Shown here one piece after another: positions 1-64,000 of a DNA stretch of 64,000 bases. Made by a program: the position numbers and the translations under genes. Origin of the DNA: a virus; the IMG/VR virus record IMGVR_UViG_3300049434_000028, positions 1 to 64,000 of that record, one strand, 5' to 3'. The notes under the pieces were generated by a model. The model had not been told where the DNA came from. It saw only the letters and a program-made list of their open reading frames with translations, and made no database searches. Every line of letters begins with the position of its first letter. Position 1 is the first letter of the stretch.

Positions 1-643
1 GGTGCGCCAGATGCTCGGGAGCCAAGTCGGCGACCTTGACCTTCTTATCGTTACCGACCTGATGGGCAGGCACCGCAATACCGGACGCCTTGGATACCGC
101 CCTCGCGACAGCCGGGCTCATCGTGACGGTGTGGCCCCCGGCATGCGCATCCATGAGAGCGGAGACAGCGTGCTTCTCGTTGGACGGCGAGTTCAGCGGG
201 CTCATCACCGCGCTGGCGGTGATGGCCTGGTCGGGGGTGTAGGCCGGGCCGCTCTTGGTCTTCGGAACGGACTTCAGGATGGCCGCGTGGTGATTGAAGT
301 ACCAACCGGCGCCCTTCGGTGCACCTGGTCCTTCTTGCGAATGAACCGCCCGGTCGTAGAGGTCCGAGCGGGATTCAGAGGCAGATCGCAGCGTAATGGG
401 CTTGCTCTTCACCAACGGGGCAACCTTGCTCAAGGCTCCGACGCGCCGCTCGGCCTTCTTGTTCGTGGTCGAGCCGGAGAGCCTGGTGATCTCCCCGGCG
501 ACCCGCCCAGGAAGGTCGACACCCTGCTGGCGAACGTGCTCACTGAGCACGGCCTGCCCAGACCTCGGGATGTCGGAGTACTGCAGCGCTCGCCCCTCGG
601 GGGCCGCGACTACCTTCTTGGCCTTCGGCTTGGCGAGGGGCAC
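1..643 (-). CDS. Partial protein of unknown function, N-terminal part (cut by left edge)
   Basis: Open minus-strand frame from GTG at 643 to the window edge, about 214 residues, not closed. An in-frame TAG three codons upstream forces the GTG start, preceded by AGGA. The N-terminus is Lys-rich (PLAKPKAKK). The middle contains GWYFNHHA, then TASAVMSPLNSPSNE and ALMDAHAGGHTVTMSP, a layout like the conserved core (WY..H, LSP..SW..N) of head-proximal unknown proteins in actinophages; that family link is inferred from memory. It follows the gene at 650-1114 by 6 bases and is the last gene of the leftward operon visible here. The partial gene at 63782-64000 could be its C-terminus. Confidence 0.7.
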   Translation of the reverse strand, partial: MPLAKPKAKKVVAAPEGRALQYSDIPRSGQAVLSEHVRQQGVDLPGRVAGEITRLSGSTTNKKAERRVGALSKVAPLVKSKPITLRSASESRSDLYDRAVHSQEGPGAPKGAGWYFNHHAAILKSVPKTKSGPAYTPDQAITASAVMSPLNSPSNEKHAVSALMDAHAGGHTVTMSPAVARAVSKASGIAVPAHQVGNDKKVKVADLAPEHLAH

Positions 644-649
644 GACGTC

Positions 650-1114
650 CTACTTCCAGTTCGGGGAGAGGCTGCGGAGATCCTCCCGTACGAGGGGGTT
701 GACGGCCAGACCGGCCGCACCGCGGGGCAGCATGCCGCCCTCGATCTGCTCGCGTGCGGTCATCAACGGCGCTGCGCGTAGGCCGGTCCGTGCCTGCCGC
801 GCGATGCCGGACATCGGGTCCAGCTCCGGGGGCCAGAGGTAGTCGGCCGGGTCGACCTTCTCGCCCTTGTGCACGCCGCGCTGGTAGCTGCGCTGGTTCA
901 GTCGGTTCTTCAGGCTGTTCAGCAACCGGTCCTCACGGCGGGACTGGATCACGCCCAAGTAGCCATCTGGATACTCAGCAGTGGGGACGAACCCCATCTG
1001 CGCCCTGCGCGCATCCAGAGGATCCCTGAAGCTGATCACCTGCCCGCCACCGCCGGACTGGACCGGGGCTGCAGCGTTGCCAGCTAGCTGCGTCCCGTAC
1101 TGCCAGTTGCTCAC
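650..1114 (-). CDS. Hypothetical protein, 154 aa
   Basis: GTG start overlapping the upstream stop in a GTGA. The protein is rich in Arg/Gln with no transmembrane segment. Recognisable stretches are a Gly-rich segment near residue 20 (QSGGGGQVISFRD), a basic segment RSYQRGVHKGEK, and PADYLWPPELDP followed by a helix with paired Arg residues. No family recognised. Its place between the SpoVS-like gene and the partial gene at the window edge, just before the virion genes if the map is circular, would suit a virion-associated or packaging role, but nothing in the sequence shows it. Confidence 0.7.
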   Translation of the reverse strand: MSNWQYGTQLAGNAAAPVQSGGGGQVISFRDPLDARRAQMGFVPTAEYPDGYLGVIQSRREDRLLNSLKNRLNQRSYQRGVHKGEKVDPADYLWPPELDPMSGIARQARTGLRAAPLMTAREQIEGGMLPRGAAGLAVNPLVREDLRSLSPNWK

Positions 1115-1434
1115 ATCGGGCCGTACGTCAGGCCGCCGCTGCGGAAGTTGTTGTTGCTCCCCACGGCGCTAGGCATGATGCGCCCGTTCGCCTGCGTCGG
1201 GGCCTGCTCGTCCGCCTGGGTGGCCGCCGTGCGGAACGCGGTGATGCGATGCGCAGCGCCAGCGGCCGAGTACGGGATGCCGGTGCGGCGCATCGCGGTC
1301 GCGGGCTCGACGCCGCCAACGGTGCTCTTCTTCGGCACGACCATGCCCTCACGCATGTCGCCGGTACGGGGCGCGCCGCTGCTGTAGGCCTCGTTGCCGA
1401 CCTTCGGGAACTTGTTCGTGTACTTGCCCGCCAT
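1111..1434 (-). CDS. Hypothetical protein, 107 aa
   Basis: ATG start at 1434. Low-complexity, Ala/Gly/Thr-rich protein with scattered Arg/Lys (MAGKYTNKFPKVGNEAYSSG at the N-terminus) and a Gly/Asn-rich end (GSNNNFRSGGLTYGP). No membrane segment or catalytic motif. It is translationally coupled to the 154-aa gene downstream (GTGA overlap). The composition suggests a disordered or virion-internal protein, which is only inference. Confidence 0.65.
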   Translation of the reverse strand: MAGKYTNKFPKVGNEAYSSGAPRTGDMREGMVVPKKSTVGGVEPATAMRRTGIPYSAAGAAHRITAFRTAATQADEQAPTQANGRIMPSAVGSNNNFRSGGLTYGPM

Positions 1435-1468
1435 GGCTGCACTCCTTGCGCGTAGGACCGTCTAGGCC

Positions 1469-1792
1469 CTATTCAACCTTGACGATGAAGAGCATCGCGG
1501 AGAGTTCGTCGCCGTGCTTGCCCTCTACCTCGGTGAAGCCCGGCCGGACCACGAGGTCGAGCCCGCGCTGCGCAACGTAGCCGCGGGCGATGGCACAGCC
1601 CTTCATCGCCTGGTTGACCGAGCCCGCACCGATGGCGCGCAGGATGACCTTCTGGTTGTCGTACAACGCGTGGCTGATCGCTGACGCCAGGGATTGTGCT
1701 GGCGACGCAGCCCCCACCCTGAGGACGGCCTCGGGATTACGCCCGACATGCTCCGAGGCCAGCCCGTCGTTAGTCGTATCTGCCACGGTCAT
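1469..1792 (-). CDS. SpoVS-like (Alba-fold) protein
   Basis: The 107-residue product matches the stage V sporulation protein S family over residues about 22-107: LRVGAASPAQSLASAISHAL, then RAIGAGSVNQAMKGCAIARG, then QRGLDLVVRPGFTEVEG and a C-terminal LFIVKVE strand. The IGAGxxNQAxKAxAIARG signature and overall length fit the family closely. SpoVS proteins are small, dimeric, Alba-like and are thought to bind nucleic acid; in Bacillus they affect sporulation. The N-terminal 20 residues are an unrelated extension. It lies between the RuvC-like gene and unknown genes in the leftward operon. A role as a phage DNA- or RNA-binding protein is inferred. Confidence 0.85.
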   Translation of the reverse strand: MTVADTTNDGLASEHVGRNPEAVLRVGAASPAQSLASAISHALYDNQKVILRAIGAGSVNQAMKGCAIARGYVAQRGLDLVVRPGFTEVEGKHGDELSAMLFIVKVE

Positions 1793-1798
1793 CCGTGC

Positions 1799-2407
1799 CT
1801 ACCGTTCCGTGTATTGGCGCAGGTCTTTCATGACGTCTAGCTGGTAGCCCAAGAGGTTGCTGTCGTCCGGCCAGACTAGGGCCGCAGCCATCTTCGCGAG
1901 GCCATAGGCGTCAGCTTCGTTATCGTCGGCGAACGAGACCCCCCACTGCTTGTAGACGTTGAGCTTCATGTCGCTCTTCGCGCTGCCCGACCCAGAGCCC
2001 TTGCCGGAGACGAACTTCTTCAGCTTCGTGGTGGCCACGATCGTCGGGTAGCAAACCGGGCTGGCCAGGTTCGGGTGCAGCCGCAGCGCCACCTTGACCA
2101 CCGCGCCCAACTCCCCCGCGATCTCGCGGCCGAACTTGCTGTTGGGTGCGTAGCCCTCCATGCACACATGCACGACAGGGCCAGGGTGCTCCAGGATCTC
2201 CGTCACCCACGATGCGATCGTCACCAGCCGATCGACGCCGGTCCCGAACTTCTTCGGCTCGAAGCCGCGCCGGTAGACCTCGTACTTGCCGACCCGATCC
2301 ATACCGCAGATCGCGAAGCCGCTGTAGGACTGGTCGATCCCGAACACCACGCCGCCGGATGCGGTAACCGCGGGCGCAGCACGTAGGCGGCGCTTGATCG
2401 TGGTCAC
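1799..2407 (-). CDS. RuvC-like Holliday junction resolvase
   Basis: GTG start at 2407, overlapping the previous stop (GTGA). About 202 residues with an RNase H-fold resolvase pattern: GGVVFGIDQSYSGFAI (first catalytic Asp), VCMEGYAPNSKFGREIAGELG (catalytic Glu) and a C-terminal DDNEADAYGLAKMA (acidic pair). The central Lys/Gly-rich segment (LKKFVSGKGSGSGSAKSD) is typical of phage RuvC-type enzymes. It would resolve branched recombination or replication intermediates before packaging, alongside RecA and the nuclease at 5156-5461. The N-terminus VTTIKRRLRAA resembles that of two neighbouring genes. Confidence 0.85.
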   Translation of the reverse strand: MTTIKRRLRAAPAVTASGGVVFGIDQSYSGFAICGMDRVGKYEVYRRGFEPKKFGTGVDRLVTIASWVTEILEHPGPVVHVCMEGYAPNSKFGREIAGELGAVVKVALRLHPNLASPVCYPTIVATTKLKKFVSGKGSGSGSAKSDMKLNVYKQWGVSFADDNEADAYGLAKMAAALVWPDDSNLLGYQLDVMKDLRQYTER

Positions 2408-2739
2408 GCTGTCTCCAATACGCCGAGCACGCCTGCGCGCACCGCAGCCTCGTAGTAGGCCTTGGAAGGCTTCCAACATGCAGGAATGGCGTGTAGGTAC
2501 ACGCCTACCTGCGGGTCGAAGGACCAACCCTTCACCGATGAGCAGGTGCAGTACGGCCGGTCCGTGCCAGGGCGCTCGCTGTGCAGGTATGCATCCAGCG
2601 CACGCTTGGCCGCCTCAGGATCCACGCCGAACGTGCCGGGCACCTCAGCAGCCGCCACCGCGTCCTGCATGCGGATCGGCTTCTTCGGACCGGTCGGCTC
2701 CGGCTCTTCCTTCTTCGGCCGTCGCTTGATGACGGTCAC
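2404..2739 (-). CDS. Hypothetical protein with Cys pair, 111 aa
   Basis: GTG start at 2739 overlapping the upstream stop by GTGA. Basic N-terminus (VTVIKRRPKKEEPEPTGPKK), then a helical region and a single CTC motif (RPYCTCSSVKGW) followed by a further Cys at IPACWKPS. The three Cys could bind metal, but the set is incomplete for a standard zinc finger. No family recognised. The first residues match the start of the RuvC-like protein and of the 68-aa protein at 3117-3323. Confidence 0.65.
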   Translation of the reverse strand: MTVIKRRPKKEEPEPTGPKKPIRMQDAVAAAEVPGTFGVDPEAAKRALDAYLHSERPGTDRPYCTCSSVKGWSFDPQVGVYLHAIPACWKPSKAYYEAAVRAGVLGVLETA

Positions 2740-2945
2740 GACTTCTCCCCCGCGGTGCTGTCGGTCTCCCACGATCCGACAGGCTTGGTCCGCTCGACGA
2801 CCAGGATCTCGAACTCCTCGGTGACGTCGAACTTCTCCAAGGCCTCGATCATCCCGTTGCCCAGGTCGCGGTACCGGGTGACGACATAGACGCGATTGCT
2901 CAGGCCACCGCGCATCAAGTGAGGAGGCTGTTTCTTACTGCCCAT
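2736..2945 (-). CDS. Hypothetical small protein, 69 aa
   Basis: ATG start at 2945. Short soluble protein with predicted beta strands (NRVYVVTRYRDLG, FEILVVERTKPVGSW) and no Cys or membrane segment. It overlaps the end of the next upstream gene by 11 bases and the next downstream gene by 4. Nothing indicates its job beyond membership of the early-type leftward operon. Confidence 0.6.
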   Translation of the reverse strand: MGSKKQPPHLMRGGLSNRVYVVTRYRDLGNGMIEALEKFDVTEEFEILVVERTKPVGSWETDSTAGEKS

Positions 2946-3120
2946 CAGATCTCACCTCAGTGATCCAGGAGATACGGTCGGCCCGCTCAGCCAGAACGAT
3001 GAACGGCACGGTGTGCATCGGACCCTTGCAGAACACGACGAAGCCAGGCTCGAACATGACGTAGTCGGCCTCGATCTGCGTGTTGTCCCCAGCATGGCTT
3101 CGGTACAAGAACGTCCTCAC
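2935..3120 (-). CDS. Hypothetical small protein, 61 aa
   Basis: GTG start at 3120, chosen because GGAGAAGCT lies just ahead of it and it forms a GTGA overlap with the upstream stop. Predicted all-beta: RTFLYRSHAG, ADYVMFEPGFVVFCKG, TVPFIVLAERADRISW. The strand pattern resembles small phage proteins of the neighbouring 69-aa type. Function unknown. Confidence 0.6.
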   Translation of the reverse strand: MRTFLYRSHAGDNTQIEADYVMFEPGFVVFCKGPMHTVPFIVLAERADRISWITEVRSDGQ

Positions 3121-3323
3121 AGCTTCTCCTTCGCCCGCAGCACGGCGCACACCGCGTCAGCCTCGTCGATCGACTCGTAGCCGTCGGCCTTCGTACCCCT
3201 GGCCCAGGTGCGCGTGTGGTGGTCGATCACCGTGTAGTAGTACCGCTTCTCGACCTGGCACCACGATGACTGCACGGTGTACCGCGGCAGCGCGGCCTTG
3301 GTGCGCCGACGAATCGTGGTCAT
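3117..3323 (-). CDS. Hypothetical small protein, 68 aa
   Basis: ATG start at 3323 in an ATGA overlap with the upstream stop. N-terminus MTTIRRRTKAALPRY, then aromatic strands (KRYYYTVIDHHTRTW) and a C-terminal helix (IDEADAVCAVLRAKEKL). It looks like a compact two-strand, one-helix protein similar to DUF-type small phage proteins that carry a DGY/EAD pattern. No function assigned. Confidence 0.6.
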   Translation of the reverse strand: MTTIRRRTKAALPRYTVQSSWCQVEKRYYYTVIDHHTRTWARGTKADGYESIDEADAVCAVLRAKEKL

Positions 3324-3829
3324 GAGCCGCCCGCCCAACGGTTGCTGCGACGCTCCGGCGCCTCCCGATCGACGCGGCGGGTCAGCTCACGGGAGACGAC
3401 GGCCGCGTCTCGCACGAACGCCTCATGCCGAGCCTCCAGCAGCTTGCGGTAGGCGTAGGCGTCGAGCTGCTCCTGCCGGTACGCAACTACGTCCTCGTCC
3501 TCCTCCATGCGGGCCTTGGCCAGGGTGACGCGGTCCTCCTTGCCGCCGGTCCACCCCTTCACTACCGCAATGGCCTTGGCCTTGTCGTAGAGCGTCTCAG
3601 CCGCGCGCTCGTCGATCGCCGCCATCGCCAACTGAGCCCCGGAGTAGTCCGCCCAGCGAGTGAGGAGCACTAGCAGGCTCATCAGCTCGCTGTCGTCCAG
3701 ATCGGTTGGGTCGGCGGGCAATTCGGGTTCGTCGCTCGGTCTCTTGGGCAACGTCAACGACCGCTGCGCGGCGCGTGCTCGTGCGCGCTCCGTTTCCTCT
3801 GCGTGCTTCAACCGTGGGTTCCGAGGCAT
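3320..3829 (-). CDS. Helical hypothetical protein, 169 aa
   Basis: ATG at 3829 (MPRNPRLKHAEE). The product is nearly all helical and strongly charged: a basic, Ala/Arg-rich N-terminal helix, an acidic linker (PADPTDLDDSELMSLL), a helix with LLTRWADYSGAQLAMAAID and a Lys/Glu/Arg-rich coiled-coil-like stretch with AYRQEQLDAYAYRKLLEARH. The N-terminal 78 codons are also read in another frame by the end of the Cas4-like gene. Small terminase or recombination-accessory roles are possible by shape only. Confidence 0.7.
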   Translation of the reverse strand: MPRNPRLKHAEETERARARAAQRSLTLPKRPSDEPELPADPTDLDDSELMSLLVLLTRWADYSGAQLAMAAIDERAAETLYDKAKAIAVVKGWTGGKEDRVTLAKARMEEDEDVVAYRQEQLDAYAYRKLLEARHEAFVRDAAVVSRELTRRVDREAPERRSNRWAGGS

Positions 3830-5150
3830 TGTGATCCTTGTCGTCGAAGCTCTTGCACTTGACGCACAGCTTGTTGCGCCCGTTCTTGCACGACGGCGCC
3901 TCACCGGTCTCCAGTGCGTAGACGACGTCCTTGCAGGTCTCCAATACCTCCGCGATCCACTCCTTGTCCGGCCCGATCGAGAACTCCTTGACCGCCTGCG
4001 TCGGCTTGTACTCGTAGATGAACACGATCTTGTTCACCTCGGGCCAGTCGTACAGCTCGGTCATGCGCTGCCGAAGGTACAGGTAGATGACACCCTGGCG
4101 CAGGTGCGCCGGGAACGGGCGACGCAGGTCCCGGAAGAGCGCCTTGTGATCCAGGAACTTGTACGCCTTGCCCTCGGCGTCGGTGACCTCGCGCGTGTAG
4201 TCGCGCATCGTCTTCGGGGACTCGATGCGCACCGTGCCCTCGCCGATGCTCTTGACCTCCAGCAGGACGGCCGGTGCGCCATCGCGACGGATCTCGCCGT
4301 CGGCGTGACCCATAATCAGATTCGACTCGTCCTCCAACACCACCTCGTCGTACCGCAACGCTGCACGAGGGGCACTGCACAGATTGCACAGCTTGGGCGA
4401 GGTGGTCCACCACTCGTTCTGGCAGACCGTGCAGTAGAACTTCCCCCACAACGTCCCGATATCCCAGAACCACATCTGCCACTTGGCGTGGATCTGGTTG
4501 CCCTCCTCGTAGACGTTGTCCAGCGAGAAGTGCGGCGTCTCCTCGGTGAAGCTCTTGCCAGCACGGACCGCGGAGATGCGCAGGTACGCCGCGCGAGGGC
4601 AGAAGTCGCTCTTGGCCAGCTCGCTAACGTGCAGCAGGTGATGATGGCGGTCGACGCCCTGCGGCTGGCTGAGCAGGTGCTGCTGCACCATCGGGAGCAA
4701 CGTCTGCTGCGCCTTCTTGGTCTCCGCGAACCGGCCGAGCATGCCGACCGCCTTGCGCGGCGCTGGCGCAGCGGCCGTCTTGCGCGCGGCTGCCGTCTTC
4801 TTGGCGTAGCGCTCCACCTTGGCGGTCACGGGCTTCTCCTGTTGACGTGTCCTGATGTTGATCACCGGGGCAAGCGAGGCCTCGTACTCCTCCTTGCGGC
4901 GCTTCTTCTCCTTGTAGCGGTCCCGCTCGCTCATCCCGCCCCAAACGCCGAAGCGTTCGCCGCGCATCAGTGCGTACTCCAAGCATTGCGCACGCCACCG
5001 ACAAACCTCGTGCTTGCCGTCCTCGCCGTTGCAGACCTTCTTCGCCTGGCGAGCCGTGATCTGAGCGGTCCCCTTCTCCGGATAGAACCCGTCACCCGGC
5101 AGATCGCTGCAGTTGGCCCCTTCCCACTCGACCGGGCTGGTCATCTTCAT
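3597..5150 (-). CDS. WhiB-like domain fused to Cas4-like PD-(D/E)XK exonuclease
   Basis: A 517-residue protein starting at ATG 5150. Residues 1-75 form a WhiB-type Fe-S domain with Cys14, Cys40, Cys50 and Cys56 followed by the GVWGG turn (residues 68-72) and a basic tail; Cys40-Cys50 spacing is x9 instead of the usual x2. A basic Ala/Lys linker follows. From about residue 180 a Cas4/RecB-like nuclease starts with VSELAKSDFCPRAAYLR, has the GHADGEI and LLEVKSIG catalytic motifs near residues 280-305, and ends with the CKNGRNKLCVKC cluster near residue 430, the Fe-S ligands of Cas4. The last 78 residues read across the next gene out of frame. Likely role: recombination or end processing with RecA. 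Confidence 0.85.
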   Translation of the reverse strand: MKMTSPVEWEGANCSDLPGDGFYPEKGTAQITARQAKKVCNGEDGKHEVCRWRAQCLEYALMRGERFGVWGGMSERDRYKEKKRRKEEYEASLAPVINIRTRQQEKPVTAKVERYAKKTAAARKTAAAPAPRKAVGMLGRFAETKKAQQTLLPMVQQHLLSQPQGVDRHHHLLHVSELAKSDFCPRAAYLRISAVRAGKSFTEETPHFSLDNVYEEGNQIHAKWQMWFWDIGTLWGKFYCTVCQNEWWTTSPKLCNLCSAPRAALRYDEVVLEDESNLIMGHADGEIRRDGAPAVLLEVKSIGEGTVRIESPKTMRDYTREVTDAEGKAYKFLDHKALFRDLRRPFPAHLRQGVIYLYLRQRMTELYDWPEVNKIVFIYEYKPTQAVKEFSIGPDKEWIAEVLETCKDVVYALETGEAPSCKNGRNKLCVKCKSFDDKDHNASEPTVEARRGNGARTSTRRAAVVDVAQETERRTRIARRPNRSGRQRADEPASAPHSLGGLLRGSVGDGGDRRARG

Positions 5151-5155
5151 GATCG

Positions 5156-5461
5156 TCACATGCCCCGGCTGGCGAGGTAGTCCTCCCGCAGGAGGAGCAC
5201 CCAATGCCGTCCATTGATGTCGATCCCGACCACCGGCTCGCGGCCCTCGGACTGTGCCTCCTTGCGGATCTTGTCCAACCACGCACCTTTGAGCGACAAG
5301 GAGTCGTTGTCGGTGCGCTTGTTCTCGATCAGCAGGTCGTCCGTGCGGACGTCACCCTTGCGGAACGCGCCGTTGCCGGAGCCGGGTGTGACCCGGCCTC
5401 CGTAGTCCTTGGCGTCACGCTTCTCCTGCTCGCGGCTCCGGCGCAGGTTGCGGTCAACCAT
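5156..5461 (-). CDS. PD-(D/E)XK endonuclease, Hjc-like resolvase type
   Basis: A 101-residue protein with the core of phage Hjc/VRR-type nucleases: GGRVTPGSGNGAFRKGDVRT, where the GD Asp is a metal ligand, then LLIENKRT (E-x-K), and LKGAWLDKIRKEA and EPVVGIDINGRHWVLL completing the fold. The size is close to the minimum for this nuclease fold. Set between a hypothetical gene and the Cas4-like nuclease in the recombination block, it likely cuts branched DNA. It coexists with a RuvC-like enzyme at 1799-2407, so the two may have different substrates. Confidence 0.8.
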   Translation of the reverse strand: MVDRNLRRSREQEKRDAKDYGGRVTPGSGNGAFRKGDVRTDDLLIENKRTDNDSLSLKGAWLDKIRKEAQSEGREPVVGIDINGRHWVLLLREDYLASRGM

Positions 5462-5687
5462 GAAAGACCAGCTTCGTCAGTTCCATGTTGGCCAGACCCA
5501 CCGCGGTCAGCGCGGTATCCAGCCAGCTCTGTACTTCCTCGGCTGCATCGGCATCCATGAAGCCGCCGACCTGCCGGTGGTCGTTCTCGTACTGCATGTA
5601 GAGCCCGACGTGGTCCGACCCCTCCGGCTGGTGCAGGTAGAGAGCCGTACCGGCGACCGCCCAACCCTTCCACTGATGCTGCGTCAC
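5454..5687 (-). CDS. Hypothetical protein, 77 aa
   Basis: Start at 5687 in an ATGA-type overlap with the end of recA. Soluble, with two aromatic beta stretches (WKGWAVAGTALYLHQP, HVGLYMQYENDHRQVGGF) and a C-terminal helix (ADAAEEVQSWLDTALTAVG). It is coupled between RecA and the Hjc-like nuclease, so a recombination-accessory role is possible. No family recognised. Confidence 0.6.
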   Translation of the reverse strand: MTQHQWKGWAVAGTALYLHQPEGSDHVGLYMQYENDHRQVGGFMDADAAEEVQSWLDTALTAVGLANMELTKLVFHG

Positions 5688-6781
5688 GTCCGCCGCCGGA
5701 TCTTCTTACGTGCAGGCTCCGGCGGTGCAATCGACTCCACGGTGTCGCCGCGGGCCGCATCCAACACCTCCTTGCGCACACGCGCAAACAGCTCCTCGTC
5801 CTCGCGGATAGCGCTGTAAAAGCCGACCTTGCCGCCGGGGTAGCGCACGTCCTCGTAGCGGTTGCCGTTCCCGCTGCGCTCCACGATGTCGTAGGCGAGC
5901 GAGAGGTTCAGCGTCTCCTTGTAGATGTCGTACGTGCCCGCCTCGATGTCGGCCACGTCGGCGAAGTAGAAGTCGACCACCGCGGGCTGGCCGGGCCGGG
6001 CGCCCTTCATCTTGATCGTCGAGATCTTGATGGCCTGGCCGACCTTCTCCTTCTCGGCGCCGACACCGTCGTACAGCCACTCGTCGCGCCGGACCTCGAC
6101 ACGGCAGTACATCCAGAAGTTCTTGGCCTTCCCGCCGGGCGTCGTGCGGGGATCGCCATGCATGACGCCGATCTTCTCGCGCCACTGGTTGATCAGAATG
6201 CCAACGATCGGCCGGTCGTCGTCCACGAGCGAGCGCTTGGTCGCCTTCGTGGCCTTGCGCATGAACTGGTTGGTGCGCCGTGCACCTGCGCCGGGCGACC
6301 ACTCGTCCATGGCCTTGTTGTCCTCGTCCGCAGGCACCAGGGCGGGCAGGGAGTCGATGACCACCATGTCGCACGCACGGTTGCCAACGAACTCCAGGAC
6401 GGCCTCGTAGGCCACCTCCATGACGTTCTCTTCAATCAAGAACACGCGCGTGTTGTCGACGCCGAGCATCGCGGCGTACTCCTCGTCGTAGCTCTCGGCC
6501 GCGACCCACACGACGCTGAAGCTCGGGTCGGCCTTCTGCGCCGCCGCGATCGTCTTCAGGGTGATGGTGGTCTTGCCGCTGCCCTCGTTGCCGACGATCT
6601 CGCTCCACTGGTTGACCGGCCAGCCGCCGCCAAGCGCGACGTCCAGCGCGAGCGAGCCGGTGGACAGCCGCGGGGGCTTCATGCGCGCCGAGCTGGCCAC
6701 GACGACGGTACCCGCGCCGTGCTTCTTGTTGATCGCCGTCAGGATCGCCTGGGCGTTCTTGCGCGCTTCTTCTGTTGCCAC
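5684..6781 (-). CDS. recA: RecA-like recombinase
   Basis: 365 residues from a GTG start at 6781, with GGAG 7 bases upstream. ATPase core: Walker A GNEGSGKTT near residue 63, the catalytic Glu in VVWVAAESYDEEYA, Walker B DMVVIDSLPALVP near residue 140 and the L2-like segment INQWREKIGVMHGDPRTTPGG. The N-terminal helix is short and the C-terminal acidic tail of cellular RecA is replaced by a basic KKIRRRT, as in phage RecA/UvsX types. It would drive strand exchange in recombination-dependent replication with the nearby nucleases, polymerase and ssDNA-binding-like protein. A CGGACCA leader motif lies at 6793-6799. Confidence 0.93.
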   Translation of the reverse strand: MATEEARKNAQAILTAINKKHGAGTVVVASSARMKPPRLSTGSLALDVALGGGWPVNQWSEIVGNEGSGKTTITLKTIAAAQKADPSFSVVWVAAESYDEEYAAMLGVDNTRVFLIEENVMEVAYEAVLEFVGNRACDMVVIDSLPALVPADEDNKAMDEWSPGAGARRTNQFMRKATKATKRSLVDDDRPIVGILINQWREKIGVMHGDPRTTPGGKAKNFWMYCRVEVRRDEWLYDGVGAEKEKVGQAIKISTIKMKGARPGQPAVVDFYFADVADIEAGTYDIYKETLNLSLAYDIVERSGNGNRYEDVRYPGGKVGFYSAIREDEELFARVRKEVLDAARGDTVESIAPPEPARKKIRRRT

Positions 6782-6792
6782 CGTGGTGCTCC

Positions 6793-6799
6793 TGGTCCG
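6793..6799 (-). promoter_or_regulatory. Leader motif CGGACCA
   Basis: ACACGGACCAGGAGCACCACG-GTG ahead of recA: the GGAG ribosome site directly follows the motif. Confidence 0.6.
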
Positions 6800-6814
6800 T
6801 GTCTGGGTGGTCGG

Positions 6815-7318
6815 TTACTTCCGTGCGTCGAAGGTGTGCGTGCGCCCCCCATCCACGACGGTGACCCGGTGACCCTTGCCGAGCTGGCGCGCCTTAGTAG
6901 CCGTGCCGTCGGCACGCGCCGCGGTGGCGCCGCCATGCGAGCTACCGGCCTGGATGAGCGGGTACCCGCAGTCGAAGCAGCGGGCCGCCGCCTCGATACG
7001 CAAGGGCATCCCGTTCTCGGTCCGGCGCTGGGCGAAGAAGTTCCCGCTGCCGCACTCGGGGCACGTCCCCGAGTCCTCCTTGACCTTCTTACTGCCCCCC
7101 GTGGACAGCGCCGCGTTCACCAGGGCCGTCATGACCCCGTCGTCGGCGATCGGCTGGCCGGTGTTGGCGTCGTAGCTCGTTGGCACGCTCTGCGGGGGTG
7201 GGGCCTGCTGCTGCGGGGGCTCCCGGTGCATCCCCGGCATGATCACGGAGGCCTGCTGACGCTGCGTCGGGGCAGAGTTGCCGCCGAGCTTGCGCGCCCA
7301 CCAGTCGCTACCACCCAT
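6815..7318 (-). CDS. Zinc-ribbon protein
   Basis: 167 residues. The N-terminal half is a Pro/Gln-rich disordered region (REPPQQQAPPPQSVP). The centre holds a four-Cys zinc ribbon: GTCPECGSGNFF and ARCFDCGYPLIQ, about 22 residues apart. The C-terminus is basic with Gly turns (GKGHRVTVVDGGRTHTFD). Similar ribbon proteins are common in actinophage replication regions; their job is unknown, with DNA or RNA polymerase contact a guess. The gene sits between polymerase and recA, with its own leader motif at 7333-7339. Confidence 0.75.
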   Translation of the reverse strand: MGGSDWWARKLGGNSAPTQRQQASVIMPGMHREPPQQQAPPPQSVPTSYDANTGQPIADDGVMTALVNAALSTGGSKKVKEDSGTCPECGSGNFFAQRRTENGMPLRIEAAARCFDCGYPLIQAGSSHGGATAARADGTATKARQLGKGHRVTVVDGGRTHTFDARK

Positions 7319-7332
7319 GTCGTGTTCCCACC

Positions 7333-7339
7333 TGGTCCG
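7333..7339 (-). promoter_or_regulatory. Leader motif CGGACCA
   Basis: TTACACGGACCAGGTGGGAACACGAC-ATG ahead of the zinc-ribbon gene, in a 34-base gap that has no room for a promoter. Confidence 0.6.
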
Positions 7340-7352
7340 TGTAATGCCCGGT

Positions 7353-9296
7353 CTAACCCTTAGCCTCGCTCCACCGCTGCACCACCTTGATGTCCGCCTC
7401 CAACGGCACCGGATGGATCAACTTCGCAATCTCCCAGCCGGTCATTGCCTCTTTGACGACATCAACCCCCTCCTTGATGAGGTCGTCCCTCACCGAGGTG
7501 ACCAGCTCGTCGTGAACCGTGAAGTTCATGACCATTCCCGGCCGCAATAGTGCATCCTCGCGCACGATGGCCAATTTCATCAAGTCCGCCGCCGAACCCT
7601 GAATCACTGCATTGACAGCCTGGCGCTCGGCGGCCATCCTCCTACCGAAACTGGAGCTGTTGATGTCCGGCAGCCGCCGCTTGCGGCCGAGCAACGTCTG
7701 CACGTATGCCGGACGGCGGCTGCGGCACCTCCGCACCACCGAGTCGCAGAACGCATACATGCCCGGCAGCATCTTTCGATGCGCACGCAGGAACTCCTCC
7801 GCGTGCTTCACGGTGACCCCGGACATGGACGCCACCTTCTCCACGCCAGCCCCGTAGGCCACGGCGAAGTTGGTGTTCTTCGAGACCGTGCGCTCGACCT
7901 TGGTGACGTCGTCCATGGACTTCTGGAGCAGCAACGAGGCGACGTACTGGTGGAAGTCCAGGCCCTCCTCGAACGCCGCCACGAGCCGCTTATCGCCGGA
8001 GTAGTAGGCCAGGATGCGGTACTCAACCTGGCTCCAGTCGGCCACGATCAGGGAGTGGCCAGGCTCGGCCACGAACAGCCCACGGATCCGCTGGCCCAGC
8101 TCTGTGTCCGGCCGCGGGATGTTCTGCACGTTGGGCTCGGAGCTGCTCATGCGCCCGGTGACCGCGCCGGTCTGCTTGAAGTTCGTGTGAATCCTGCCCG
8201 TGTCCGGGTTGTACGGCGGGGCATTGTTCCTGCTCTTGTCGGTCTTCTTGCGCTCGTTGTTGCCCAGGTAGCTCTTCACGTACGTGCTGGAGATCTTGTT
8301 GACCTCCTGGTACTCCATGAAGGTGTCGATCAGCGGATTCCCGATGTGGTGCTCCAACGCCTCCTTGTCGCAGCTCGGCGCACCGGTACCGGTGAACTTC
8401 TTCGGCCGGAGGCCCTGGCCACCGTCCCGCTTCTTGCCGTAGAAAACCTCGACCTTCTGCGGGTTGCTGTTGAAGTTCCACTGGCGGCCGACGACGCGGT
8501 AGAGGCGGCCGGTGATCTCGGTGAGCTGCTCGTCCAGGTCACGGTCCAGCTCACGCAGCGCGTCGATGTCGACGAGCGGCGAGCCCGCGGCCTCCATGCG
8601 GCACAGCGCGCCGAGCAAGTCCATCTCCAGCTCGAAGAGCTGCCAGAGCCCGCCACGGTGGAGCTGCGGCACGTACTTGTTCTTCAGCAGGTGCGTGTAC
8701 TTGGCGTCCAGGAAGCCGTAGTTGGCCGCGACCTTGAACGGGTACCTCTCAACCTCCTTGCCGACGCTCTTGTCGTACACGAAGCCGAAGTCCCGCTTCA
8801 CGACGTCGCCGAGCCGGTAGGTGTGGAAGTTCTCGTTGCACAAGTACGCCGCGACCATCGTGTCCCCGTACGGCGGGAGCGGGAAGTCGCCGTCGTAGTA
8901 CTTGGCGACGCTCTCCAGGTCGAACTTCAGGTTGTGGCCCCAGAGCCGCTGGTCCTCATCGCGCTCGAAGAACAACGGTTCCAGGATCTCGAACACGTCG
9001 CCGGGGTAGAGCTGCTCCGGCGCGGCATTGTAGAGCGGGATCTTAAACATCCGCGTCTTGCCGTCCTGGCCGACGCGTGGTTCCTTGCCGATGCCGATCT
9101 GACGCCCAATCGGATGCCCGAACGGAATGACATCCGCGCGTCCCTGCGCAGCCAGGCTGAGCCAGAACACCTGGTTGCGCCGGGGGTCCAGCCGGTACTC
9201 GCCCTTGGTCTCGGTGTCGTAGGTGATGTCCGGCTGGTCCAGGTAGAACTTGACGGCCTCGCGCAGCGTGCGCTTGTCCAGGATCGGCTTGGTCAC
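7353..9296 (-). CDS. Family A DNA polymerase (Pol I type) with 3'-5' exonuclease
   Basis: 647 residues from GTG 9296 (GTGA overlap with the previous gene). N-terminal DEDD exonuclease: DITYDTETKGEYR (D-x-E), WGHNLKFDLESVAKY and DTMVAAYLCNEN. Polymerase motifs: A, VADWSQVEYRILAYYSGD; B, VSKNTNFAVAYGAGVEK; C, FTVHDELV near the C-terminus. There is no 5'-3' exonuclease domain, so length fits replicative phage Pol I enzymes. It is the likely replicative polymerase with the DnaB-type helicase and primase encoded on the other strand. Confidence 0.95.
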   Translation of the reverse strand: MTKPILDKRTLREAVKFYLDQPDITYDTETKGEYRLDPRRNQVFWLSLAAQGRADVIPFGHPIGRQIGIGKEPRVGQDGKTRMFKIPLYNAAPEQLYPGDVFEILEPLFFERDEDQRLWGHNLKFDLESVAKYYDGDFPLPPYGDTMVAAYLCNENFHTYRLGDVVKRDFGFVYDKSVGKEVERYPFKVAANYGFLDAKYTHLLKNKYVPQLHRGGLWQLFELEMDLLGALCRMEAAGSPLVDIDALRELDRDLDEQLTEITGRLYRVVGRQWNFNSNPQKVEVFYGKKRDGGQGLRPKKFTGTGAPSCDKEALEHHIGNPLIDTFMEYQEVNKISSTYVKSYLGNNERKKTDKSRNNAPPYNPDTGRIHTNFKQTGAVTGRMSSSEPNVQNIPRPDTELGQRIRGLFVAEPGHSLIVADWSQVEYRILAYYSGDKRLVAAFEEGLDFHQYVASLLLQKSMDDVTKVERTVSKNTNFAVAYGAGVEKVASMSGVTVKHAEEFLRAHRKMLPGMYAFCDSVVRRCRSRRPAYVQTLLGRKRRLPDINSSSFGRRMAAERQAVNAVIQGSAADLMKLAIVREDALLRPGMVMNFTVHDELVTSVRDDLIKEGVDVVKEAMTGWEIAKLIHPVPLEADIKVVQRWSEAKG

Positions 9297-9616
9297 AGAC
9301 TGAGCCCAAGCTGCACCTGGGCCGTGACCACAATGACCTCCACGCTGTGCTGGCCGAACGGGGTGTCCAGGACGACGCGGTGCATGACTAGCGCCTCGCC
9401 TTCGGCCAGCTCTGATGTCGTCGGCTCGTTGTCGTCCGCCTCGGCGGTGCTGATGAAGATCGGACCGACCGGCATGTGCCCGCCCATGTGCGCGCGGCGC
9501 AGGCACTCGTCCCAGACCATCTGCTCGAACTCCGGGTGCAGGAGAAGCTGCTTGGCCGCGCGGAACCGCAACGTGAATGTTCCGTTCTCGACGATCTCCT
9601 CGTACTGAGGGTCCAT
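9293..9616 (-). CDS. Hypothetical protein, 107 aa
   Basis: ATG 9616 is preferred over upstream in-frame starts because a GGAG lies 6 bases ahead of it. The product has a beta-rich pattern (NGTFTLRFRAAKQLL, VGPIFISTAEAD, ALVMHRVVLDT, SVEVIVVTAQVQLGLS) and no Cys. It ends in a GTGA overlap with the DNA polymerase, so the two are probably translated together. A polymerase-associated role is inferred only from this coupling. Confidence 0.65.
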   Translation of the reverse strand: MDPQYEEIVENGTFTLRFRAAKQLLLHPEFEQMVWDECLRRAHMGGHMPVGPIFISTAEADDNEPTTSELAEGEALVMHRVVLDTPFGQHSVEVIVVTAQVQLGLSL

Positions 9617-9699
9617 CTGACGCTCCATCATGGAGTCCGCGGACAGCAGGGACCTTCGGCGTAGGGTCACCTGCTGCCCGCGGGGTCTTGGGGGACTAC

Positions 9700-10698
9700 T
9701 TAATCGTCGTCATCCATGGCTGTGCGTGCAACGGCGTTCAGCTCCGCACGCGGCACGTACCGCACGTACTTGTCCTCGGTCACCATCTTGGAGTCGAACG
9801 CGTCCAGCTCGTGGTCCTTGAGCGGGGGGATCCCCCACTCCTCCTTCAGGTCACGCGTGCGCACTACGTCGATGTCGTAGGTGGTCGCGCCCTTGCCACC
9901 CTTCGGCTTGGTCTTGGAAACCGCGTAGTACTCCTTGCTCAGCGGGCCAGTCTTGGCGGCGGCCTTCTTCTCCAGGATCTGCGCGATACCCGGACCGCAC
10001 GCCCACACGAAGAGCTGGGGGTCGGCGTCCTCCTCCAGCAGCAACACGTTGAACGCACCCACCGCCCGCGGAGAGTCGCCCAGCTTGTCGCACAGCGGGC
10101 ACTTGGACTCCAGGCAGGTGTAGCTACGCAACCCCTTGGGCGTCATGATCCAGTGCTGCCCGAAACTCGCGAACGGCTCGTCGTCCAGGAACTTGATCAG
10201 GATCTGGTCGTCGTCCGGCACCTTGAGGTCATTGCTGAAGCTGCCCATGGTCTTTCGCTTCTTGTTGTACGTGTTCCAACCGGCCGAGGACTTCCGCTTG
10301 CGGGGCTCGTCGTCCTCGTCGTCCTCGTCTTCATCCTCGTCGTCTTCGTCATCCTCGTCGTCGTCCCGTGCACGGCGAGCCGGGCGCTTGGGCTCTGCAC
10401 GACCCCGAGAGCGGCTACGTGCCGGGGGCTCGTCCTCTTCGTCATCCTCGTCTTCATCGTCCTCGTCGGCGGCGGCACGGCCGCGACGGCGAGGGGGGTC
10501 CTCGTCCTCGTCGTCGTCCTTGGCGCGAGCACGCCGGGAGGACGCAGGAGCGGGCTCCGCGTCGCGCTCACGACGTCGCCGGGCCCGCGGGGTCTCCTCC
10601 TCGTCGTCGTCATCGTCCTCGACCGCTGGCTTGCGGTAACGGTCGGCGCTGGGTGCCGGACGATCGTCGCGGCTGCGGCGACGTGCGGGGGATGCCAT
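9700..10698 (-). CDS. Putative ssDNA-binding protein with long charged N-terminal region
   Basis: 332 residues from ATG 10698 with GAGGAGAA upstream. Residues about 1-155 are a disordered alternation of Asp/Glu runs and Arg-rich blocks. The folded part starts near 160 (GWNTYNKKRKTMGSFSNDLK), has a CLESKCPLCDKLGD Cys cluster, strand-rich segments (AFNVLLLEEDADPQLFVWAC, KEYYAVSKTKP) and ends in an acidic tail (MDDDD), like SSB/gp32-type proteins that use an acidic C-terminus for partner binding. Fold and position beside polymerase support the call; the sequence is too divergent for certainty. Confidence 0.6.
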   Translation of the reverse strand: MASPARRRSRDDRPAPSADRYRKPAVEDDDDDEEETPRARRRRERDAEPAPASSRRARAKDDDEDEDPPRRRGRAAADEDDEDEDDEEDEPPARSRSRGRAEPKRPARRARDDDEDDEDDEDEDEDDEDDEPRKRKSSAGWNTYNKKRKTMGSFSNDLKVPDDDQILIKFLDDEPFASFGQHWIMTPKGLRSYTCLESKCPLCDKLGDSPRAVGAFNVLLLEEDADPQLFVWACGPGIAQILEKKAAAKTGPLSKEYYAVSKTKPKGGKGATTYDIDVVRTRDLKEEWGIPPLKDHELDAFDSKMVTEDKYVRYVPRAELNAVARTAMDDDD

Positions 10699-10955
10699 CA
10701 AGTTCTCCTCTTCCTGGTCCGTGAACGATGCTCCGTGAAGCTGTCCAACAGGACCGTCTGGTCTGCGGTGGTCAACTCGCGTGCTTCCTTGATCTCTCCG
10801 GCGAGCTGGCGGTCCAGGATCTCCATCACCTTGTCAGTGAGTTCCTGCACCAACTCGTCCACCGGGATGTCGTGCGCCTCCTCATCGGTGTACCCGAGGT
10901 CGCCGTGCTCCAGGGTGACCGTGCACCCGAACTGGAAGTGCTCATATTGGGACAT
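10698..10955 (-). CDS. Hypothetical protein, 85 aa
   Basis: ATG 10955 (MSQYEHFQFG) with AAGGTG upstream. One N-terminal beta hairpin (FQFGCTVTLEHGDLGYTDEE) and two amphipathic helices (VDELVQELTDKVMEILDRQLAGEIKEA), ending in basic residues. It overlaps the start of the ssDNA-binding-like gene in a TGATG, which suggests coupled translation. No family recognised. Confidence 0.65.
   Translation of the reverse strand: MSQYEHFQFGCTVTLEHGDLGYTDEEAHDIPVDELVQELTDKVMEILDRQLAGEIKEARELTTADQTVLLDSFTEHRSRTRKRRT
10715..10721 (-). promoter_or_regulatory. Leader motif CGGACCA
   Basis: TTCACGGACCAGGAAGAGGAGAACTTG-ATG ahead of the ssDNA-binding-like gene. The motif lies inside the C-terminal codons of the upstream 85-aa gene. 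Confidence 0.55.
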
Positions 10956-10980
10956 ATTCACCTTGAACTGTCGCGTTCGG

Positions 10981-11436
10981 CTAATCCGCAAGGCGCACCC
11001 CCTTCGTCAACAGCGCGGTCACCCAGGTCTTGCTCACGCCGTACATGCGTGCTAGCTCAGCCTTCTGGCCCCGGACCCCGGTGTACGCAGCACGAATCTG
11101 CGCTACCTGCTCGTCCGTCAGCTTGTGCCTACCGTGCGCCTCGTTAGTCAGCCGAGGTACGTAATGGCGCTCCGGGTGCCGCGCCATCATGTCGGCGAAG
11201 TTGTCCGCGTGCGTGCCGAGAAGTAGGTGCGTCGACTCCCGGCAGGGCGGGTTGTCGCAGGTGTGCCGAACAAGCATGCCGTCTGGGACAGGCATCCCGT
11301 TCGCCTCCTCCCAAGCCATGACGTGCGCGCCGCGCACCTTCTTCTGCGCCGGATCCCACTGCTGGCCGTGACCGGTCTTCTTGCTGCAGAACCCGGTCCA
11401 GGGCAGGCATGGAGCGTCGGTGCGGCTGATCCTCAC
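10981..11436 (-). CDS. HNH homing-type endonuclease with C-terminal HTH
   Basis: 151 residues from GTG 11436. The HNH core follows the homing-endonuclease layout: AHVMAWEEANG, PVPDGMLVRHTCDNPPC and STHLLLGTHADNFADM, giving the H-N-H set and the Cys pair. Residues about 110-150 form a helix-turn-helix (LTDEQVAQIRAAYTG, KAELARMYGVSKTWVTALL). Such genes are free-standing mobile elements that cut intron- or gene-lacking alleles; here it may have inserted between the HTH gene and the 85-aa gene, though it is already coupled by a GTGA overlap. It could also have a packaging-linked nicking role. Confidence 0.88.
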   Translation of the reverse strand: MRISRTDAPCLPWTGFCSKKTGHGQQWDPAQKKVRGAHVMAWEEANGMPVPDGMLVRHTCDNPPCRESTHLLLGTHADNFADMMARHPERHYVPRLTNEAHGRHKLTDEQVAQIRAAYTGVRGQKAELARMYGVSKTWVTALLTKGVRLAD

Positions 11437-11903
11437 AGGCGGCCCTCCTTCTTCAACTGGCGGAACAGCTCGGTGACACGCTCACTGAACTGGGTGGCAC
11501 CGACATTTCTGCCGTCGAAGAGGCCCTCCTCCCGCGCGATGCGCCGCATGCCCTCCACCTGCGCCCGCGTCCAGAGCCTCCGGGAGCCCTTGATGGACAC
11601 CGCATTGATGCGAAACCGCGCCTGCGGGATGGTGCCGTACTCGATCCAGCGCCGGATGGTGTTCGACGACCGGCCGAGCGCCTGCGCCACCGCGCCCACG
11701 AAGAAGAACTCGACCAGCTCCCCGTCCACCTTCTGCATGTACGGCGAGGAGTCCCAGCGATCCTCCTCCGGCGGCGCCTCCGCGGCCTTGGCGGCCACTG
11801 CCTTGCGCTTGCGCGTGCTGCCGGGATAGTTGTCCCCCGCCAGCTCCGCGAACGCCGCCTCGACGCTGCTGGCTACTTCACCTCGCGGGGGACGAACGCC
11901 CAC
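11433..11903 (-). CDS. MerR/excisionase-like helix-turn-helix protein
   Basis: 156 residues. GTG 11903 is chosen because a GAGGAGGTGTC Shine-Dalgarno precedes it, giving a 31-base overlap with the upstream gene. After a disordered N-terminus, residues about 60-120 show a winged-helix pattern: FFFVGAVAQALGRSSNTIRRWIEYGTIPQ, then RRLWTRAQVEGMRRIARE. This matches helix-turn-helix proteins of the MerR or excisionase sort. It could regulate the operon or act as a directionality factor for the recombinase at 23797-24612; neither is shown. Confidence 0.75.
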   Translation of the reverse strand: MGVRPPRGEVASSVEAAFAELAGDNYPGSTRKRKAVAAKAAEAPPEEDRWDSSPYMQKVDGELVEFFFVGAVAQALGRSSNTIRRWIEYGTIPQARFRINAVSIKGSRRLWTRAQVEGMRRIAREEGLFDGRNVGATQFSERVTELFRQLKKEGRL

Positions 11904-12415
11904 GACACCTCCTCGGCGAACATGGCGTCGATGTCATCGGCGGTGAGAGTCGGCTCGGGGGAGTCCTTCTCGCTGAAGTACAGCGCCATGATCTTGTCGT
12001 CCGACAGGCGCTCGGTGACGGTGACTACCTCGTCGTAGATACGCGCCTTCTTCAGCACCGCGATCACCAACGGCATCTTGTCGGCGTCGATCGTGATGTC
12101 GACATCCGTGCACGCCTCCAGGACGCCCTTGGCCTCCAGGATCTCGGTGGCCCTGTCAGGATCCAACAACACCTTTGCGCGCCGCTGCCTGCAGACCGCC
12201 GTGAAGCCGCCGATCGGCTCGTCGAACTCCAGCCACAGGGAGCCCTTGTCGTCCGGCTTCCCGGCCCGCTCCAGGATCCCCATCAGCTTCTTCTTCAACT
12301 CGCCGCTGCGCGACTGGATCGTCTTGATCATCGCGCGGTGACCGCCGAACTCCGTCAACAGCGGCGCCAACTCCGCAAGGGGGTCAGCCTTGGAACGCCT
12401 GGCAACGCGGGTCAT
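11873..12415 (-). CDS. Hypothetical protein, first gene of leftward operon, 180 aa
   Basis: ATG 12415. Mixed alpha/beta soluble protein: helical N-terminus (LAELAPLLTEFGGHRAMIKTIQ, ELKKKLMGILERAG), a strand segment (GSLWLEFDEPIGGFTAVCRQRR), then a helix rich in Asp/Lys (VDITIDADKMPLVIAVLKKAR) and an acidic C-terminal third. No catalytic motif. It is the promoter-proximal leftward gene, with two CGGACCA-type motifs in its leader at 12429-12447. Confidence 0.65.
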   Translation of the reverse strand: MTRVARRSKADPLAELAPLLTEFGGHRAMIKTIQSRSGELKKKLMGILERAGKPDDKGSLWLEFDEPIGGFTAVCRQRRAKVLLDPDRATEILEAKGVLEACTDVDITIDADKMPLVIAVLKKARIYDEVVTVTERLSDDKIMALYFSEKDSPEPTLTADDIDAMFAEEVSWAFVPREVK

Positions 12416-12428
12416 CTGGGGTCCTCCG

Positions 12429-12447
12429 TGGTCCGTGCACTGGTCCG
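12429..12447 (-). promoter_or_regulatory. Leader motif CGGACCA, two copies
   Basis: On the minus strand the motif occurs twice 12 bases apart, the nearer copy inside GCACGGACCACGGAGGA, where GGAGGA is the ribosome site of the gene starting at 12415. This is the only leader with a tandem pair. Confidence 0.6.
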
Positions 12448-12589
12448 ATCGGGTTACCTAACCACAGAGCACCGACAGTTTCGATGAGACACGCCAGACC
12501 GATTTCTGCTAGTTGCTCCCGCGGCCGATCAGTGCCAGGGTTGTACGGCACCCTCCCGTCGAGCCCAGAGACACCCGCTCGGCGAAGCA

Positions 12590-12596
12590 CGGACCA
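12590..12596 (+). promoter_or_regulatory. Leader motif CGGACCA, plus strand
   Basis: Within GAAGCACGGACCAGGTCACC, the same CACGGACCAGG string as in the recA leader but on the plus strand and 116 bases ahead of the initiator ATG, farther than the other copies. Confidence 0.45.
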
Positions 12597-12711
12597 GGTC
12601 ACCAGTCGGGGTCAAGATCCCGCCCCGACGAAGTGGGCACCGAACATGGCTGAGGGCCAGCGCGACGAACGCTGACCCTCATGACGCCGTGAAACGAGAC
12701 GAGTGGATTCT

Positions 12712-13656
12712 ATGGCATCACCAACGGGCGAGCGCAACACCATCCTCGTGTCGATCAAGAACGACTACCGGTTCGCCATGGTGCCGGACGCCCTGCTGGT
12801 CGACGGCGTATCCGACCGAGCCGTGCGCCTCTGGGCACTCCTCGCGCGAGCTGCCAGGGCCAATGCGTCCCCGACTCGTGCAGTCCTGGCCGAGAAGCTG
12901 GGTTGCTCTGTGGAGTCCATCGACCGCGCCGTAAAGGAGCTGGAGGCCCGTAGATGGCTGCAGCGCGTCCAACGCGGGCTCAACCGCGCGAACGAATACG
13001 TGCTCGACCCCACCCCCATACATGCGTCTGACGCCCCATCAATCGACTGGACGCCTCACGCGGGAGTCGTCACCCGTGACGACACCGGAGTCGTCACAGG
13101 TGCGGTCTCGGAGTCGTCACCCGTGACGACTCCCTCCTCTATAGAGAGAGGTTTAGAGAGAACTACTGCACCGGCCAAGAACAGGCCGGTGCGGCAACGC
13201 ACGAGCTGGGCCGAGAAGGAACCCGACGACAACGGCGAAGACGGCGGCGTTGCGCCGATCTCCGGCCGGACGAAGTCCAAGCCCCGGCGCAGGATCGGCG
13301 GACCGGACTCGGCCTCCGGCCTGGCGAAGACGTTCGAGGTGCTGGCTCGGGAGAGGTTCACCCGCAAGCAGCTCGCATTCGCGCAGTTCAACCAGGACGG
13401 CACGACCGGCGCGATCAACGCCTGGCTAGACGACGGCGTCTCCCCGGACACCGTGCGTGCAATGATCAAGGTGTTCCTGACCGAGCCGTTCCCCGAACGT
13501 GCACCGCTCTGGAAGACGTTCCTGGCCGCACGACACCGCCTCGCCGATCAGGCCCTGCAGGTCTCCAACGCTCAGCGCGACCCCGTGGAACGCTACAAGC
13601 GCAAGCCGACACCATCTGGATCACTGGACTACCGGGAGCGATTCCGCAATGGATGA
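12712..13656 (+). CDS. Winged-helix replication initiator-like protein
   Basis: 314 residues from ATG 12712; a GTG at 12703 in frame is an alternative. Residues about 10-105 form a winged-helix/DnaD-like DNA-binding domain: MVPDALLVDGVSDRAVRLWALLARAARA, PTRAVLAEKLGCSVESIDRAVKELEARRWLQRV. A disordered Thr/Ser/Arg linker follows, encoded by the iteron-like DNA at 13063-13133. The C-terminal third (ARERFTRKQLAFAQFNQDGTT, DTVRAMIKVFLTE) is helical and probably contacts the helicase loader. The next gene is a DnaC-like ATPase, so the pair mirrors lambda O and P. The iterons inside the gene support an initiator role. Confidence 0.75.
   Translation: MASPTGERNTILVSIKNDYRFAMVPDALLVDGVSDRAVRLWALLARAARANASPTRAVLAEKLGCSVESIDRAVKELEARRWLQRVQRGLNRANEYVLDPTPIHASDAPSIDWTPHAGVVTRDDTGVVTGAVSESSPVTTPSSIERGLERTTAPAKNRPVRQRTSWAEKEPDDNGEDGGVAPISGRTKSKPRRRIGGPDSASGLAKTFEVLARERFTRKQLAFAQFNQDGTTGAINAWLDDGVSPDTVRAMIKVFLTEPFPERAPLWKTFLAARHRLADQALQVSNAQRDPVERYKRKPTPSGSLDYRERFRNG
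13063..13133 (+). repeat. Three iterons, candidate origin core
   Basis: Tandem copies begin at 13063, 13087 and 13110 (24- and 23-base steps), each starting GGAGTCGTCAC. The first and third contain the dyad GTCGTCAC-CC-GTGACGAC; in the third the arms extend to 11 bases (GGAGTCGTCAC / GTGACGACTCC). The middle copy has lost its right arm. They lie inside the initiator gene, as in the lambda origin. Confidence 0.75.
13134..13192 (+). other. A/T-enriched stretch and hairpin next to iterons
   Basis: Right after the iterons comes the locally A/T-rich CTATAGAGAGAGGTTTAGAG segment (about 13138-13166), a plausible unwinding element, then a perfect 9-bp hairpin (GCACCGGCC, 7-base loop, GGCCGGTGC) at 13168-13192. 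Together they complete an origin-like layout. Confidence 0.6.
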
Positions 13657-14335
13657 GTCGTACAACCTCACGGACTACGAACGGGCGCTGATCCGTGCCG
13701 AGGCTCGCTGGCCGCGTGCGAAGCGGCTGGAGCACACTGGCATCCCGCGCCGGTTCTGGGACAAGACCTGGGACGACTACGAGAAGCTCCCCGAGACTGC
13801 ACGTATGCGCGCAGCGCTGATCGCGTACACGGACGGATTCATGGACAGCGATCCGCGCATGCATGGCGGACGCGGGTTCCTGCTGCAGGGTGTCCCCGGC
13901 CTCGGCAAGACGCTGGCTGCAGCAATCGTCGGCGTGACACTGTCCGACCAAGGCTTCCTGGTCCGGTTCACCACGATGGCCGGGTACATGGATCTCGTCA
14001 CCCGCCAGTTCACCCTGCAGCAATCGTGGGCGAAGTACGAGAACATCGACGCCCACGAGGAGTGGATGACCAACGACGACGCGCTGCGCGTCATGCGCAA
14101 GACCGCGCACCTGCTGATCATCGACGACGTCGGCAAGGAGCATCACACCGCCAGCAAGTTCGCCGTCGACTCCTTCGACTCCCTGGTGCGGCACCGCTAC
14201 GACCTCGGTCGTCCCGTCGCGATGACCACCAACGTCGCGCCCGACGACTGGCTGTTCAAGTACTCCGAGGCGATGGAGTCGTTCATCAAAGAGTCCTGCT
14301 ACGTCTACGAGGCCGAGAACACCGATGGCGACTGA
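13649..14335 (+). CDS. DnaC-like AAA+ helicase loader
   Basis: 228 residues from ATG 13649, overlapping the initiator stop by 8 bases. The N-terminal 70 residues include a helicase-interaction-like segment (PRRFWDKTWDDYEKLP). Walker A is LLQGVPGLGKTLAAAI near residue 78, Walker B is AHLLIIDDVGKE near residue 155 and sensor 1 is RPVAMTTNVAPDDW. Length and order fit DnaC/IstB-type loaders that place the DnaB-type helicase on origin DNA, here encoded at 16461-17747. Coupling with the initiator is consistent with an initiator-loader pair. Confidence 0.88.
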   Translation: MDESYNLTDYERALIRAEARWPRAKRLEHTGIPRRFWDKTWDDYEKLPETARMRAALIAYTDGFMDSDPRMHGGRGFLLQGVPGLGKTLAAAIVGVTLSDQGFLVRFTTMAGYMDLVTRQFTLQQSWAKYENIDAHEEWMTNDDALRVMRKTAHLLIIDDVGKEHHTASKFAVDSFDSLVRHRYDLGRPVAMTTNVAPDDWLFKYSEAMESFIKESCYVYEAENTDGD

Positions 14336-14693
14336 CACCAAGACGAAGGTGCAGGAGACCGCTCGCTACATCTGCGGGTTCTGCGCCACCGACAACTGTG
14401 GCTCCTGCCGCGGGGAGTACCGCAACGCCCGGCCGGGTGGCCAGTCCGCAATCTGCGTGCACGAACACACCAAGAAGGAGAGCGCATTGTCTGAGGACGC
14501 GTCAGAAAACGAACCGGGTCATGGCGTCCTGGTCACCAACGGCTACGCATATATACACGGGGACAGCGCACGCTTCCAGGCGCTCAACCTCGCGCTGGAG
14601 CACCACCGTCGCAAGGGCCAGTCCGAGAAGCCCGAGGACGTCGTGGCGACCGCCAAGATCTTCGAGGACTACCTGAGCGGTGCGGGCCAATGA
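14325..14693 (+). CDS. Cys-rich hypothetical protein, 122 aa
   Basis: ATG 14325, overlapping the loader by 11 bases. The N-terminal half has Cys residues in YICGFCATDNCGSCRGEYRN and SAICVHEH, enough for a small zinc or Fe-S site. The C-terminal half has a strand (GVLVTNGYAYIHG) and a helix (RFQALNLALEHHRRKG). It ends in an ATGA overlap with thyX. No family recognised; a metal-binding accessory in the replication operon is likely. Confidence 0.65.
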   Translation: MATDTKTKVQETARYICGFCATDNCGSCRGEYRNARPGGQSAICVHEHTKKESALSEDASENEPGHGVLVTNGYAYIHGDSARFQALNLALEHHRRKGQSEKPEDVVATAKIFEDYLSGAGQ

Positions 14694-15397
14694 CCGACGC
14701 GATCATCCGCACCGACATGACGGTGGACCTGGTGAAGTGCTCGGCGGACGACCTCGACGTCGTACAGGCCGCGCGGGTGTCCACCGGCAAGGATCTGGAA
14801 GAGGACGACGGCGGCTCGACCACCGGGTTGATCGGCTTCCTGATGAAGAACCGGCACGGCACGCCGTTCGAGCACAACTTTTTCAAGTTCCGCATCGAGG
14901 CGCCGATCTTCGTGTGGCGCGAGTTCATGCGGCACCGCATCGGCTGGTCGTACAACGAGACCTCTGGGCGCTATCGCCAGCTCGACCCGGTGTTCTACGT
15001 GCCCGCGCTGGACAGGCCCCTGGTGCAGCAGGGCAAGCCCGGCCACTACACCTTCGTCCAGGGCACCTACGAGCAGGTCGTGGAGACCAACAAGCTGTTG
15101 TGCGAGTCCTACATGGTCTCCTGGGACACGTACTGCAAGCTGCTGGACAACGGCGTGGCCAAGGAGATCGCTCGGGCCTGCCTGCCGGTCGCCATCTACA
15201 GCTCGGCGTACGTGTCCTGCAACGCCCGCTCGCTGATGGCGTTCCTGTCCCTGCGCACCAAGCGCGAGGGTTCGCTGTTCCCCTCGTTCCCACAACGGGA
15301 AATCGAGATGGTCGCGGAGCGGATCGAGTTCCACTTCGCGAACGCCATGCCCATCACCTACGCAGCATTCAACGAGTACAGGAGAGTCAGTCCGTGA
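14690..15397 (+). CDS. thyX: FAD-dependent thymidylate synthase
   Basis: 235 residues. The ThyX signature RHRxxSxNxxSxRY is present as RHRIGWSYNETSGRY near residue 85, and HGTPFEHNFFKFRIEAPIFVWREF precedes it. The C-terminal part has the ARACLPVAIYSSAYVSCNARSLMAFLSLR stretch used in dUMP and FAD binding. The enzyme makes dTMP from dUMP with methylene-tetrahydrofolate and FAD, supplying dTTP for phage DNA synthesis; length is typical. It starts in an ATGA overlap inside the replication operon. Confidence 0.95.
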   Translation: MTDAIIRTDMTVDLVKCSADDLDVVQAARVSTGKDLEEDDGGSTTGLIGFLMKNRHGTPFEHNFFKFRIEAPIFVWREFMRHRIGWSYNETSGRYRQLDPVFYVPALDRPLVQQGKPGHYTFVQGTYEQVVETNKLLCESYMVSWDTYCKLLDNGVAKEIARACLPVAIYSSAYVSCNARSLMAFLSLRTKREGSLFPSFPQREIEMVAERIEFHFANAMPITYAAFNEYRRVSP

Positions 15398-15669
15398 GCG
15401 ATTCGGTCCCCGTCAAGATCCCCGCCGCGAGCCCACAGGTGCCCAGCATCGGCAGGGTCGTCCACTACGTCAGCTACGGCACGCCTGGCGGGGAGTTCCC
15501 CTCCACCTGTCGTGCGGCCATCATCACCGCGGTCGGTCGCAAGAAGAAGGGCGTCGCGCAGGTCTCGCTATTCGTGATGAACCCCGAGGGCGTGTTCCTC
15601 AACCAGAACGTGCCGTACAGCGAGGACGCGTCCGTCGGCGGCTCGTGGCATTGGCCAGAGCGCGTCTGA
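15394..15669 (+). CDS. Hypothetical protein, 91 aa
   Basis: GTG 15394 with AGGAGAG upstream, in a GTGA overlap with thyX. The beta-rich sequence (RVVHYVSYGTPGGEFPSTCRAAIITAVG, VAQVSLFVMNPEGVFLNQNVPY, GSWHWPERV) is typical of small SH3-like proteins widespread in actinophages next to nucleotide or replication genes. Function unknown. Confidence 0.7.
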   Translation: MSDSVPVKIPAASPQVPSIGRVVHYVSYGTPGGEFPSTCRAAIITAVGRKKKGVAQVSLFVMNPEGVFLNQNVPYSEDASVGGSWHWPERV

Positions 15670-16022
15670 TGCCCCGGTTCCGCAAGCGCCCCGTGGAGAT
15701 CGAGGCCGTGCAGCTCACCTGGGCCAACTGGCAGGACATCTGCTCCCTCACCGAGAAGTCCGTCAGCAAGGCGTGGGGGGTCACGCTCAACGACGACGGT
15801 AAGCCTCAGGACAAGATCGAGATCGGCCCGGATGAGCGCATCGGCTTGATGATCGAGACTCTGGAGGGCACCATGGTCGGCCGAGAGAACGACTGGATCA
15901 TCCTCGGCGTCCAAGGCGAGCTGTACCCCTGCAAGCCCGACATCTTCGAGGCCACCTACGAGGCCGTCACGGTCGAGGAGACGACGAGGTCGCGAGCGAT
16001 GCGCGGCGGCTACCCCGGCTGA
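15669..16022 (+). CDS. Hypothetical phage protein, 117 aa
   Basis: ATG 15669 in a TGATG overlap. The first residues RFRKRPVEIEAVQLTWANW and the C-terminal DWIILGVQGELYPCKPDIFEATYEAV match a protein type common in phages and prophages, in which a strand, a GxxGExYP turn and a PDxFxxTYE end are conserved. No biochemical role is known for it. The middle has the pseudo-repeat GPDERIGLMIETLEGTM. Confidence 0.72.
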   Translation: MPRFRKRPVEIEAVQLTWANWQDICSLTEKSVSKAWGVTLNDDGKPQDKIEIGPDERIGLMIETLEGTMVGRENDWIILGVQGELYPCKPDIFEATYEAVTVEETTRSRAMRGGYPG

Positions 16023-16459
16023 TGCAGGGTGGTGACATCGACAACCGGTTGCCCCCTCGTTGGCTCGTGGTCTTCGAGGGGGTGATCGGGCAACACCCGG
16101 AGCCCACCGATCGCGCAGCATTCGATTTCTTCCTGCGGGCACACGCCTACAAGCGTGCGGTCCGTTCGTTCAAGCCCAACGCGCACTCGATCAAGGTGCT
16201 CTGGGATCTGACCTGGCGTCAGGATTACAAGTTCGACGTCGCCACGTTCCTACCGGAGCGATGCGCCAACCACGTCACCGCCTGGCTGGAGCACCGCAAC
16301 GTCCCGTGCGCCAACGTTCGCCACTACCCGAGCCCTGCACACCTGGGCCGGGAACTGGCCTTCATGCCCGACGTGTACGCCGTAGTGCACGCCGAGCCGA
16401 GCAACCGCTTCACCTACGGCAACCGGGGAATGCTCGTAAGCGAGGGATGGAACACCTGA
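16022..16459 (+). CDS. Hypothetical protein, possibly HAD-like, 145 aa
   Basis: ATG 16022 in a TGATG overlap. The strand-helix alternation (LPPRWLVVFEGVIG, IKVLWDLTWRQDYKFDVATFLP, HVTAWLEHRNVPCANVRHYP, PDVYAVVHAEPSNRFTYGNRG) resembles small HAD-superfamily phosphatases of phages, where a VPxxxV segment and an MPDVxxVxxxxxxxxxxYGxxG end recur. The usual N-terminal DxD nucleophile is not evident, so enzymatic activity is doubtful. Confidence 0.55.
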   Translation: MQGGDIDNRLPPRWLVVFEGVIGQHPEPTDRAAFDFFLRAHAYKRAVRSFKPNAHSIKVLWDLTWRQDYKFDVATFLPERCANHVTAWLEHRNVPCANVRHYPSPAHLGRELAFMPDVYAVVHAEPSNRFTYGNRGMLVSEGWNT

Positions 16460-16460
16460 C

Positions 16461-17747
16461 GTGGCCGTGAACATCGAGAAGTGCCTGATCTCCGCGGTCA
16501 TCCACGACGGCGAGATCAACGACGTACTCGATGCCAAGATCACCCTGGACTTCTTCGAGGACGAGGAGCACACCCAGGTCTGGACCTGGCTGCTGAAGCA
16601 CTGGACCGAGCACTCCAAGGTGCCGGACGAGTCCACGCTGAAGCGCAACTACCCGAACTACAAGCTGACCGCCACGCCGGAGCCGATCGGCTACTACATC
16701 GGCGAGATCCAGGCACGGCGCAAGTACACGATCATCATGGAGGCCATCCTCGCGGCCACCGAGCAGATGGAGGACGCGAACGACGTAGAAGCCGCCCTAG
16801 ACACCATCTCCCTTGGCGTCGCCGAGGCGCACGCGCAGGTCTCCTCGCTGAAGAACGACATCCTGACCCAGGACACCGACAAGTGGGCCGACCTCTACGA
16901 CGAGCTGGCCGCCCATCCTGGCCGACTACGCGGCCTGTCCACCGGCTACCGGGCGATCGACCGTGCCACCCGCGGAGTCCAGCCGGAGCAGTACATCGTC
17001 ATCGCCGGGCCGCCTAAGTCCGCGAAGTCCACGGTGCTGATGGACATCGGCATCACCATGAACGAGGAGCACAACGCGCGGGTCCTGCTGGTGTCGTTCG
17101 AGATGAGCCGCGAAGAACAGGCATCCCGGCACTACGCCATGCGTGCGAGGGTCGATTTCAACAAGCTGATGGAAGGCAGGCTGAGCAAGAAGGACATGCG
17201 CAAGCTGCACAACGCCCTGGACGACGTGAAAGAGTTCGAGGACTTCATCCTGTCCACCGACATCTCCGCAATGACCACGGTGTCCGGCGTGCGCTCGCAG
17301 GTCGAACAGGTCAAGCCCGACATCCTCTTGCTCGACGGTATCTACCTGATGCAGGACGAGCACGGCGAGCGGCCCGGCTCGCCGCAGGCGCTCACCAACA
17401 TCTCGCGCGGGCTCAAGCGCATGGCACAGGCCACGAAGATCCCGCTCATCGCCACCACGCAAGCGCTGGAGTCGAAGATCTCCAAGGCCCGCGGGATGGA
17501 GTCGTCCTCGGTCGGCTACAGCTCCGCGTTCGGGCAGGACTGCGACGTGCTGCTCGGCGTGGAGCGGGACGCGATCGACCCCGCCCTGTCCAACCTGCGC
17601 GTGCTGCTCTCCCGATCCGGCCCGACGGCCAAGACGCAACTCATGATCGACTGGACGACGAGCACGATCACCGAGCAGGAATGGGTCGACGACACCGAAG
17701 GCGGTGACGATGGCAAGGACTCGGACAACGCGCCAAAGACGTACTAG
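16461..17747 (+). CDS. DnaB-type replicative helicase
   Basis: 428 residues from a GTG start (16461; GTG 16467 is also possible). The N-terminal domain (EKCLISAVIHDGEINDVLDA) is the DnaB-like helical domain. The RecA-fold motor has Walker A VIAGPPKSAKSTVLMDIG near residue 183, RVLLVSFEMSREEQASRHYA (motif 1a), DILLLDGIYLM (Walker B) and LIATTQALESKIS (motif 3). It should unwind the fork as a hexamer, loaded by the protein at 13649-14335 and working with the primase that follows. Confidence 0.9.
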   Translation: MAVNIEKCLISAVIHDGEINDVLDAKITLDFFEDEEHTQVWTWLLKHWTEHSKVPDESTLKRNYPNYKLTATPEPIGYYIGEIQARRKYTIIMEAILAATEQMEDANDVEAALDTISLGVAEAHAQVSSLKNDILTQDTDKWADLYDELAAHPGRLRGLSTGYRAIDRATRGVQPEQYIVIAGPPKSAKSTVLMDIGITMNEEHNARVLLVSFEMSREEQASRHYAMRARVDFNKLMEGRLSKKDMRKLHNALDDVKEFEDFILSTDISAMTTVSGVRSQVEQVKPDILLLDGIYLMQDEHGERPGSPQALTNISRGLKRMAQATKIPLIATTQALESKISKARGMESSSVGYSSAFGQDCDVLLGVERDAIDPALSNLRVLLSRSGPTAKTQLMIDWTTSTITEQEWVDDTEGGDDGKDSDNAPKTY

Positions 17748-18726
17748 CGCTCGCGGTCCGGCCGACGTCGAGGCCGCCTGCATCGCGCTCGGCCTGGAGA
17801 TCCAGAAAGTCGACGACACGGAGGTGCACTGCGTCTGCCCCAAGCACCTGGAGCGGACCGGCAAGGAGGATCGGCACCCCAGCTTCAGTGTGAACCGGAC
17901 CACCGGCCTGATGGGCTGCTGGAGCTGCCAGTACGGCGGGACGTTCATGAAGCTGGTCATGGACCTGAAGTACCCGAACAACGCCTTCGCCGCCGCACGG
18001 TGGATCCGCCAGTTCGGGGTCGATCTGCAGGGCAAGGTCGAGAACCTCAAGCCCTGGGACCAGCGCAACCAGACCAACGTCCAGCACGACGACGATGACA
18101 TCGACATCCCAGGCCTGTATGCGATGTACACCGACCCACCCACCAAGGCGTTGGCGCTGCGCCAGATCTCGCACGAGGCCGCGCGGCACTACGGCATCCG
18201 CTGGGACGATCGCAAGCGTGCATGGATCACCCCGATTCACAGCCCCGAAGGAACGCTGCTCGGCTGGCAGGCGAAGGCCGCCGACGGCCGGTTCTTCCGC
18301 AACTTCCCGCAGGGGATCAAGAAGGGGGAGACGCTGTTCGGTCTCGCCCAGTTCCCCGCAGGCGAGCCAGCGATCCTGCTGGAGTCCCCACTGGACGTCG
18401 CACGGCTCTACACCGCGGGTTTCGAGGGCGGGCTGTCCAGCTACGGCGTGCACTTCACCGACGCACAGATGCGAATTCTGTCGGAGGTGACCGACAGGCT
18501 GATCGCAGCGTTCGACAACGACAAGGACGGCAGGCTGGCGAACAGACTGCTCCTCTACGGTGACCGCAAGGCAGGTCGCAAGGCGTGGGCCAGGACGATC
18601 AACACCTGGTTCCTGAACTACAACGGGATCACGGCCAAGGACATCGGGGAAATGACTGACGATCAGATCGAGTGGGCGATGACGCACGCACTGCACTGGG
18701 GCAAAATCGTGACGGCAGGGCTGTGA
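17710..18726 (+). CDS. DnaG-type primase
   Basis: 338 residues from ATG 17710 with GAAGG upstream (GTG 17704 is possible), overlapping the helicase end by 38 bases. Zinc-binding domain: EVHCVCPKH near residue 40, then RHPSFSV and MGCWSCQYGGTF. Toprim segment: AILLESPLDVARLYTAGF with the catalytic Glu, then RLIAAFDNDKDGR (D-x-D). The domain order CHC2-linker-Toprim is typical of phage primases, shorter than cellular DnaG and without the C-terminal helicase-binding domain. It makes RNA primers for the Pol I-type enzyme. Confidence 0.85.
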   Translation: MARTRTTRQRRTSARGPADVEAACIALGLEIQKVDDTEVHCVCPKHLERTGKEDRHPSFSVNRTTGLMGCWSCQYGGTFMKLVMDLKYPNNAFAAARWIRQFGVDLQGKVENLKPWDQRNQTNVQHDDDDIDIPGLYAMYTDPPTKALALRQISHEAARHYGIRWDDRKRAWITPIHSPEGTLLGWQAKAADGRFFRNFPQGIKKGETLFGLAQFPAGEPAILLESPLDVARLYTAGFEGGLSSYGVHFTDAQMRILSEVTDRLIAAFDNDKDGRLANRLLLYGDRKAGRKAWARTINTWFLNYNGITAKDIGEMTDDQIEWAMTHALHWGKIVTAGL

Positions 18727-20321
18727 GCTTCCACGGCGAGCTTCGTCCCTACCAGGCCGAGGCGGTCACGCGCTGCGTCGAACGCGGACGCATGCTCATC
18801 GCGCTCGTACCTGGCGCGGGCAAAACCCCGCTCACCATCGCCATCATCGAACAGCTCAACGCCGACTTCGACGACACCCTGTCCGGGCTGGTGTTCGCGT
18901 CCTCCGCGCTGCGCTACCAGTGGGCCGACGAGATCGCCAAGTTCACCGGAGGGCAGGTCGACAAGGACGGCAACTGGACCGGCGGCGCAAGCGTGCTCGT
19001 CATCGACGGAGACCTGACGGCTCGCAAGAAGCTCTACCGACGCGCAGAGAAGGAGCAGCCGCAGTACATCCTCCTCGGCTACGAGCAGGCAGTCAGCGAC
19101 TACGCGTTGGTCCGTGCGCTGCCGCGGGACTTCATGATCATGGACGAGATCTCCTGCTGCAAGAGTCCGGCCAGCCAGCGCAGCCAAGCGATCAAGTCGC
19201 TGGACTCCCCGTTCAAGTACGGGCTCACCGGCACACCCATGGAGAACGGGAAGCCGGACGAGCTGTTCTCGATCATGGAGTGCATCGACCCGTCAGTGCT
19301 CGGCGATGCGCGCGTGTTCGAGCGCACCTTCGTCACCCGCAACGCGCACGGCTGGATCGTGGGCTACAAGAACCTCCCACTGCTGCACAAGACCCTGAAG
19401 GAGGCGATGATCCGCATCAGCCGCGACAACCCTGCGGTGGCCGCCTACATGCCCAAGCAGCACCCTCCGCGGGTGCACCACTCCAAGCTGGACGCCGACA
19501 GCGCCGACGTCTACCGGGTGATGTCGATCGACCTGCAGGAGGAGCTGGCAATGGCCGTGCAGGCCCGCTCCAGCTTCGACGTGTTCGCGCTCTACTCCGG
19601 TGCGGGCAACCAGGGCGACGCCGTGCAGGGCCGGATCAGCTCCAAGATCACCGCCATGCGGATGCTGCTGACGCACCCGGCGATCCTGCGCAAGTCGGCC
19701 GAGCAGTACGCATCCCCGGCGTCACGGTCCGGCTCGGCGTACGCGCACGAGCTGCTGAAGGACGGCGTCCTGGACGACCTGCCGAACAACGGCGCCAAGT
19801 TCGACGACGTCGTGGATCGCATCGACGACGTGCTCAACGAGGACGACGGCAACAAGGTCGTGGTGTTCTCGTTCTTCAAAGGTGCACTGGCCGAGCTGTC
19901 CGGCAGCTACGGCGACGAGTCGGTGCAGTTCCACGGCGGCATGAATGCCAAGGCGAAGGCAGCCGCGAAGCGCCGGTTCCAGTACGACCCATCCGTGCGC
20001 CTGTTCCTGTCGTCCGACGCGGGCGGGTACGGTGTCGACCTACCGCAGGCGAACTACCTGATCAACGTCGACCTCCCGTACAGCAAGGGCAAGAGTGAAC
20101 AGCGCAACTCCCGCCACGACCGCACGTCATCCCTGCACGAGATCATCCACACCGAAACGTTCCTGGTGGCCGGGAGCCTGGAGGAGTTCTACGCCGAGAA
20201 GCTGCGCGGCAAGGGCAACGTCGCGCGGGCCATCGTGGACGGCATCGGGCACGACCGCAAAGGACGCATGGAGCTGGGTGCACACACATTGCTGGAATTC
20301 CTGCAGAACAACGACGTCTAG
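18723..20321 (+). CDS. SNF2-type DNA helicase/translocase
   Basis: 532 residues from GTG 18723, overlapping the primase stop (GTGA). Motif Q/I region GELRPYQAEAVTRCV and Walker A ALVPGAGKTPLTI, motif II FMIMDEISCC, motif III LTGTPMENGKPDELFSIM, then a C-terminal RecA fold with VVVFSFFKG, GGMNAKAKAAAKRRFQ and LFLSSDAGGYGVDLPQA. Motif VI is EQRNSRHDRTSS, weaker than the canonical QxxGRxxRxGQ, and the DExx box is DEIS. Such phage helicases assist fork or recombination intermediate processing; the exact job is unknown. Confidence 0.88.
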   Translation: MSFHGELRPYQAEAVTRCVERGRMLIALVPGAGKTPLTIAIIEQLNADFDDTLSGLVFASSALRYQWADEIAKFTGGQVDKDGNWTGGASVLVIDGDLTARKKLYRRAEKEQPQYILLGYEQAVSDYALVRALPRDFMIMDEISCCKSPASQRSQAIKSLDSPFKYGLTGTPMENGKPDELFSIMECIDPSVLGDARVFERTFVTRNAHGWIVGYKNLPLLHKTLKEAMIRISRDNPAVAAYMPKQHPPRVHHSKLDADSADVYRVMSIDLQEELAMAVQARSSFDVFALYSGAGNQGDAVQGRISSKITAMRMLLTHPAILRKSAEQYASPASRSGSAYAHELLKDGVLDDLPNNGAKFDDVVDRIDDVLNEDDGNKVVVFSFFKGALAELSGSYGDESVQFHGGMNAKAKAAAKRRFQYDPSVRLFLSSDAGGYGVDLPQANYLINVDLPYSKGKSEQRNSRHDRTSSLHEIIHTETFLVAGSLEEFYAEKLRGKGNVARAIVDGIGHDRKGRMELGAHTLLEFLQNNDV

Positions 20322-20356
20322 CGTCTATCCCATAGGTGCACGCTTCACCCGGTAGG

Positions 20357-20396
20357 TTGACCCGCGGCGCACCATCCGGCACACCACACGGACCAC
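20357..20396 (+). promoter_or_regulatory. Possible promoter and leader motif ahead of the 96-aa gene
   Basis: TTGACC at 20357-20362, a 17-base spacer and CACACC at 20380-20385 give a weak -35/-10 pair. It is followed by the CGGACCA leader motif at 20389-20395 (CACACGGACCACGG), 15 bases ahead of the GTG 20411 start. This is one of the plus-strand copies of the motif. Confidence 0.5.
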
Positions 20397-20410
20397 GGAA
20401 TGAGGGACAT

Positions 20411-20701
20411 GTGAGCATCCTTGTCGCGGCGTTAGCTGCAGGGATCGGCACCACCCGGATCGTGGAGACGATCAAAGAGGCCCTTCCGATCATCCCACCA
20501 CCCGTCGCCAAGAGCACATTCGCAAGCGCCATTGCTGCAGCAGCCGGGGCGTCGTTGACGTCCGGTGATTGGCGTACACGCACACTGACGGGGCTGGGAG
20601 CCGCTGGAGTCGCCATGCTGGCGCACGAGGCTGCATCCCTGCTCCGCATGGTCACAGACCGCCAGAAGATCGTCGTCATGCGCGCTGCCGGTCAGCGCTA
20701 G
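20411..20701 (+). CDS. Small hydrophobic protein, 96 aa
   Basis: GTG 20411 with GAGGGACAT upstream. The product is Ala-rich with hydrophobic segments SILVAALAAGIGT and TLTGLGAAGVAMLAHEAAS separated by a helix (FASAIAAAAGASL). It could be membrane-associated. It may be transcribed from the promoter just upstream, independently of the helicase gene. No family recognised. Confidence 0.65.
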   Translation: MSILVAALAAGIGTTRIVETIKEALPIIPPPVAKSTFASAIAAAAGASLTSGDWRTRTLTGLGAAGVAMLAHEAASLLRMVTDRQKIVVMRAAGQR

Positions 20702-20717
20702 AAGAAGGAGCACACAC

Positions 20718-21812
20718 ATGCCCAGGACGAAGTCCAAGCCCGCGCTGATCACCATTGGGGTGTTCGGTCTCGGCGAGGCCGCACCCAAGACCATTGCCGC
20801 CCTGCTGGAGGACTACTGCGGGGACGGCGAGGTGAAGTTCATCGTTCCCGCCACAGCCGACCACTACTCCGGCTCCATCGCCGCCGTGGTGGAGTACCTG
20901 GAGGACGAGAACATCTCCTACGACGTCGTCACCGACTCGACGACGGCCAAGGCGCGCAGCCTGCGCAACGTGGTCAAGAACGCCGACACCGAGCACAAGG
21001 CCTCCGACGTCGGCGCGGCGATCGTGAACCTGCTGAAGGACGCCGAGGACGGGCGCCTGCTCGTGTTCTGGGACGGCGAGCTGGGCGACGAGGAGGACGG
21101 CGGGGCCTACGACGCCGTCGAGTACGCGGACGAGCACGACATCCCCGCGTTCGACCTCTGCGACGGGCTCGCACCGATCGACCTGGACGCCGACGATGAG
21201 GACGACCAGGACGAGCCGGAGCCCGAGAAGGCCGCCCCCAAGGGCCGCGCCAAGCCCGCGGACGACGATCCCGACGACGAGCCCGCTCCGGCCGCCCGGC
21301 GCCGCGGGAGGGCCGCTGCGGAGCCCGAGGAGGACGACGCCGACGAGCCCGCGGGGACGACACGCGGGAAGGCCGACAAGAGCCTGCCGGAGTACGAGGC
21401 CGCGCTGAAGGAGGGCGTCCGCGCGCTCCGCACCCTCGCCCGCGACCTGGAGCTGGCCCCGCACCGCAAGATCGGCTCGATGGACAAGCCCACCGTGCTG
21501 GACCTGCTCTACCCGCTCGACGGTGCCGCCCCCGCGGCGGCGCCGGACGATGACGAGGAGCCCGAGGAGGCCCCCGCCCCGCGGCGCCGGTCCACGCGGG
21601 CCAAGCAGGCCGAGCTGCCCTTCGAGGACGGCTCCGGCGACGGGCTGCAGGCCGAGGTGGCGGCGGCCGGACGCAAGGCCACGGCCGCGCACGTCGCGCT
21701 GCCGGTGGAGCTGAACGGCGACGCCGCGGTGGTGCTCGGCCAGTTCATCCACCTGCTGGCCAAGGAGGTCGCGACCTTGGTCGTCGTGGCTCTTGAGGAT
21801 CAGGCGAAGTAA
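20718..21812 (+). CDS. Rossmann-like domain protein with acidic and basic repeats
   Basis: 364 residues, ATG 20718 with GAAGGAGCAC upstream. Residues 1-140 look like an alpha/beta domain (ALITIGVFGLGEAAPKTIAALLED, EVKFIVPATADHYSGSIAAVVEYLED, GRLLVFWDGELG). Residues about 160-225 and 270-300 are low-complexity runs of Asp/Glu and Arg/Ala. Between them a helical segment (LPEYEAALKEGVRALRTLARDLELA) and, at the end, VVLGQFIHLLAKEVATLVVV. No catalytic motif recognised. It is the last gene before the terminator hairpin, and its charge pattern resembles the ssDNA-binding-like protein at 9700-10698. Confidence 0.7.
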   Translation: MPRTKSKPALITIGVFGLGEAAPKTIAALLEDYCGDGEVKFIVPATADHYSGSIAAVVEYLEDENISYDVVTDSTTAKARSLRNVVKNADTEHKASDVGAAIVNLLKDAEDGRLLVFWDGELGDEEDGGAYDAVEYADEHDIPAFDLCDGLAPIDLDADDEDDQDEPEPEKAAPKGRAKPADDDPDDEPAPAARRRGRAAAEPEEDDADEPAGTTRGKADKSLPEYEAALKEGVRALRTLARDLELAPHRKIGSMDKPTVLDLLYPLDGAAPAAAPDDDEEPEEAPAPRRRSTRAKQAELPFEDGSGDGLQAEVAAAGRKATAAHVALPVELNGDAAVVLGQFIHLLAKEVATLVVVALEDQAK

Positions 21813-21875
21813 CGCTTAGGATCAAGCGCGTCTGGTAGGTAGGTGTCGGTTCGTCGCGTCCCACCCCTCCATGGC

Positions 21876-21906
21876 GAACCCCCGGTGCTCCGGCAACCGG
21901 GGGTTC
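21876..21906. terminator. Strong bidirectional hairpin
   Basis: A perfect 11-bp stem (GAACCCCCGGT / ACCGGGGGTTC) with a 9-base loop lies between the convergent genes ending at 21812 (plus) and 21924 (minus). There is no long T run on either side, so termination efficiency is uncertain. Confidence 0.75.
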
Positions 21907-21923
21907 GTCATCTCTGTACCCGC

Positions 21924-22211
21924 TCAGGGATGCAGGCTCACCCGCACGCCGTACTCCACCTGCCAGGCCGCGGATCCGTCCACCACCACATGGACCGACG
22001 CGTGCCCGAGGTGCTCGATCTGCCGGTCCCAATCCGCCAGCGCGGTGCGCTGCAGCAACGGCGAGTAGGTGTGCAGGTACTTCTCCACCAGCTCGCGGGC
22101 CTCCTGGACGGTGTCGACATCCTGGACCTCTCGATCCACCGCAGCGAACCGGCCGCCGACCACGCTGTCCCGGTCCTCGCGCCAGACCGTGTTGCTGAAC
22201 GTGAGCTTCAC
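21924..22211 (-). CDS. Hypothetical protein, 95 aa
   Basis: ATG start at 22211. Beta-rich N-terminus (MKLTFSNTVWRED, VVGGRFAAVDREVQD), a helix (VQEARELVEKYLHTYSPLLQR) and a C-terminal strand (HASVHVVVDGSAAWQVEYGVRV). No metal ligands or membrane segment. It follows the terminator hairpin on the opposite strand and starts the leftward accessory block. Confidence 0.65.
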   Translation of the reverse strand: MKLTFSNTVWREDRDSVVGGRFAAVDREVQDVDTVQEARELVEKYLHTYSPLLQRTALADWDRQIEHLGHASVHVVVDGSAAWQVEYGVRVSLHP

Positions 22212-22279
22212 GCCCGAACCCTTTCAAGAGAAGCGCCAGGGCCCCGGTCGTACCCAGGACCCCGGCTGCTGGGGGGAGA

Positions 22280-23284
22280 CTAGCTGACCAGCGCGGCCTC
22301 ACGGGCGAGCTTCTCGGCCACCCGCTTCATGGGCTCAACGCTCAGGACGCAGCGGGAGAACTTCGACTCCGCGGTGCGCGAGCTGCGGCCGTGGTCGCTG
22401 TACTCGATCGCCGCCTGCACCAGGCCGTAGGCGGTGTTCGAGATGCCCTCGCAGGTGACGGAGTTCAGGTAGCCGAAAACCTGAGCGCGGGCCCGGTCGA
22501 TGTTGTTCTGGACGCGGGGGGTGATGATCTCGGCGACCGGGGTCGGGATGAACATCTCCACGAACGCCCGCTGGCCTTTCTCGGTGACCTTCAGCGAGAG
22601 GAGGTCGGCGGCCCAGTTCTGCGCGGCCTGCTGGTCGGCGGACATGCCCGCGAGCACCTGCTTGGCGAACTCGACCCGCGCACCGATGGACTGAGTGTGG
22701 CGGAAGACGAACTGCAGGCCGTGACGCTCGGACTCCAGGTCGGCGGCGTGCGAGGTGTTGGCGCACACGATGCGGGTGCGCAGGCGCTGGGCGCGGAGGG
22801 CGCCGGAGCCGTCGTGGCTGTTCTGGATTGCGACGTAGGGGAGGACGTCGCCGCGAGGGTCACCGGGGATCTTGAAGGGCTCGGCGGCGCGGATGAGCGC
22901 CCAGACCTTGCGGCCCTCGTCCAGGCTGCCAGCGGTCTCGTACTCGTAGCGGCCACCGGCCTGCTGGAGCACGGCCTCCACGAGCGGGCCGAGGTCGGCG
23001 TTCGGGAAGATGGTGTAGGAGTCCTTCGGCACCGCGAGGCAGACGCCGTTGTCGCTGCGCTCGATCAGCTTGTGGCCGGGGATCTCCTCGTAGCGGACGT
23101 CGAGGGTGCCGTCCTCGTTGATGACCGGGACGCGGCGGTAGGTCGGGGCCTCGATGGGCTCCCAGTCGAGACCGGCGAGCTTGCGCGCCTCGTCCCAGTT
23201 GGCCGGGTACTCGTCCAGGATGGTGCCCAGACCGTGCCAGGGCATCTCACGGACGGAGAACATTGAATCGAGGAGGTGCGACAT
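22280..23284 (-). CDS. DUF932 family phage/plasmid-like protein
   Basis: 334 residues from ATG 23284. The N-terminus carries the family hallmark REMPWHGLGTILDEYP, followed by DWEPIEAPTYRRV, IPGHKLIERSD and FKIPGDPRGDVLPYVAIQNSHDGSGALRAQRLRTRIVCANT; TIGR03299-like spacing. DUF932 proteins occur in phages and plasmids; some relate to anti-restriction or toxin-linked loci, but no molecular activity is established. The gene has its own promoter-like sequence at 23341-23369, a degenerate CGGACTC leader and a GGAG-like site. Confidence 0.85.
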   Translation of the reverse strand: MSHLLDSMFSVREMPWHGLGTILDEYPANWDEARKLAGLDWEPIEAPTYRRVPVINEDGTLDVRYEEIPGHKLIERSDNGVCLAVPKDSYTIFPNADLGPLVEAVLQQAGGRYEYETAGSLDEGRKVWALIRAAEPFKIPGDPRGDVLPYVAIQNSHDGSGALRAQRLRTRIVCANTSHAADLESERHGLQFVFRHTQSIGARVEFAKQVLAGMSADQQAAQNWAADLLSLKVTEKGQRAFVEMFIPTPVAEIITPRVQNNIDRARAQVFGYLNSVTCEGISNTAYGLVQAAIEYSDHGRSSRTAESKFSRCVLSVEPMKRVAEKLAREAALVS

Positions 23285-23340
23285 GGCGGTGAGTCCTTTG
23301 AGTCCGAAGGTGATGTTCCGAAGTCTTGCTGACAGGTACG

Positions 23341-23369
23341 ACAATACAGGAGGGTGTAGGGACACGCAA
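23341..23369 (-). promoter_or_regulatory. Promoter of DUF932 gene
   Basis: On the minus strand: TTGCGT (-35, 23364-23369), 17-base spacer, TATTGT (-10, 23341-23346). TGCAGAAC lies just upstream of the -35, a feature shared with several nearby promoters. Confidence 0.65.
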
Positions 23370-23386
23370 GCCGTTCTGCATATCTC

Positions 23387-23500
23387 CTAGAGGGTGCCGC
23401 GCCACGCGTTGCTGCGCTGCTTGGGGGCCTTCTCCTGCTTGGGGAGTCCGAGGCCGAGGTAGTAGGCGACGATCGCTCCCAGGATGAACATGAGGCTCAT
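23387..23500 (-). CDS. Single-pass membrane peptide, 37 aa
   Basis: ATG 23500 with AAGGAGCACACC upstream. Sequence begins with a hydrophobic helix (SLMFILGAIVAYYLGLGLP) and ends in a basic tail (QEKAPKQRSNAWRGTL), so it is probably inserted in the inner membrane with the tail in the cytoplasm. A degenerate leader motif (CGGACTC, 23514-23520) precedes it. Too short for family assignment; holin, superinfection or regulatory roles are all possible. Confidence 0.65.
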   Translation of the reverse strand: MSLMFILGAIVAYYLGLGLPKQEKAPKQRSNAWRGTL

Positions 23501-23530
23501 GGTGTGCTCCTTCGAGTCCGTGTGGTTGAC

Positions 23531-23584
23531 CTTGTAAGAGAAGCGTACCCCCACGAGAACCCTTCGCGCAGCGTTTCTGCAGAA
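23531..23584 (-). promoter_or_regulatory. Promoter of 37-aa membrane gene and CTGCAG palindrome
   Basis: TACAAG (23531-23536) can serve as -10 with TTCTCG 17 bases upstream; alternatively GTACGC/CTGCGC. Upstream lies the perfect palindrome TTCTGCAGAA (23575-23584). Two -10 choices keep this uncertain. Confidence 0.45.
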
Positions 23585-23800
23585 CTACTTGTCTCGGTCT
23601 AGACGGAACACATGCCCACACCGGTCCGGCCCGTACGCCGAGCGCGGATCCACAGGAGTTCCCCTGCACTCGTAGTCGGCGCTGGCGTAGGACGAGCACA
23701 GATGAACGCTGGGCTTCCCGCAGCGCACACACTCGACCACCTTCGGCCAGCCAAGCAGAGTGAACGCCGGGTCGCTGCCAAACGGCTCACCGAACTTCAT
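23585..23800 (-). CDS. Cys-rich zinc-binding-like protein, 71 aa
   Basis: ATG 23800 with GGAGCGCCGC upstream, overlapping the recombinase stop. Cys pairs VECVRCGKP and later single Cys in HLCSSYAS, YECRGTP, DRCGHVF suggest a small zinc-bound fold. No family recognised. It is coupled to the tyrosine recombinase, so it might assist recombination, but that is inference from position only. Confidence 0.65.
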   Translation of the reverse strand: MKFGEPFGSDPAFTLLGWPKVVECVRCGKPSVHLCSSYASADYECRGTPVDPRSAYGPDRCGHVFRLDRDK

Positions 23801-24612
23801 GCGGCGCTCCAGTAGTTGACCAGCGCGAGCGCCGGGGAACGCTGCAGGTTCCGACGACCACGGTCGTATCTCATGGTCATTTTCGGATCCCCGTGTCCGG
23901 CGAAGTCCTGAACGTCGCGGGTAGCTGCGCCCGCGTCGAGTGCGGCGGTGATGGCGGCGTGTCTGAGCGAGTGCGGGGTAATCCGATCGGCCTGCTCGAT
24001 GCCCGCAGCGACCGCCAGGCGCTGCACGAGCCGGAAGGCGGTGCTCTGGGCCATCGGGAACAGCAGGCCCTCGGTGACGCCCAGGGCGTCGATCGCGGCG
24101 GCGTCGGCCAGCGGGATGACGCGGACCTTGCCGCCCTTGCCGTGGATGCGCACGACGCGCATGCCCAGGTCGATCTCGATGTCCTCGGCGCGCAGGGCGA
24201 GCGCCTCGCCGACGCGACACGCGGTGTGCAACATGAGCGAGATCAGCGCGTAGGAGCGGGTGCCGTCGGCCTTGGCCGCCGCGAGCAGCGCCCGCGCCTC
24301 GTCCTGCGAGAGGCCGAGCGTCTGGCTGTCCTGGGAGACCTTGGGACGACGGACGTGCTCGGCCGGGTTGCGCTCCAGCATGTCCTCGGCCTGCGCGTAG
24401 GCGTAGAGGCCGGAGACCGCGGACAGGCGGCGGGCGATCGTGCTCGCGCTCAGCTCGCGGGCCTCCATGTCGCGCACGTAGGCGTTGATGTCGGAGCGGG
24501 TGGCGGTGAGCACGTCGGCAGTGAAGAAGGCCTGGAAGTCGGCCAAGTCCCGGCGGTACGCCTTCGCGGTGTTGCCCGCGTACCCGGCGAGGTAGTCGGC
24601 GACGATGTTCAT
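23797..24612 (-). CDS. Tyrosine recombinase (XerC/XerD-like)
   Basis: 271 residues from ATG 24612. Core-binding SAM-like domain at the N-terminus (TAKAYRRDLADFQAFF, RRLSAVSGLYAYAQ). Catalytic set: Arg in HTACRVGEALALRAEDIE, Lys in HGKGGKVRVIPLAD, His-Leu-Arg in TPHSLRHAAITAAL, His in DFAGHGDPKMTMRYDRGRR with the Tyr nucleophile. Its length and lack of an arm-binding domain match Xer-type enzymes rather than lambda-type integrases. It may integrate the phage or resolve genome dimers. The nearby 13-bp inverted repeat (24688-24769) is a candidate site. Confidence 0.92.
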   Translation of the reverse strand: MNIVADYLAGYAGNTAKAYRRDLADFQAFFTADVLTATRSDINAYVRDMEARELSASTIARRLSAVSGLYAYAQAEDMLERNPAEHVRRPKVSQDSQTLGLSQDEARALLAAAKADGTRSYALISLMLHTACRVGEALALRAEDIEIDLGMRVVRIHGKGGKVRVIPLADAAAIDALGVTEGLLFPMAQSTAFRLVQRLAVAAGIEQADRITPHSLRHAAITAALDAGAATRDVQDFAGHGDPKMTMRYDRGRRNLQRSPALALVNYWSAA

Positions 24613-24629
24613 GGAGTGCTCCGAATGCT

Positions 24630-24678
24630 TGGTCCGTGTTCCTGGGTCCATCGTAGCAGGGTGTCCCCCCACCCGCAG
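24630..24678 (-). promoter_or_regulatory. Promoter and leader motif of recombinase gene
   Basis: Minus strand CTGCGG (-35, 24673-24678), 17-base spacer, TACGAT (-10, 24650-24655), then CGGACCA at 24630-24636. The hexamer pair matches that of the plus-strand gene at 46324 (CTGCGG, 17, TACCCT). Confidence 0.65.
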
Positions 24679-24687
24679 GGTTTCCAG

Positions 24688-24769
24688 CCCGGCCACCATG
24701 CGCGCCGCAGGATTCCTGGCCGTCTCGTACGTTGACAGGCAAGAACCGTGCAGCGCCATGGTGGCCGGG
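24688..24769. repeat. 13-bp inverted repeat upstream of recombinase
   Basis: CCCGGCCACCATG (24688-24700) and its exact complement CATGGTGGCCGGG (24757-24769) are separated by 56 bases. The interval is gene-free. Recombination site, operator or RNA structure are all possible; the loop is too long for a typical terminator. Confidence 0.7.
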
Positions 24770-24775
24770 ACGGTG

Positions 24776-25108
24776 CTAGAGCTTCATCTTTCGGCCCGTG
24801 AACACGTCCACGATCTCCGCGCCCTCGCCGAACGCGGCGGTCATCTCGGCGCGCTCCTCGGCGCTGTAGCCGTGCTCCTGGCGGTAGGCGACGTACTCGC
24901 GGATCGCAGCGGCGGACTCCAGCTCGCGAGCTTGGATCGTGTTCGACAGGATCGTGTAGCCGATCCGACCCGCCTCGTGCCAGGACTCCAGCATGTCCGG
25001 GAACGGGCACCGGTCGTTGCTCTTCCAGCGAGCGACGAACCCGGCGTCGATGTACGCCTCCTTGAACATCTCGATGTTGCGGGCCTGCTCGCGCTGCTTC
25101 CAGTCCAT
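24776..25108 (-). CDS. Hypothetical protein, 110 aa
   Basis: ATG 25108. Helical, charged protein (MDWKQREQARNIEMFKEAYI, PFPDMLESWHEAGRIGYTILS, AAAIREYVAYRQEHGYSAEER) ending in Lys/Met-rich DVFTGRKMKL. No Cys or hydrophobic segment. It has the leader motif CGGACCA at 25134-25140 and GGAGCAG as its ribosome site. Family not recognised. Confidence 0.65.
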   Translation of the reverse strand: MDWKQREQARNIEMFKEAYIDAGFVARWKSNDRCPFPDMLESWHEAGRIGYTILSNTIQARELESAAAIREYVAYRQEHGYSAEERAEMTAAFGEGAEIVDVFTGRKMKL

Positions 25109-25133
25109 GATCTCTGCTCCGATGTGTGTGTCG

Positions 25134-25140
25134 TGGTCCG
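25134..25140 (-). promoter_or_regulatory. Leader motif CGGACCA
   Basis: CCCGGACCACGAC on the minus strand, 26 bases ahead of ATG 25108; TCGGAGCAG follows as ribosome site. Confidence 0.55.
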
Positions 25141-25155
25141 GGGTGGGAAGTTGAG

Positions 25156-25332
25156 TCAGCCGTTCGGGTACATGCTGGAATGCGGCTCGAAGTCCTCGGT
25201 CAACCGCTCCGGCATGTACTTGGCGATCCATGCGATCAGCTCGGCCTTTGTGGCCTGCGAGCGGGCGGGCATCCCATGGGCGAGGATGCGCAGGGTCTTC
25301 ACGGGCAGGGTATTCGGGTCGATATTCGCCAT
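25156..25332 (-). CDS. SAP/HeH-like small DNA-binding protein, 58 aa
   Basis: ATG 25332. The stretch NTLPVKTLRILAHGMPARSQATKAELIAWIAKYMPERL fits the SAP or HeH helix-extended loop-helix motif (LxVxxLRxLA..., KAELIxxI), a small module that binds DNA or RNA. The protein is little more than this domain. It has its own promoter at 25370-25398 and a leader variant with CAGACCACG. Confidence 0.65.
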   Translation of the reverse strand: MANIDPNTLPVKTLRILAHGMPARSQATKAELIAWIAKYMPERLTEDFEPHSSMYPNG

Positions 25333-25349
25333 GGTCTGCTCCGAGTGCG

Positions 25350-25398
25350 TGGTCTGGCTTCCTGATTCCATTGTGCACCCACGCGCGGCCTGTGTCAG
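25350..25398 (-). promoter_or_regulatory. Promoter and leader variant of SAP-like gene
   Basis: Minus strand CTGACA (-35, 25393-25398), 17-base spacer, CACAAT (-10, 25370-25375); the leader variant CAGACCA at 25350-25356. CTGCAG (25404-25409) lies 5 bases upstream of the -35. Confidence 0.65.
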
Positions 25399-25411
25399 CG
25401 GAACTGCAGAA

Positions 25412-26032
25412 CTACTTTTGTAAGCGAGGGAGGCGGTACTTGACCCGCTCGACAGCGTAGGCCTCGCGCAGGGCGCGGGCGGCATCGGCTCCAAGCCAGC
25501 GACGCACAAGGAGCATGTAGTAGTAGGCGAAGATCCGACCGTGCCCGTTCTCCGTCGTGCTGTGGGCGTGGTTGTGGCAGGTGGCCATGATGTGCGCCAG
25601 TTCGTGCAAGATAACCCACGGCTGCTTCATCGGGACGGCCCAGTCGGGCGCGTGGGCGAGCACGATCTCCGAAGAGCCCAGATGGATGTGGGGAGCACGA
25701 TCGCGATAGCCGGGCTTCCTGCGGACGGTCCCCACGTTCGCGTGCGCGCCATGTCCGCGCTTGGCGAAGACCCAGACACGCTTCGGTGGCTGCGGGGAGA
25801 CCAAGAATTGCTTGCCCTCTTTCTGCCAGGCGGGATCGCCCATCCACGACGGCGGACAGGTGCGTGCCCACCAGGAGCTGCGGGTGATGCGGTCGACGTA
25901 AATCTGCGCGGCCTTCTCGGTGCCGTCCAGCAACTCCACGGGGCACGCCTTGCGTGCGGCATCTTCGGCTGCGTACACGCGGTTGCCATAGCCGCGCTCC
26001 GTCAGTGTCTTGCGAGGGGAGTTCGTCTCCAT
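25412..26032 (-). CDS. TIGR04338-like metallohydrolase
   Basis: 206 residues from ATG 26032. Zinc-peptidase motif WVILHELAHIMATCHNHAH near residue 140 supplies HExxH, and a downstream NGHGRIFAYYYMLLVRRWLGADAA supplies a third His and the conserved C-terminal helix, the layout of the TIGR04338 family found in mycobacteria and their phages. N-terminal part RKTLTERGYGNRVYAAEDAA is also typical. The substrate is unknown. Promoter, leader motif and GGAGCAC ribosome site lie directly upstream. Confidence 0.8.
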   Translation of the reverse strand: METNSPRKTLTERGYGNRVYAAEDAARKACPVELLDGTEKAAQIYVDRITRSSWWARTCPPSWMGDPAWQKEGKQFLVSPQPPKRVWVFAKRGHGAHANVGTVRRKPGYRDRAPHIHLGSSEIVLAHAPDWAVPMKQPWVILHELAHIMATCHNHAHSTTENGHGRIFAYYYMLLVRRWLGADAARALREAYAVERVKYRLPRLQK

Positions 26033-26048
26033 CTGGTGCTCCGATTCG

Positions 26049-26107
26049 TGGTCCGTGTCACCCCCCGGCAGTGGGGGCTTGTACATCCAGTATCCCAGAT
26101 GTGTCAA
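26049..26107 (-). promoter_or_regulatory. Promoter and leader motif of metallohydrolase gene
   Basis: Minus strand TTGACA (26102-26107), 18-base spacer, TACAAG (26078-26083), then CGGACCA (26049-26055) within CACGGACCACGAATCGGAGCAC. CTGCAG (26114-26119) lies 6 bases upstream of the -35. Confidence 0.7.
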
Positions 26108-26127
26108 GCCCCCCTGCAGATGCGGTG

Positions 26128-26661
26128 TTACTGACGTCCCGTCAGCTTCTCCCGCACCTCGTCCTCCCGAACGCTGAGCCAGACCTGCACTCCGGTTCCG
26201 TCGGTCTTGCGGAACGCGTTGCCGAGAGTCGCTGCGTTCTTGTCGTCGCGGACGTAGAACTCCTTCGCGCCGACGATGCGGGCGACGCGCATGGCGAGCT
26301 GGAAGTAGTCGGCCGGGTAGCCCTCGGCCTGCTCCAGCTTGTCGAGGCCCTTGGCCATCTTGCGCAGGTGCTTGACCATCGCCTCGGCCTGCGCCAGCTC
26401 GACGGAGTGCACGTTGCTGTAGCGGTGCGACGGCCCCCAGAGCACGGGGTAATCGATGGCGCTGCTCTCGTGGCCGAGCCAGGCGCGCACGGTGTAGTCG
26501 GCCAGCTCGTAGCCGGTGCCGCTCCAGCGGTCGGTGGCGCTGAAATTGAGCAGCGTGCCCTTGTCATCGACGTGGCAGAAGTACGCCACGATCTCGGTGG
26601 TGAACGTGTTGCGCTCGACCTGGAACATCATCACCGGGGTGCGCTTGGCGGGACTGGTCAT
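26128..26661 (-). CDS. Hypothetical protein, 177 aa
   Basis: ATG start at 26661. Soluble alpha/beta protein: MMFQVERNTFTTEIVAYFCHVDD, SATDRWSGTGYELADYTVRAWLG, a helix rich in Lys/Ala (EAMVKHLRKMAKGLDKLEQAEG) and a C-terminal strand (VQVWLSVREDEVREKLTG). The end of the gene overlaps a CTGACG-type hairpin (26131-26145). No domain recognised. Leader motif at 26690-26696. Confidence 0.68.
   Translation of the reverse strand: MTSPAKRTPVMMFQVERNTFTTEIVAYFCHVDDKGTLLNFSATDRWSGTGYELADYTVRAWLGHESSAIDYPVLWGPSHRYSNVHSVELAQAEAMVKHLRKMAKGLDKLEQAEGYPADYFQLAMRVARIVGAKEFYVRDDKNAATLGNAFRKTDGTGVQVWLSVREDEVREKLTGRQ
26131..26145. terminator. Hairpin CTGACG-TCC-CGTCAG
   Basis: A 6-bp stem with a 3-base loop near the stop of the 177-aa gene. 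Similar CTGAC/GTCAG hairpins sit at 33896-33910 and 58715-58733. Confidence 0.45.
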
Positions 26662-26689
26662 GGCGGTTCTCCTTGTGATCCGAGAGTTG

Positions 26690-26696
26690 TGGTCCG
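26690..26696 (-). promoter_or_regulatory. Leader motif CGGACCA
   Basis: CTCGGACCACAACTCTCGGATCACAAGGAGAA on the minus strand, directly after the upstream gene's stop, so it works within an operon rather than at a transcript start. The 177-aa gene starts at 26661. Confidence 0.55.
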
Positions 26697-26703
26697 AGAT
26701 GGG

Positions 26704-27189
26704 TCAGGACAGTTGGTCGAGCAGGTCTTCGACGGCCGCACGCGCCTGGCGCAGGGCGTCCAATGCAGTAGAACTGTGCGTCTCAGCAATCAGATCGAGC
26801 GGGATGAGCTGGAGGTGGTGCAGGGCGATAGCCGCCTCACGGTAGGACCGAACGGGGGGCTTGGTGTGCTCGGGGAGCTTCACGTCGGCGAGCAGGGCGC
26901 TAGCAGCAGCACCCTTACGCTCGGTGAGGACACGGTCAATGGCGTCCATGCGCTCGTGGTGCGCGGCGACCTCGGCGGCCAACACCTCAGCCTTGCGGAT
27001 CGCGACCAGCGTGTCGTAGCCCTTGGGGGTGATGGTCGCGTAGTACCCGGTCCCCATCTGGGTGGCCAGCGTCACGAGGCGACGACGGGCGAGCGCCCTG
27101 TAGGTCGGGTAATCCCGGCCGCACTCAACGGTGTTGCCCTGGCTGATGTAGTTGAGGAGCCTGTGCTGGCGGTCGTTGAGCTTGTCCAT
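26704..27189 (-). CDS. Winged-helix-like hypothetical protein, 161 aa
   Basis: ATG 27189 with GGAGGACATC upstream. Residues about 4-62 fit a winged-helix domain: LNDRQHRLLNYISQGNTVE, TYRALARRRLVTLATQMGTGYYATITPKGYDTLVAIRKA. The rest is helical with a coiled-coil-like end (TALDALRQARAAVEDLLDQLS). It may be a small transcription regulator of this accessory block, but the DNA-binding face is not proved. Promoter at 27223-27251. Confidence 0.65.
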   Translation of the reverse strand: MDKLNDRQHRLLNYISQGNTVECGRDYPTYRALARRRLVTLATQMGTGYYATITPKGYDTLVAIRKAEVLAAEVAAHHERMDAIDRVLTERKGAAASALLADVKLPEHTKPPVRSYREAAIALHHLQLIPLDLIAETHSSTALDALRQARAAVEDLLDQLS

Positions 27190-27207
27190 GATGTCCTCCG
27201 AGCGGTG

Positions 27208-27251
27208 TGGTCCGGTCCCCTTAGTGTGGGGGTACACCGCTCGGTGCGCAA
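27208..27251 (-). promoter_or_regulatory. Promoter and leader motif of winged-helix gene
   Basis: Minus strand TTGCGC (-35, 27246-27251), 17-base spacer, CACACT (-10, 27223-27228), then CGGACCA at 27208-27214 and CGGAGGA as ribosome site. Confidence 0.6.
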
Positions 27252-27268
27252 GCAGAACTGCAAGATTG

Positions 27269-27415
27269 CTACAGACGACGTCCGCGACCACGTACGACGT
27301 CGGCGATGACCAGGATGATGCCGACGATCAGCCCGAGCCACAGCAGCTTGAACGCGAAGCCAAGCCCGAGGCAAAGGACGATCAGAAGGATCGCAAGGAT
27401 CAGCAGCGGGGACAT
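27269..27415 (-). CDS. Small membrane protein, 48 aa
   Basis: ATG 27415, overlapping the upstream stop by one base (TGATG). Two hydrophobic helices, PLLILAILLIVLCLGLGFAF and LWLGLIVGIILVIADV, and a basic end (VRGRGRRL); it resembles small lmo0937-type membrane proteins. Holin function is possible because of the size and adjacent membrane gene, but no endolysin is near. Confidence 0.65.
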   Translation of the reverse strand: MSPLLILAILLIVLCLGLGFAFKLLWLGLIVGIILVIADVVRGRGRRL

Positions 27416-27504
27416 CAGTGCAGGTTGCCGGTCACAGCGAGCACGATGACGACCGCAGCCACTGCGACCAGGGCGGCGATCATGATCTGCTGGAAAACGG
27501 TCAT
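27415..27504 (-). CDS. Single-pass membrane peptide, 29 aa
   Basis: ATG 27504 with GAGGAGCAACGCC upstream. Hydrophobic helix QIMIAALVAVAAVVIVLAV with only 7 flanking residues at the N-terminus and TGNLH at the end. Coupled to the 48-aa membrane gene. Likely an inner-membrane partner of that protein. Confidence 0.6.
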   Translation of the reverse strand: MTVFQQIMIAALVAVAAVVIVLAVTGNLH

Positions 27505-27518
27505 GGCGTTGCTCCTCG

Positions 27519-27914
27519 TTAGACGACGATTGCTGCTGAAAGTACCCCGGCGTTGGAGATTGATACTGCCCACCGGGAGCCGTTGGGGCTGAGCAGGTAG
27601 AACGACGTCGCGCCCGCGGCCGGGTACGGGGACGGCACCACGATGTCGATGTTGTCGATCGGCAGCTCGCCCTGGCCGGGCAGCGTGATCCCGAGCTTCA
27701 CCCGGCGCGGGTAGTCCAAGTAAATGTCGATCACCCCGCCGCTCGGTACGAACGGGTTGGCGTAGACGGTGCTGCCGGTGTCGCTGGTGTAGATCGGGGT
27801 CGGCGAACCGCCGTCATTGATCAGCGTGGTCGTGCCCGGCTCCAGCAGACGCACCGTCGGGGACTGGATGTCCCCCGACGCGTTGACCACCGGCAGGTAG
27901 AGATGTGCTCTCAA
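27519..27914 (-). CDS. Tail fibre or baseplate-associated protein, 131 aa
   Basis: Start taken as TTG 27914 with GGAG 7 bases ahead; a nearer TTG at 27920 is possible. Beta-rich Gly/Pro/Asn protein: RAHLYLPVVNASGDIQSPTV, LINDGGSPTPIYTSDTGSTVYANPFVPSGGVIDIYLDYPRRVKLGI. This resembles fibre-associated virion proteins at the 3' end of baseplate operons. It follows the tail protein I-like gene and is the last virion gene of the leftward operon. Confidence 0.6.
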   Translation of the reverse strand: MRAHLYLPVVNASGDIQSPTVRLLEPGTTTLINDGGSPTPIYTSDTGSTVYANPFVPSGGVIDIYLDYPRRVKLGITLPGQGELPIDNIDIVVPSPYPAAGATSFYLLSPNGSRWAVSISNAGVLSAAIVV

Positions 27915-27916
27915 CG

Positions 27917-30601
27917 TCAAGCTCCGTTCACGGTGTTCCAGTCGGGATAGCTTGCAAGCACGGAGGCCCACGTAGCCGGTGCTGTAGCCAGTGTCCCCCA
28001 GGTCTGGCTGGAACGAGCCCAGTCGATCTCAACGCTGCTACCGACCACCACGAGCGGCGACGGCGCCGGGTAGATGTCGTAGTTGATCAGCGCCCACTGA
28101 GGAATGAAGACGGGCTGCGCCGGGGCCGCAGTGACGAACGCCAGGGACTCCACGGTCTCCTCGTCCAGCCAATGCGTCTGCGGGTGCGGGAGGAACTGCG
28201 GGGCCAGCTCCAGGAGCCGCTGCTCCTTGATCCCACGACGGCTGTAGTAGTGCGACCGGGATGCGTTCGGCGTGCCCTCCCAGAGATACTCCACGCTGGT
28301 CGACGCGCTGTCGCCGGAGAAGTAGAACACCTCGTCGAACCGCCCCTTGATCAGCGCGACATGGCGGAACCGCACGGCGTCGAACGTGCTTGTAGCGGGC
28401 AGCGGGGGCATCGTCGGCGCGGGCGAGAACGGAGGCTGGTTGATGTACAGCACGCCACTACCCCCGAAGCTCGCAGCATTCGGGCCAGAGACCGGCAGCA
28501 GATCCGGCTGCGGGAGACGGGTCACCGCCAGAGTGCCCGTACCGCCGAGCACGCAGGAGTTGGCCGTCACCGGCTGAGTAGCGCGCAGCGGACCGATCGT
28601 GGCCTGGCGCAGGCGAGTGATGGCCACCGCGCCCTCGATGGCGGTCACCGAGCCGTCGGCGGGGACCGTGTACTGGAGCACGACGTCCTGCCAGGCCGCA
28701 GTGCCGACGTTGCCCTGGCTCACCGTGTCCGTGAGCCGGATGAGATCGGTGTCCTCGTAGTGGTACGGGTTCCCACCCACGCTGCCGGAGAACTGCCGCA
28801 GGTGCCAGACGACGTCCAACTCCACCGAGAACGGTGCGTCGAAGGGAACGCCGTCCTCGGCAATCGAGGCTGCGCGCATCTGCGCGAACAGCGTCACGGT
28901 CTCGCCAGGCTCTACCGGCACGCGCGGCGTCGTAGCTACGTAGCGGCGATCCCCCGCGCTCACCTGGTCACCGGAGGACCAGTGCAGCAGCAGACCATCG
29001 GTGCCCGCGCTCAGCCCCGCAGTGGCGCCGCGCCAATTCTGGATGCCGCCGATGCCGTTGGGGTTGTAGACCTCGTTGATCAGCTCGGCGAGCAGGGCGA
29101 TGAGAGCCTGGCGCGCGGGCTTGTACGGACCGGGTACGCCGAACGGCGCCACCTCCTCGAACTGTGCCCCATTCAGCAGCAGCATGGCGGTAGGCGTCAC
29201 CGCAGCGGTCACCGTGCCGGTCCCGCCCGTGGGCGCAGGAAGCAACGGCGAGGCGTCGCGGCCCGCCAGCGCGCCGATGAAGCTGACCGTCCACGGGCCG
29301 TTGTTCGGCTGTGGCAAAGGCGCGGTCACCTGGACGTTGCCGACCCCGATGCTCGGCAGACCTTCCAGCGCGCTCTGGACCTGCGCCGCGGTGGAGGAGG
29401 CCGCGATCGAGACGGTGGTGTCCGGCCCGTAGGTGAGGGTGAAGCTGGTCAGTCCTGAACCACCCTCAGTGATGAGCGTGGTCTCGTTGGAGACGACGCG
29501 CAGGGCCGCGTAACGTGCTCCCGGAGGAGCGATCGAGACGTTGGCCATTCGCAGCCAGCCGCCACCCGCCAGCGAGGTAGCCGAACCTGCGGAGGTGGCC
29601 ACCAGCTCACCGGCAATGCCGTACCAGTCGATGTGCACCTGCGCGGTGTTGCCGCCGTAGACGTACAGCGAGGCGGCATAGGTGCGCCCCTGGATGATGG
29701 GGATGGAATGCAGCCGTCCGGTGCGCCCATCCTTCGAGGTGGACAGCGAGAACGGGACCAGCGGGTCTGCAGGGATGACGGCGACGTAGCCACGCCCGTA
29801 CGGCGCAGAGAGCGCCGTAGTGTTGTTACGCACCTCCAGCGTGCAGCGATCGAGCATAGTGTCCCAGCGGCCGAAGGACAGGTCGGTGAGCGCATCCAGG
29901 TTGTCGAGCATCTTGTTCGGCCCGATCGTCACCGATGCATCCCAGTCGGTCAGGATGTTGGTGAGGTTCTCCAGCGCGAGCCGTTTGCCCTTGTCCTTGT
30001 ACAGCTCCACTGCGCCAAGCGCGAGCTGGCGACGAGCACGAGGGTTCAGCTCGGGCTCGGAGGTGAACCCGAGCTGGTTGAGCAGCGCGGGCAGCAGGAT
30101 CTCCGGCACGCTTCCGGCGTCCAGGTGCAACAGCTCGTCCAGCTCAGCGCGCGTCTGGTCCAGCTCGAACCCGAACAGCGTGAGGAACCGGTAAAGCGGG
30201 TTGGTCGGATTCGGAGTACCCGTCAGATTTTGAAAGCTGTCGAGCTTATACAGGTTGGGCAGTCGGTCCCACAGGGCGTCGACATAGCCGTGGTCCTTGG
30301 CCACGAGTACATCGGTGGACCCGGCATTGACCCATCCGTCATCGACGTCGACCGCGTTGAAGAAGAGCCCGTAGTAGTAGCGCTTCCCCGGCGTTACCAC
30401 GGAGTCGGTGTAGGTGTTGAGCGAGGTGAAGGAGGAGAGCACCACCACGCCGTCGTCCACCGAGATCGGTGCACCGTTGGAATTGCGGACCAGCCGAAGC
30501 TCGGTCCAGCCCGCGGTGATCCCCGCCCAGGAGAGCGCGACGACTCCGTAGTCGACGCAGACCGCTTGTGGGTCTGCGAAGTAGAGGGACGTTGGTGCCA
30601 T
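27917..30601 (-). CDS. Tail protein I-like baseplate protein fused to fibre region
   Basis: 894 residues from ATG 30601 with GGAGG upstream. Residues about 100-250 match the P2 gpI/TIGR02242 tail-protein I type: YVDALWDRLPNLYKLDSFQ, FLTLFGFELDQTRAELDELL, PEILLPALLNQLGF and RRQLALGAVELYKDKGK. The long remainder is Gly/Ser/Thr/Pro-rich with fibre-like strands, including GGTGTLAVTRLP and GGSGVLYINQ (the repeat seen in the 914-residue protein). N-terminal 100 residues are fibronectin-like (ALSWAGITAGWTELRL). It probably caps the baseplate wedge and attaches fibres. Confidence 0.78.
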   Translation of the reverse strand: MAPTSLYFADPQAVCVDYGVVALSWAGITAGWTELRLVRNSNGAPISVDDGVVVLSSFTSLNTYTDSVVTPGKRYYYGLFFNAVDVDDGWVNAGSTDVLVAKDHGYVDALWDRLPNLYKLDSFQNLTGTPNPTNPLYRFLTLFGFELDQTRAELDELLHLDAGSVPEILLPALLNQLGFTSEPELNPRARRQLALGAVELYKDKGKRLALENLTNILTDWDASVTIGPNKMLDNLDALTDLSFGRWDTMLDRCTLEVRNNTTALSAPYGRGYVAVIPADPLVPFSLSTSKDGRTGRLHSIPIIQGRTYAASLYVYGGNTAQVHIDWYGIAGELVATSAGSATSLAGGGWLRMANVSIAPPGARYAALRVVSNETTLITEGGSGLTSFTLTYGPDTTVSIAASSTAAQVQSALEGLPSIGVGNVQVTAPLPQPNNGPWTVSFIGALAGRDASPLLPAPTGGTGTVTAAVTPTAMLLLNGAQFEEVAPFGVPGPYKPARQALIALLAELINEVYNPNGIGGIQNWRGATAGLSAGTDGLLLHWSSGDQVSAGDRRYVATTPRVPVEPGETVTLFAQMRAASIAEDGVPFDAPFSVELDVVWHLRQFSGSVGGNPYHYEDTDLIRLTDTVSQGNVGTAAWQDVVLQYTVPADGSVTAIEGAVAITRLRQATIGPLRATQPVTANSCVLGGTGTLAVTRLPQPDLLPVSGPNAASFGGSGVLYINQPPFSPAPTMPPLPATSTFDAVRFRHVALIKGRFDEVFYFSGDSASTSVEYLWEGTPNASRSHYYSRRGIKEQRLLELAPQFLPHPQTHWLDEETVESLAFVTAAPAQPVFIPQWALINYDIYPAPSPLVVVGSSVEIDWARSSQTWGTLATAPATWASVLASYPDWNTVNGA

Positions 30602-30613
30602 TCCGAGCCTCCG

Positions 30614-32395
30614 CTACAGGGCGCACACGTTGGGCGTAGCGAGGTACGGACCGTAGGCGGGACCGACATTCCCGTTGTAGGCCTGCACACGCATGGACAA
30701 GGTGACGGCATCGTCGTTGTTCGGGATGTCGAACTGGAAGTCGGAGAAGATCGTGGTGGGGCCGACAACCGTGCTGCCGACGAAGTTCCCGACAGTGTCC
30801 AGGTAGCGCACCTCCACATACCACTTCGTGTTGTCCGAGCCCGGCGACCAGGCGAGACCGATGCGCATCGAGGTCGGGTCACAGCGGAACAGCGTCAACG
30901 TGGGAATCGTCGTGGAGCCAGGCTGAGTGTCGGTGCTGGCCGACATACCCGCGGGGTCACCCGCAACGATGCCGCCGACTGCGTTGACCGCCAGCAGCGT
31001 TCCTGGCTGAGGGATCTCATTCGCCGACAGGAAGATGTCGGCGACGCCCCCCTCGCCACGACGAGAGAGCTGCGTCAGTGACGCGGCGTCAACGCCCGCG
31101 GTCAGGACGATCGCGGAGTAGATCTCCCCAACGGTGACCAGCTTGCCGAAGTCAACGTTGTCGAAGGCCAGGTACGAGGTGATCGCCGCCGCGACGTCGC
31201 TCTGTACCTGCGCCCTGGTGTACGCGGCGTTGACCGTGACGGTGACCGTGACGTCGATGTCGACGTAGGTCGGGCTGGCGGCCACCACATCCACGCCGAC
31301 GAACTTGCGGGAGGCCATGTAACTGACGACGTCGTTGAGCAGCCGCTGGCTGGGCTGGCCGCCGCCGAACGGCGCGACGAAGATCGAGACGTTGCTGTAG
31401 ACGAGCGCCTCGGAGTTGGCCTTCGCCACCTCGGGTACCTGCAACGCCAACGAGGCGTAGTCCTCCAGGGTGACCGCACGGTTGAGGGAGGTCAGCGAGC
31501 GCGGGGCGTTGGCCCGCACGGCATCAGTGCTCTCCGCGCTGGTGCCGCCGGTCGCCGCGTCGGGATTGGTGAGGGAGAGGACGCCGACGATAGGGCTGGC
31601 CATCTCCACGATCGTGTTGGCCGCGACGTTGCCGATCGCGCCGCCGCCAACGCGGTAGCTGGCGTAGATGGCCGCCGACAGCGGCGGGATCTTCCCGTTG
31701 ACGCCATCGCCAAAGGTGACCGTGACGACCCCGTTGGCGTCGATGGTGGTCGTGTAAACGCTGTCCGTCGGCCGGGCATCGACGAGGTTGGTGACGAAGC
31801 TCCAGGTCGACAGCGCTGTGACCGGCGACTCCTTGATCTGGATCTGAATGCTGGACTCGACGACCGGGATCTGTAGCAGCACGAAGGTCTGATCGACGTC
31901 GCCGGTAGCGATGCCGATCAGCTCCTGCAGCACCGCCTGACCCTGCGTCACGGACACCGATCCGGTAGCAGCGCCCGCGGGGATGTTCAGCGCGGTGTCG
32001 GTGGTGAAGATGACCGGCGTACTGCCGTTGGAGGTACTGGACCGGAGCACCGTCCCCGCGGGGATCGTGACCGCCGCGCCGATCGTGGTGGTGAAGGTGA
32101 CGCTGGTCGTGGAAGCGGCCGTGCCACGCGGCCGGTAGTTCAGCCCAGCAGCGATCTTCAGCACGCTGTCCCGCTGCGTCGCAGTGCCCAGGAACGCCTC
32201 GTTGGCCACGCGGTCGGTGTAGTAACCGAGGATGTCGCCCATCGTGGCGAACAGCTCGATCAGCACGATGCCGAAGTCCTGCGGACTCCGCGAGGTCCAC
32301 TCCGGAAGCCGCACGTCAATAGAGTCGATCATCTGCTGCCGGATCGCGGCGTAGTCCCGCGAGGTGTACTTAATCGCCGGGTAGGGCTGGTCCAT
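30614..32395 (-). CDS. Baseplate J-like protein
   Basis: 593 residues from ATG 32395 (9 bases after GGAGG); ATG 32404 is less likely because its Shine-Dalgarno would touch the codon. Family features: TSRDYAAIRQQMIDSIDVRLPEW near the N-terminus, IELFATMGDILGYYTDRVANEAFLGTA, and the central DAVRANAPRSLTSLNRAVTLEDYASLALQVPEVAKANS. Baseplate J is the wedge component linked with gp25 and tail protein I, which flank it here. A C-terminal fibronectin-like domain (GLAWSPGSDNTKWYVEVRYL) extends it. Confidence 0.9.
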   Translation of the reverse strand: MDQPYPAIKYTSRDYAAIRQQMIDSIDVRLPEWTSRSPQDFGIVLIELFATMGDILGYYTDRVANEAFLGTATQRDSVLKIAAGLNYRPRGTAASTTSVTFTTTIGAAVTIPAGTVLRSSTSNGSTPVIFTTDTALNIPAGAATGSVSVTQGQAVLQELIGIATGDVDQTFVLLQIPVVESSIQIQIKESPVTALSTWSFVTNLVDARPTDSVYTTTIDANGVVTVTFGDGVNGKIPPLSAAIYASYRVGGGAIGNVAANTIVEMASPIVGVLSLTNPDAATGGTSAESTDAVRANAPRSLTSLNRAVTLEDYASLALQVPEVAKANSEALVYSNVSIFVAPFGGGQPSQRLLNDVVSYMASRKFVGVDVVAASPTYVDIDVTVTVTVNAAYTRAQVQSDVAAAITSYLAFDNVDFGKLVTVGEIYSAIVLTAGVDAASLTQLSRRGEGGVADIFLSANEIPQPGTLLAVNAVGGIVAGDPAGMSASTDTQPGSTTIPTLTLFRCDPTSMRIGLAWSPGSDNTKWYVEVRYLDTVGNFVGSTVVGPTTIFSDFQFDIPNNDDAVTLSMRVQAYNGNVGPAYGPYLATPNVCAL

Positions 32396-32400
32396 CAGGG

Positions 32401-32919
32401 TCATCCTCCGTCGGCAACAGTAGTGCTGATCGAGTCCTCGCTGGTGTCGAGACGCGTTGGTGCTGGCCGGTAGACCACCCGTACGTTGGTCTGGCCGTCG
32501 TTGTTGGCGTCCCGGCTCATCTCCACATCCGAGATCTCGATCTCGGGCGCGTACCGGACAGCCGCGTCCAGGATGTCGTTGGTGATGGTCTGGCCGAGCA
32601 GCGCGTCGTTGTTCTCGAACAGCAGCTCGCGGGTGCCGACCCCGTAGTCCGGCCGCATGGCGCGCTCGCCCGGCTGGGTACCGACCAGGGTGATCAGGTT
32701 CATCCGGTCGATCTCCACGATGTCCGACGAGAAAGCAATGCCACCCGTGCTGTCCACCCCGAACGGGATCCGTAGCTGGAGGTTCGGGGTCAGGACCGAG
32801 GTCGGCTGAGGAGCGGCTGCAGTAGGCGCAGGAGGCGCAGGAACGACCGGCGCAGCACCGTACAACGCAGTGTCGTAACGGCTCCCTGCGTCGTCGTAGA
32901 GCCCTGTCGTGCCCGGCAT
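32401..32919 (-). CDS. gp25-like baseplate wedge protein
   Basis: 172 residues. After a Pro/Ala-rich N-terminus, residues about 45-140 match the gp25/gpW family: LRIPFGVDSTGGIAFSSDIVEIDRMNLITLVGTQPGERAMRPDYGVGTRELLFENND, then LGQTITNDILDAAVRYAPEIEISDVEM. The start at 32919 overlaps the previous stop. The position next to baseplate J is standard for contractile tails. Confidence 0.9.
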   Translation of the reverse strand: MPGTTGLYDDAGSRYDTALYGAAPVVPAPPAPTAAAPQPTSVLTPNLQLRIPFGVDSTGGIAFSSDIVEIDRMNLITLVGTQPGERAMRPDYGVGTRELLFENNDALLGQTITNDILDAAVRYAPEIEISDVEMSRDANNDGQTNVRVVYRPAPTRLDTSEDSISTTVADGG

Positions 32920-33869
32920 TACGCGGACACCACCGCGGCGATGTAGCTACCGATCTTGAGGATCGTGCCCGTGGCGCTGGACGTGCCCTGCGCAAAGCGG
33001 AGCTGAAGCGTGCCCCCCGACGCACCGCCCGTGGCGATGAACTCCTCGTAGACCGCGGACTCATTCGTACCGTCCGTGCCGTACGTGACCTCGGTGGCGA
33101 TCGGGTGTCGGCTAGTACGGATCGGTCCGGCAGTGCTGGCCGCCACGTTGCCTTGGGTGACGTCGGTGGTGTTCACGCTGGGACCGATGCAGAGACGCGA
33201 CGTGGAGGCCGTCACGGTTCCGGTCACCGCCCACACGGTGCGGGCATCGCCAGCCTGCGCACCAGTGAACCCCAGGTTGGCCTTCACGATGTAGGTACGG
33301 TTGGCCAGCAGCGTGACCACCAGGCTGGTGGCATTCGTGACCGTCACCGAGCTGGTCACCATCTGGTCGGCACCAGAGATCCCACTCGGCGAAACAGGGA
33401 TGTCGATGGTGGGGTTGCCCGCCACGCCGTCGCCGTTGGTAACCGTGAGCCGAGTCGACCCCGCCGTCAGCGTGCGGGTAGCGAACGCCGTGGCAGAGAT
33501 CCGAGCGGCCATACCGTTGGGGGTGAGCGAAGCCAGCGCCGACGGCGGGATGTTGGTCGCGGTGTTGCCGGTCGGCGCGGCGGCGGCGTAGTCCATCGAC
33601 TTGCCGGTGACGGTCTGCGCGTTGGTCGTCCCCATTACCGCACCGGTCGCACCGTGCACCGCAGTGCCAGCGATGTGTCCGGCGATCGTGGAGCTGTTGA
33701 TGGCCACCTTGTAGTCGAGCGAGGAGGTGACGGCCGAAGAGGTGGTACCGACCTTCGCCTGTAGCGCCTCGATGGCATCGAAGGCGTTGCCGATACGCGC
33801 CGAGTCCACGACGTCGTTGGGAGCAGGGTTGGTGAAGTTGTCCAGCCCCGCTGGGAAGGTGGTTGCCAT
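32919..33869 (-). CDS. Tail fibre-like protein, 316 aa
   Basis: Thr/Ala/Ser/Gly-rich beta protein. N-terminal part (FPAGLDNFTNPAPNDVVDSARIGNAFDAIEALQAKVG) is the fibre entry helix common in actinophage fibres, followed by TVTGKSMDYAAAAPTGNTATNIPPSALASL and a C-terminal sandwich-like region (IVKANLGFTGAQAGDARTVWAVTGTVTASTSRL). It overlaps the gp25-like gene by 1 base. Probably a baseplate-mounted fibre. Confidence 0.68.
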   Translation of the reverse strand: MATTFPAGLDNFTNPAPNDVVDSARIGNAFDAIEALQAKVGTTSSAVTSSLDYKVAINSSTIAGHIAGTAVHGATGAVMGTTNAQTVTGKSMDYAAAAPTGNTATNIPPSALASLTPNGMAARISATAFATRTLTAGSTRLTVTNGDGVAGNPTIDIPVSPSGISGADQMVTSSVTVTNATSLVVTLLANRTYIVKANLGFTGAQAGDARTVWAVTGTVTASTSRLCIGPSVNTTDVTQGNVAASTAGPIRTSRHPIATEVTYGTDGTNESAVYEEFIATGGASGGTLQLRFAQGTSSATGTILKIGSYIAAVVSA

Positions 33870-33895
33870 GCGCTTCTCCTACACTGCCGGTAAGT

Positions 33896-33910
33896 CTGAC
33901 GGTACGTCAG
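33896..33910. terminator. Hairpin CTGAC-GGTAC-GTCAG
   Basis: A 5-bp stem covers the stop codon of the gene ending at 33907 and the spacer before the 316-aa gene. No T run. Confidence 0.4.
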
Positions 33911-34446
33911 TCAATCGTGAATATGACGTTGTTCAAGCTGACGAACCCACTGCTGGCAGTCGAGTCAGGCATGTTGACGTCCCCGTTGGTACTGACGTCT
34001 ATACGGACGCCTGTGTTGGTACGCGGGGACGTGTGCGTGTGTGCCGTGCCTGCGCTCGGCGTAGAGGTCGTGGGAGTGCTGCTGCTCGATATGCAGACGA
34101 ACATCTGGAGCGCGGTAGGTCTGAACCCCACCGGGAGGTTGAACATCACCGCCGTTGCCGGTGCCCCGTTATTGATCAAGCCCTTGCACATGACCGTGTT
34201 GCCGATCTTCCGGTAGGCCGCAGTGGCCCACCCGCTCCCGTAGTTCCCCCAGGTGTTCGTGAGCGTAGACGCGATCCATCCGGTGTCGACGATCTCGTTG
34301 CCCGTGACCCGAGACTCCACCCCCGCGGAGTTGCGCATGTAGAGATGCCCGTCGTCCCGAACGTAGACCAGTCCCTTGGTGGCAACAGCCGTCGGCGATG
34401 CCGACAGCACATCGAAGATGCCGATTCCCCCTACCCGCGTGGACAT
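33907..34446 (-). CDS. Baseplate-proximal fibre-tip-like protein, paralogue 1
   Basis: 179 residues. Regions GLVYVRDDGHLYMRNSAG, EIVDTGWIASTLTNTWGNYGSGWATAAYRKIG and VMFNLPVGFRPTALQMFVC align without gaps to the next protein upstream on the strand. The Gly/Trp repeats and RGI-like strand pattern resemble receptor-binding or fibre-tip domains. TAG-free stop overlaps a hairpin at 33896. Tandem paralogue of 34446-35012. Confidence 0.65.
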   Translation of the reverse strand: MSTRVGGIGIFDVLSASPTAVATKGLVYVRDDGHLYMRNSAGVESRVTGNEIVDTGWIASTLTNTWGNYGSGWATAAYRKIGNTVMCKGLINNGAPATAVMFNLPVGFRPTALQMFVCISSSSTPTTSTPSAGTAHTHTSPRTNTGVRIDVSTNGDVNMPDSTASSGFVSLNNVIFTID

Positions 34447-35012
34447 CAGGCCTCCGCTACGAATCGAGCGGTGTCCAGATTGAAGTGGATCGGCGAGGTC
34501 ACGCTGTCCTGCTCGTAGTAGACGTTGCCGGTGGAGAGGATGGTCAACCGCGCGGTCTGGCCGTTGTCCTGATCGGCGTGAACGTGGCTGACCCCACCGC
34601 TAGGAGTAGTTGGGTTCGTATTCTGGTAGATGCTCCCAACAGCAACGGCGAACATGATGTGCTCGGCCGGTCGGAAGCCAACAGGAAGGGTGAAGAGCAG
34701 AACCGGAGCGCCCACAAAAGTGCCAGCGGCGATGAGCCCGCGAAGCAGCACGATGCCATTCTGCTTGCGGTACCCCGCGGTCACCCAGCCGCTGCCGTAG
34801 TTGGTCCATCCGTTCTGCAAGGAGGGCGCGATCCAACCCGTATCCGTGCGGTCGTTCCCGGTACACCGGAACTCGCTCCCAGCCTCGTTCCTGAGGTAGA
34901 GATGCCCGTTGCTCTTGGCGTACACCTGGCCGACATGGAAACCGGTAGGTGGAGCGGATGGCGAGACAGTGATCTCGTCCAGGATCATGATGCCACCGAT
35001 GCGCATGCTCAT
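34446..35012 (-). CDS. Baseplate-proximal fibre-tip-like protein, paralogue 2
   Basis: 188 residues from ATG 35012 (ATGA overlap with the spike gene). Shares the full layout of its neighbour: GQVYAKSNGHLYLRNEAG, TDTGWIAPSLQNGWTNYGSGWVTAGYRKQNG, LLFTLPVGFRPAEHIMFA. The middle loop is different, consistent with variation in a binding surface. A decoration or receptor-binding role is inferred from place and composition. Confidence 0.65.
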   Translation of the reverse strand: MSMRIGGIMILDEITVSPSAPPTGFHVGQVYAKSNGHLYLRNEAGSEFRCTGNDRTDTGWIAPSLQNGWTNYGSGWVTAGYRKQNGIVLLRGLIAAGTFVGAPVLLFTLPVGFRPAEHIMFAVAVGSIYQNTNPTTPSGGVSHVHADQDNGQTARLTILSTGNVYYEQDSVTSPIHFNLDTARFVAEA

Positions 35013-35569
35013 CCGAGCACCACTACCTTGATGTTCATCGTGACGTCGCACTTGATCGAGACGGTGTTAACGTCCACGTACTTCTCCGTTGCCCCGTAGT
35101 ACTTCTCGTTCGTCGTGGTGTCCCACACCTGGACCACCGGGTAGGCCGTGTTGTAGTTGTGCGGGATGTTGTAGGTGACGCCCGCGCTCGCAGTGAACGA
35201 CGGGACGAACGCCTTGCCGACAGCGTTCAGCGAGGTACGTGCCGAGAACGGCGTAGTCCCACCGGTTCCGCCCTGGGAGATCGGCAGGACATAGGTGGGG
35301 TTGATGTCGACCACCCCACCGACCACCGTGATCCGATCCGTACCTCGCATGGAAGAGCCGAACCACACCGGGCGATTCAGGTCACCGTCGGTAAAGGACG
35401 CGAGGATGGCGTCCCCCACTGCTGGAAGCGCGCCAGGCGTCGCCGGAGCAGCCCATTCGCTCTCCAGCAGCCCGAGCACCAGCGGGCAGAGGAACCGGAT
35501 CCTCAGCTTGTTCTGAGGGTCCGTCACGTTGGTGACGACAGCATTCATGATTCCCGCACGGTCAGGCAT
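35009..35569 (-). CDS. Baseplate spike (gpV/VgrG-like OB domain) with fibre-type tip
   Basis: 186 residues. Residues about 8-75 match the spike OB fold: AVVTNVTDPQNKLRIRFLCPLV, SEWAAPATPGALPAVGDAILASFTDGDLNRPVWFG. Residues about 95-186 differ from the usual beta-helix needle and instead resemble a fibre C-terminal domain (GGTGGTTPFSARTSLNAVG, YNIPHNYNTAYPVVQVWDTTT, VDVNTVSIKCD) also seen in the fibres at 49316-50896 and 50911-51366. It is encoded next to the hub and LysM genes. Confidence 0.72.
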   Translation of the reverse strand: MPDRAGIMNAVVTNVTDPQNKLRIRFLCPLVLGLLESEWAAPATPGALPAVGDAILASFTDGDLNRPVWFGSSMRGTDRITVVGGVVDINPTYVLPISQGGTGGTTPFSARTSLNAVGKAFVPSFTASAGVTYNIPHNYNTAYPVVQVWDTTTNEKYYGATEKYVDVNTVSIKCDVTMNIKVVVLG

Positions 35570-36806
35570 AGCTCACCGCCGCGGGCACCGGAGGAGTACG
35601 CAGTGGCGGGTCCAGGTACCGGGATGCCGGAGCCTGGGCACGCCAGCTCGCCGTGATTGTGGACCAGTACGTATCCGGCGCGGTCTGACGCAGGCTGGCC
35701 GGATTGGGCGCTACCTGCAGACCGTTGTTCACCACGACGCGAGGAGTCTCGGTCACCACGGACGGAGCCACACTGTGGTCGCCCAAACTGTCGCGGCCGA
35801 GTGTGAGTCCTACCTGGTACAGCGCCTGGGTGACGTGGTGCTCGGCCTTCTCGACGAACCAGTAGCCGCTGTAGTCCTGCCCGATACCCCGCAGCCGCAC
35901 GGCGCGGCCTGCGTGCACCCGGACGTCACCGCTGACAGTCGCGTTGGCGCTGATGTAGTGCCGGTTCAGCTCCTGCTCGCCGACCAGCAGAGCGTCCGCC
36001 TCGGAGACAGAGCGGGCCGCGAGCTTGCGGTACTCGGGGAGCTTGGCCGAGATCGCCCTAGGGCCGGACAGCGCAGCCTGCTGGCCCGTGGCGGTGGTGA
36101 ACAGCACGCCCGCCGTGTCGACCCCCTGCAGGACGCGCGTACGCTTCTTGGCGCCGTCAGCGAGCGTCTCGCCATGCACGACGGAGAAGGTGAGCACCGC
36201 AGCTCGGGCCAGGTCCGCGCTCGCCGGACCGAAATCGGTGAAGGTCAGCGCACCAGAGAAGCGGATCGCCCGGCTGTGGCAACGCACGTCGGTCGCGCTG
36301 GGGTACAGCGTCCACCCTGCGCGGCGTGCAGAGGACACCAGGAAGGCCCAGGCAGATTGGTTGAGCTGCTGCAGCAACGGCCAGGCGTAGGGATGCATCT
36401 CCAGCAGCGAGGAGAGCCCTGCTCGCCCGGCCAGGTCGCCCACCAGAGCGTCGATGCGGGTGTCCCGGTACTGGCCAGAACCAGGAGCGTTGAGGACGTC
36501 GGTGGGGCCGATGCAGACGACCTGCATGAGCCGCGTGGTACCCGCGCTCGCAGGCTGCTGCTCGACCGCGACGTGGTGCACCGTGCCGTAGTAGGTACCG
36601 CGGTTCGGATTGAGTCCGTAGTCGATCCGCACCGCGGTACCACGGGTGCACTGGGCGCGCAGCGTCTCGTCATAGACGTAGGTGATGACCGCGACCTCAT
36701 GCGCCCACTCGGCCTGCAGGATGCGCAGATCCAGAGCGTCCTGGGAAGGCTGTGGCGCACCGGCTCGCAGGAAAGGAAAGTAGACCTCGGCACAGAGCAG
36801 CGTCAC
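35562..36806 (-). CDS. Tail hub protein (late control gene D-like)
   Basis: 414 residues from GTG 36806, coupled by GTGA to the LysM gene. Length and layout fit the gpD/gp27-type hub: EVYFPFLRAGAPQ and ITYVYDETLRAQCTRGTAVRIDYG form the N-terminal strand domain, ALVGDLAGRAGLSSLLEM the middle helix, and RHYISANATVSGDVRVHAGRAVRLRGIGQDYSGYWFVEKAEHHVTQALYQVGLTLGR the C-terminal phage_GPD-type region. It forms the trimeric hub under the spike. Confidence 0.82.
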   Translation of the reverse strand: MTLLCAEVYFPFLRAGAPQPSQDALDLRILQAEWAHEVAVITYVYDETLRAQCTRGTAVRIDYGLNPNRGTYYGTVHHVAVEQQPASAGTTRLMQVVCIGPTDVLNAPGSGQYRDTRIDALVGDLAGRAGLSSLLEMHPYAWPLLQQLNQSAWAFLVSSARRAGWTLYPSATDVRCHSRAIRFSGALTFTDFGPASADLARAAVLTFSVVHGETLADGAKKRTRVLQGVDTAGVLFTTATGQQAALSGPRAISAKLPEYRKLAARSVSEADALLVGEQELNRHYISANATVSGDVRVHAGRAVRLRGIGQDYSGYWFVEKAEHHVTQALYQVGLTLGRDSLGDHSVAPSVVTETPRVVVNNGLQVAPNPASLRQTAPDTYWSTITASWRAQAPASRYLDPPLRTPPVPAAVSYA

Positions 36807-37072
36807 GGGATCCTCAACACGGTTCCGGGCGGGATCGCATCCGGGTAAAGGATCTGAGGGTTGGCGTCGGCCAGGATCCACCACTTCTCGGCGTCGTTGT
36901 AGTACTTGTCCGCAAGATGCTGCAGGGTGTCGCCCTCCCGCGCGTGGATCTCACCCCTGGGTGTGGGAGTGCTGATCACCGGCCGGAACACCGTGGGAAC
37001 CCAGCTCCTGTCGGCCTTCTGGACGGACACGACCGGCTCACCCTCGTACCGGCTGCCCTGGTAGATCGTCAT
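36803..37072 (-). CDS. LysM-domain tail protein
   Basis: 89 residues ending in a LysM-like module: EIHAREGDTLQHLADKYYNDAEKWWILADANPQILYPDAIPPGTVLRIP. This is the gpX-type protein that precedes the hub gene in contractile tails; it binds glycan or clamps the tube-hub junction. It overlaps the hub start. Confidence 0.9.
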   Translation of the reverse strand: MTIYQGSRYEGEPVVSVQKADRSWVPTVFRPVISTPTPRGEIHAREGDTLQHLADKYYNDAEKWWILADANPQILYPDAIPPGTVLRIP

Positions 37073-37899
37073 GAGACTGCCGTCGCATCGGTCGCAGGAG
37101 TGGGGTTCGCCAGACTCTTGTCCTCGAACTTCCCGCTCGCGTACTTGGCCAACTGGGAGAAGGTGATGGACGCAGTGGCGCGCATCGGAGTCATATTGGA
37201 CCCGAAGTGCGTGTAGTCCACGCCCATGCCCGCGATGAACCCGAACCAGGCCAACGGTTTGGCCAGCAGCACCCCTGACGTCCCGAACACCAGGTTCATC
37301 GGGATGCGCAGCATCGGACCCTGCCCACCGAGCGACGAGCCGGTGGTCCGGTAGATGCCGACGCAGCGTTCCAGCGCGGCGATGTCGGCGTAAACGCCTT
37401 GTGACAACGCTTTTGAGTCGCTACCCGTCAGCGAGAACACCTCGTAGGTGCGGTCGAACAGGAGGGAGAAGGTGACCGCCTGCATGCTGGAGATCAGGGC
37501 CTGCGCTTCCTTCTGACCCGTGGTCTGGGCCTCACTCGGGAGCACGTTGAGGTTGCTCTCGTAGGAGACCGAGATGACGCTGGGGTTGTAGAGGAAGTTG
37601 CACCGGTAAGGCTTCGCCTGCCCGGTCCCCTTCCAATAGCTCTTGTCCTGTTCCAAGTAGCCCCGGTACAACGGCCCGGACAGGCCGGTGTTGTTCCAGC
37701 TCATGATCCTGGCGTCGAAGGCGGGGTTCTCGTAGCCGAACTCCTTGCCGTCCGCGGCGGCCTTCATCTTGGCCGTAGTGCTGGACTTCTGATCGGCCAG
37801 ATTCTGCGCCGTAGCTACCGGCCCAATAATGGTCTTTTTCTTAGAGGCAGCGATCTTTTTCGCCTGCGTAGTAGTGGGGTCGAACGGGTTCCCTGCCAT
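37069..37899 (-). CDS. Tail protein between tape measure and LysM genes, 276 aa
   Basis: 276 residues from ATG 37899 (TGATG overlap with the tape measure stop). Lys-rich N-terminus, then PYRCNFLYNPSVISVSYESNLNVLPS, ALISSMQAVTFSLLFDRTYEVFSL and GPMLRIPMNLVFGTSGVLLAKPLAWFGFIAGMGVDYTHFG, a pattern of tail-initiator or baseplate proteins in actinophage myoviruses. No enzymatic motif. Confidence 0.65.
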   Translation of the reverse strand: MAGNPFDPTTTQAKKIAASKKKTIIGPVATAQNLADQKSSTTAKMKAAADGKEFGYENPAFDARIMSWNNTGLSGPLYRGYLEQDKSYWKGTGQAKPYRCNFLYNPSVISVSYESNLNVLPSEAQTTGQKEAQALISSMQAVTFSLLFDRTYEVFSLTGSDSKALSQGVYADIAALERCVGIYRTTGSSLGGQGPMLRIPMNLVFGTSGVLLAKPLAWFGFIAGMGVDYTHFGSNMTPMRATASITFSQLAKYASGKFEDKSLANPTPATDATAVS

Positions 37900-40868
37900 C
37901 AGTCGCCACCCATCACTGCGGCGATGCGTGCATCGCTCTCCAACCTGCTGGCCACTGCCCCGACAAGCCGTTGCGCGTCGGCCACCGAACCGGATGCCAT
38001 CTGGATCGGCATACTCAGGTGCACGACGATGGAGCGAGCGCCCTGCACAGGCGCGGGAGTACCGCTCGTACCCTCCTTGCCGCGCCGCACGTAGTCGCGC
38101 ATGCGCTTCGCCGACGCAGCAGGAACGACCATCTCGCCGTGGTGGATCATCGCGAGCTGGTCGCCCTGGATGTTCCAGGCGCCTTCCTTGTACCAGTGCG
38201 GGCTCCGCGCCTGCCACTTGTTCCACGCGATGGCGGGCGTACCGTAGCGGCTCTTGATGTACTTCATGCCCGCGTCGATCTGGATGTGCGGGTCGGCCGA
38301 CTTCTTGTAGCCGTAGTCCTTCCACGTCGAGTTGAGGAACTGCGCGATGCCGTACGCCGTCGATACCGGGTTCTGCGCGGTGGACTTCCAACCGCTCTCG
38401 TGCTGCCACAGGGTGTCCAGCGAGGCCCACTGGTTGGCGCCCCAGCCGTAGGCCGCCATCCGCCCCTTCGCGTACGCACGCGGGTCACCGGACTGCGGGG
38501 TACTCCCCGCCTTGGCCGAGGAGACGCCAGCGGGGCTGGAGCCAAAGCTGCGAGGAGCGCTGCCGAGTGAAGGGCTGTACACGTCGACATCGTTGATGTC
38601 CTCCGACCACCCCTGGTAGGGCTTCCCCCATCGCCGGGTGATGTCGGAGATGCTCGCCTTGTCGATCCGGCCGTCGCGAACGAAGTCGTTCGTCCACACG
38701 TATCCACCGCCCGCGCTGAGCGCGACGTGGCCCTGCCCGCCGGTCCACCACACCGGAACGCCGGGCGGCGGGGTACCAGAGTGGCGCTTCCTCGTATGCG
38801 CCCAACCGATCGCAGCGGTCCCGTACTTGGACGGCACGCCCAACGCCATGCGTACGTCCATGAGGCACTTGTTGTGCCAGTTGGACGCGCCACTGCGGGA
38901 TTGCCGCTGCATCCACGAGAGCGCGGCTGCACCTCGACCCGTAGCCGACCCACTGTTCGAGCCCGTCAGCTTCCCCAGGGCACTGACGACCGCACTCCCG
39001 GAATTCCCTACGGCACCGACCTTTCCTACCTTCGACCCGGACCCCCCGCCCGGCGCCGCCATGTCGCCTACGCCGCCAAGAATGTCCTGCAGAGCGCTGT
39101 TTCCAGGGTCGCCAGGCGTGTTCGGTGTAGCGACCCGGTCCAAGCCCGCGGTTACCGCGTCGATCTCCTCCACCGATCCCGTGCCACCGCCACCACCGGG
39201 ACCGCCGTGCTCACCACCGAAGAATCCAAGAGCGCCGCCTACCAAGGCGCCGACGCCGCCGCCGATCGCGGTACCGATCCCAGGAGCGATCATCGTGCCG
39301 ATCATTGCCCCCGTACCGCCCATCTGGGCAGCACCAGTGACTACTCCACCGACCTTGTTCCTCGTCGCACTGCTGCCATCACCTGAGATCAGGCCGCCAG
39401 CAAGCGAACCGCCGAGGGCCGCCGCCGCGCCGATGCCAACGCCCTTCACCCGCGGAGACATCCCTATACGTGGGCGCGGCCCACCACCAGGTCCCCCGCC
39501 CGCGCCTCCTGCTCGGCCACCCATGATCCGGTTCATCGCGTACATGCCCGCGATACCGCCACCAAAGTTGCTCGCAGCACTCACTGCGCCCATGAGCGGT
39601 CCGGCCGCAGCCGCACCTGTGCCCATCACGCCGCCGAGGATCCCGCCCCCCGCGCCGAGCGCGGTGTTGAGGTTCCGGAACGCCGAGGCGGCTGCGTCGA
39701 CCTGCCGTCGGAGCTGAGGGAGCGCGCTGTCGGCCAGCTCCTGCTCAACCCCTGCCTTTGCCTGCGCCTTGCGCCGATCGGCGTCGAATACCGTGTCTCC
39801 GATCTGGCTCGCGCCCCCGCCTGTCTTGGACAGGGTGCTCGTCATCTTGCTCGAACTCGCACCACCCATCTTGCTGGCGGTCTCCCCGTAGCTGTAGATG
39901 AACTCCTGCGTGGATGCGTCGAGCCCGAGACTGCTCATCGTTGCGCGCATGTTGGAGCCCTCAGCGCGGCCCTCGTTCAACGCCTGAGCCGACGGCATCT
40001 TCCCGCCGTAGATCTTCTTCAGGAGCTGCTCGGCGATCTGCTCAGGAGTCTGCTTCACCCCCCCACTGCCGATCGTCTTGATGCCCATTGGCATCAGGTT
40101 GTAGTAGGCCTGCGGTGAGTAGAACCCGGTAGCCGCCGCTGCGCCCTGCTCATAGCTGCCGAGCAGGTTGCCAGCTCGTCCAGCGGATGCCTGCAGTTGC
40201 TGCGAAGCGCCGCTCATGCTAAGTCCCTGGCGCTCCCGAATGGTCTGCAGGCCAGCGAACGCGTCGGCCGAGCTGGTGTAGCCGGTCAGCCCACCCTGGC
40301 CAGGACCGCCGAACCAGGAGTGACGCGCCTGGCCCATGACCTGGTTGACGTTCCCCGAGCTGCCCCACGCGGTGAGCTGCGAGAGACGCTCGGCGTTGAC
40401 CCAGTTGTCGCGCTTGCTGTTGCCGTACGCAGCCAGCCCGCCGGTAACCGCCCCCGCCACCGCCCACTTCTGCCCCGTGCTCAACGAGAACCGAGAGTTG
40501 CCGCCGTTTGGAAGCGGCCCGCCGTCGTTGTCGCCGCCCGAGCCGCCTTGACCGCCACCGGTCATACCCGAACGACGTGCAGGTGCGGTGGCTGGCCGCG
40601 TGGAGAACGTCGAGTCCCCGCCATTCGCGCTGCCCCCGCCACCCGACCGACGGCCGCCGCCCATGCCCCCGCCGAGCGCGTCGAGCTTCGTGCCGTCGAT
40701 CTTCTTCAGCTCAGCGTTGAACTCTTTGACGTTCTTAACGAGCCGTTCCCATTGCTTGTTGAGGTTGTCCAGCGACTTCGTGTCGACCTTGAACCCAGCC
40801 GTCACCGTGCCAGCGCGGCCACCGCTGCTGCCCGCGCCGCGCCCTAGACCTGGCTGGTTCTCGGCCAC
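37899..40868 (-). CDS. Tape measure protein with CHAP-like and transglycosylase domains
   Basis: 989 residues from GTG 40868 with GAGGGAG upstream. N-terminal 60 residues are helical, followed by Gly/Ser-rich segments, then helices and hydrophobic Gly/Ala stretches (residues about 370-560) typical of tape measure proteins. Residues about 650-790 form a CHAP-like peptidase (SNWHNKCLMDVRMALGVPS with Cys near 667, VWWTGGQGHVALSAGGGYVWTNDF with His near 714). Residues about 800-905 are a lytic transglycosylase (ASLDTLWQHESGWKSTAQNP with Glu near 823, STAYGIAQFLNSTWKDYG). These probably cut the peptidoglycan during injection. Confidence 0.9.
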   Translation of the reverse strand: MAENQPGLGRGAGSSGGRAGTVTAGFKVDTKSLDNLNKQWERLVKNVKEFNAELKKIDGTKLDALGGGMGGGRRSGGGGSANGGDSTFSTRPATAPARRSGMTGGGQGGSGGDNDGGPLPNGGNSRFSLSTGQKWAVAGAVTGGLAAYGNSKRDNWVNAERLSQLTAWGSSGNVNQVMGQARHSWFGGPGQGGLTGYTSSADAFAGLQTIRERQGLSMSGASQQLQASAGRAGNLLGSYEQGAAAATGFYSPQAYYNLMPMGIKTIGSGGVKQTPEQIAEQLLKKIYGGKMPSAQALNEGRAEGSNMRATMSSLGLDASTQEFIYSYGETASKMGGASSSKMTSTLSKTGGGASQIGDTVFDADRRKAQAKAGVEQELADSALPQLRRQVDAAASAFRNLNTALGAGGGILGGVMGTGAAAAGPLMGAVSAASNFGGGIAGMYAMNRIMGGRAGGAGGGPGGGPRPRIGMSPRVKGVGIGAAAALGGSLAGGLISGDGSSATRNKVGGVVTGAAQMGGTGAMIGTMIAPGIGTAIGGGVGALVGGALGFFGGEHGGPGGGGGTGSVEEIDAVTAGLDRVATPNTPGDPGNSALQDILGGVGDMAAPGGGSGSKVGKVGAVGNSGSAVVSALGKLTGSNSGSATGRGAAALSWMQRQSRSGASNWHNKCLMDVRMALGVPSKYGTAAIGWAHTRKRHSGTPPPGVPVWWTGGQGHVALSAGGGYVWTNDFVRDGRIDKASISDITRRWGKPYQGWSEDINDVDVYSPSLGSAPRSFGSSPAGVSSAKAGSTPQSGDPRAYAKGRMAAYGWGANQWASLDTLWQHESGWKSTAQNPVSTAYGIAQFLNSTWKDYGYKKSADPHIQIDAGMKYIKSRYGTPAIAWNKWQARSPHWYKEGAWNIQGDQLAMIHHGEMVVPAASAKRMRDYVRRGKEGTSGTPAPVQGARSIVVHLSMPIQMASGSVADAQRLVGAVASRLESDARIAAVMGGD

Positions 40869-41021
40869 TACGACTCCCTCTTCGTCATCCCTAGACGCTT
40901 AGCCACTACCTCGGTCCAGTACCGACGCTCCCGCACCGTCATCTTCCGAAGCTCCGTCAGATTCCATCCGCTGAAGTACTGCCCGATGTGTCCGTAGTCG
41001 ATGAAGACCTGCTGGTAACTG
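40868..41021 (-). CDS. Startless +1-frame extension of gp51-like protein (DUF6760-like)
   Basis: Frame open from 41095 to the TAG at 40870-40868, with no ATG, GTG or TTG before codon KMTVRERRYW. It encodes SSYQQVFIDYGHIGQYFSG and WNLTELRKMTVRERRYWTEV, the signature of the small protein that follows the gp51-like gene in many contractile phages. It lies in the +1 frame of 41022-41930; TTT at 41036-41034 (followed by C) is a slip-prone codon. The TAG overlaps the tape measure GTG. Programmed frameshift, re-initiation or an indel are possible. Confidence 0.55.
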
Positions 41022-41930
41022 CTAGAAACCGCGAAACATGGTCGCCACGTCGATGACGAGCGGGAACTCGCGGTCGCACTCTGGGCACGCCTGCTTCACC
41101 TCATCCCACAGCGGTCCGGGCTGAGAGTCGGTCAGGAACTGCAGGAGTGCCTGCCGGTCGGCGGTACCCATCGACCGGATCGCCGCCATCGGCACAGGGT
41201 CGCCGTCGATGGTGAGGATGCAGCGCTTCAGCAGCATGGTGTTGATCTCTGCTGCAGTGCGCTGCGAGTTCTCCGCGGTGTACACCGATCGCTGAGTGCC
41301 ACCGTTGATCAAGTTGATCTCGACACTGCCGCCCTTGCGCAGCGGGACGAAGTAGGTGTGCCGCGCCGCGTCCAACGTGATGACGTCCCGGCCGTCCCGC
41401 AGCTTGACCACGAGCCCGTCGAGCTGGCGGACCTTGACGTCCTTGGTGAAGCTGTAGTCGACCTGGAACTCGTGCTTGCAGTCCAGCCTAGGGCAGGTCA
41501 GGTCGAGCCGCATGACGTCGCCGTAGGTGGCGATCCGAATCCCCTGCAACAGCATGTCCCGGTCACCGATGAGCAGATCGTCGAGCATCTCCTGCGTGCA
41601 CGGATGATCCCCGATCCGCTCGACGCACCGCACCAGCAGGGTGTTGATGAACTTGGTGAAGTCCCGCGTGACCGCGGGCCGCGACAGCTCCTCCTCATCC
41701 TCCCCGCACAGCTCGCGCACGCGGGCCTCCTTGATGACCCCCCCTTCGCTCAGGTACCCACCCGGCAACGTGACGGTGCCGTCGGGTGGGGCACTGATGA
41801 GGATCGGCTTGTCGTCCTCGTCCTCTCCTACGCCCATCGCCAGATTCCCGAGCATGTTCGCCATCTCGGGGTTGGTGCCAGGGTCGATCTCTATGCCGGT
41901 TACTAGCCCCTCAAGCTGATCCGCCGTCAC
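41022..41930 (-). CDS. T4 gp51-like baseplate hub assembly protein (PF12322 type)
   Basis: 302 residues. Core features: VRELCGEDEEELSRPAVTRDFTKFINTLLVRCVERIG, LLIGDRDMLLQGIRIATYGDVMRLDLTCPRLDCKHEF, and a C-terminal CPECDREFPLVID. The pattern (GxDEEE, GDR.xLLxxIRxxTYG, CPxxxC) is typical of the PF12322 tail/baseplate family. N-terminal 70 residues are acidic. Probably a chaperone that assembles the tail tube or tape measure. Confidence 0.82.
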   Translation of the reverse strand: MTADQLEGLVTGIEIDPGTNPEMANMLGNLAMGVGEDEDDKPILISAPPDGTVTLPGGYLSEGGVIKEARVRELCGEDEEELSRPAVTRDFTKFINTLLVRCVERIGDHPCTQEMLDDLLIGDRDMLLQGIRIATYGDVMRLDLTCPRLDCKHEFQVDYSFTKDVKVRQLDGLVVKLRDGRDVITLDAARHTYFVPLRKGGSVEINLINGGTQRSVYTAENSQRTAAEINTMLLKRCILTIDGDPVPMAAIRSMGTADRQALLQFLTDSQPGPLWDEVKQACPECDREFPLVIDVATMFRGF

Positions 41931-41957
41931 TTCTGCTCCTAGTGCTCGTGTCGAGTG

Positions 41958-42536
41958 TTACTTGATCGTCGGTGCGTCTGAGGTGTACGGGTCGGCCGCG
42001 TAGCTCGGCTTCCATCCCTCGTGCTGGATGACCATCTGTTCCATGAGGATGCCGTTGCCACCGGCATCGAGGTCGCTAAAGCTGATGCTGCCCGGCCAGG
42101 CGTTGTAGACCTTGAACCGCAGCTTCACCGGCACCTTGTTGTTCAGGGTGTACGGGTGGGCGAGCACCGAGATGTCGATGTTCGACCGGAAGTCCTTGCC
42201 CTTCTTGGGCGCGTACGAGCCACCGCCCTGGATGACCGAGAAGATCTCGCGCACCCACTCGTACGCATGCGGGGTGTTCACCATGACGCCGCGGGACAGC
42301 GTGATCGGCGTGAACTCCGACTGCCCCGGCATCTTCTGGGGCGTCAGGTTGTAGCCACCCTGGCGATACGCGATGACCTGCGTCTCGACGTTCAGTCCGG
42401 CACAATTCATGAAGCCCAGCTCAATGAGCTTCCTGTTGCCACCGGCAGTGACGTGGTTGATGTTGACTATGAAGCGGAAGTTGCGCAGCGGATCGGTCGC
42501 GATCGAAGACCGCGAGTCCTTGACTGTCTCTGGCAT
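41958..42536 (-). CDS. Tail tube protein
   Basis: 192 residues from ATG 42536 (overlaps the sheath stop). Matches the gp19-type tube family: DPLRNFRFIVNINHVTAGG, FMNCAGLNVETQVIAYRQGG, KMPGQSEFTPITLSRGVM, KVPVKLRFKVYNAWPGSISFSDLDAGGNGILMEQMVIQHEGW. Gene order (sheath, tube, gp51-like, tape measure) is the myovirus standard. Multiple copies form the rigid inner tube. Confidence 0.93.
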   Translation of the reverse strand: MPETVKDSRSSIATDPLRNFRFIVNINHVTAGGNRKLIELGFMNCAGLNVETQVIAYRQGGYNLTPQKMPGQSEFTPITLSRGVMVNTPHAYEWVREIFSVIQGGGSYAPKKGKDFRSNIDISVLAHPYTLNNKVPVKLRFKVYNAWPGSISFSDLDAGGNGILMEQMVIQHEGWKPSYAADPYTSDAPTIK

Positions 42537-44083
42537 TAGACCTCCTCGTTGACGGTGGAGCCGGACTCGAACTGACCGATCTTCAAGACGATGAACTCGG
42601 CGGGAGTCTCCAGAGCCACGCCGACCTCGATGTGCACCTCGCCGTTGTTCACAGCGTTCTGCGCGTTGGTGTCCTCGTCGCACTTGACGTAGAACGCCTC
42701 CTCCGCAGTAGTTCCACGAAGAGCGCCGTCCTGCCACAGCTCCAGCAGAACGCGCGAGCAGACATCCTCCAACGAAGCCCAAAGCTGCTCGTCGTTGGAC
42801 TCGAACGCTGCGAATCGCGTGGCGTTGGTGAGCGCCATGCGCAGCGCGATCAGCGTGCGCCGAACGCTGACGTACTTGTCGATCTGATTGAGCTTTAGCG
42901 TGCGCGCACCAAAGATGCAGAGCCCGTTGCCGGGGACCGACTTGATGACGTTGACCTTGCCCATGTTGAGGGAGTCCATCTCAGACTCCAACGCCCGGTA
43001 CTCTAGGGCCACGACGCCGTTGAGGCGGTTGTTGATCCCCGCCGGAGCCTTGTGCGTCCCGCGCTGGGTATCCGTGGCGACGTACTGCCCGACGACCGCG
43101 CCGCCAGGCGGGATGAGTCGCGTGCTGCCCGGCACCGTGTTGCTCGGGTCGCTGATCGCGAGCTGCGGGTAGTACACCGCTGCGTAGCTGCTGCTTGTGT
43201 ACGCCGCCGCGGTGGTGATGAGCTGTGCAGGAGTCTGTGCAACGGCGCAGTCGACGACCAGGAAGCAGGTCCCGCGCGTCTCGCAGAAGGTGATCATTGC
43301 GTTGACCGTGGCCGTGTCGACAACGCCGGGGATATTGATCGTGAGGAAGTCGTCCACGAGCGCCAGCGTGGCCGCCGCGTTGTACAGCTCGCTACCGGCT
43401 CCGACGGTCGGGGCCGCACCATCCGCACCGGAGGTGAGCACCTCACCGCCAGCCGGGGACACCGCGGGGACGATCGTGCCCGCAACGTAGGTGGCGGAAC
43501 TCAGGTTGGTCAGCCTGATGTACACGCTACCGGTGGTGGGGGAGTTCAACAGCGCGGGCGCATACCGCCCATCGGTCGGGTCCATCGACAGGTCGGTCCA
43601 ACGCTCAACGATGAACTGGTCGCCGGAGCCACCCAGACGCACCGTCAGATTGAACCGGCCGGGGAGGCTCGACCCCACGTCGGAGATCTCGGTGTAGATC
43701 ACGTTGCCCCAGGCACCAGGGTTCAGCGCATCGACCCGCAACAGCGGCGCCGGGGTGCCCGCACGGTCGTTGTAGGTGCGCGTCGCCACGACCGCACCGG
43801 CACCGACTGCACGCACGATGTAGGCGGCTTGCCCGCCGTTGTTGTAGTACTGGAACACCGCGTGCGCCAGTGCCTGGTTGGCTCCGGCGAACCCGCCGTA
43901 GAGCTTCACGAACTGGCCCCACGAATTGATCAGCGTCGGCAGGCCGAGGATCGTGCCCGGCTGCACCGGTCCGCGGGTGGATACACCGACGAACGCGGCG
44001 ACGGTGATCGCAGGGAAGGAATCGGGCGTGGTCTGGAGGAGGGACTCCTCCACATACACGCCTGGGCGCTTGTATGTCGCCAT
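42536..44083 (-). CDS. Tail sheath protein
   Basis: 515 residues. N-terminal signature YKRPGVYVEESLLQTTPDSFPAITVAAFVGVSTRGP and C-terminal SVRRTLIALRMALTNATRFAAFESNDEQLWASLEDV, LWQDGALRGTTAEEAFYVKCDEDTN and INVGVALETPAEFIVLKIG-like strands match contractile sheath proteins. The central part carries a variable insertion. The ATG is preceded by TTTAGGAGACC. It contracts to drive the tube. Confidence 0.95.
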   Translation of the reverse strand: MATYKRPGVYVEESLLQTTPDSFPAITVAAFVGVSTRGPVQPGTILGLPTLINSWGQFVKLYGGFAGANQALAHAVFQYYNNGGQAAYIVRAVGAGAVVATRTYNDRAGTPAPLLRVDALNPGAWGNVIYTEISDVGSSLPGRFNLTVRLGGSGDQFIVERWTDLSMDPTDGRYAPALLNSPTTGSVYIRLTNLSSATYVAGTIVPAVSPAGGEVLTSGADGAAPTVGAGSELYNAAATLALVDDFLTINIPGVVDTATVNAMITFCETRGTCFLVVDCAVAQTPAQLITTAAAYTSSSYAAVYYPQLAISDPSNTVPGSTRLIPPGGAVVGQYVATDTQRGTHKAPAGINNRLNGVVALEYRALESEMDSLNMGKVNVIKSVPGNGLCIFGARTLKLNQIDKYVSVRRTLIALRMALTNATRFAAFESNDEQLWASLEDVCSRVLLELWQDGALRGTTAEEAFYVKCDEDTNAQNAVNNGEVHIEVGVALETPAEFIVLKIGQFESGSTVNEEV

Positions 44084-44154
44084 CGGGTAGGTCTCCTAAA
44101 TCGCGAGGATGAGAACGTGGAGACCGAGTAGTAATCCGAGTGATTGTCCGTCAG

Positions 44155-44844
44155 CTAGAACCCGTGCACCACCAAGGAGCCACTCCCTCGGAACTTCACG
44201 ACGTTCGGGAGTTCGAGCAGGAAATCGAAGATCTCGATCGCGATGTCCGAGGTCGCAATGAAGCGGGACAGCTCGGCCGGGAAGTACTCCGACGACATCT
44301 GCACCGTCCACGCCTTGCGGAAGATGCGCTTGTTCGGGTCGCCGGGATCCGGCTGATCGGCCGACTGCGGACCGTTGATGAGATCGAGCCGACGGACGGA
44401 GTGGTCATCGCCTACCTCGTTCGTGCCCACCATGGGGACCGCGCCGAAGCGTTCCACCAACCTGGTGGTCATCATCGACGCCATGATCTGGCGGTCGTGC
44501 TGGACGAAGCGAGCAAAGCTCGTGATCTGGTAGGTGAACAGCAGCGGGATCGGCCACTCGGTCACGGCTCGGTCGTGCAGCACCCGTGTCGGCGGCATGT
44601 ACTCCTCGCCAGCCCTGAAGCGGTAGCTGCCGCGGGTCTCCCGCTCGGGGTCGCGGGCGATGTTGAGCAGGTCGATCGTGATGTAGGGGTACTCCCGGCG
44701 CTGCGCCTCCTGCTCCGGCAGCCGGAAGTAGACCTTGACCTCGCGCCCGACTGCGCCGGAGCTGCCGTCGCGCACCGTCATTCCCTGCAGGTACGACTTC
44801 AGCGCCGCGTCCTCACGAAGGATCAGGCCGTCGTTGGCGCTCAC
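44155..44844 (-). CDS. Tail completion/terminator-like protein, 229 aa
   Basis: Starts at GTG 44844 (GTGA overlap). Mixed alpha/beta: LKSYLQGMTVRDGSSGAVGREVKVYFRLP, PYITIDLLNIARDPERETRGSYRFRAGEEYMPP, PIPLLFTYQITSFARFVQHDRQIMASMM and a C-terminal SRFIATSDIAIEIFDFLLELPN. It lies just upstream of the sheath, the usual spot for tail terminator or completion proteins in contractile phages. Specific family uncertain. Confidence 0.6.
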   Translation of the reverse strand: MSANDGLILREDAALKSYLQGMTVRDGSSGAVGREVKVYFRLPEQEAQRREYPYITIDLLNIARDPERETRGSYRFRAGEEYMPPTRVLHDRAVTEWPIPLLFTYQITSFARFVQHDRQIMASMMTTRLVERFGAVPMVGTNEVGDDHSVRRLDLINGPQSADQPDPGDPNKRIFRKAWTVQMSSEYFPAELSRFIATSDIAIEIFDFLLELPNVVKFRGSGSLVVHGF

Positions 44845-45209
44845 AATGCCCCCCAGATACGACGCGCGAGCGCGGCGCTGAACTCCTCGTTGTAGTGCTT
44901 CTGGTTGCGGGCCAGGGTGGCGCGCATCCAGCCCTTGGGAGCGCCTACCAGGGTGCCCCACTCCAGGTCGTACGCCTCGCGAGCGCTGAGCCCGGTGAGC
45001 ACACCGACCACTGCCTCGCCGCGATCCAGGTACAGCCCGATGTCCGAGCGCGTCTCGTCGCTCATCCCCGCGGCCTTGGCCGCCGCGTCCAGGTCGGCCA
45101 GCAGCGATCCGTGCGCGGCCTCGCCTGCGGCGTCCCAGATGAGCTTGCCGAGATCCACCTTGCGCTTCGCGAACGCCTGCAGCTCCGGCGAGCTGATGGA
45201 GAACCCCAT
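44841..45209 (-). CDS. Putative neck/tail-completion protein, 122 aa
   Basis: ATG 45209 (MGFSISSPELQ) is chosen; an in-frame upstream start at about 45257 is possible. A helical protein (LQAFAKRKVDLGKLIWDAAGEAAHG, DETRSDIGLYLDRGEAVVGVL, AEWGTL-type turn) with a C-terminal helix (NQKHYNEEFSAALARRIWG). It fits the head-tail joining proteins encoded before the sheath. Confidence 0.55.
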   Translation of the reverse strand: MGFSISSPELQAFAKRKVDLGKLIWDAAGEAAHGSLLADLDAAAKAAGMSDETRSDIGLYLDRGEAVVGVLTGLSAREAYDLEWGTLVGAPKGWMRATLARNQKHYNEEFSAALARRIWGAL

Positions 45210-45387
45210 GGCTCGGCAGACCTCCTTGCAAGCGTGCGGCGAAGTGGTGCGGCGTGACATCGACCCGGCGTGTGCGATCGACGTCAAAGCCACGCTAGCC
45301 CGTGCGCACAGCTCCGCGCGAGAGAGGTTCTACGCGAGCTTGTATGTACGCGGGGGCCCGGCTACCCCCAAGTCCGGAGGTAAAATC

Positions 45388-45795
45388 TCAGGCGCGCTTG
45401 CGCGGGTACGCGCGGACGACGGGCTCGCCCTTACGCCAGGCAGCTTCCTTATGCAAGCCAGGCTGCTGACTCGCGAGCTTGCCAACGGCGGCCCTGGCGT
45501 CGGGGGACATGTCGTCACGGTGATGCAGGAAGGGCATGCCGGTCTCCTTGTGCACGCCCTCGTAGAGCGCGGCGGCCACACCCTGACGCCGATGCTCGGG
45601 ATCCACGGCAACGTACTCCACGCCGACGTGACCTTTCTGCTCGGGAGTCATGAACCTCTGGCTGCGGTCGAACCGCATCGTGCCGATAACGTCACCGGTC
45701 TCCGGGTGCCGAGCCGTGGCCAGCTCACCGCCCCAGGGGTGCGGGCCCTCCATCGCGACCTGCCACTGCCTACCAAGGTTGTCGGAAGCGCTCAC
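45388..45795 (-). CDS. GNAT-like acetyltransferase domain protein
   Basis: GTG 45795, coupled to the next gene upstream by GTGA. 135 residues with the GNAT motif A strand and turn (VGVEYVAVDPEHRRQGVAAALYEGVHKETG), giving the acetyl-CoA-binding RRQGVA. The fold is shortened at its C-terminus. The N-terminus (MSASDNLGRQWQV) resembles the next two proteins. Placed among virion genes, it could be packaged or modify virion components; no substrate is known. Confidence 0.7.
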   Translation of the reverse strand: MSASDNLGRQWQVAMEGPHPWGGELATARHPETGDVIGTMRFDRSQRFMTPEQKGHVGVEYVAVDPEHRRQGVAAALYEGVHKETGMPFLHHRDDMSPDARAAVGKLASQQPGLHKEAAWRKGEPVVRAYPRKRA

Positions 45796-46103
45796 TTCCA
45801 GCCGAGCTTCCCGGTGAGGAACTCCATGCCGTGCTTCTTGGCCGCCGTCATCGTCTTGAACGGCGGGGGCGTGTACCGGATCTCCTTCGCGGTACCGTCC
45901 GGGCCCTGGTACCTGCCGATCATGTGGAACTCTCCTGGACCCTTACGCGCGACGGACACCTCGTGCGACTTGGGATCCCAGCCATTCGGACCCAGCCGCC
46001 GGTCGGCCCACTCCGGGCTGTCCTTGCCCCACATCGGCTCTTCCTGACGCCAATCGGTGATCTTCGGCTGGAACTGCTCGCCCAGGTGCTCGTCCGCGCT
46101 CAC
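45792..46103 (-). CDS. Hypothetical protein, 103 aa, N-terminal DHL-QF-like tag
   Basis: GTG 46103 in a GTGA overlap. N-terminus MSADEHLGEQFQPKITDW, then a beta-rich segment (HEVSVARKGPGEFHMIGRYQGPDGTAKEIRYTPPP) and a C-terminal helix. The N-terminal residues match those of the GNAT-like protein and the 44-aa protein. No family recognised. Confidence 0.6.
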   Translation of the reverse strand: MSADEHLGEQFQPKITDWRQEEPMWGKDSPEWADRRLGPNGWDPKSHEVSVARKGPGEFHMIGRYQGPDGTAKEIRYTPPPFKTMTAAKKHGMEFLTGKLGWK

Positions 46104-46234
46104 GGCGTGCTCGGGCTCTCAATCGCCCGCACGGGCGTCTTGGCCAGGCTGCGCTGGTACAGGACCATGCTGCGGTTGGCCTTGTACACGTCCGGGCCGA
46201 ACTGCTGAGGCTGGAGGTTGTCCGCTGCTGCCAT
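46100..46234 (-). CDS. Small hypothetical protein, 44 aa
   Basis: ATG 46234. Sequence begins MAAADNLQPQQFGPDVY and has a short basic helix (ANRSMVLYQRSLAKTPVR). It is the third consecutive gene with a similar N-terminus. It ends in the GTGA overlap with the 103-aa gene and lies tail to tail with nothing else; the plus-strand gene at 46324 starts 90 bases away. Confidence 0.55.
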   Translation of the reverse strand: MAAADNLQPQQFGPDVYKANRSMVLYQRSLAKTPVRAIESPSTP

Positions 46235-46260
46235 GCCGCTCAGCGTAACGGCGCGAAGGC

Positions 46261-46304
46261 CTGCGGTGGGAGAGTCCCGGCGTTACCCTGCAGGCACCGG
46301 ACCA
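46261..46304 (+). promoter_or_regulatory. Plus-strand promoter and leader motif of membrane gene
   Basis: CTGCGG (46261-46266), 17-base spacer, TACCCT (46284-46289), then CGGACCA (46298-46304) and GGAGCACC before ATG 46324. Same -35 and spacing as the recombinase promoter. CTGCAG overlaps the -10. Confidence 0.65.
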
Positions 46305-46323
46305 CTACGACACGGAGCACCCC

Positions 46324-46578
46324 ATGAGCCACTACTGCGATGGCAGCTGCACGCACGAGAGCGAGCGCTTCTATAGAGACGCCAACCGCGGGCTGAACAG
46401 CATCGGCATGCTGCTATGGATCGCCTTCGGACTGTTCTGCTTATGGACGGCATGCGTCACAGGGTCGATGCTCATCGCGCCCGAGCCGGGCGTCAACCCG
46501 ATCAGCTCGCTCATCATCACGCTGTTCTTCGCGTGCATGACCTGGGGCTCATTCCGTGTGGTACTCCGCAGGCGCTGA
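46324..46578 (+). CDS. Two-pass membrane protein on the opposite strand (moron-like)
   Basis: 84 residues, ATG 46324. N-terminal Cys-x3-Cys segment (HYCDGSCTHESERFYRD), then TM1 SIGMLLWIAFGLFCLWTACVTGSML and TM2 SLIITLFFACMTWGSF, ending in Arg-rich VVLRRR. It is the only plus-strand gene in the virion operon and has its own promoter and leader, so it is probably expressed independently, perhaps from a repressed or early state. A host-interaction or superinfection-exclusion role is a guess. Confidence 0.7.
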   Translation: MSHYCDGSCTHESERFYRDANRGLNSIGMLLWIAFGLFCLWTACVTGSMLIAPEPGVNPISSLIITLFFACMTWGSFRVVLRRR

Positions 46579-46710
46579 GTCCTCTACTCGCGCCTTCCCA
46601 TTCGGCTGCCACGTTGCTGGCGGCTCGTTTCCATTCGCCTCGTTAGGGGCGGTGTCCGGCTCCGGGTGCACGATTGCCAAATCCTCTTCAGTGATCCTGA
46701 CCTCGTCCAT
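46549..46710 (-). CDS. Acidic small protein, 53 aa
   Basis: ATG 46710 with GGAG 8 bases ahead. Acidic and Pro/Asn/Glu-rich (DEVRITEEDLAIVHPEPDTAPNEANGNEPPATW), without hydrophobic segments; probably disordered. Its last 30 bases overlap the end of the plus-strand membrane gene. Possibly a small virion-associated or regulatory peptide. Confidence 0.5.
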   Translation of the reverse strand: MDEVRITEEDLAIVHPEPDTAPNEANGNEPPATWQPNGKARVEDSAPAEYHTE

Positions 46711-46721
46711 CAATACGCTCC

Positions 46722-49082
46722 TTAGACAGCCTCTACGAGAATCTGACGAGCCGTCAATGTACCAATAGTGGTGGTCGCGGTCAGGTCGATGTAGAACAAC
46801 GCCGTGGTGGGAATCGAGCCGACCACCTCGGCTGCCGGTGCCTTGGAGTAGATGACCGCGGAGGTACCAGCCGTAGCCACTGCCTGACTCGTGACCTGCC
46901 CATGCGCCACCAACGTCGAGCTGGCACCCAACGCCACTACCTGCACGACGGCGTCCACGTAATAGATCTGGTTGGCCACCGCTGCTGCTGAGACGTTGGA
47001 GGCCCACAGCAGCGTCGTGTCACCGCCTACGGTTCCCGCGGTACCCGCACGGATGCCCACGATGACGGTGCCGGTAGACGACGCCTGCAGCTCTGCCTTG
47101 ATCAGGAACGTCTGGCCCACCACCACCGAGTTGGCCGGGATCCGAACAACGGCCATGATCGTCTCGGACGTACCCGAGGTGACCGCACCACGCCCTGCGA
47201 TGACCGCCGAGCCCGTGGACCCGAGTAGCTGCAGAATCCCGGTGCCGGACATGAGCCCCGAGTTCTGGCTGATCCGCTTGCTCACCCCCACCACAGCCGC
47301 GGAAGCGTCAGCCAGCGGGGCCACGCTCGCGCCGTCCATCTGGTTATCCCCGACGGAGAGCGCACCAAGGCCAGAGGTGCCTGCCTGGATGTCGACGTGC
47401 GTCGCGTTGGTGACCGTCAGGTTGCTGTTCGGACCGAAGATGCAACCATTGATGCGCACCTTGGTCTGATTGCTGGCCGAAGGAATGATCCGAACGCCAG
47501 CGCCACCAACCCCGTTGAACCCGGTGACTCGGCAGGCCTGGATGTTCACGTCCTGCGCGCCGTTGACCAGGATGCCCGCACCGGTCCCGGTTCCTGCCGC
47601 GTTGTAGATGTCGCAATCGACCAGGGAGATACCCGCAGGAAGCGCGGTAGCTGTACCCACCCCCCCTGCGCCAGTGCCGTTGATCTCTACCGAGTGGTTG
47701 GCGCCCGTAGCAGCGATGCCGCACTGCGTGAACTTGATCCGGTTGGAGGTGAACCCTCCCGTGATCTTGATGACCGAACCCTGAGGCTGGTCGAAGAAGC
47801 AGTTGGTGAAATAGCACGCCTGTGCGCCGAGCGCGGAAGCCGCGTTGAACCAGACGACGTTAGTGCCCTGAATCCAGTCGCAGTTGGTGACCTGTACCGC
47901 ACCACTTGCCTGGATCTCACAGCATGCGCTGGTCGTTGCCGCGCCTGCGTTGATGGTCGCGTTGTGGATCATTACATTGATGGTCGCGCCGTTGATGAAG
48001 ATCCCGCGGCCACCATTGGGGACGCTGCTGATGTCGAGGTCAGACCACACGCTGAGGTTCGCGCTCTGGTTGCCGGTGGCGTTGATGGCCTGGAACATCC
48101 CGGAGAACGCGCACCGGTAGACGTTCATCCCTACGTTGTTGCCGACCGGGATGTTGATCGCGGCTCCGGCGGTCTTGGTGACCGACGTCTGGAAGCCGAT
48201 GTCTGTCCACATGTCGTACCAGCCCGCGACGCTCTTGGTGAACGTGTGCTGGGTGGCGTTGGTCGTCTTGATGATCGAGGCGTAGCGGTTGACGCCCTTG
48301 AAGGTGTAGCGCCGGTCGACGTTGATGTCGATGGCGGCAGAGATCCGGTAGGTACCCGCAGGGATGAACAGCACCGCGCCCGCAGGCATCGTCGAGATCG
48401 CATTGGCGAACTGCGTGTCGTTCAGGGTGCTGTCGTTCCCAACGCCCCCGAAATCAGCTACGAAGTCGTAGTGCAGGTTGTCTATCAGGCGCTTGTCCAG
48501 AGCGGACATCAAGCCCTGCAGGCTCTGCGTGGACGCAGGCAACATCGCGGCTACCTGAGTAGGCGTCAGATCAGCAACCGTTGCCGCGCCGCCAGTGTTG
48601 TTGCCCCGCAGCGTGTTCGCTGCCGCGTTCACCTGCATCGCCAACGTGACGTACCCGCCAGGGATGTCCTGCCAGACGGTGTTGTAGTTCGTCGAGTCAA
48701 TCTTGCGAAGGAACTGCCCAGCCGTACCGCCAGCCACTACCCCTGCGCCTGCGGAGCCGGGTGCACCAGCGGTACCCTGCGCGCCCTGCAGGCTCACCAA
48801 CGCGGACCAGGTACTCACACCGGTCTTGACCTGGTAGCCCTTGTTCGTCGAGTCGAAGTAGACGTCTCCGATCACGCCGAGGGAGTTCGACGGCGCGCCT
48901 GCGCCATTGAAGATCGTGTTCTGCTGCCAGGGCAGGGAATTCCAGGCCGTGACGCCGTCGCCGACCTTGAAGCGCAGAGACGTGGTGGCGAAACCCATCT
49001 CGGCCGCGAGCAGCACCGGGTTGTCCGACGTCCAGTTGGCGTCGGTGGCGTTACGCATCTGGAACTGAACCAGGACGGCCAT
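46722..49082 (-). CDS. Tailspike with collagen-like hinge and right-handed beta-helix (pectate-lyase-like)
   Basis: 786 residues. Residues about 1-75 form a fibre head domain (FQMRNATDANWTSDNPVLLAAEMG, FKVGDGVTAWNSLPW), followed by a collagen-like GAQGTAGAPGSAGAG. The region from about residue 215 (GAVLFIPAGTYRISAAIDINVDRRYTFKGVNR) through 560 has pectate-lyase/right-handed beta-helix features (repeated ITXCX, NCDWIQG). The C-terminal 150 residues are a beta-sandwich type. Likely a receptor-binding spike, possibly a depolymerase; no catalytic set is visible. Confidence 0.75.
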   Translation of the reverse strand: MAVLVQFQMRNATDANWTSDNPVLLAAEMGFATTSLRFKVGDGVTAWNSLPWQQNTIFNGAGAPSNSLGVIGDVYFDSTNKGYQVKTGVSTWSALVSLQGAQGTAGAPGSAGAGVVAGGTAGQFLRKIDSTNYNTVWQDIPGGYVTLAMQVNAAANTLRGNNTGGAATVADLTPTQVAAMLPASTQSLQGLMSALDKRLIDNLHYDFVADFGGVGNDSTLNDTQFANAISTMPAGAVLFIPAGTYRISAAIDINVDRRYTFKGVNRYASIIKTTNATQHTFTKSVAGWYDMWTDIGFQTSVTKTAGAAINIPVGNNVGMNVYRCAFSGMFQAINATGNQSANLSVWSDLDISSVPNGGRGIFINGATINVMIHNATINAGAATTSACCEIQASGAVQVTNCDWIQGTNVVWFNAASALGAQACYFTNCFFDQPQGSVIKITGGFTSNRIKFTQCGIAATGANHSVEINGTGAGGVGTATALPAGISLVDCDIYNAAGTGTGAGILVNGAQDVNIQACRVTGFNGVGGAGVRIIPSASNQTKVRINGCIFGPNSNLTVTNATHVDIQAGTSGLGALSVGDNQMDGASVAPLADASAAVVGVSKRISQNSGLMSGTGILQLLGSTGSAVIAGRGAVTSGTSETIMAVVRIPANSVVVGQTFLIKAELQASSTGTVIVGIRAGTAGTVGGDTTLLWASNVSAAAVANQIYYVDAVVQVVALGASSTLVAHGQVTSQAVATAGTSAVIYSKAPAAEVVGSIPTTALFYIDLTATTTIGTLTARQILVEAV

Positions 49083-49316
49083 CTAGCTGGATCCTCCGCA
49101 GTTGATGCGCGGGGTGTTGTTCGTGTAGACGGTGTTCGAGGTACCGCCGGTCCAAATCTGGGTCGTAGCCGTGCTGGCCACGATGGGGACGACCTGACCG
49201 TCGGACTGGCGCACCTTCATCACCCCGCCCTCGGCGTACAAGTACGCACCGTCAGATGGGTTGGCTGTAGGGGCAACCATGTTCCTGAACCAATGCCAGG
49301 TGGCGATCGGTTTCAT
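49083..49316 (-). CDS. Small fibre-associated protein, 77 aa
   Basis: Starts in an overlap with the long fibre gene (stop/start shared at 49316). Sequence IATWHWFRNMVAPTANPSDG and LYAEGGVMKVRQSDGQVVPIV is followed by a Thr/Ser/Asn-rich tail. It resembles small baseplate or fibre chaperone-like proteins encoded beside fibres. No motif. Confidence 0.5.
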   Translation of the reverse strand: MKPIATWHWFRNMVAPTANPSDGAYLYAEGGVMKVRQSDGQVVPIVASTATTQIWTGGTSNTVYTNNTPRINCGGSS

Positions 49317-50896
49317 CAGCCACCAGCCACGGAGATCTGGATCGCCGCCGCGCTGTAGGCAATGTCCGAGGTGACCCCGATCGTGTTGGCGTCGATGGTG
49401 CGCACGCCGATGTCCGTCTTGGTGCCATCCGCCACGACCTTAAAGGACTCGATCGTGTTCGTGGTGTTGAGGTTGTGCACGACGTTCAGCTCTACGCCAG
49501 CGGAAAGCGCGCCAAGCGCCGCGGTGTAGAAGCCGGGCGTGCCGAGGTTGGTACGGGCGGCGGCGGCCGTGGTAGCACCTGTACCGCCGTACAGAACGCC
49601 TACCGCTGTGGCATTCCAGGTCCCGACGGTGACCGTACCCAGCGTGGTGAGAGAGGTCTGACCGACGTAGTTGGACGCGATGTCGATCACGCCAGCGGTG
49701 ACCGTTACCCGGTTGGTAGTGCCGGTGTAGGTCTGACCCTGCCCCCACTGGGTGATCGAGAGGCTGGTGGTGTCCAGGGTGATCGGGTCGGGAGTCGCGA
49801 CCTTCCACTGCGTCCCGGCCAGCGTGCCTTCGGTGATCAACCAGAACGCGCCGGAGGTGAGCGTCTCGTTGGGCGGCCGGTTCCACGCGCCAGAGTGGAT
49901 GATCCACGGCCCGTTCTGCGATCCAGTGGTCTGGCCGAGCAGGATCACTCGGTCGCCGTCGGTGCGTGCGCTGCCGTCCACGGTGAGGCCGGTCAACGAC
50001 GCACGGTTGGCCGTCTCCCCGAATCGCACCGAGGGCTTGTTGTCGATGCCCGCCTGGGCGGTCTGAATGTCCACCAACCGCGCCGCGGAGTTCGGCCCGA
50101 GCGGCGCGCCGAGGTTGGTCAGCTCCTGGCTGTTCATGGTCACCGCGGCGGTGGGTGCCGCGATCTGGTCTAGCCGCGTTGTGCCAGCGAGCGCGTTGGC
50201 CGCCCCAAAACCAAGCTGGCGCAGGGATTCGACACCGGCAGCCTGACTGAGCAGGGAGGCCGCGATGTTGGCCAGGGTGATGGTGCCTGCGGCAATCTTG
50301 ACCCCCGCGCCCGCAGTACCGCCGGTCACGCTCGCGTCGGTGGGGATACGCGTGTCGCTCAGACGGCTGTCGTTGCCCGCGGCGGCCTGTGCCGCGCCCG
50401 TGCCCAACGTGCGCAGCGACGCGGTGCCCGCGGCGCCGTCCTTGTTCGCAGCGGCAATCTGAACGTCGGTGATCGTGGCGTTGACGATGTTCGCAGCGGT
50501 GATGGTGTTCGCCGCGATCTTGACACCGGCCCCGGCCGTGCCGCCGGTTACCGAGCCGTCGGTCGGTACGCGGGTATCGGTGAACCGTGCATCGTTTCCC
50601 AGCGGCACCGTGATGGAGGTCTGCCCGGTAGGAATCTGCGCGATCGGGATGTGGGTAGTGCCGTCAAGAGTTGCGACGCCCGAAGCCACACCGAGCTGAG
50701 AAGCCAGCACGGTGCCCGTCTGAGACAGGAGCACCCAGGCGCCGTTCTCGCGGGTGTACGACCTCAGGGCAACGGTATCGTAGTACTGCTGCCCGTTGAC
50801 CGGCGATGTGGGCGCGCTGGACTTGTTCTCAACGACCATCCCAATCTGCGGGATCTTCTGGAAGTCGTACTGGACCGAGATCTTCTTTGCTGCCAC
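49316..50896 (-). CDS. Tail fibre with internal tandem repeat
   Basis: 526 residues from GTG 50896. N-terminal DFQKIPQIGMVVENKSSAPTSPVNGQQYYDT is a fibre entry motif. Two 37-residue repeats (NDARFTDTRVPTDGSVTGG... and NDSRLSDTRIPTDASVTGG...), about 74 residues apart, are obvious. The C-terminal domain (GGTGATTAAAARTNLGT, NVVHNLNTTNTIES, VVADGTKTDIGV) matches that of the spike and the collagen fibre. Likely trimeric receptor-binding fibre. Confidence 0.72.
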   Translation of the reverse strand: MAAKKISVQYDFQKIPQIGMVVENKSSAPTSPVNGQQYYDTVALRSYTRENGAWVLLSQTGTVLASQLGVASGVATLDGTTHIPIAQIPTGQTSITVPLGNDARFTDTRVPTDGSVTGGTAGAGVKIAANTITAANIVNATITDVQIAAANKDGAAGTASLRTLGTGAAQAAAGNDSRLSDTRIPTDASVTGGTAGAGVKIAAGTITLANIAASLLSQAAGVESLRQLGFGAANALAGTTRLDQIAAPTAAVTMNSQELTNLGAPLGPNSAARLVDIQTAQAGIDNKPSVRFGETANRASLTGLTVDGSARTDGDRVILLGQTTGSQNGPWIIHSGAWNRPPNETLTSGAFWLITEGTLAGTQWKVATPDPITLDTTSLSITQWGQGQTYTGTTNRVTVTAGVIDIASNYVGQTSLTTLGTVTVGTWNATAVGVLYGGTGATTAAAARTNLGTPGFYTAALGALSAGVELNVVHNLNTTNTIESFKVVADGTKTDIGVRTIDANTIGVTSDIAYSAAAIQISVAGG

Positions 50897-50910
50897 GACG
50901 TGCGCCTTCC

Positions 50911-51366
50911 TTAGTAGAGAATCTCCAGCACGCCGGACTCGGCGTAGTACCAATCAGCTCGGACGGTGTTCGCATCGACGTGAACGACGAGCCCCTCCTT
51001 CTCGGTGATGCCGTCGGACTCGTACAGGTTCACCTCCAGCGGTCGGGCGCCCAGGTTGTGCGTCGCGACCCACGAGGTGGCGGCCGACGCGAAATTGAAG
51101 GCCATGCTCTGCAGCGTTCCGCCTGGCGCGCCAGGAGCCCCCGGAGTGCCAGGTGTGCCGGGCGATCCAGGTGCACCTGGTGGGCCAGGAGGACCGATCA
51201 GACCGTGACCGGAATGTACGACGACACGCTCTCCGGGAGTGGAGACCACCTCCCGCGCTACCTCGTTGACCGCTACCTGCGAGGACACCAACGGCGTCGT
51301 GATGATCTCGCGCCGGACGACATTGGTCGTCACGTCCTCATTGGTGTCACGCCGTTGCACACCCAT
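50911..51366 (-). CDS. Collagen-like short tail fibre protein
   Basis: 151 residues. N-terminal Thr/Val-rich part, then collagen repeats GLIGPPGPPGAPGSPGTPG with PGAPGAPGG, then a C-terminal fibre domain (AFNFASAATSWVATHNLGARPLEVNLYE and VVHVDANTVRADWYYAE). The C-terminal domain is shared with the fibre at 49316-50896. Collagen triplets usually serve as trimeric shafts. Confidence 0.75.
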   Translation of the reverse strand: MGVQRRDTNEDVTTNVVRREIITTPLVSSQVAVNEVAREVVSTPGERVVVHSGHGLIGPPGPPGAPGSPGTPGTPGAPGAPGGTLQSMAFNFASAATSWVATHNLGARPLEVNLYESDGITEKEGLVVHVDANTVRADWYYAESGVLEILY

Positions 51367-52274
51367 CAGGGGACCTGCGGATCCACGCAGGCGAGACCCT
51401 TGACCAGCCGCACAACGTCGGTGGGATCGACGAGGTTGGTCAGCTTTAAGTCCCAGACCAGGTCCGTCCCGAAGTAAGGCTGGAATACGGGGGTGAGCGT
51501 CGCAGGAATGCGTACGTCAATGTCCCTACTGACCGCGAGCGTGATGCTCGGGTCGTTCGGCGGTACGCCGTTAGAAGTGATCGTCATGATCGCCGGATCA
51601 ACGTAGTTGACCCCGATGCGCATCACCGCGTAGTAGACGCCGAGCAGCGGGACGTTGACGCCGTTGGCGTCAGTCCAGGACAGCGGCAGATCGAACGTCG
51701 CACCCGGCTGGATAACGATGTTCATCTGCGCGGTCACTGTAGATTCCTCACTGCTGGCGCTGTAGCGGGAGAAGTCAGGATCGTTGACCATCTCGTCCGG
51801 CCGGAGCATGACGCCGAGCACGCGCATCATCGTGTCGTGTCCGGAGGGCTCGAACTGGCCGGTGACGCTGATGTCGCGGATGCCCCAGACGATGTTGTCG
51901 TAGACGAAGCGGTCGCGAACGTGCAGCTCATTGTTGTGCGACATCTCGGGGAGCAGTCCTGCGCGCCTCGCCTGTTCATAACTCATTCGCACGTCAATGG
52001 TGTCGAGCACGTACTGCCCGTCATCGGTGGTCGACTTTTGGCCCTCGCGCCGATTGGCCGATAGCACCGGAATTGGAACCGGGCCGCGCCAACGTCGACC
52101 GGTACCCGCAAGATCCTGCCCCTCGCCATAGACGTCGTCGAAGGTGGAGTTGACCGGGTCGAAGAAGTACCACTCGATGTACGTGCCGAACGCCCGCTGA
52201 TGCTGCTCGATGTCGCGGTCGATGCGCCGAGAGTCGTACTTGGGCGAGAAGAACCGCGAGCGGATCTGCGCCAT
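51366..52274 (-). CDS. Virion structural protein, 302 aa
   Basis: N-terminal part (FFSPKYDSRRIDRDIEQHQRAFGTYIEWYFFDP, DDVYGEGQDLAGTGRRWRGPVPIPVLS) then MSYEQARRAGLLPEMSHNNELHVRDRFVYDNIVWGIRDISVTGQFEPSGHDTMMRVLGVML, ending in beta-rich repeats. Overlaps the collagen fibre start. Similar two-part proteins act in head completion or neck; the specific family is not identified. Confidence 0.6.
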   Translation of the reverse strand: MAQIRSRFFSPKYDSRRIDRDIEQHQRAFGTYIEWYFFDPVNSTFDDVYGEGQDLAGTGRRWRGPVPIPVLSANRREGQKSTTDDGQYVLDTIDVRMSYEQARRAGLLPEMSHNNELHVRDRFVYDNIVWGIRDISVTGQFEPSGHDTMMRVLGVMLRPDEMVNDPDFSRYSASSEESTVTAQMNIVIQPGATFDLPLSWTDANGVNVPLLGVYYAVMRIGVNYVDPAIMTITSNGVPPNDPSITLAVSRDIDVRIPATLTPVFQPYFGTDLVWDLKLTNLVDPTDVVRLVKGLACVDPQVP

Positions 52275-52538
52275 CTACGCCTCCTCCCAGCGCCCGTTGC
52301 GAATCCAGCCATGATGCTGATGAGTGCCGGTGATGAGCTGGATCGAAGGGTGCAGGGTCAGCGGGTCCTCCTGCAGAACGTCCCACTCCTCCTCGCCCAC
52401 GCCGTGGCCTTTGAAGAAGATCGAGCCCCGACAACCGTCGGAGAACCGCAAGATGATCCCAGCGAGATCGTTCTCCCCGCCGTTGACGAACCGCTTGTAG
52501 AGAGTGCTGTCGCCGAGGTCGGTCCAGTCGTCGCTCAC
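52275..52538 (-). CDS. Hypothetical virion-region protein, 87 aa
   Basis: ATG start at 52538; soluble. The stretch LAGIILRFSDGCRGSIFFKGHGVGEEEWDV and HPSIQLITGTHQHHGWIRNGRWEE has His/Trp residues at the C-terminus. No fold recognised. It is placed between two structural genes and probably virion-linked. Confidence 0.55.
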   Translation of the reverse strand: MSDDWTDLGDSTLYKRFVNGGENDLAGIILRFSDGCRGSIFFKGHGVGEEEWDVLQEDPLTLHPSIQLITGTHQHHGWIRNGRWEEA

Positions 52539-53690
52539 CTATACCCCCGGCGGGTACTGCTGACCGACGTACACACGCTGCGCGCTGCCGGTACCGGTGA
52601 TCCCGGAGTCGACCGGCGGGTACACACGAATGGGAGCTGACTGGTCGTCATACTCCCGATCGGTGTAGATGGGGACGTAGCGTCCGGTCGTCCGGGAGAC
52701 GCGCCGCAGCGTGAACATCTCAATCCGCGAGAGCCCGACGTTGAGCTGCTGGGAGAGCGTGTTGTAGCGCTCCTGCTGCGCCTTGATCATTTCCATGATC
52801 GCGCGGTAACGCTCCTGCCGCGGGAGATTGGTGCCCTCCGCGGTCGTGACGTCGATGTCGTAGCTGGCGTCGGCCGCGAGCGCCCACAGCGCCTCGATGG
52901 CGGCCAGCAACGCGACGGGGTGCTCCTCCACCAGCGGAAGGTTGGTGAACTCCTGCACGGCTGTCGTGTACGTCATCCGGCCGGTCAGCGGATCACGGTA
53001 GATCGTACGGTCCGTAGTGCCGTGCGCGTGCTTCCAGAAGGCCGACTCGATGAACCGGTCCAACTCCTCGTCCAGGAAGAACTGCGCGTACTGGCCGCGC
53101 ACGAACAGCTTGCTGCCCAAAGCGACCGGCACGATGGTCGTGATGATGCCGGTGCGCGTCTCCAGGGTGTAGTCGGCATCAGGTACGAGCGGGACCGCGG
53201 TGGTCTCCCCGTCAATCTGCACGAGCACCTGCAACGTGCCCGGCAGGACGGACTCGGCCGGAAGATCGAAGCGTGTCGCCATGCCGTCGCCAGGCTGCGC
53301 GATCGAAAAGCCCTGGATGTAGTCGGCGATCTCGATCCGCAGCCGGTCGCGGATCCGCGTGATCGTGGTGCCCTGCGGGTTCAGGTCGGGCAGCGGGGGC
53401 GCAGGAATCGGAGCCAGCAGAACGTTGACGAGCCCTGCCTGGTTGACGCTGTGCTCGCCGTCAGATGTGCTCAGCAGCACGTAGTAGAAGCCGCTCGGCG
53501 TGGTGCGCGGGACTGTGACGTGGATGCTCACGCCGCTGTCGATGGTGAAGTCCTGAGTGAACACGTACTCGCTCGTGTCGTTGTCCACCAGCCCTACCAT
53601 GGCCACCCGGCCGAAGCCCGTGCCCACAACGATGATCTGGTTCCCGACCGCGACCGGTGAGGTGACAGCGGTGATGACGGGGGCTGTCAT
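52539..53690 (-). CDS. Structural protein with IPT/TIG-like N-terminus, 383 aa
   Basis: Residues about 1-90 resemble an IPT/TIG beta sandwich: APVITAVTSPVAVGNQIIVVGTGFG, VSIHVTVPRTTPSGFYYVLLSTSDG. The middle (TRIRDRLRIEIADYIQGF, AQFFLDEELDRFIESAFWKHAHG) and the C-terminal helical region (RQERYRAIMEMIKAQQERYNTLSQQLNVGLSRIEMF, RYVPIYTDREYDD) are of the type seen in head-proximal connector proteins. The role is not certain. Confidence 0.6.
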   Translation of the reverse strand: MTAPVITAVTSPVAVGNQIIVVGTGFGRVAMVGLVDNDTSEYVFTQDFTIDSGVSIHVTVPRTTPSGFYYVLLSTSDGEHSVNQAGLVNVLLAPIPAPPLPDLNPQGTTITRIRDRLRIEIADYIQGFSIAQPGDGMATRFDLPAESVLPGTLQVLVQIDGETTAVPLVPDADYTLETRTGIITTIVPVALGSKLFVRGQYAQFFLDEELDRFIESAFWKHAHGTTDRTIYRDPLTGRMTYTTAVQEFTNLPLVEEHPVALLAAIEALWALAADASYDIDVTTAEGTNLPRQERYRAIMEMIKAQQERYNTLSQQLNVGLSRIEMFTLRRVSRTTGRYVPIYTDREYDDQSAPIRVYPPVDSGITGTGSAQRVYVGQQYPPGV

Positions 53691-53704
53691 CTCTCCCCTT
53701 TCGC

Positions 53705-53851
53705 TCAGTCCTGCGTGACGTAGGAGACCTGCTCCGCGGTGTAGATCAGATCAGGGTCGGGTCGGAAGGCCACGGGGACCTTCCCTACGGTGCCCAGCGT
53801 GCCAGAGCCGGTGAGCATGGTTGTCGAGACGTACTCCTGCGGACCGCTCAC
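53705..53851 (-). CDS. Small LSGSG-repeat protein, 48 aa
   Basis: GTG 53851 with GGAGGGCCCCG upstream, overlapping the end of the 914-residue gene by a GTGA. The product contains one MLTGSGTLGTVGK unit and PDPDLIYTAEQVSYV, which recalls the C-terminal DPPPLVYAVEASPVPV of the large gene. It may be a separate capping piece of the same fibre. Confidence 0.55.
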   Translation of the reverse strand: MSGPQEYVSTTMLTGSGTLGTVGKVPVAFRPDPDLIYTAEQVSYVTQD

Positions 53852-56592
53852 CGGGGCCCTCCTCTGTCCTTCAGCACCGGTACCGGCGAGGCCTCGACCG
53901 CGTACACCAACGGCGGCGGGTCGGCCACGATACCGATCGACGCCTCCTGCGCGTAGATGGTCGGTGCATCGAAGCCACGGAAGCTGATCCCTGCTCGCCC
54001 GGCCAGAGAGAGTGCGCCAGCGCCGGACAGAGAGAGCGGGCTGCCCTCGTTGATCGCCACAACGACGGCCAGCGCGCCTGCACCGCTCAGCGGCACGTCC
54101 TGCCGAGCCCCCGACACGACGCCTTCGAGGAGCGCGCCCAAACCGGTAAGCGCCACGGCCGCCGACGTCTGGACGGTCGTGGCGATGCCCAGCACTCCCA
54201 GACTGGATAGCTGGGCGCTCCCCGTCGTCGTCAGCGTCGTGGTGAGGGTGAGCGCGCCTGCACCGCTCAGCACTGCAGCAGCAACCGCGGTAGCCGACAC
54301 CTGCGCAACGACGAGCTGGCCAGCGCCAGAGAGCCCCAGGGGCTGAGTTATCGCCAGGGTGCCCGTGTCGACCAGCGTGCCAGAGCCGTTCAACGGAACC
54401 GCGCTGGACGCCGTTGGAGCGCTGCCCGCGGTGACCAACGTTCCAGACCCGGCCAGCACGAAGGAGACGGACACGGCCGGGGTGCCCGCGCCCGCCAACG
54501 TGCCGCTACCGGACAGCGGGACGGCGCGCGACGTCGTGATGGACGTAGGCACCGGGACGAGTTGGCCAGAGCCACTCAGAACACCTGGTTGCGAGTACGC
54601 GGGCACCCCGAGCAGAGAGAGCACTCCTGCGCCCGTCAGCGGAACGGCGCGTGACGCGGTCATCCCGGTCCCAGCCGGAACGAGTGAGCCCGCCCCGCTC
54701 AACGACGCGGCGGCCGAGGCCGACGGCGCGCTGCCAACCGTGCCGAGCGTTCCCGATCCGGTGAGCGAGAGGGCGCGCGGGAAATCCGGCGTGCCGGTCG
54801 TGGTCAGCGTTCCCGATCCACTCAGGGTGTCGCTACCCGTGTACGACGGCAGGATGAGGAACGAGAGCGCTCCCGTGCCGGATAGCGCCAGCGGAACCGT
54901 GAACGCCGGGGATCCCGTTGTGACCAGGCTTCCCGAGCCGGTCAGTGTGGCCGAGCCCGAGGTCGAGACCAAGGCCGCCAGCGTCAATGCGCCAGATCCG
55001 GCGAGCGCCGTTGCGCCGCTGGCCGTGAGCGCCGTGGTGAACGTCAACGAGCCGGATCCGCTGAGCGCCCTGGCGCCGGACGCCGTCGTCAACGATGCGA
55101 CCGGAGTCAGCGCACCGCTGCCGGAGAGCGACGCGCTTCCCGACACCGTGACCAGGCTGGCCGAGCCCGTCAACGACCCGGAGCCCGAAAGCACGCCCGG
55201 CCCGGTGAAGGCGATGGTGCTCGCCAAGGACAGCGTTCCCGAGCCCGTCAACGCAGCCGTGGCCGATGCCGTCGGCGCGCTCCCTACGGGCGAGAGCACA
55301 CCGGAGCCAGACAACGCCATGGAGACCGGGAACGCGGGAGTCGCGGCCGTCAGGGTCAGCGTGCCCGACCCGGTCAGCGGCGCGTTGTCCAACGGGCCAG
55401 GGAAGTTGATCCCGCCGACAACCGTTATGCCTGTATTCGAGGATGAGGTAATAACAGCGAGATCGACGCGGTTGAGCGGAATCGCAATCGTGATCGCACC
55501 GGAATGCCGAGTGGTCCAACTAGAGGCGTCCGAAGAGGTCTCTAGGAAGATCGTCCCAGATGATTCCCGGAACCGCAGGTACCTGTGCGTAGTGGCGCTG
55601 TAAGTGAAGGTGGTGCCGGAGGTTATCGTCCCGTCAATCTTGATCGTAGTGAACACAGTGCCATTGGTGATCTGGAAATTCACGTCATGGGCAGTGGTGT
55701 TGAACGAAGTAGACGTGTTCACCGGAAAATAGAGGTTCCACCACACGGTGTTGCTCGTAGCAACGGGAATCGTCAGCGTATCCAGGTAGGCCGAACTGCC
55801 CACCAAGTTAACGCAGAAGGACGGCAGCGAATGCACACTGTTGAATGCACTGTTCACCGGGAATGTCGCGGTGCCGTTCCCGATAGTGACCGAGGTGTTG
55901 GCAGAGTACATCTGATTGCTAGGCAGACTCTGCCCTGTAGTGAATGTGCCGGACCCGTTGAACCCCTCAATGAAGGTGGAGGCCGTGATCCCGGTGGTGT
56001 AGAACAAGGTGTCGAAGCCCTTGAACTCCACCCACCCAGGCTCTGTGGTGACGTTGACGCTGCCGTCAGTAAGATCCGTTGACCCGGTATTACCGTAGTT
56101 AATGGTCGCGTTGCCGGACGTTCCCGCCGAGACCTTGTACCCGATCTCCACAACAATGCAGTCACCCGCCGTCACGGCGAGGCTGGACAGCGTCTTACCG
56201 ACTTCCCCGCGGCCGGTGGCCGTCGTCGTCCACGACGTAGCGCCATCCGTGTTGGTCAGCAGAGTTCCGCGCAGCGTGTCGGTGGTCCCCTGCGTCACGA
56301 AGATGTGGACGTGGGTGACCATCGTGACGCCAGCAGGCGCCAGAACGCCGAAAGCCCACGACACCGTAGCGGTCGCAGGAATAGTCCCGGACGTACCCAA
56401 AGGCAGGGATACCCCGCGATACAGCAGGGTCTTATCGGTCGACGATACGACCGCGCGAGTCTTGGTCGCGGCGGCGTTGGTCTTTACGCCCAACCGGCCG
56501 GTGACGAAGGAGGTGGCATCGGTCCAGTCGCCCCGCACGGTGGTCGGGGTGAAAGAGGAGGCGGCGTTGGAGATATAGACCCTGACGGTCAT
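53848..56592 (-). CDS. Repeat-rich fibre or head-decoration protein, 914 aa
   Basis: N-terminal region (MTVRVYISNAASSFTPTTVRGDWTDATSF ...) matches a common actinophage virion domain; residues about 200-390 look like a lectin-type domain. From about residue 405 to 870 there are about 23 tandem units of about 20 residues with core ALSGSGTLxxxGxPxxxxx (L[ST]G[ST]G[ATSV]L), likely a beta-solenoid or beta-prism stack. The C-terminus (GFDAPTIYAQEASIGIVADPPPLVYAVEA) is non-repetitive. Place between capsid and neck genes suggests a head fibre or long tail fibre. Confidence 0.7.
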   Translation of the reverse strand: MTVRVYISNAASSFTPTTVRGDWTDATSFVTGRLGVKTNAAATKTRAVVSSTDKTLLYRGVSLPLGTSGTIPATATVSWAFGVLAPAGVTMVTHVHIFVTQGTTDTLRGTLLTNTDGATSWTTTATGRGEVGKTLSSLAVTAGDCIVVEIGYKVSAGTSGNATINYGNTGSTDLTDGSVNVTTEPGWVEFKGFDTLFYTTGITASTFIEGFNGSGTFTTGQSLPSNQMYSANTSVTIGNGTATFPVNSAFNSVHSLPSFCVNLVGSSAYLDTLTIPVATSNTVWWNLYFPVNTSTSFNTTAHDVNFQITNGTVFTTIKIDGTITSGTTFTYSATTHRYLRFRESSGTIFLETSSDASSWTTRHSGAITIAIPLNRVDLAVITSSSNTGITVVGGINFPGPLDNAPLTGSGTLTLTAATPAFPVSMALSGSGVLSPVGSAPTASATAALTGSGTLSLASTIAFTGPGVLSGSGSLTGSASLVTVSGSASLSGSGALTPVASLTTASGARALSGSGSLTFTTALTASGATALAGSGALTLAALVSTSGSATLTGSGSLVTTGSPAFTVPLALSGTGALSFLILPSYTGSDTLSGSGTLTTTGTPDFPRALSLTGSGTLGTVGSAPSASAAASLSGAGSLVPAGTGMTASRAVPLTGAGVLSLLGVPAYSQPGVLSGSGQLVPVPTSITTSRAVPLSGSGTLAGAGTPAVSVSFVLAGSGTLVTAGSAPTASSAVPLNGSGTLVDTGTLAITQPLGLSGAGQLVVAQVSATAVAAAVLSGAGALTLTTTLTTTGSAQLSSLGVLGIATTVQTSAAVALTGLGALLEGVVSGARQDVPLSGAGALAVVVAINEGSPLSLSGAGALSLAGRAGISFRGFDAPTIYAQEASIGIVADPPPLVYAVEASPVPVLKDRGGPR

Positions 56593-56647
56593 TACTCCAC
56601 CCCCTCCCTACCTGACACCCCTCCTTCGTGCTCAGGAAGGAGCGCGA

Positions 56648-56992
56648 CTAGCTCTGGGTGTAGGTGAAGGTGACCGTGTAGGTGCCCTGGCTGGCGAACG
56701 CCTGCGAGGTCACGGATGCACCGTCGTAGTACGTGCCCGCCGTGACCGCAGAGTGCACGCCTGCACCAACGAGGGTGGTACCGGTCGGGATGTCAAAGAC
56801 CGCGGTGGCCGAAGTGACACCGGCCGAGCTGGCCGACCAGGACAGGCTCTTACGCGCATACGCCGGGGAACCACCGGAAGGCTCGGTACCTGCCGACGCG
56901 CCGGGGGCGGTGGTGTAGACCGCCCCGTAGAGGGCCGAGCCCTTGTACGCGTCGGACAGGATGTTCTTCATCGCGTTGGTCTGGATTGCCAT
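56648..56992 (-). CDS. Phage tail fibre-like small protein, 114 aa
   Basis: ATG at 56992. Sequence AIQTNAMKNILSDAYKGSALYGAVYTTAPG, SAYARKSLSWS-type stretch and DIPTGTTLVGAGVHSAVTAGTYYDGASVTSQAFASQGTYTVTF form a widely shared actinophage structural protein (often labelled tail fibre or minor tail protein). Eight-stranded beta pattern is likely. Could be a capsid or fibre decoration. Confidence 0.7.
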   Translation of the reverse strand: MAIQTNAMKNILSDAYKGSALYGAVYTTAPGASAGTEPSGGSPAYARKSLSWSASSAGVTSATAVFDIPTGTTLVGAGVHSAVTAGTYYDGASVTSQAFASQGTYTVTFTYTQS

Positions 56993-56995
56993 GGG

Positions 56996-57268
56996 TCACG
57001 CCTCCGTAGCGGGGTAGAAAGTCCCGGCGTCCGCGACTGCGAGGCCTTCTGGGACGTAGGTGGCTCCGTCGTACCCGCCGGGTCCAGCGTCGTACTCTTC
57101 CGACACCTCGACGAACTGCCAACGCTCCCGAGCGTCCGCAACGTAGGCCTCGATGTACCGGTCTCGCACGTAATCCGTGGCGGTCATCTCCGCGGTCCCA
57201 CCGGGAACCGCGACAATGCTCCTGCATGTCACGCGCCGCTTGTCGATGCGCGGGTCTACCTCAGTCAT
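56996..57268 (-). CDS. Hypothetical virion-region protein, 90 aa
   Basis: Sequence EVDPRIDKRRVTCRSIVAVPGGTAEMTATDYVRDRYIEAYVADARERWQFVEV, then an acidic Gly-rich tail. A beta hairpin and a helix with charge repeats are likely. No family recognised; probably head-tail-associated by location. Confidence 0.55.
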   Translation of the reverse strand: MTEVDPRIDKRRVTCRSIVAVPGGTAEMTATDYVRDRYIEAYVADARERWQFVEVSEEYDAGPGGYDGATYVPEGLAVADAGTFYPATEA

Positions 57269-57286
57269 CCACGTACCTCTCTGCTC

Positions 57287-58105
57287 CTATGCCGGTGAGT
57301 AGCCCTCGACGCGCAGGATCACGCTATCTGGTGTAGGGGCCGCAACGTATGCGAGAGCGGCCTTGGCGAGCAGGGTCAGCGATCCGTACCCGAAGAAAAG
57401 AGGTGCGAGCTGACCGGCATTCGCCACCAACACGCCCTCGCCGGATAGAGCGACCGACGTGAAATTCGGCGCCCCCGACAACTTCAACACGCCGGTTCCG
57501 TTGAGCACGGCCACCGCGGGCCGCCCGACCACCAGCGAGCCGTAGCCCGCGAAGGTCGCATTGTTAGGTCCGCTCTCCGGGTTCGGCGCGGGCGGATCGG
57601 CCGAGGCCACCGCTGCACCGTCGAACGTGCCGCTGCGTCGAAGCCAGATCGGCTTCGCCTGGTTCGGACCGATGGTGCCGAGCTGGATGCCCAGCGCCTT
57701 CGATGGTGCAAGCGAGAACGGCGATGCCAACGACGGAGCCGTGCCCTTATCAGGCACCTTTACCGCCTGCTCCTCGGCCGCGTTGATGCTGCTCGCCGGG
57801 TTGTCGTCCGGTGCGATGTCGATCGTCTGGCCGCCCGGCTTCTGGAACGTCAACCAGGCGACCGCATTGCTGAGCGGGTAGCGCGGATGCCGGTTGACCA
57901 CGAACACGCACTGGTAGTCCACCGCGTTCTGCGAGAACTCGACCGGCGTGGCGCTGGGGAACACCGCACCGATGACGCCGCCGTGGACGACCGACCGAGA
58001 CACCCAACCGCCCAGACTCAGACCGGCCGCGCCATCGGCGGAATCGCCTGACGTAGCGTCAGGAACAGAGAGCCGGTACTCGATCTGGCTCGGGGCGATG
58101 GCCAT
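57287..58105 (-). CDS. Virion protein with C-terminal GxGxL repeats, 272 aa
   Basis: N-terminal half (YRLSVPDATSGDSADGAAGLSLGGWVS, QNAVDYQCVFVVNRHPRYPLSNAVAWLTFQKP, IDIAPDDNPASSINAAEEQAV) is a beta domain of phage structural type. The C-terminal 90 residues contain FAGYGSLVVG, LNGTGVLKLSG and LSGEGVLVANAG, the same repeat type as the 914-residue protein. It may be a head decoration or an anchor for that fibre. Confidence 0.62.
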   Translation of the reverse strand: MAIAPSQIEYRLSVPDATSGDSADGAAGLSLGGWVSRSVVHGGVIGAVFPSATPVEFSQNAVDYQCVFVVNRHPRYPLSNAVAWLTFQKPGGQTIDIAPDDNPASSINAAEEQAVKVPDKGTAPSLASPFSLAPSKALGIQLGTIGPNQAKPIWLRRSGTFDGAAVASADPPAPNPESGPNNATFAGYGSLVVGRPAVAVLNGTGVLKLSGAPNFTSVALSGEGVLVANAGQLAPLFFGYGSLTLLAKAALAYVAAPTPDSVILRVEGYSPA

Positions 58106-58116
58106 CTACTCCTGCT

Positions 58117-58626
58117 TCACCAGGTCAGGCCGCGCTCGTCCAGCCAGGACGCCACCCACCGCGGGACGCGGTAGCGGCGGCCTTCCAGGAACGTGAACGT
58201 GTTGCCGTACCCGAGGGTGATGTCCTCCAGGTCGGTGTTGATGCGCACGACGACCTTCTCATTGAGGTATTCGACCGTCTGTGCGTGAACGACGCCGTTG
58301 GCCTGAGCCTGGGCCTGCGGGTCGGGAAGCTCCTCGATCTGCATCGTGGCGGTGCTGGATCCGATGAGACGCGGGGCGTCATCATCGTCGTCGTCCTCGT
58401 CCATGCGCGTCACCGCGCCGGAGTTAGCGTTGATGACCTCGCGGGTCTCCAGGTCGATGATGTCCTCGTCGACCGAACGTGCAGCGGCCTGCGTCAACAA
58501 GCTGATCTCACCCTCACGGGCCTTGATCTCCTCCGAGTGCTCGCGCGCGAGTTCTTCCCGCTTGCGACCGGTGACGTCGCCAGGGCGCGCCTGACGACCA
58601 GGACGGGTACGCGGCTGTGCTGTCAT
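58117..58626 (-). CDS. Head-associated hypothetical protein, 169 aa
   Basis: ATG 58626. Residues 1-45 are basic and helical (RPGRQARPGDVTGRKREELAREHSEE), residues about 50-95 contain an Asp run, and the end (VEYLNEKVVVRINTDLEDITLGYGNTFTFLEGRRYRVPRWVASWLDERGL) is a strand-helix unit like head-completion or decoration proteins. Directly after the major capsid protein in gene order. Confidence 0.6.
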   Translation of the reverse strand: MTAQPRTRPGRQARPGDVTGRKREELAREHSEEIKAREGEISLLTQAAARSVDEDIIDLETREVINANSGAVTRMDEDDDDDDAPRLIGSSTATMQIEELPDPQAQAQANGVVHAQTVEYLNEKVVVRINTDLEDITLGYGNTFTFLEGRRYRVPRWVASWLDERGLTW

Positions 58627-58714
58627 GAATGACTCCCTGAGTAGGTGTCCGATGCACCGCGGAGCCCATGCCTGGAATCAGCAGGAACGGACCCCGCGGC
58701 GGGATCACGGGTGA

Positions 58715-58733
58715 AACTGACGAACGGTCAGTT
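58715..58733. terminator. Hairpin at the end of the major capsid gene
   Basis: A 7-bp stem (AACTGAC / GTCAGTT) with loop GAACG includes the stop codon of the capsid gene; on the minus strand it is followed by TTCACC. Partial terminator or RNA processing site. Confidence 0.5.
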
Positions 58734-59714
58734 GGTCTCGCAGATCACGACGGAGTTGTCCGTAATCAGGCCAAATCCCCATATTGCATACCAGGCTAGG
58801 GCGTGCTCCCTGCCAAAATCGAGGATACCGCCATCTCTCAATTCGACAGGAAGCGAGATCGCGTGACCGAACGCATTGTCGCCCATGAAGATCGCCTGGT
58901 AGACATCGGACGCCGAGCCGCCAGCACCAACCAGCTTCTTGACCTGAGTGGTCTCGATGAAGACGACGTCCGCGATCCGGCCGATCTCGCCGAGCATGAA
59001 GTTGCCGGGGGCCGCGTACTTCGTGACCTCGATGAACTCGGGGTCGTCACGCAGCTTGCGCGACTGGTGCGGGTGCACGAACGCGACGTAGGTCTCGCCG
59101 AGACGCGGGACATTCTTGGTCGCGAGGGTCTCCACGGCGTCCTTGATGGACGAGACGCGGAGCACGTACGCACCGGTCATCGCTGCACGGTTGGCAGCAA
59201 CGGTGCCGTCGTCGTACGGCGAAGTCGGGGTGATCGCGCCGGTCGGGGGGAGGTAACCGAAGATGACCGACGTCGCCGTCAGGATCGTGTCGCGGGCCGA
59301 GCCGTCCAGGTACAGGGCCATGTTGCGGCCGAGCAGCCGGGAGGCCGACGCCATGACGTCGTCGAACGAAGCGTTGAGCAGCAGCTCGGAGACCGCGATT
59401 GCATAGCCCTGCTCCGCGACGGTGATCTGATACTGCGACGCCGACAGCGCGTTGGTCTGCATGCGCACACCCTCAACGAGCTGCGAGGCAGCGCCGAGGT
59501 TGTTGTACCGCATGAAGTTGACCGTGAGACCGGGCTGCACGCCCAGCTCGGTCTTCTTGACCGCGAACTGCTCGAATCGCAGGATCGGCATGCTCTGGAA
59601 CAAGATCTCCTTGCTCCAGATGCTCTGGATTGCCGCAGAGAGCTGCGCGTTCGCACCGGCATACGCGGTCGGACTCGCACTCAGGAACGGCGTACCGGTG
59701 ATGGCTGATGCCAC
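58728..59714 (-). CDS. Major capsid protein (HK97 fold, N4-gp56-like)
   Basis: 328 residues from GTG 59714, with an AAGGAGGT ribosome site. SAAIQSIWSKEILFQSMPILRFEQFAVKKTELG (N-arm and start), TVNFMRYNNLGAASQLVEGVRMQTNALSASQYQITVAEQGYAIAVSELLLNASFDDVMASASRLLGRNMAL, then AFVHPHQSRKLRDDPEFIEVTKYAAPGNFMLGEIG and NAFGHAISLPVELRDGGILDFGREHALAWYAIWGFGL. This order of N-arm, E-loop and A-domain fits the N4-gp56 type. Position after scaffold supports it. Confidence 0.9.
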   Translation of the reverse strand: MASAITGTPFLSASPTAYAGANAQLSAAIQSIWSKEILFQSMPILRFEQFAVKKTELGVQPGLTVNFMRYNNLGAASQLVEGVRMQTNALSASQYQITVAEQGYAIAVSELLLNASFDDVMASASRLLGRNMALYLDGSARDTILTATSVIFGYLPPTGAITPTSPYDDGTVAANRAAMTGAYVLRVSSIKDAVETLATKNVPRLGETYVAFVHPHQSRKLRDDPEFIEVTKYAAPGNFMLGEIGRIADVVFIETTQVKKLVGAGGSASDVYQAIFMGDNAFGHAISLPVELRDGGILDFGREHALAWYAIWGFGLITDNSVVICETN

Positions 59715-59743
59715 GCGGGGTCTACCTCCTTGGAAGGGGAGCC

Positions 59744-59757
59744 ACTCGGTACCGAGT
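59744..59757. promoter_or_regulatory. Perfect 14-bp palindrome upstream of capsid gene
   Basis: ACTCGGT-ACCGAGT lies in the 72-base gap between scaffold and capsid genes, 30 bases ahead of the capsid start on the minus strand. It could be a processing hairpin or an operator. Confidence 0.45.
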
Positions 59758-59786
59758 AACTCCAGGCTTGCTGGATCGGACGGTGG

Positions 59787-60644
59787 TTACCGCCCACGTA
59801 CTTGCTGACTTGCCGCTTCCAGCAGCCTGCCCCGGTTCTTCATGTACGTCGCCATGTCCATGTTGCTGATCTGCTCAGCAGTAAACGTTTCCTGTCCCGA
59901 CTGGTTCTCCATTGGCCCAACTGGTGGTGCTGTCACCCCGGTGCCGCGAGCCTGCTGGCGTGCCTGCTGGTACGCACTCGCCTGCTCCTGCTGCGCCTGG
60001 GTGACCTGGCTGAGGATATTGCCCGTCGTCTCGATTGCGCGAGAGACGTTGGCGTCGATCTCTTCTATCGAGTTACCCGCTACCCAGGAATGCAGCTCCG
60101 GCATGATGTTGTCGCTCTCCTCCGCGAGCCGCCGTGCACGGTGCTCATTGAGGAGCTGGAACTGCCGCTCGCGTTCCAGCAGGGCGTCGCGCTGCGCAAT
60201 CTGCGACTGCAGGTCCGACATCTGCGCGCTCCAGGCCTGCTGCGTCTCCTCCAGCTTCTGCTCGAAGCTGAGGTTCTTGACGCGCTCGGCCTCGGCCGCT
60301 GCCTCGGCATCCTTGCGCGCCTTCTCCTCCGCGGCCAGCCGGGCCTGGGTGTCGGCCTCGATCTTCTTGAGCCGCTCCTCCTGCTCCGTGATCTTGCCGT
60401 AGAGCTTGTCCTTCTCCTGCTTGCGCGCGGCCTCGATGTCGGCAGCCGTGAAGGTCTGGACGCCGCCGTTCTGCTGCGTCGGCGGGGGCTCGACCGGCAC
60501 CGGTACCGGGAGCGGCGGGACTGTGATCGTGTTGCCCGCGGGCTCATTGCCGCCGCTGGCCCCGGCGATCGGGAAGATCGGCGTGCCGTTCTTGCGGTAC
60601 CCGAGCACCTCGCGGGGGCCATGGGTAAGGATTCTGGGTCGCAT
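59787..60644 (-). CDS. Capsid scaffold protein
   Basis: 285 residues from ATG 60644, chosen because AAGGA lies 7 bases upstream. N-terminal Pro-rich stretch (PPLPVPVPVEPPPTQQ) then a long Glu/Lys/Gln/Ala coiled coil (QEKDKLYGKITEQEERLKKIEADTQ through RERQFQLLNEHRARRLAEE), ending in an Arg-rich segment (YMKNRGRLLEAASQQVRGR). This profile and the location next to the capsid gene are classic for scaffolds. The basic C-terminus probably binds the capsid protein. Confidence 0.85.
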   Translation of the reverse strand: MRPRILTHGPREVLGYRKNGTPIFPIAGASGGNEPAGNTITVPPLPVPVPVEPPPTQQNGGVQTFTAADIEAARKQEKDKLYGKITEQEERLKKIEADTQARLAAEEKARKDAEAAAEAERVKNLSFEQKLEETQQAWSAQMSDLQSQIAQRDALLERERQFQLLNEHRARRLAEESDNIMPELHSWVAGNSIEEIDANVSRAIETTGNILSQVTQAQQEQASAYQQARQQARGTGVTAPPVGPMENQSGQETFTAEQISNMDMATYMKNRGRLLEAASQQVRGR

Positions 60645-60731
60645 GTATCCGTCCTTCGCGTGTCCGTAGGCCCTGACGGGCCGAGCAGTGGCATGCACGC
60701 TAGCTGGACGGCACGCAAGGGTGTGCGAGGG

Positions 60732-61445
60732 TTACTCGCCTGCCACGCGCCGGGTAGAGCGGCCAGTGATGGAGGTCTTCAACGCCGCTCGCCACTCGGG
60801 GTACTTCTCGCCGAACGTGGACTTCTCCCCCGCGGCGGTCCTGGTGATGACGTAGCCGCCTTTGGACATCCGGAACGGTTTCGAGCAGCGCTGCATGTAG
60901 TCCAGCATCGCGCCCTGATGCGCCTGCGGATCCCCCCAGGCCGGAGTGACGAAATTGCTGACCGTTACCGGCGTCGCTGCCGCAGTCCCATGGGTAACGT
61001 TGATGACGTAGGAGTCGGACTCCACCGGGTCGCACACCTCAGCGGCGTAGAGCACGCCCGAGCCGTTGTCCCACCACCCATTGCACCGCGGGTCGACGAA
61101 CCATTCGAGCACCTCGTGCGAGAGCACGCTGGCCACCGAGAGGGTGTTGGTCAAGGCGTTGCCCCCGTTGTCCAGCACCGGCCCAGCGAAGACCCGGCCG
61201 TACTGCGTGCCGTCAGGATCCTCGGTGTGCCAGCCGAGCGCGCCTTCCTGGTCGCTGTCGTCGAACACGCCGAGCACCACCGCACTCGGCGGGATGTGCG
61301 CGGTATCGGGGTAGTAAATGACCGGGATCGGGAGCAGGCCCCACAACGGCGCGGCATGCAGGCGAAGCTGAGTCGCGCACGCACGAGTCATCGTTGCGAC
61401 GTCGTTGTTGCTGACCCGAGTGGACTTGTTGACGATAGCCAACAC
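60732..61445 (-). CDS. HExxE-type metallopeptidase-like protein
   Basis: 237 residues starting at 61445. The central SVLSHEVLEWFVDPRCNGWWDNGSGVLYAAEVCDPVESDSYVINV carries HEVLE-x3-DP and a following Glu/Asp set, a pattern of a zinc-binding family found in phages and bacteria. Its N-terminal part (AIVNKSTRVSNNDVATMTRACATQL, PIPVIYYPD) and C-terminal (HQGAMLDYMQRCSKPFRMSKGGYVI) look structural. It lies in the usual place of a prohead protease, between portal and scaffold, but HExxE is not a proven protease motif here. Confidence 0.6.
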   Translation of the reverse strand: MLAIVNKSTRVSNNDVATMTRACATQLRLHAAPLWGLLPIPVIYYPDTAHIPPSAVVLGVFDDSDQEGALGWHTEDPDGTQYGRVFAGPVLDNGGNALTNTLSVASVLSHEVLEWFVDPRCNGWWDNGSGVLYAAEVCDPVESDSYVINVTHGTAAATPVTVSNFVTPAWGDPQAHQGAMLDYMQRCSKPFRMSKGGYVITRTAAGEKSTFGEKYPEWRAALKTSITGRSTRRVAGE

Positions 61446-61453
61446 GGCGAATC

Positions 61454-63166
61454 CTAATCGTTGTCGTCGTTAGCAGGGTTGCGCCGCTGCGAGAGCTTTG
61501 TGCCATAGGCGCGCGTGTTGAGCTGATTGACCATCTCGCCCACCTCAGGCGGGAGCGCAACCGGCTGGGTGACCGCCGGAGCCCCACCGCCTGCACCCCC
61601 GCCCGCGGTGCTGACACCAGCGCCGCCCGCACTGGTGACATCCGGCTGCGGCCCGTCCGGGCTGGGAAGCATGCCCGTCTCCGACAACACCGCTGCCGAG
61701 ATCTGACTCTTCAACATATCGAGCGCGCCCTGGTCAATCGCGTCCTCGACCAACTCCAAGAAGATCTCCCGGCTCTTGTTATCGGGGAACTCCTCGCCCA
61801 GCTCGCGCAGCGCGCCGCGCTTGGACTCCAGACCGAGCGCCATCTTCATCTGCACCTCGTTGAGCTTGATGAGGATGTCGACGGGCAGCGGCGGCGGCCA
61901 GTGGCATTCGGTCTGGTAGGTGACCGGGTCGTCCGGGTCCAGTACCGGGAGCTGACCATCCTTCAGTTCGTCGCTCTCGCTGGGATCCCACTGGAACGTG
62001 AGCGGTTCCTTGACGGCCAGCGTGCGCAGGATCAGCTCGTTGACGCGTCGGATGCCCTGCCCGTAGTTCGTCGTCTTCTGCCGGTAGCGCTGCATCATCG
62101 GCGTGTACTGGATCGCCAGCGCGACGCCGGAGGTGTTGCTGATCGGCTGCACGTCGCCGAGCGCACCCTCGGGAACACCGGTCAACTCGTGCATGCTCTT
62201 CTTCAGCATCGCGAGGTAGTCCATGGGGCCGCCGAGGTTCGCGCCCAGCTCCAGGTTGAATACCTGCGCGTCCTTCGGCAGTCCGCCCCAAACCTTCTTG
62301 GGGCCCTTCTCCAACTGCGACGCCTTCGCTCCGGTGATCACCGTCACGGGCGCAGCGTGGTAGTTGATGATGTCCGAGACGTCGGTGGCCTTCTCGTTGT
62401 ACTCGCGGTTCAGCGAGATGATGCCGCCGATGTCCGAGAGCCCCCACGGCGAGCCGGAGACCTTGGTGTTGGGGATGTGCACGACGGGGATGACGCCCAG
62501 CGGGTTCGGGCGCGCATCGAGCAGCTCGTCGTTGATGTACTCCTCGATCTGAGTGTCCGTCAGGATCTCGGTATAGGTGAAAACCTGACGCGTACCGTCC
62601 GCCGTCGTGCCCCAGAACTTGTACTTGAGCTTGAAGCGCAGGAGTCGGTTGCGGTCATGCGGATGGAACTCGGGGAAGGCATGCGCGCCGTTGATCGGAA
62701 GGACACGCACGCGACCGGCGTGGAACCCACCGGCCGGGTCCACCCACGGCTCCTCGTACGCGACCTTGATGAAGCAGTCGCCGGAGACACCACCGAGCTG
62801 GCCCAGCTCCAGCAGCAGCGACTCCTTGTCGTTGTCGACCTCCCACACGCGCGAGAGCAACGACGGCACGATCGCCGACGTCGCGAGCGGCGTGCGGAAG
62901 TAGACCCCGCGGCCGAAGCAGAAGTTGTTGATGAACGACGCGAAAGCCTCGACGTAGTTGAACGTGAGCTGGGGCTCGCCCATCTCCCGCCGATGACTCC
63001 AGTGATGACCGAGGAACCAGGCCCAGTTCTGCGCGTACCGGTTGAGCCGCGGGCCGTGTACCTCGAACTCCTCATCGGCCAGCTCTACCAGGCCGAGCGG
63101 AGAGATCGAGACCGTGAGGTCACCGGAGGACGCACGGAAGGACGGCGAGACGAAGTCGACGCTCAC
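61454..63166 (-). CDS. Portal protein (SPP1 gp6-like)
   Basis: 570 residues. Typical features: N-terminal FEVHGPRLNRYAQNWAWFLGHHW, LTFNYVEAFASFINNFCFGRG, RVWEVDNDKESLLLELGQLGGVSGDCFIKVAYE, NPLGVIPVVHIPNTKVSGSPWGLSDIGGIISLNREYNEKATDVSDIINY, then the stem/crown region GVPEGALGDVQPISNTSGVALAIQYTPMM and a Gly-rich C-terminus. Matches SPP1/phage portal proteins that form the dodecameric ring at the packaging vertex. Confidence 0.92.
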   Translation of the reverse strand: MSVDFVSPSFRASSGDLTVSISPLGLVELADEEFEVHGPRLNRYAQNWAWFLGHHWSHRREMGEPQLTFNYVEAFASFINNFCFGRGVYFRTPLATSAIVPSLLSRVWEVDNDKESLLLELGQLGGVSGDCFIKVAYEEPWVDPAGGFHAGRVRVLPINGAHAFPEFHPHDRNRLLRFKLKYKFWGTTADGTRQVFTYTEILTDTQIEEYINDELLDARPNPLGVIPVVHIPNTKVSGSPWGLSDIGGIISLNREYNEKATDVSDIINYHAAPVTVITGAKASQLEKGPKKVWGGLPKDAQVFNLELGANLGGPMDYLAMLKKSMHELTGVPEGALGDVQPISNTSGVALAIQYTPMMQRYRQKTTNYGQGIRRVNELILRTLAVKEPLTFQWDPSESDELKDGQLPVLDPDDPVTYQTECHWPPPLPVDILIKLNEVQMKMALGLESKRGALRELGEEFPDNKSREIFLELVEDAIDQGALDMLKSQISAAVLSETGMLPSPDGPQPDVTSAGGAGVSTAGGGAGGGAPAVTQPVALPPEVGEMVNQLNTRAYGTKLSQRRNPANDDND

Positions 63167-63169
63167 GAG

Positions 63170-63559
63170 CTAGCTCCACTGCCCCTGAACGCCGCCGCGC
63201 TTGCCGAACTGCAGCCGGTGGAACACGTCAGGGTCGTGCGTGCCGTCGGCCTTGATCGGGTGCAGGTCCATGTAGGCGGTGTTGTCCACGCTCGGGGTGT
63301 GAAACGACTCCTCGCCCCCGCGGGTGAGCACACCGTCGTGGGCGACCTGCAGCTTGATCGCGGTCTGACGGAAGTTGTACCCGCTGTCCCGACGCTGCAC
63401 GAACGCCTCCCGCGCGGCCTTGCGGCTGGGGAAGTGCTCCAGGTCGTCGTGCGACGGCTCGGCGTAGCTGCTCCCGCCGTGCCAGCGCGCGGCGTAGCCC
63501 TTGGTCACCTTTGCCTCGGCAGGCGTCGGAGCGCGGCGGTCATTGAACAACTGCGGCAT
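63170..63559 (-). CDS. Hypothetical protein, 129 aa, FNDRR start
   Basis: N-terminus MPQLFNDRRAPTPAEAKVTKGYAARW; the rest has an Arg/Lys-rich helix (FPSRKAAREAFVQRRDSGYNFRQTAIKLQ) and a C-terminal beta segment (DVFHRLQFGKRGGVQGQW). It shares FNDRR with the next protein. It may accompany the portal in the head; no known family. Confidence 0.55.
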   Translation of the reverse strand: MPQLFNDRRAPTPAEAKVTKGYAARWHGGSSYAEPSHDDLEHFPSRKAAREAFVQRRDSGYNFRQTAIKLQVAHDGVLTRGGEESFHTPSVDNTAYMDLHPIKADGTHDPDVFHRLQFGKRGGVQGQWS

Positions 63560-63561
63560 GG

Positions 63562-63774
63562 TCAGCCCCTTCCGTACATCTTCAGCGTGCGCGGGGTGAG
63601 CTTGGCAAGTTCCTCGCGCGGCCGGTCGTAGTTGGCCTTGCCGCAGTCCATGCAGTACGGCTCTCCACCGTCCCGCGAGATGTGCGTGGCGGGCTTGGCG
63701 CAGTAGTCGCAGGTCATCTCCTGCGGGCCAGCGGGAGCGGCAGTACGCGAGACGCGGCGATCGTTGAACTCCAT
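63562..63774 (-). CDS. Zinc-finger-like small protein, 70 aa
   Basis: N-terminus MEFNDRRVSRTAAPAG, then MTCDYCAKPATHISRDGGEPYCMDCGKANYDR, two Cys-x2-Cys pairs fitting a zinc ribbon. Ends with basic LTPRTLKMYGRG. Lies just upstream of the portal with the FNDRR protein between. Possibly nucleic-acid or packaging-linked; small terminase function is not supported. Confidence 0.6.
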   Translation of the reverse strand: MEFNDRRVSRTAAPAGPQEMTCDYCAKPATHISRDGGEPYCMDCGKANYDRPREELAKLTPRTLKMYGRG

Positions 63775-63781
63775 ACGAGAG

Positions 63782-64000
63782 CTACCTCTTCGCCTTCTGG
63801 ATCTTGCCCCTGGCCGAGGCCTTGAGCTGCTTGATGTCGATCGCGGTGACGTTCAACGACCGGCCGACGTCGGCAGTCCCCCAGTGCATGGAGTGGTAGC
63901 CCGCCTGGCCGTACTTGACGCCGAGCGCGTGCTGGTACTGCGCCAGCGCCATGCCGGTGTCCGGTGCGGGGAGCGAGCTGCCGGTCTTGGAGTCCCAGAT
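63782..64000 (-). CDS. Partial protein of unknown function, C-terminal part (cut by right edge)
   Basis: 72 residues plus TAG at 63784-63782, open to the window edge. Sequence ALAQYQHALGVKYGQAGYHSMHWG, then a basic C-terminal helix (NVTAIDIKQLKASARGKIQKAKR). The [AL]-x2-YQ-x2-LG ... MHWG end resembles the C-terminus of the protein type suspected for the 1-643 partial gene. If the molecule is circular and contiguous, the missing middle would link them; the frame would need a gap of 2 (mod 3). Confidence 0.6.
   Translation of the reverse strand: MWDSKTGSSLPAPDTGMALAQYQHALGVKYGQAGYHSMHWGTADVGRSLNVTAIDIKQLKASARGKIQKAKR

Follow-up and report, generated by a model that had tools for sequence, protein, structure and literature searches.

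Lactococcal 936 phages may have neck fibres, the neck passage structure (NPS), whose carbohydrate-binding modules vary (PMC6669499), and the neck of phage Sf14 is described as bearing whiskers (PMC11821841). Phage GP4, for which a fibre-tail adaptor is named in a structure entry, is called a podophage in PMC11654681. As for repeats of similar length, 3ljy and 3pet are named as solenoids of the DUF2807 / head GIN domain (PMC10949514). We compare here with such systems a locus of a soil-type, Borockvirus-like myovirus, found in a window (the whole stretch of DNA analysed) of 64,000 nucleotides.

The locus is a block of 4.4 kb (53705-58105) with a conserved gene on either side, in the region that runs from capsid to tail genes; it follows the major capsid gene, from which one small gene separates it (Table 1). 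It encodes a protein of 914 residues, P0001, with a tandem array of units of the LSGSGTL type, and smaller proteins, one of which, of 114 residues, belongs to the phrog_240 family. The capsid proteins of GiJojo and BRock are 73% identical to that of the window; the proteins encoded at the same position in these two phages are only about 20% identical to the 114-aa protein, which is 67-81% identical to the proteins found beside arrays in other loci (L088, L109, L110, L112, L140). We consider it fairly probable that the block is an exchangeable fibre cassette, composed of an adaptor and a beta-solenoid fibre, which would be mounted on the neck or tail.

Table 1. Features of the window discussed in the text (coordinates on the window)
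Feature	Coordinates	Strand	Remarks
894-aa minor tail protein	27917..30601	-	tail homologues; LSGSGTL unit unsupported
383-aa protein, flank on the side opposite to the capsid gene	52539..53690	-	conserved in relatives; counterpart of GiJojo gene 74
48-aa ORF, one unit	53705..53851	-	GTG start overlaps the stop codon of the 914-aa ORF (GTGA)
914-aa repeat protein P0001, proposed fibre	53848..56592	-	ORF with GGGAGGGGGTGGAG ahead of ATG; 23 units
Tandem array of P0001, residues 400-875	53968..55395	-	23 units of 20/21 aa; beta-solenoid predicted for residues 398-645
N-terminal non-repeat region of P0001, residues 1-399	55396..56592	-	no relatives found
114-aa phrog_240 protein, proposed fibre adaptor	56648..56992	-	phrog_240 E 1.7e-9 over residues 1-110; encoded just upstream of the 914-aa gene
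90-aa protein, cassette partner	56996..57268	-	12 homologues among the loci compared, all in array loci
272-aa protein	57287..58105	-	residues 3-160 have relatives encoded next to phrog_240 genes; four weaker units at the C-terminus
169-aa protein, flank towards the capsid gene	58117..58626	-	conserved in relatives; counterpart of GiJojo gene 72

The initial annotation had described P0001 as carrying about 23 units of about 20 residues, which fill about half of the protein and share an invariant core, and our counts agree with this description. There are 23 units of the form L-x-G-x-G-x-L within residues 406-861 (core starts 406 to 855), and all 22 core spacings are 20 or 21, whereas shuffling the whole protein 2000 times at constant composition gave a mean of 0.54 core matches and a maximum of 4. 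The block covering about half of the protein extends over residues 400-875, and core invariance is nearly complete, LSSLGVL being the single deviant unit. A two-unit profile made from the blocks of other phages, with the LxGxGxL core present mostly every 20 residues, matches P0001 at E 5.3e-53.

The same repeat had been claimed for three further proteins, which would make it dispersed over four. We scored a profile built from other phages' units, in a one-unit and a two-unit version, against shuffles of each protein. The 48-aa protein does contain a unit: its score of 15.0 bits was reached by 0 of 1862 scored shuffles, and the 11 residues LTGSGTLGTVG are common to it and P0001. The units of the 272-aa protein (at residues 185, 201, 220 and 237, spacing 16-19) are confirmed more weakly, by a two-unit profile match at E 1.1e-4 (reached by 0 of 1845 scored shuffles); its one-unit score was reached by 4 of 1641 scored shuffles, and that of a plain alignment to the P0001 array by 7 of 2000 shuffles. 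The N-terminal domain of the 272-aa protein has no PDB match at E <= 1. For the 894-aa protein the one-unit profile gave -0.9 bits, equalled or beaten by 981 of 1389 scored shuffles, and the two-unit profile -9.1, equalled or beaten by 1427 of 1555. Loose core matches lie at residues 344, 685 and 712 of this protein, and the sole hint of a unit in it is a local likeness to the C-terminus of the 272-aa protein (SGPN..F.G.G.L, 3 of 2000 shuffles). As the profile does not support a unit in the 894-aa protein, the dispersal holds for three proteins (914, 272 and 48 aa) and not for four, and for the same reason the proposal that a shared module links head decoration to tail parts finds no support. 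Gene position, together with tail homologues in the case of the 894-aa protein, suggests that all four may be virion proteins. Such dispersal does not seem to be general, as strict cores were found in 2 of 647 non-array ORFs of 68 other array loci vs 1 of 931 in control loci, with a pattern that would catch the window's 48-aa protein and miss the weaker units of the 272-aa one.

LSGSGTL arrays are spread among viruses. One DNA pattern for the array matched 68 stretches of viral contigs, and in the genomes of 84,980 bacterial and archaeal species it revealed a real array in one species only, where it is probably carried by prophages. Relatives of the capsid protein (stretches of 80 loci, many of them short, with both slot flanks placed in 59 loci searched, and 5 annotated phage stretches) had no period-20 LSGSG array, and five ORFs among them have scattered cores only. 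Arrays of unrelated sequence and similar period (18-22 or twice that) occupy the same genomic slot in the relatives L011, L013 and L026, and are found also in L043 and beside the adaptor relative in Gordonia phages. The open-licence PMC literature yielded no description of an 'LSGSGTL' repeat and no mention of phrog_240 or of structure 8JOU.

The gene of the 114-aa protein and the array gene are paired. In loci found via the 114-aa protein alone, a period-20 LSGSG array lies downstream on the same strand in 11 of 12 (4 of these 11 contigs were already known from the array pattern, and L294 and L295 look near-duplicate) and upstream in none; in the twelfth the sequence stops too soon. Seen from the arrays, the upstream neighbour belongs most often to phrog_240 (13/84, and 3/78 downstream), with no phrog_240-like gene seen in 32 of the 68 array loci, many of which are short, and a downstream one in 3. 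Our first search model detected the family in 35 of 68 array loci vs 0 of 80 controls, a contrast that is partly circular because its training pool included array loci but not controls; with a model trained without array loci the figures were 5 of 68 vs 0 of 80 (p 0.019). When control loci were checked against PHROGs, with one ORF of 100-180 aa taken per locus (65 of 217 such ORFs, as 65 of the 80 loci had any), phrog_240 was absent among the best 25 of 33 families, and therefore at most one member can be present in these ORFs.

The 114-aa protein is confidently predicted (pLDDT 94, pTM 0.83) to have, over its whole domain, the fold of phage neck/connector and fibre-adaptor chains, baseplate chains being also among the matches. 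Foldseek aligned the model with the Bas63 connector chain 9mt4_K at E 9.4e-6, and the same Z of 12.6 was obtained for this chain (1.9 A over 102 residues) and for the Sf14 neck chain 9c39_K (2.0 A over 102 residues). With 8jou_a, from the entry entitled 'Fiber I and fiber-tail-adaptor of phage GP4', the model gave Z 7.8, which is below 8; the phrog_240 family profile matches this chain at E 6.4e-12, and the 114-aa sequence searched by itself gave no match to 8jou. Judging by the predicted fold, phrog_240, which PHROGs and some RefSeq records file under 'head protein', may be a fibre adaptor. On one hand, this filing, like the position of the block behind the capsid gene, would suit spikes or decorations of the head better than fibres of the neck or tail, and the RcGTA is described as coupling a jellyroll base with a capsule-attaching fibre (PMC7296036), so that a cassette of base protein and fibre could work similarly. 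On the other hand, the chains matched by the fold are those of neck or connector, baseplate and tail-fibre adaptor, and in the four Gordonia phages compared, lysin genes and a minor tail gene precede the phrog_240 relative (the gene next to it is annotated as minor tail protein in 2 and as hypothetical in 2, and a tailspike follows in 1). We thus regard a head location as unlikely and prefer fibres of the neck or tail.

As to the array itself, residues 398-645 of P0001 were modelled on an alignment of repeats, with moderate confidence (pLDDT 69.8, pTM 0.65) and two strands per unit. The best neighbour by Z is the beta-helical antifreeze protein 3p4g (VIA Z 17.5, 232 residues, 3.3 A), and 3lyc follows with VIA Z 14.5 (176 residues, 2.5 A; Foldseek E 2.4 or worse for its chains, with a model of moderate confidence); by VIA guidance Z below about 13 can reflect a common arrangement in repeats, and values of 14-17 are not far above this level. 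Foldseek found no PDB match to the model at E <= 0.001 (best 0.87). The array sequence profile matches 3jx8 (E 1.2e-7) and 3lyc (E 1.8e-6), the solved chains that it matches are named putative lipoprotein, pectinase and adhesin, and its fifth PDB match is a leucine-rich repeat protein (E 0.24). We take these neighbours and matches to be mostly single-chain beta-solenoids or beta-helices; they support the beta-solenoid guessed in the initial annotation, and the array is probably such a solenoid, as far as a model of moderate confidence indicates. Phage fibre shafts are often trimeric with short beta repeats, and a confidence of only about 70 for a monomer would fit a homotrimeric beta-structured fibre with the array as its shaft (triple beta-spiral or interwoven beta-helix), but this seems improbable to us when the best matches and neighbours are mostly single-chain beta-solenoids. 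Still less plausible is a flexible low-complexity linker without ordered structure: although the units are rich in Ser/Gly/Ala/Thr and the pLDDT is near 70, the 20/21 spacing is rigid, Leu and Gly are near-invariant despite codon saturation, a spacing of exactly 20 accounts for 601 of the 915 between cores in 69 array ORFs from other loci (the search pattern itself demanded two), and solenoids are matched both by sequence profile and by structure. Finally, the suggested recent amplification at the DNA level, by which unit number should vary among close isolates, is largely refuted and hardly credible even with core counts of 3 to 48 among array ORFs of different loci, because no DNA tandem repeat was found across the array, nucleotide identity between its units is 0.48 on average and 0.68 at most, and the same-codon fraction for identical residues of different units is 0.345, the random level expected from codon usage (0.337-0.362), which amounts to synonymous saturation.

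The N-terminal region of P0001 has no relatives in phages (one match, E 0.03, 29 residues), in viral contigs or in the array and comparison loci, and the GC content of the first 1200 nt of the gene is 0.592 vs 0.654 for the window. The whole protein has no Pfam or PHROG match at E <= 1 and no NCBIfam match at E <= 0.01; BLAST against phages gave no match either, which says little on the array because the low-complexity filter was on. Among the N-terminal regions of 49 other array proteins, Laminin_G_3 occurs in 6, CBM_4_9 in 2, PhoD in 2 and F5/8 type C in 1, and by analogy with these the region in P0001 is probably adhesive towards cell-surface glycans, an analogy being needed because its own 399 residues match nothing. 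We also considered an inverted polarity of the fibre, with the variable N-terminus distal and the array proximal. An R-W-rich C-tail is enriched in arrays with a complete C-terminus (11/59 vs 22/385 control ORFs, p 0.0017), and several array proteins start with similar stretches, as judged by eye; for the polarity these two features point different ways.

We infer that P0001 would be a fibre of the virion, in which the 23 C-terminal units stack as beta-solenoid rungs into a rod, each unit of 20/21 residues giving two short strands. The 114-aa protein would contact the fibre as an adaptor and dock it at the neck or tail, a role that proteins sharing this fold have in other phages, and the N-terminal region would provide adhesion to cell-surface glycans, as might be expected from the array proteins with lectin, carbohydrate-binding or hydrolase domains there. 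More tentatively, it is possible that LSGSGTL arrays form an undescribed, virus-restricted family of beta-solenoid fibres with a dedicated adaptor of neck-whisker fold, a mobile neck or tail fibre cassette, and that the unrelated arrays of similar period do the same job, rung length and not sequence being conserved. The cassette reading gives a repeat recurring in many viral contigs a testable structure and role. If this reading is right, a simple sequence signature would pinpoint host-recognition fibres in uncultured phages, and an array of 20-residue rungs would provide a natural rod, with the gene sequence telling how long it is.

The array resembles the DUF2807 / head GIN solenoids, to which 3jx8 and 3lyc presumably belong, in its repeats of ~20 residues with a G-S-G motif and in sequence-profile and structural similarity, but these are short bacterial proteins described as putative adhesins, whereas the window has 23 units in a phage protein. 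PF10988 (DUF2807) is matched by 7 of 22 array segments (best E 1.2e-4), and P0001 and its array segment match no Pfam family at E <= 1. The best structural neighbour by Z, the antifreeze protein 3p4g, is a calcium-dependent beta-helix of RTX type; the RTX beta-roll is marked by calcium-binding GGxGxDxux nonapeptides with Asp, whereas none of the 23 window cores contains Asp. GP4 shares with the window the phrog_240 profile match and an adaptor named in the entry title, but it is a podophage and the phage of the window is myovirus-like. The RcGTA head spike (Rcc01079/Rcc01080), compared by its description in PMC7296036, likewise combines a small beta base protein with one fibre protein and serves capsule attachment, but its fibre docks by an N-terminal IALGLGLGL peptide; P0001 begins MTVRVYISNAASSF, in which no (I/L)-x-(L-G)n docking peptide is seen. 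The Sf14 and Bas63 neck and connector proteins (9c39, 9mt4) are folded like the 114-aa protein along almost all of its length, but at 13-16% identity only, and the excerpted accounts of these phages describe no solenoid fibre. The NPS, in turn, resembles the window cassette as an optional neck fibre with variable carbohydrate-binding modules, but according to the part of PMC6669499 that describes it, it is encoded by a single gene; the first ~180 residues are nearly identical, some versions have a helical shaft and the C-terminus varies, whereas the cassette of the window would consist of a separate adaptor and a beta-repeat shaft.

Using the core pattern [LAVM][STNA][GS]xGx[LV], in which position 4 was restricted to S, T, A, E, P, L, Y or F, we found 23 core matches between residues 406 and 861 of the 914-aa protein, all 22 spacings being 20 or 21 residues, while 2000 composition shuffles of the same protein gave a mean of 0.54 matches and a maximum of 4. 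Self-comparison of the array gave a best period of 41, the combined length of a 20- and a 21-residue unit. Mean identity between units is 36% for protein and 48% for DNA. Where two units have a residue in common (1843 cases), the codon is the same in 34.5%, and codon usage predicts 33.7-36.2%. As codon sharing between units is thus at the codon-usage level, the array is old and maintained by selection at the protein level. GC and GC3 are lower in the N-terminal part of the gene than in the array (GC3 0.824) and in most neighbours, which suggests that this part was acquired separately. The open frame antisense to the array is probably a shadow ORF arising from GC-rich codons.

Features of the window (first twelve rows) and of one compared contig, with coordinates and strand
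Feature	Position	Strand	Remark
894-aa tail protein	27917-30601	-	
786-aa protein	46722-49082	-	N-terminal domain of a major tropism determinant (Mtd_N), E 8.9e-9; several tail-fibre PHROG matches
545-aa protein	49316-50953	-	phrog_2647 'head decoration', E 4.1e-22; internal repeat of a VTGGTAGAGVKIAAxTIT stretch (by eye)
151-aa protein	50911-51366	-	collagen-like GPPGPPGAPGSPGTPG stretch; weak tail-fibre PHROG matches
383-aa flank protein	52539-53690	-	
48-aa ORF	53705-53851	-	
914-aa array protein	53848-56592	-	N-terminal part 55396-56592: GC 0.592 (first 1200 nt), GC3 0.765
414-aa open frame	54359-55603	+	antisense to most of the array
114-aa protein	56648-56992	-	
90-aa protein	56996-57268	-	
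272-aa protein	57287-58105	-	
169-aa flank protein	58117-58626	-	
Large protein of viral contig L043	13793-16156		tandem repeats of other sequence, best period 18-22 or double; flanks not placed

The initial annotation, whose coordinates proved correct, had placed the repeat unit in four proteins. A two-unit profile built from 418 blocks of other phages gives E 5.3e-53 for the 914-aa protein and E 1.1e-4 for the 272-aa one, and the 48-aa protein reaches 15.0 bits with a one-unit profile, a score attained by 0 of 1862 scored shuffles; the 894-aa protein, which scores below zero with profiles of other phages' units, has no supported unit and drops out. A GAGGAGGG stretch precedes the GTG start of the 48-aa gene, and this start overlaps the 914-aa stop codon, which makes a coupled gene plausible. 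The 272-aa protein has four weak units, and its N-terminal domain is common to proteins adjoining phrog_240 genes in three other viral stretches (L090, L043, L032); it may form a second component of the proposed fibre structure.

To which phage does this array belong? The record is 102,797 bases long, the window being its bases 1-64000. The capsid protein shares about 73% identity with the capsid proteins of Streptomyces phages BRock, GiJojo, LuckySocke, Alone3 and pSt2308, and for four of these five identity is about 56% for the portal and about 40-51% over two segments for the sheath. Given this likeness, and since BRock is described as a myovirus (PMC7453282), the window comes from a Borockvirus-like contractile-tailed phage. 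In relatives both flanks, the 169-aa and 383-aa counterparts, are conserved and the interval between them is variable. Both could be placed in 59 loci. The matches lie 0.06-1.5 kb apart in 53 of these, whereas the distance is 4-7 kb in the other six, L011, L013, L026, L030, L041 and L045. In the last three the 383-aa counterpart is on the opposite strand, so these intervals are rearranged rather than simple inserts; by eye, opposite-strand genes, including endolysin-like and collagen-like ones, follow the capsid genes there. In L011, L013 and L026 the slot holds a large protein with tandem repeats unlike LSGSG (best periods 18-22 or double). Repeats of this kind were not found in the GiJojo and Alone3 tailspikes, and none of the relatives' stretches examined has an LSGSG array.

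The 114-aa gene, immediately upstream of the 914-aa gene, matches phrog_240 (E 1.7e-9). A phrog_240 protein occupies the same position in GiJojo and BRock, at about 20% identity, and array-adjoining proteins of L088, L109, L110, L112 and L140 are 67-81% identical to the window's version. Homologues of the preceding 90-aa gene occur in 12 loci, all of them array loci. Because the 114-aa protein is thus closest to array-adjoining versions and not to its positional counterparts, and because the 90-aa homologues are confined to array loci, the proposed adaptor gene (114 aa), its 90-aa neighbour and the array behave like a single cassette that moved between phage backgrounds. Searching with the 114-aa protein alone gave 12 loci, and in 11 an LSGSG array lies downstream on the same strand (period 20, z 7.4-19.2) with none upstream; in the twelfth, L300, the sequence stops 177 bases past the match. 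As four of the 11 contigs were already known from the array pattern and downstream genes of L294 and L295 are near-identical, about six loci are new and distinct. In the reverse search, from the arrays, 36 of 68 loci (many short) showed a phrog_240-like gene, 33 times upstream on the same strand. This contrast is partly circular, and a stricter model trained without array loci placed the gene in 5 of 68 array loci and 0 of 80 controls.

The array family was sought by a codon pattern for three cores spaced 20 residues, which misses arrays of other spacing in both collections. Among IMG/VR contigs it matches 68 stretches on 65 contigs, and an array ORF is present in 68/68, as the pattern itself nearly guarantees. 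The 69 array ORFs have 3 to 48 cores each, spaced exactly 20 in 601 of 915 spacings, and 62 are distinct over the first 120 array residues. In bacterial and archaeal genomes (257 billion bases) nine stretches match; the array was confirmed in two, both from Phycicoccus sp. HDW14, a Kitasatospora stretch was rejected as a different G-S-G-L-rich protein, and no array ORF was found in the other six. A phrog_240-like gene adjoins one Phycicoccus array, which suggests that both are in prophages. An R-W-x-G-x-L tail recurs at array-protein C-termini (L088, L109, L112, L137, L293 and others); this type of tail ends 11 of 59 complete array C-termini versus 22 of 385 control ORFs, and was not found in the window's 914-aa protein. 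No mention of 'LSGSGTL' was found in the open-licence papers searched.

The 114-aa protein was modelled with pLDDT 94 and pTM 0.83. Its closest solved chains are 9mt4_K (Bas63 connector) and 9c39_K (Sf14 neck), each with Z 12.6 over 102 residues, followed by an HFTV1 tail chain (Z 8.6); matches with Z < 8 may reflect merely a common arrangement, and these comprise a phi812 arm chain (Z 7.9), 8jou_a ('Fiber I and fiber-tail-adaptor of phage GP4') and A511 gp105 (both Z 7.8), T4 gp8 (Z 5.5) and an Agrobacterium phage 7-7-1 tail-fibre chain (Z 5.3). By sequence, the phrog_240-family profile matches 8jou_a (E 6.4e-12), and the 114-aa sequence taken singly does not. Sf14 is reported to have two neck-whisker sets (gp30, gp31) and an adapter, gp37 (PMC11821841). 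In Gordonia phages (30 records) a protein is 37-41% identical to the 114-aa protein, and in the four examined (L276-L279) its gene comes after lysin genes and one for a minor tail protein, directly before that of a 457-507-aa protein. The latter shows, by eye, a different repeat of about 20 residues, SVAVSGAATxRxRxxL. Given these structural and profile matches and the Gordonia gene context, the name 'head protein' is probably misleading for phrog_240, and the neck or tail seems a likelier site than the head.

Residues 398-645 of the 914-aa protein, modelled as a monomer with AlphaFold2 from an alignment of 22 repeat rows, gave moderate confidence (pLDDT 69.8, pTM 0.65), each unit forming two short strands. 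Foldseek found no significant match in the PDB (best E 0.87); most of the 34 chains in its list are beta-solenoids or beta-helices. VIA-align gave Z 17.5 against 3p4g and Z 14.5 against 3lyc, and the best BFVD match had E 4.9e-3. Independently of the structure model, the array's sequence profile matches 3jx8 (E 1.2e-7), 3lyc (E 1.8e-6), 4opw (E 0.014) and 3ljy (E 0.21), and also a leucine-rich repeat protein (E 0.24). 3ljy and 3pet are cited as DUF2807 structures, and a Porphyromonas DUF2807 protein as an adhesin (PMC10949514). The window array matched no Pfam family and is therefore not assigned to DUF2807.

We propose that the 114-aa adaptor is probably mounted on the neck or tail, where it would anchor the 914-aa fibre, whose array, judging by the model, would probably be a stiff rod of 23 rungs, and whose terminal domain, by analogy, probably contacts the cell surface. 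In some other phages the region ahead of the array carries a lectin-like, carbohydrate-binding or hydrolase domain; Laminin_G_3 was matched by 6 of 49 N-terminal regions and a hydrolase PHROG by 4. Lactococcal phages are described as having optional neck fibres with carbohydrate-binding ends (PMC6669499).
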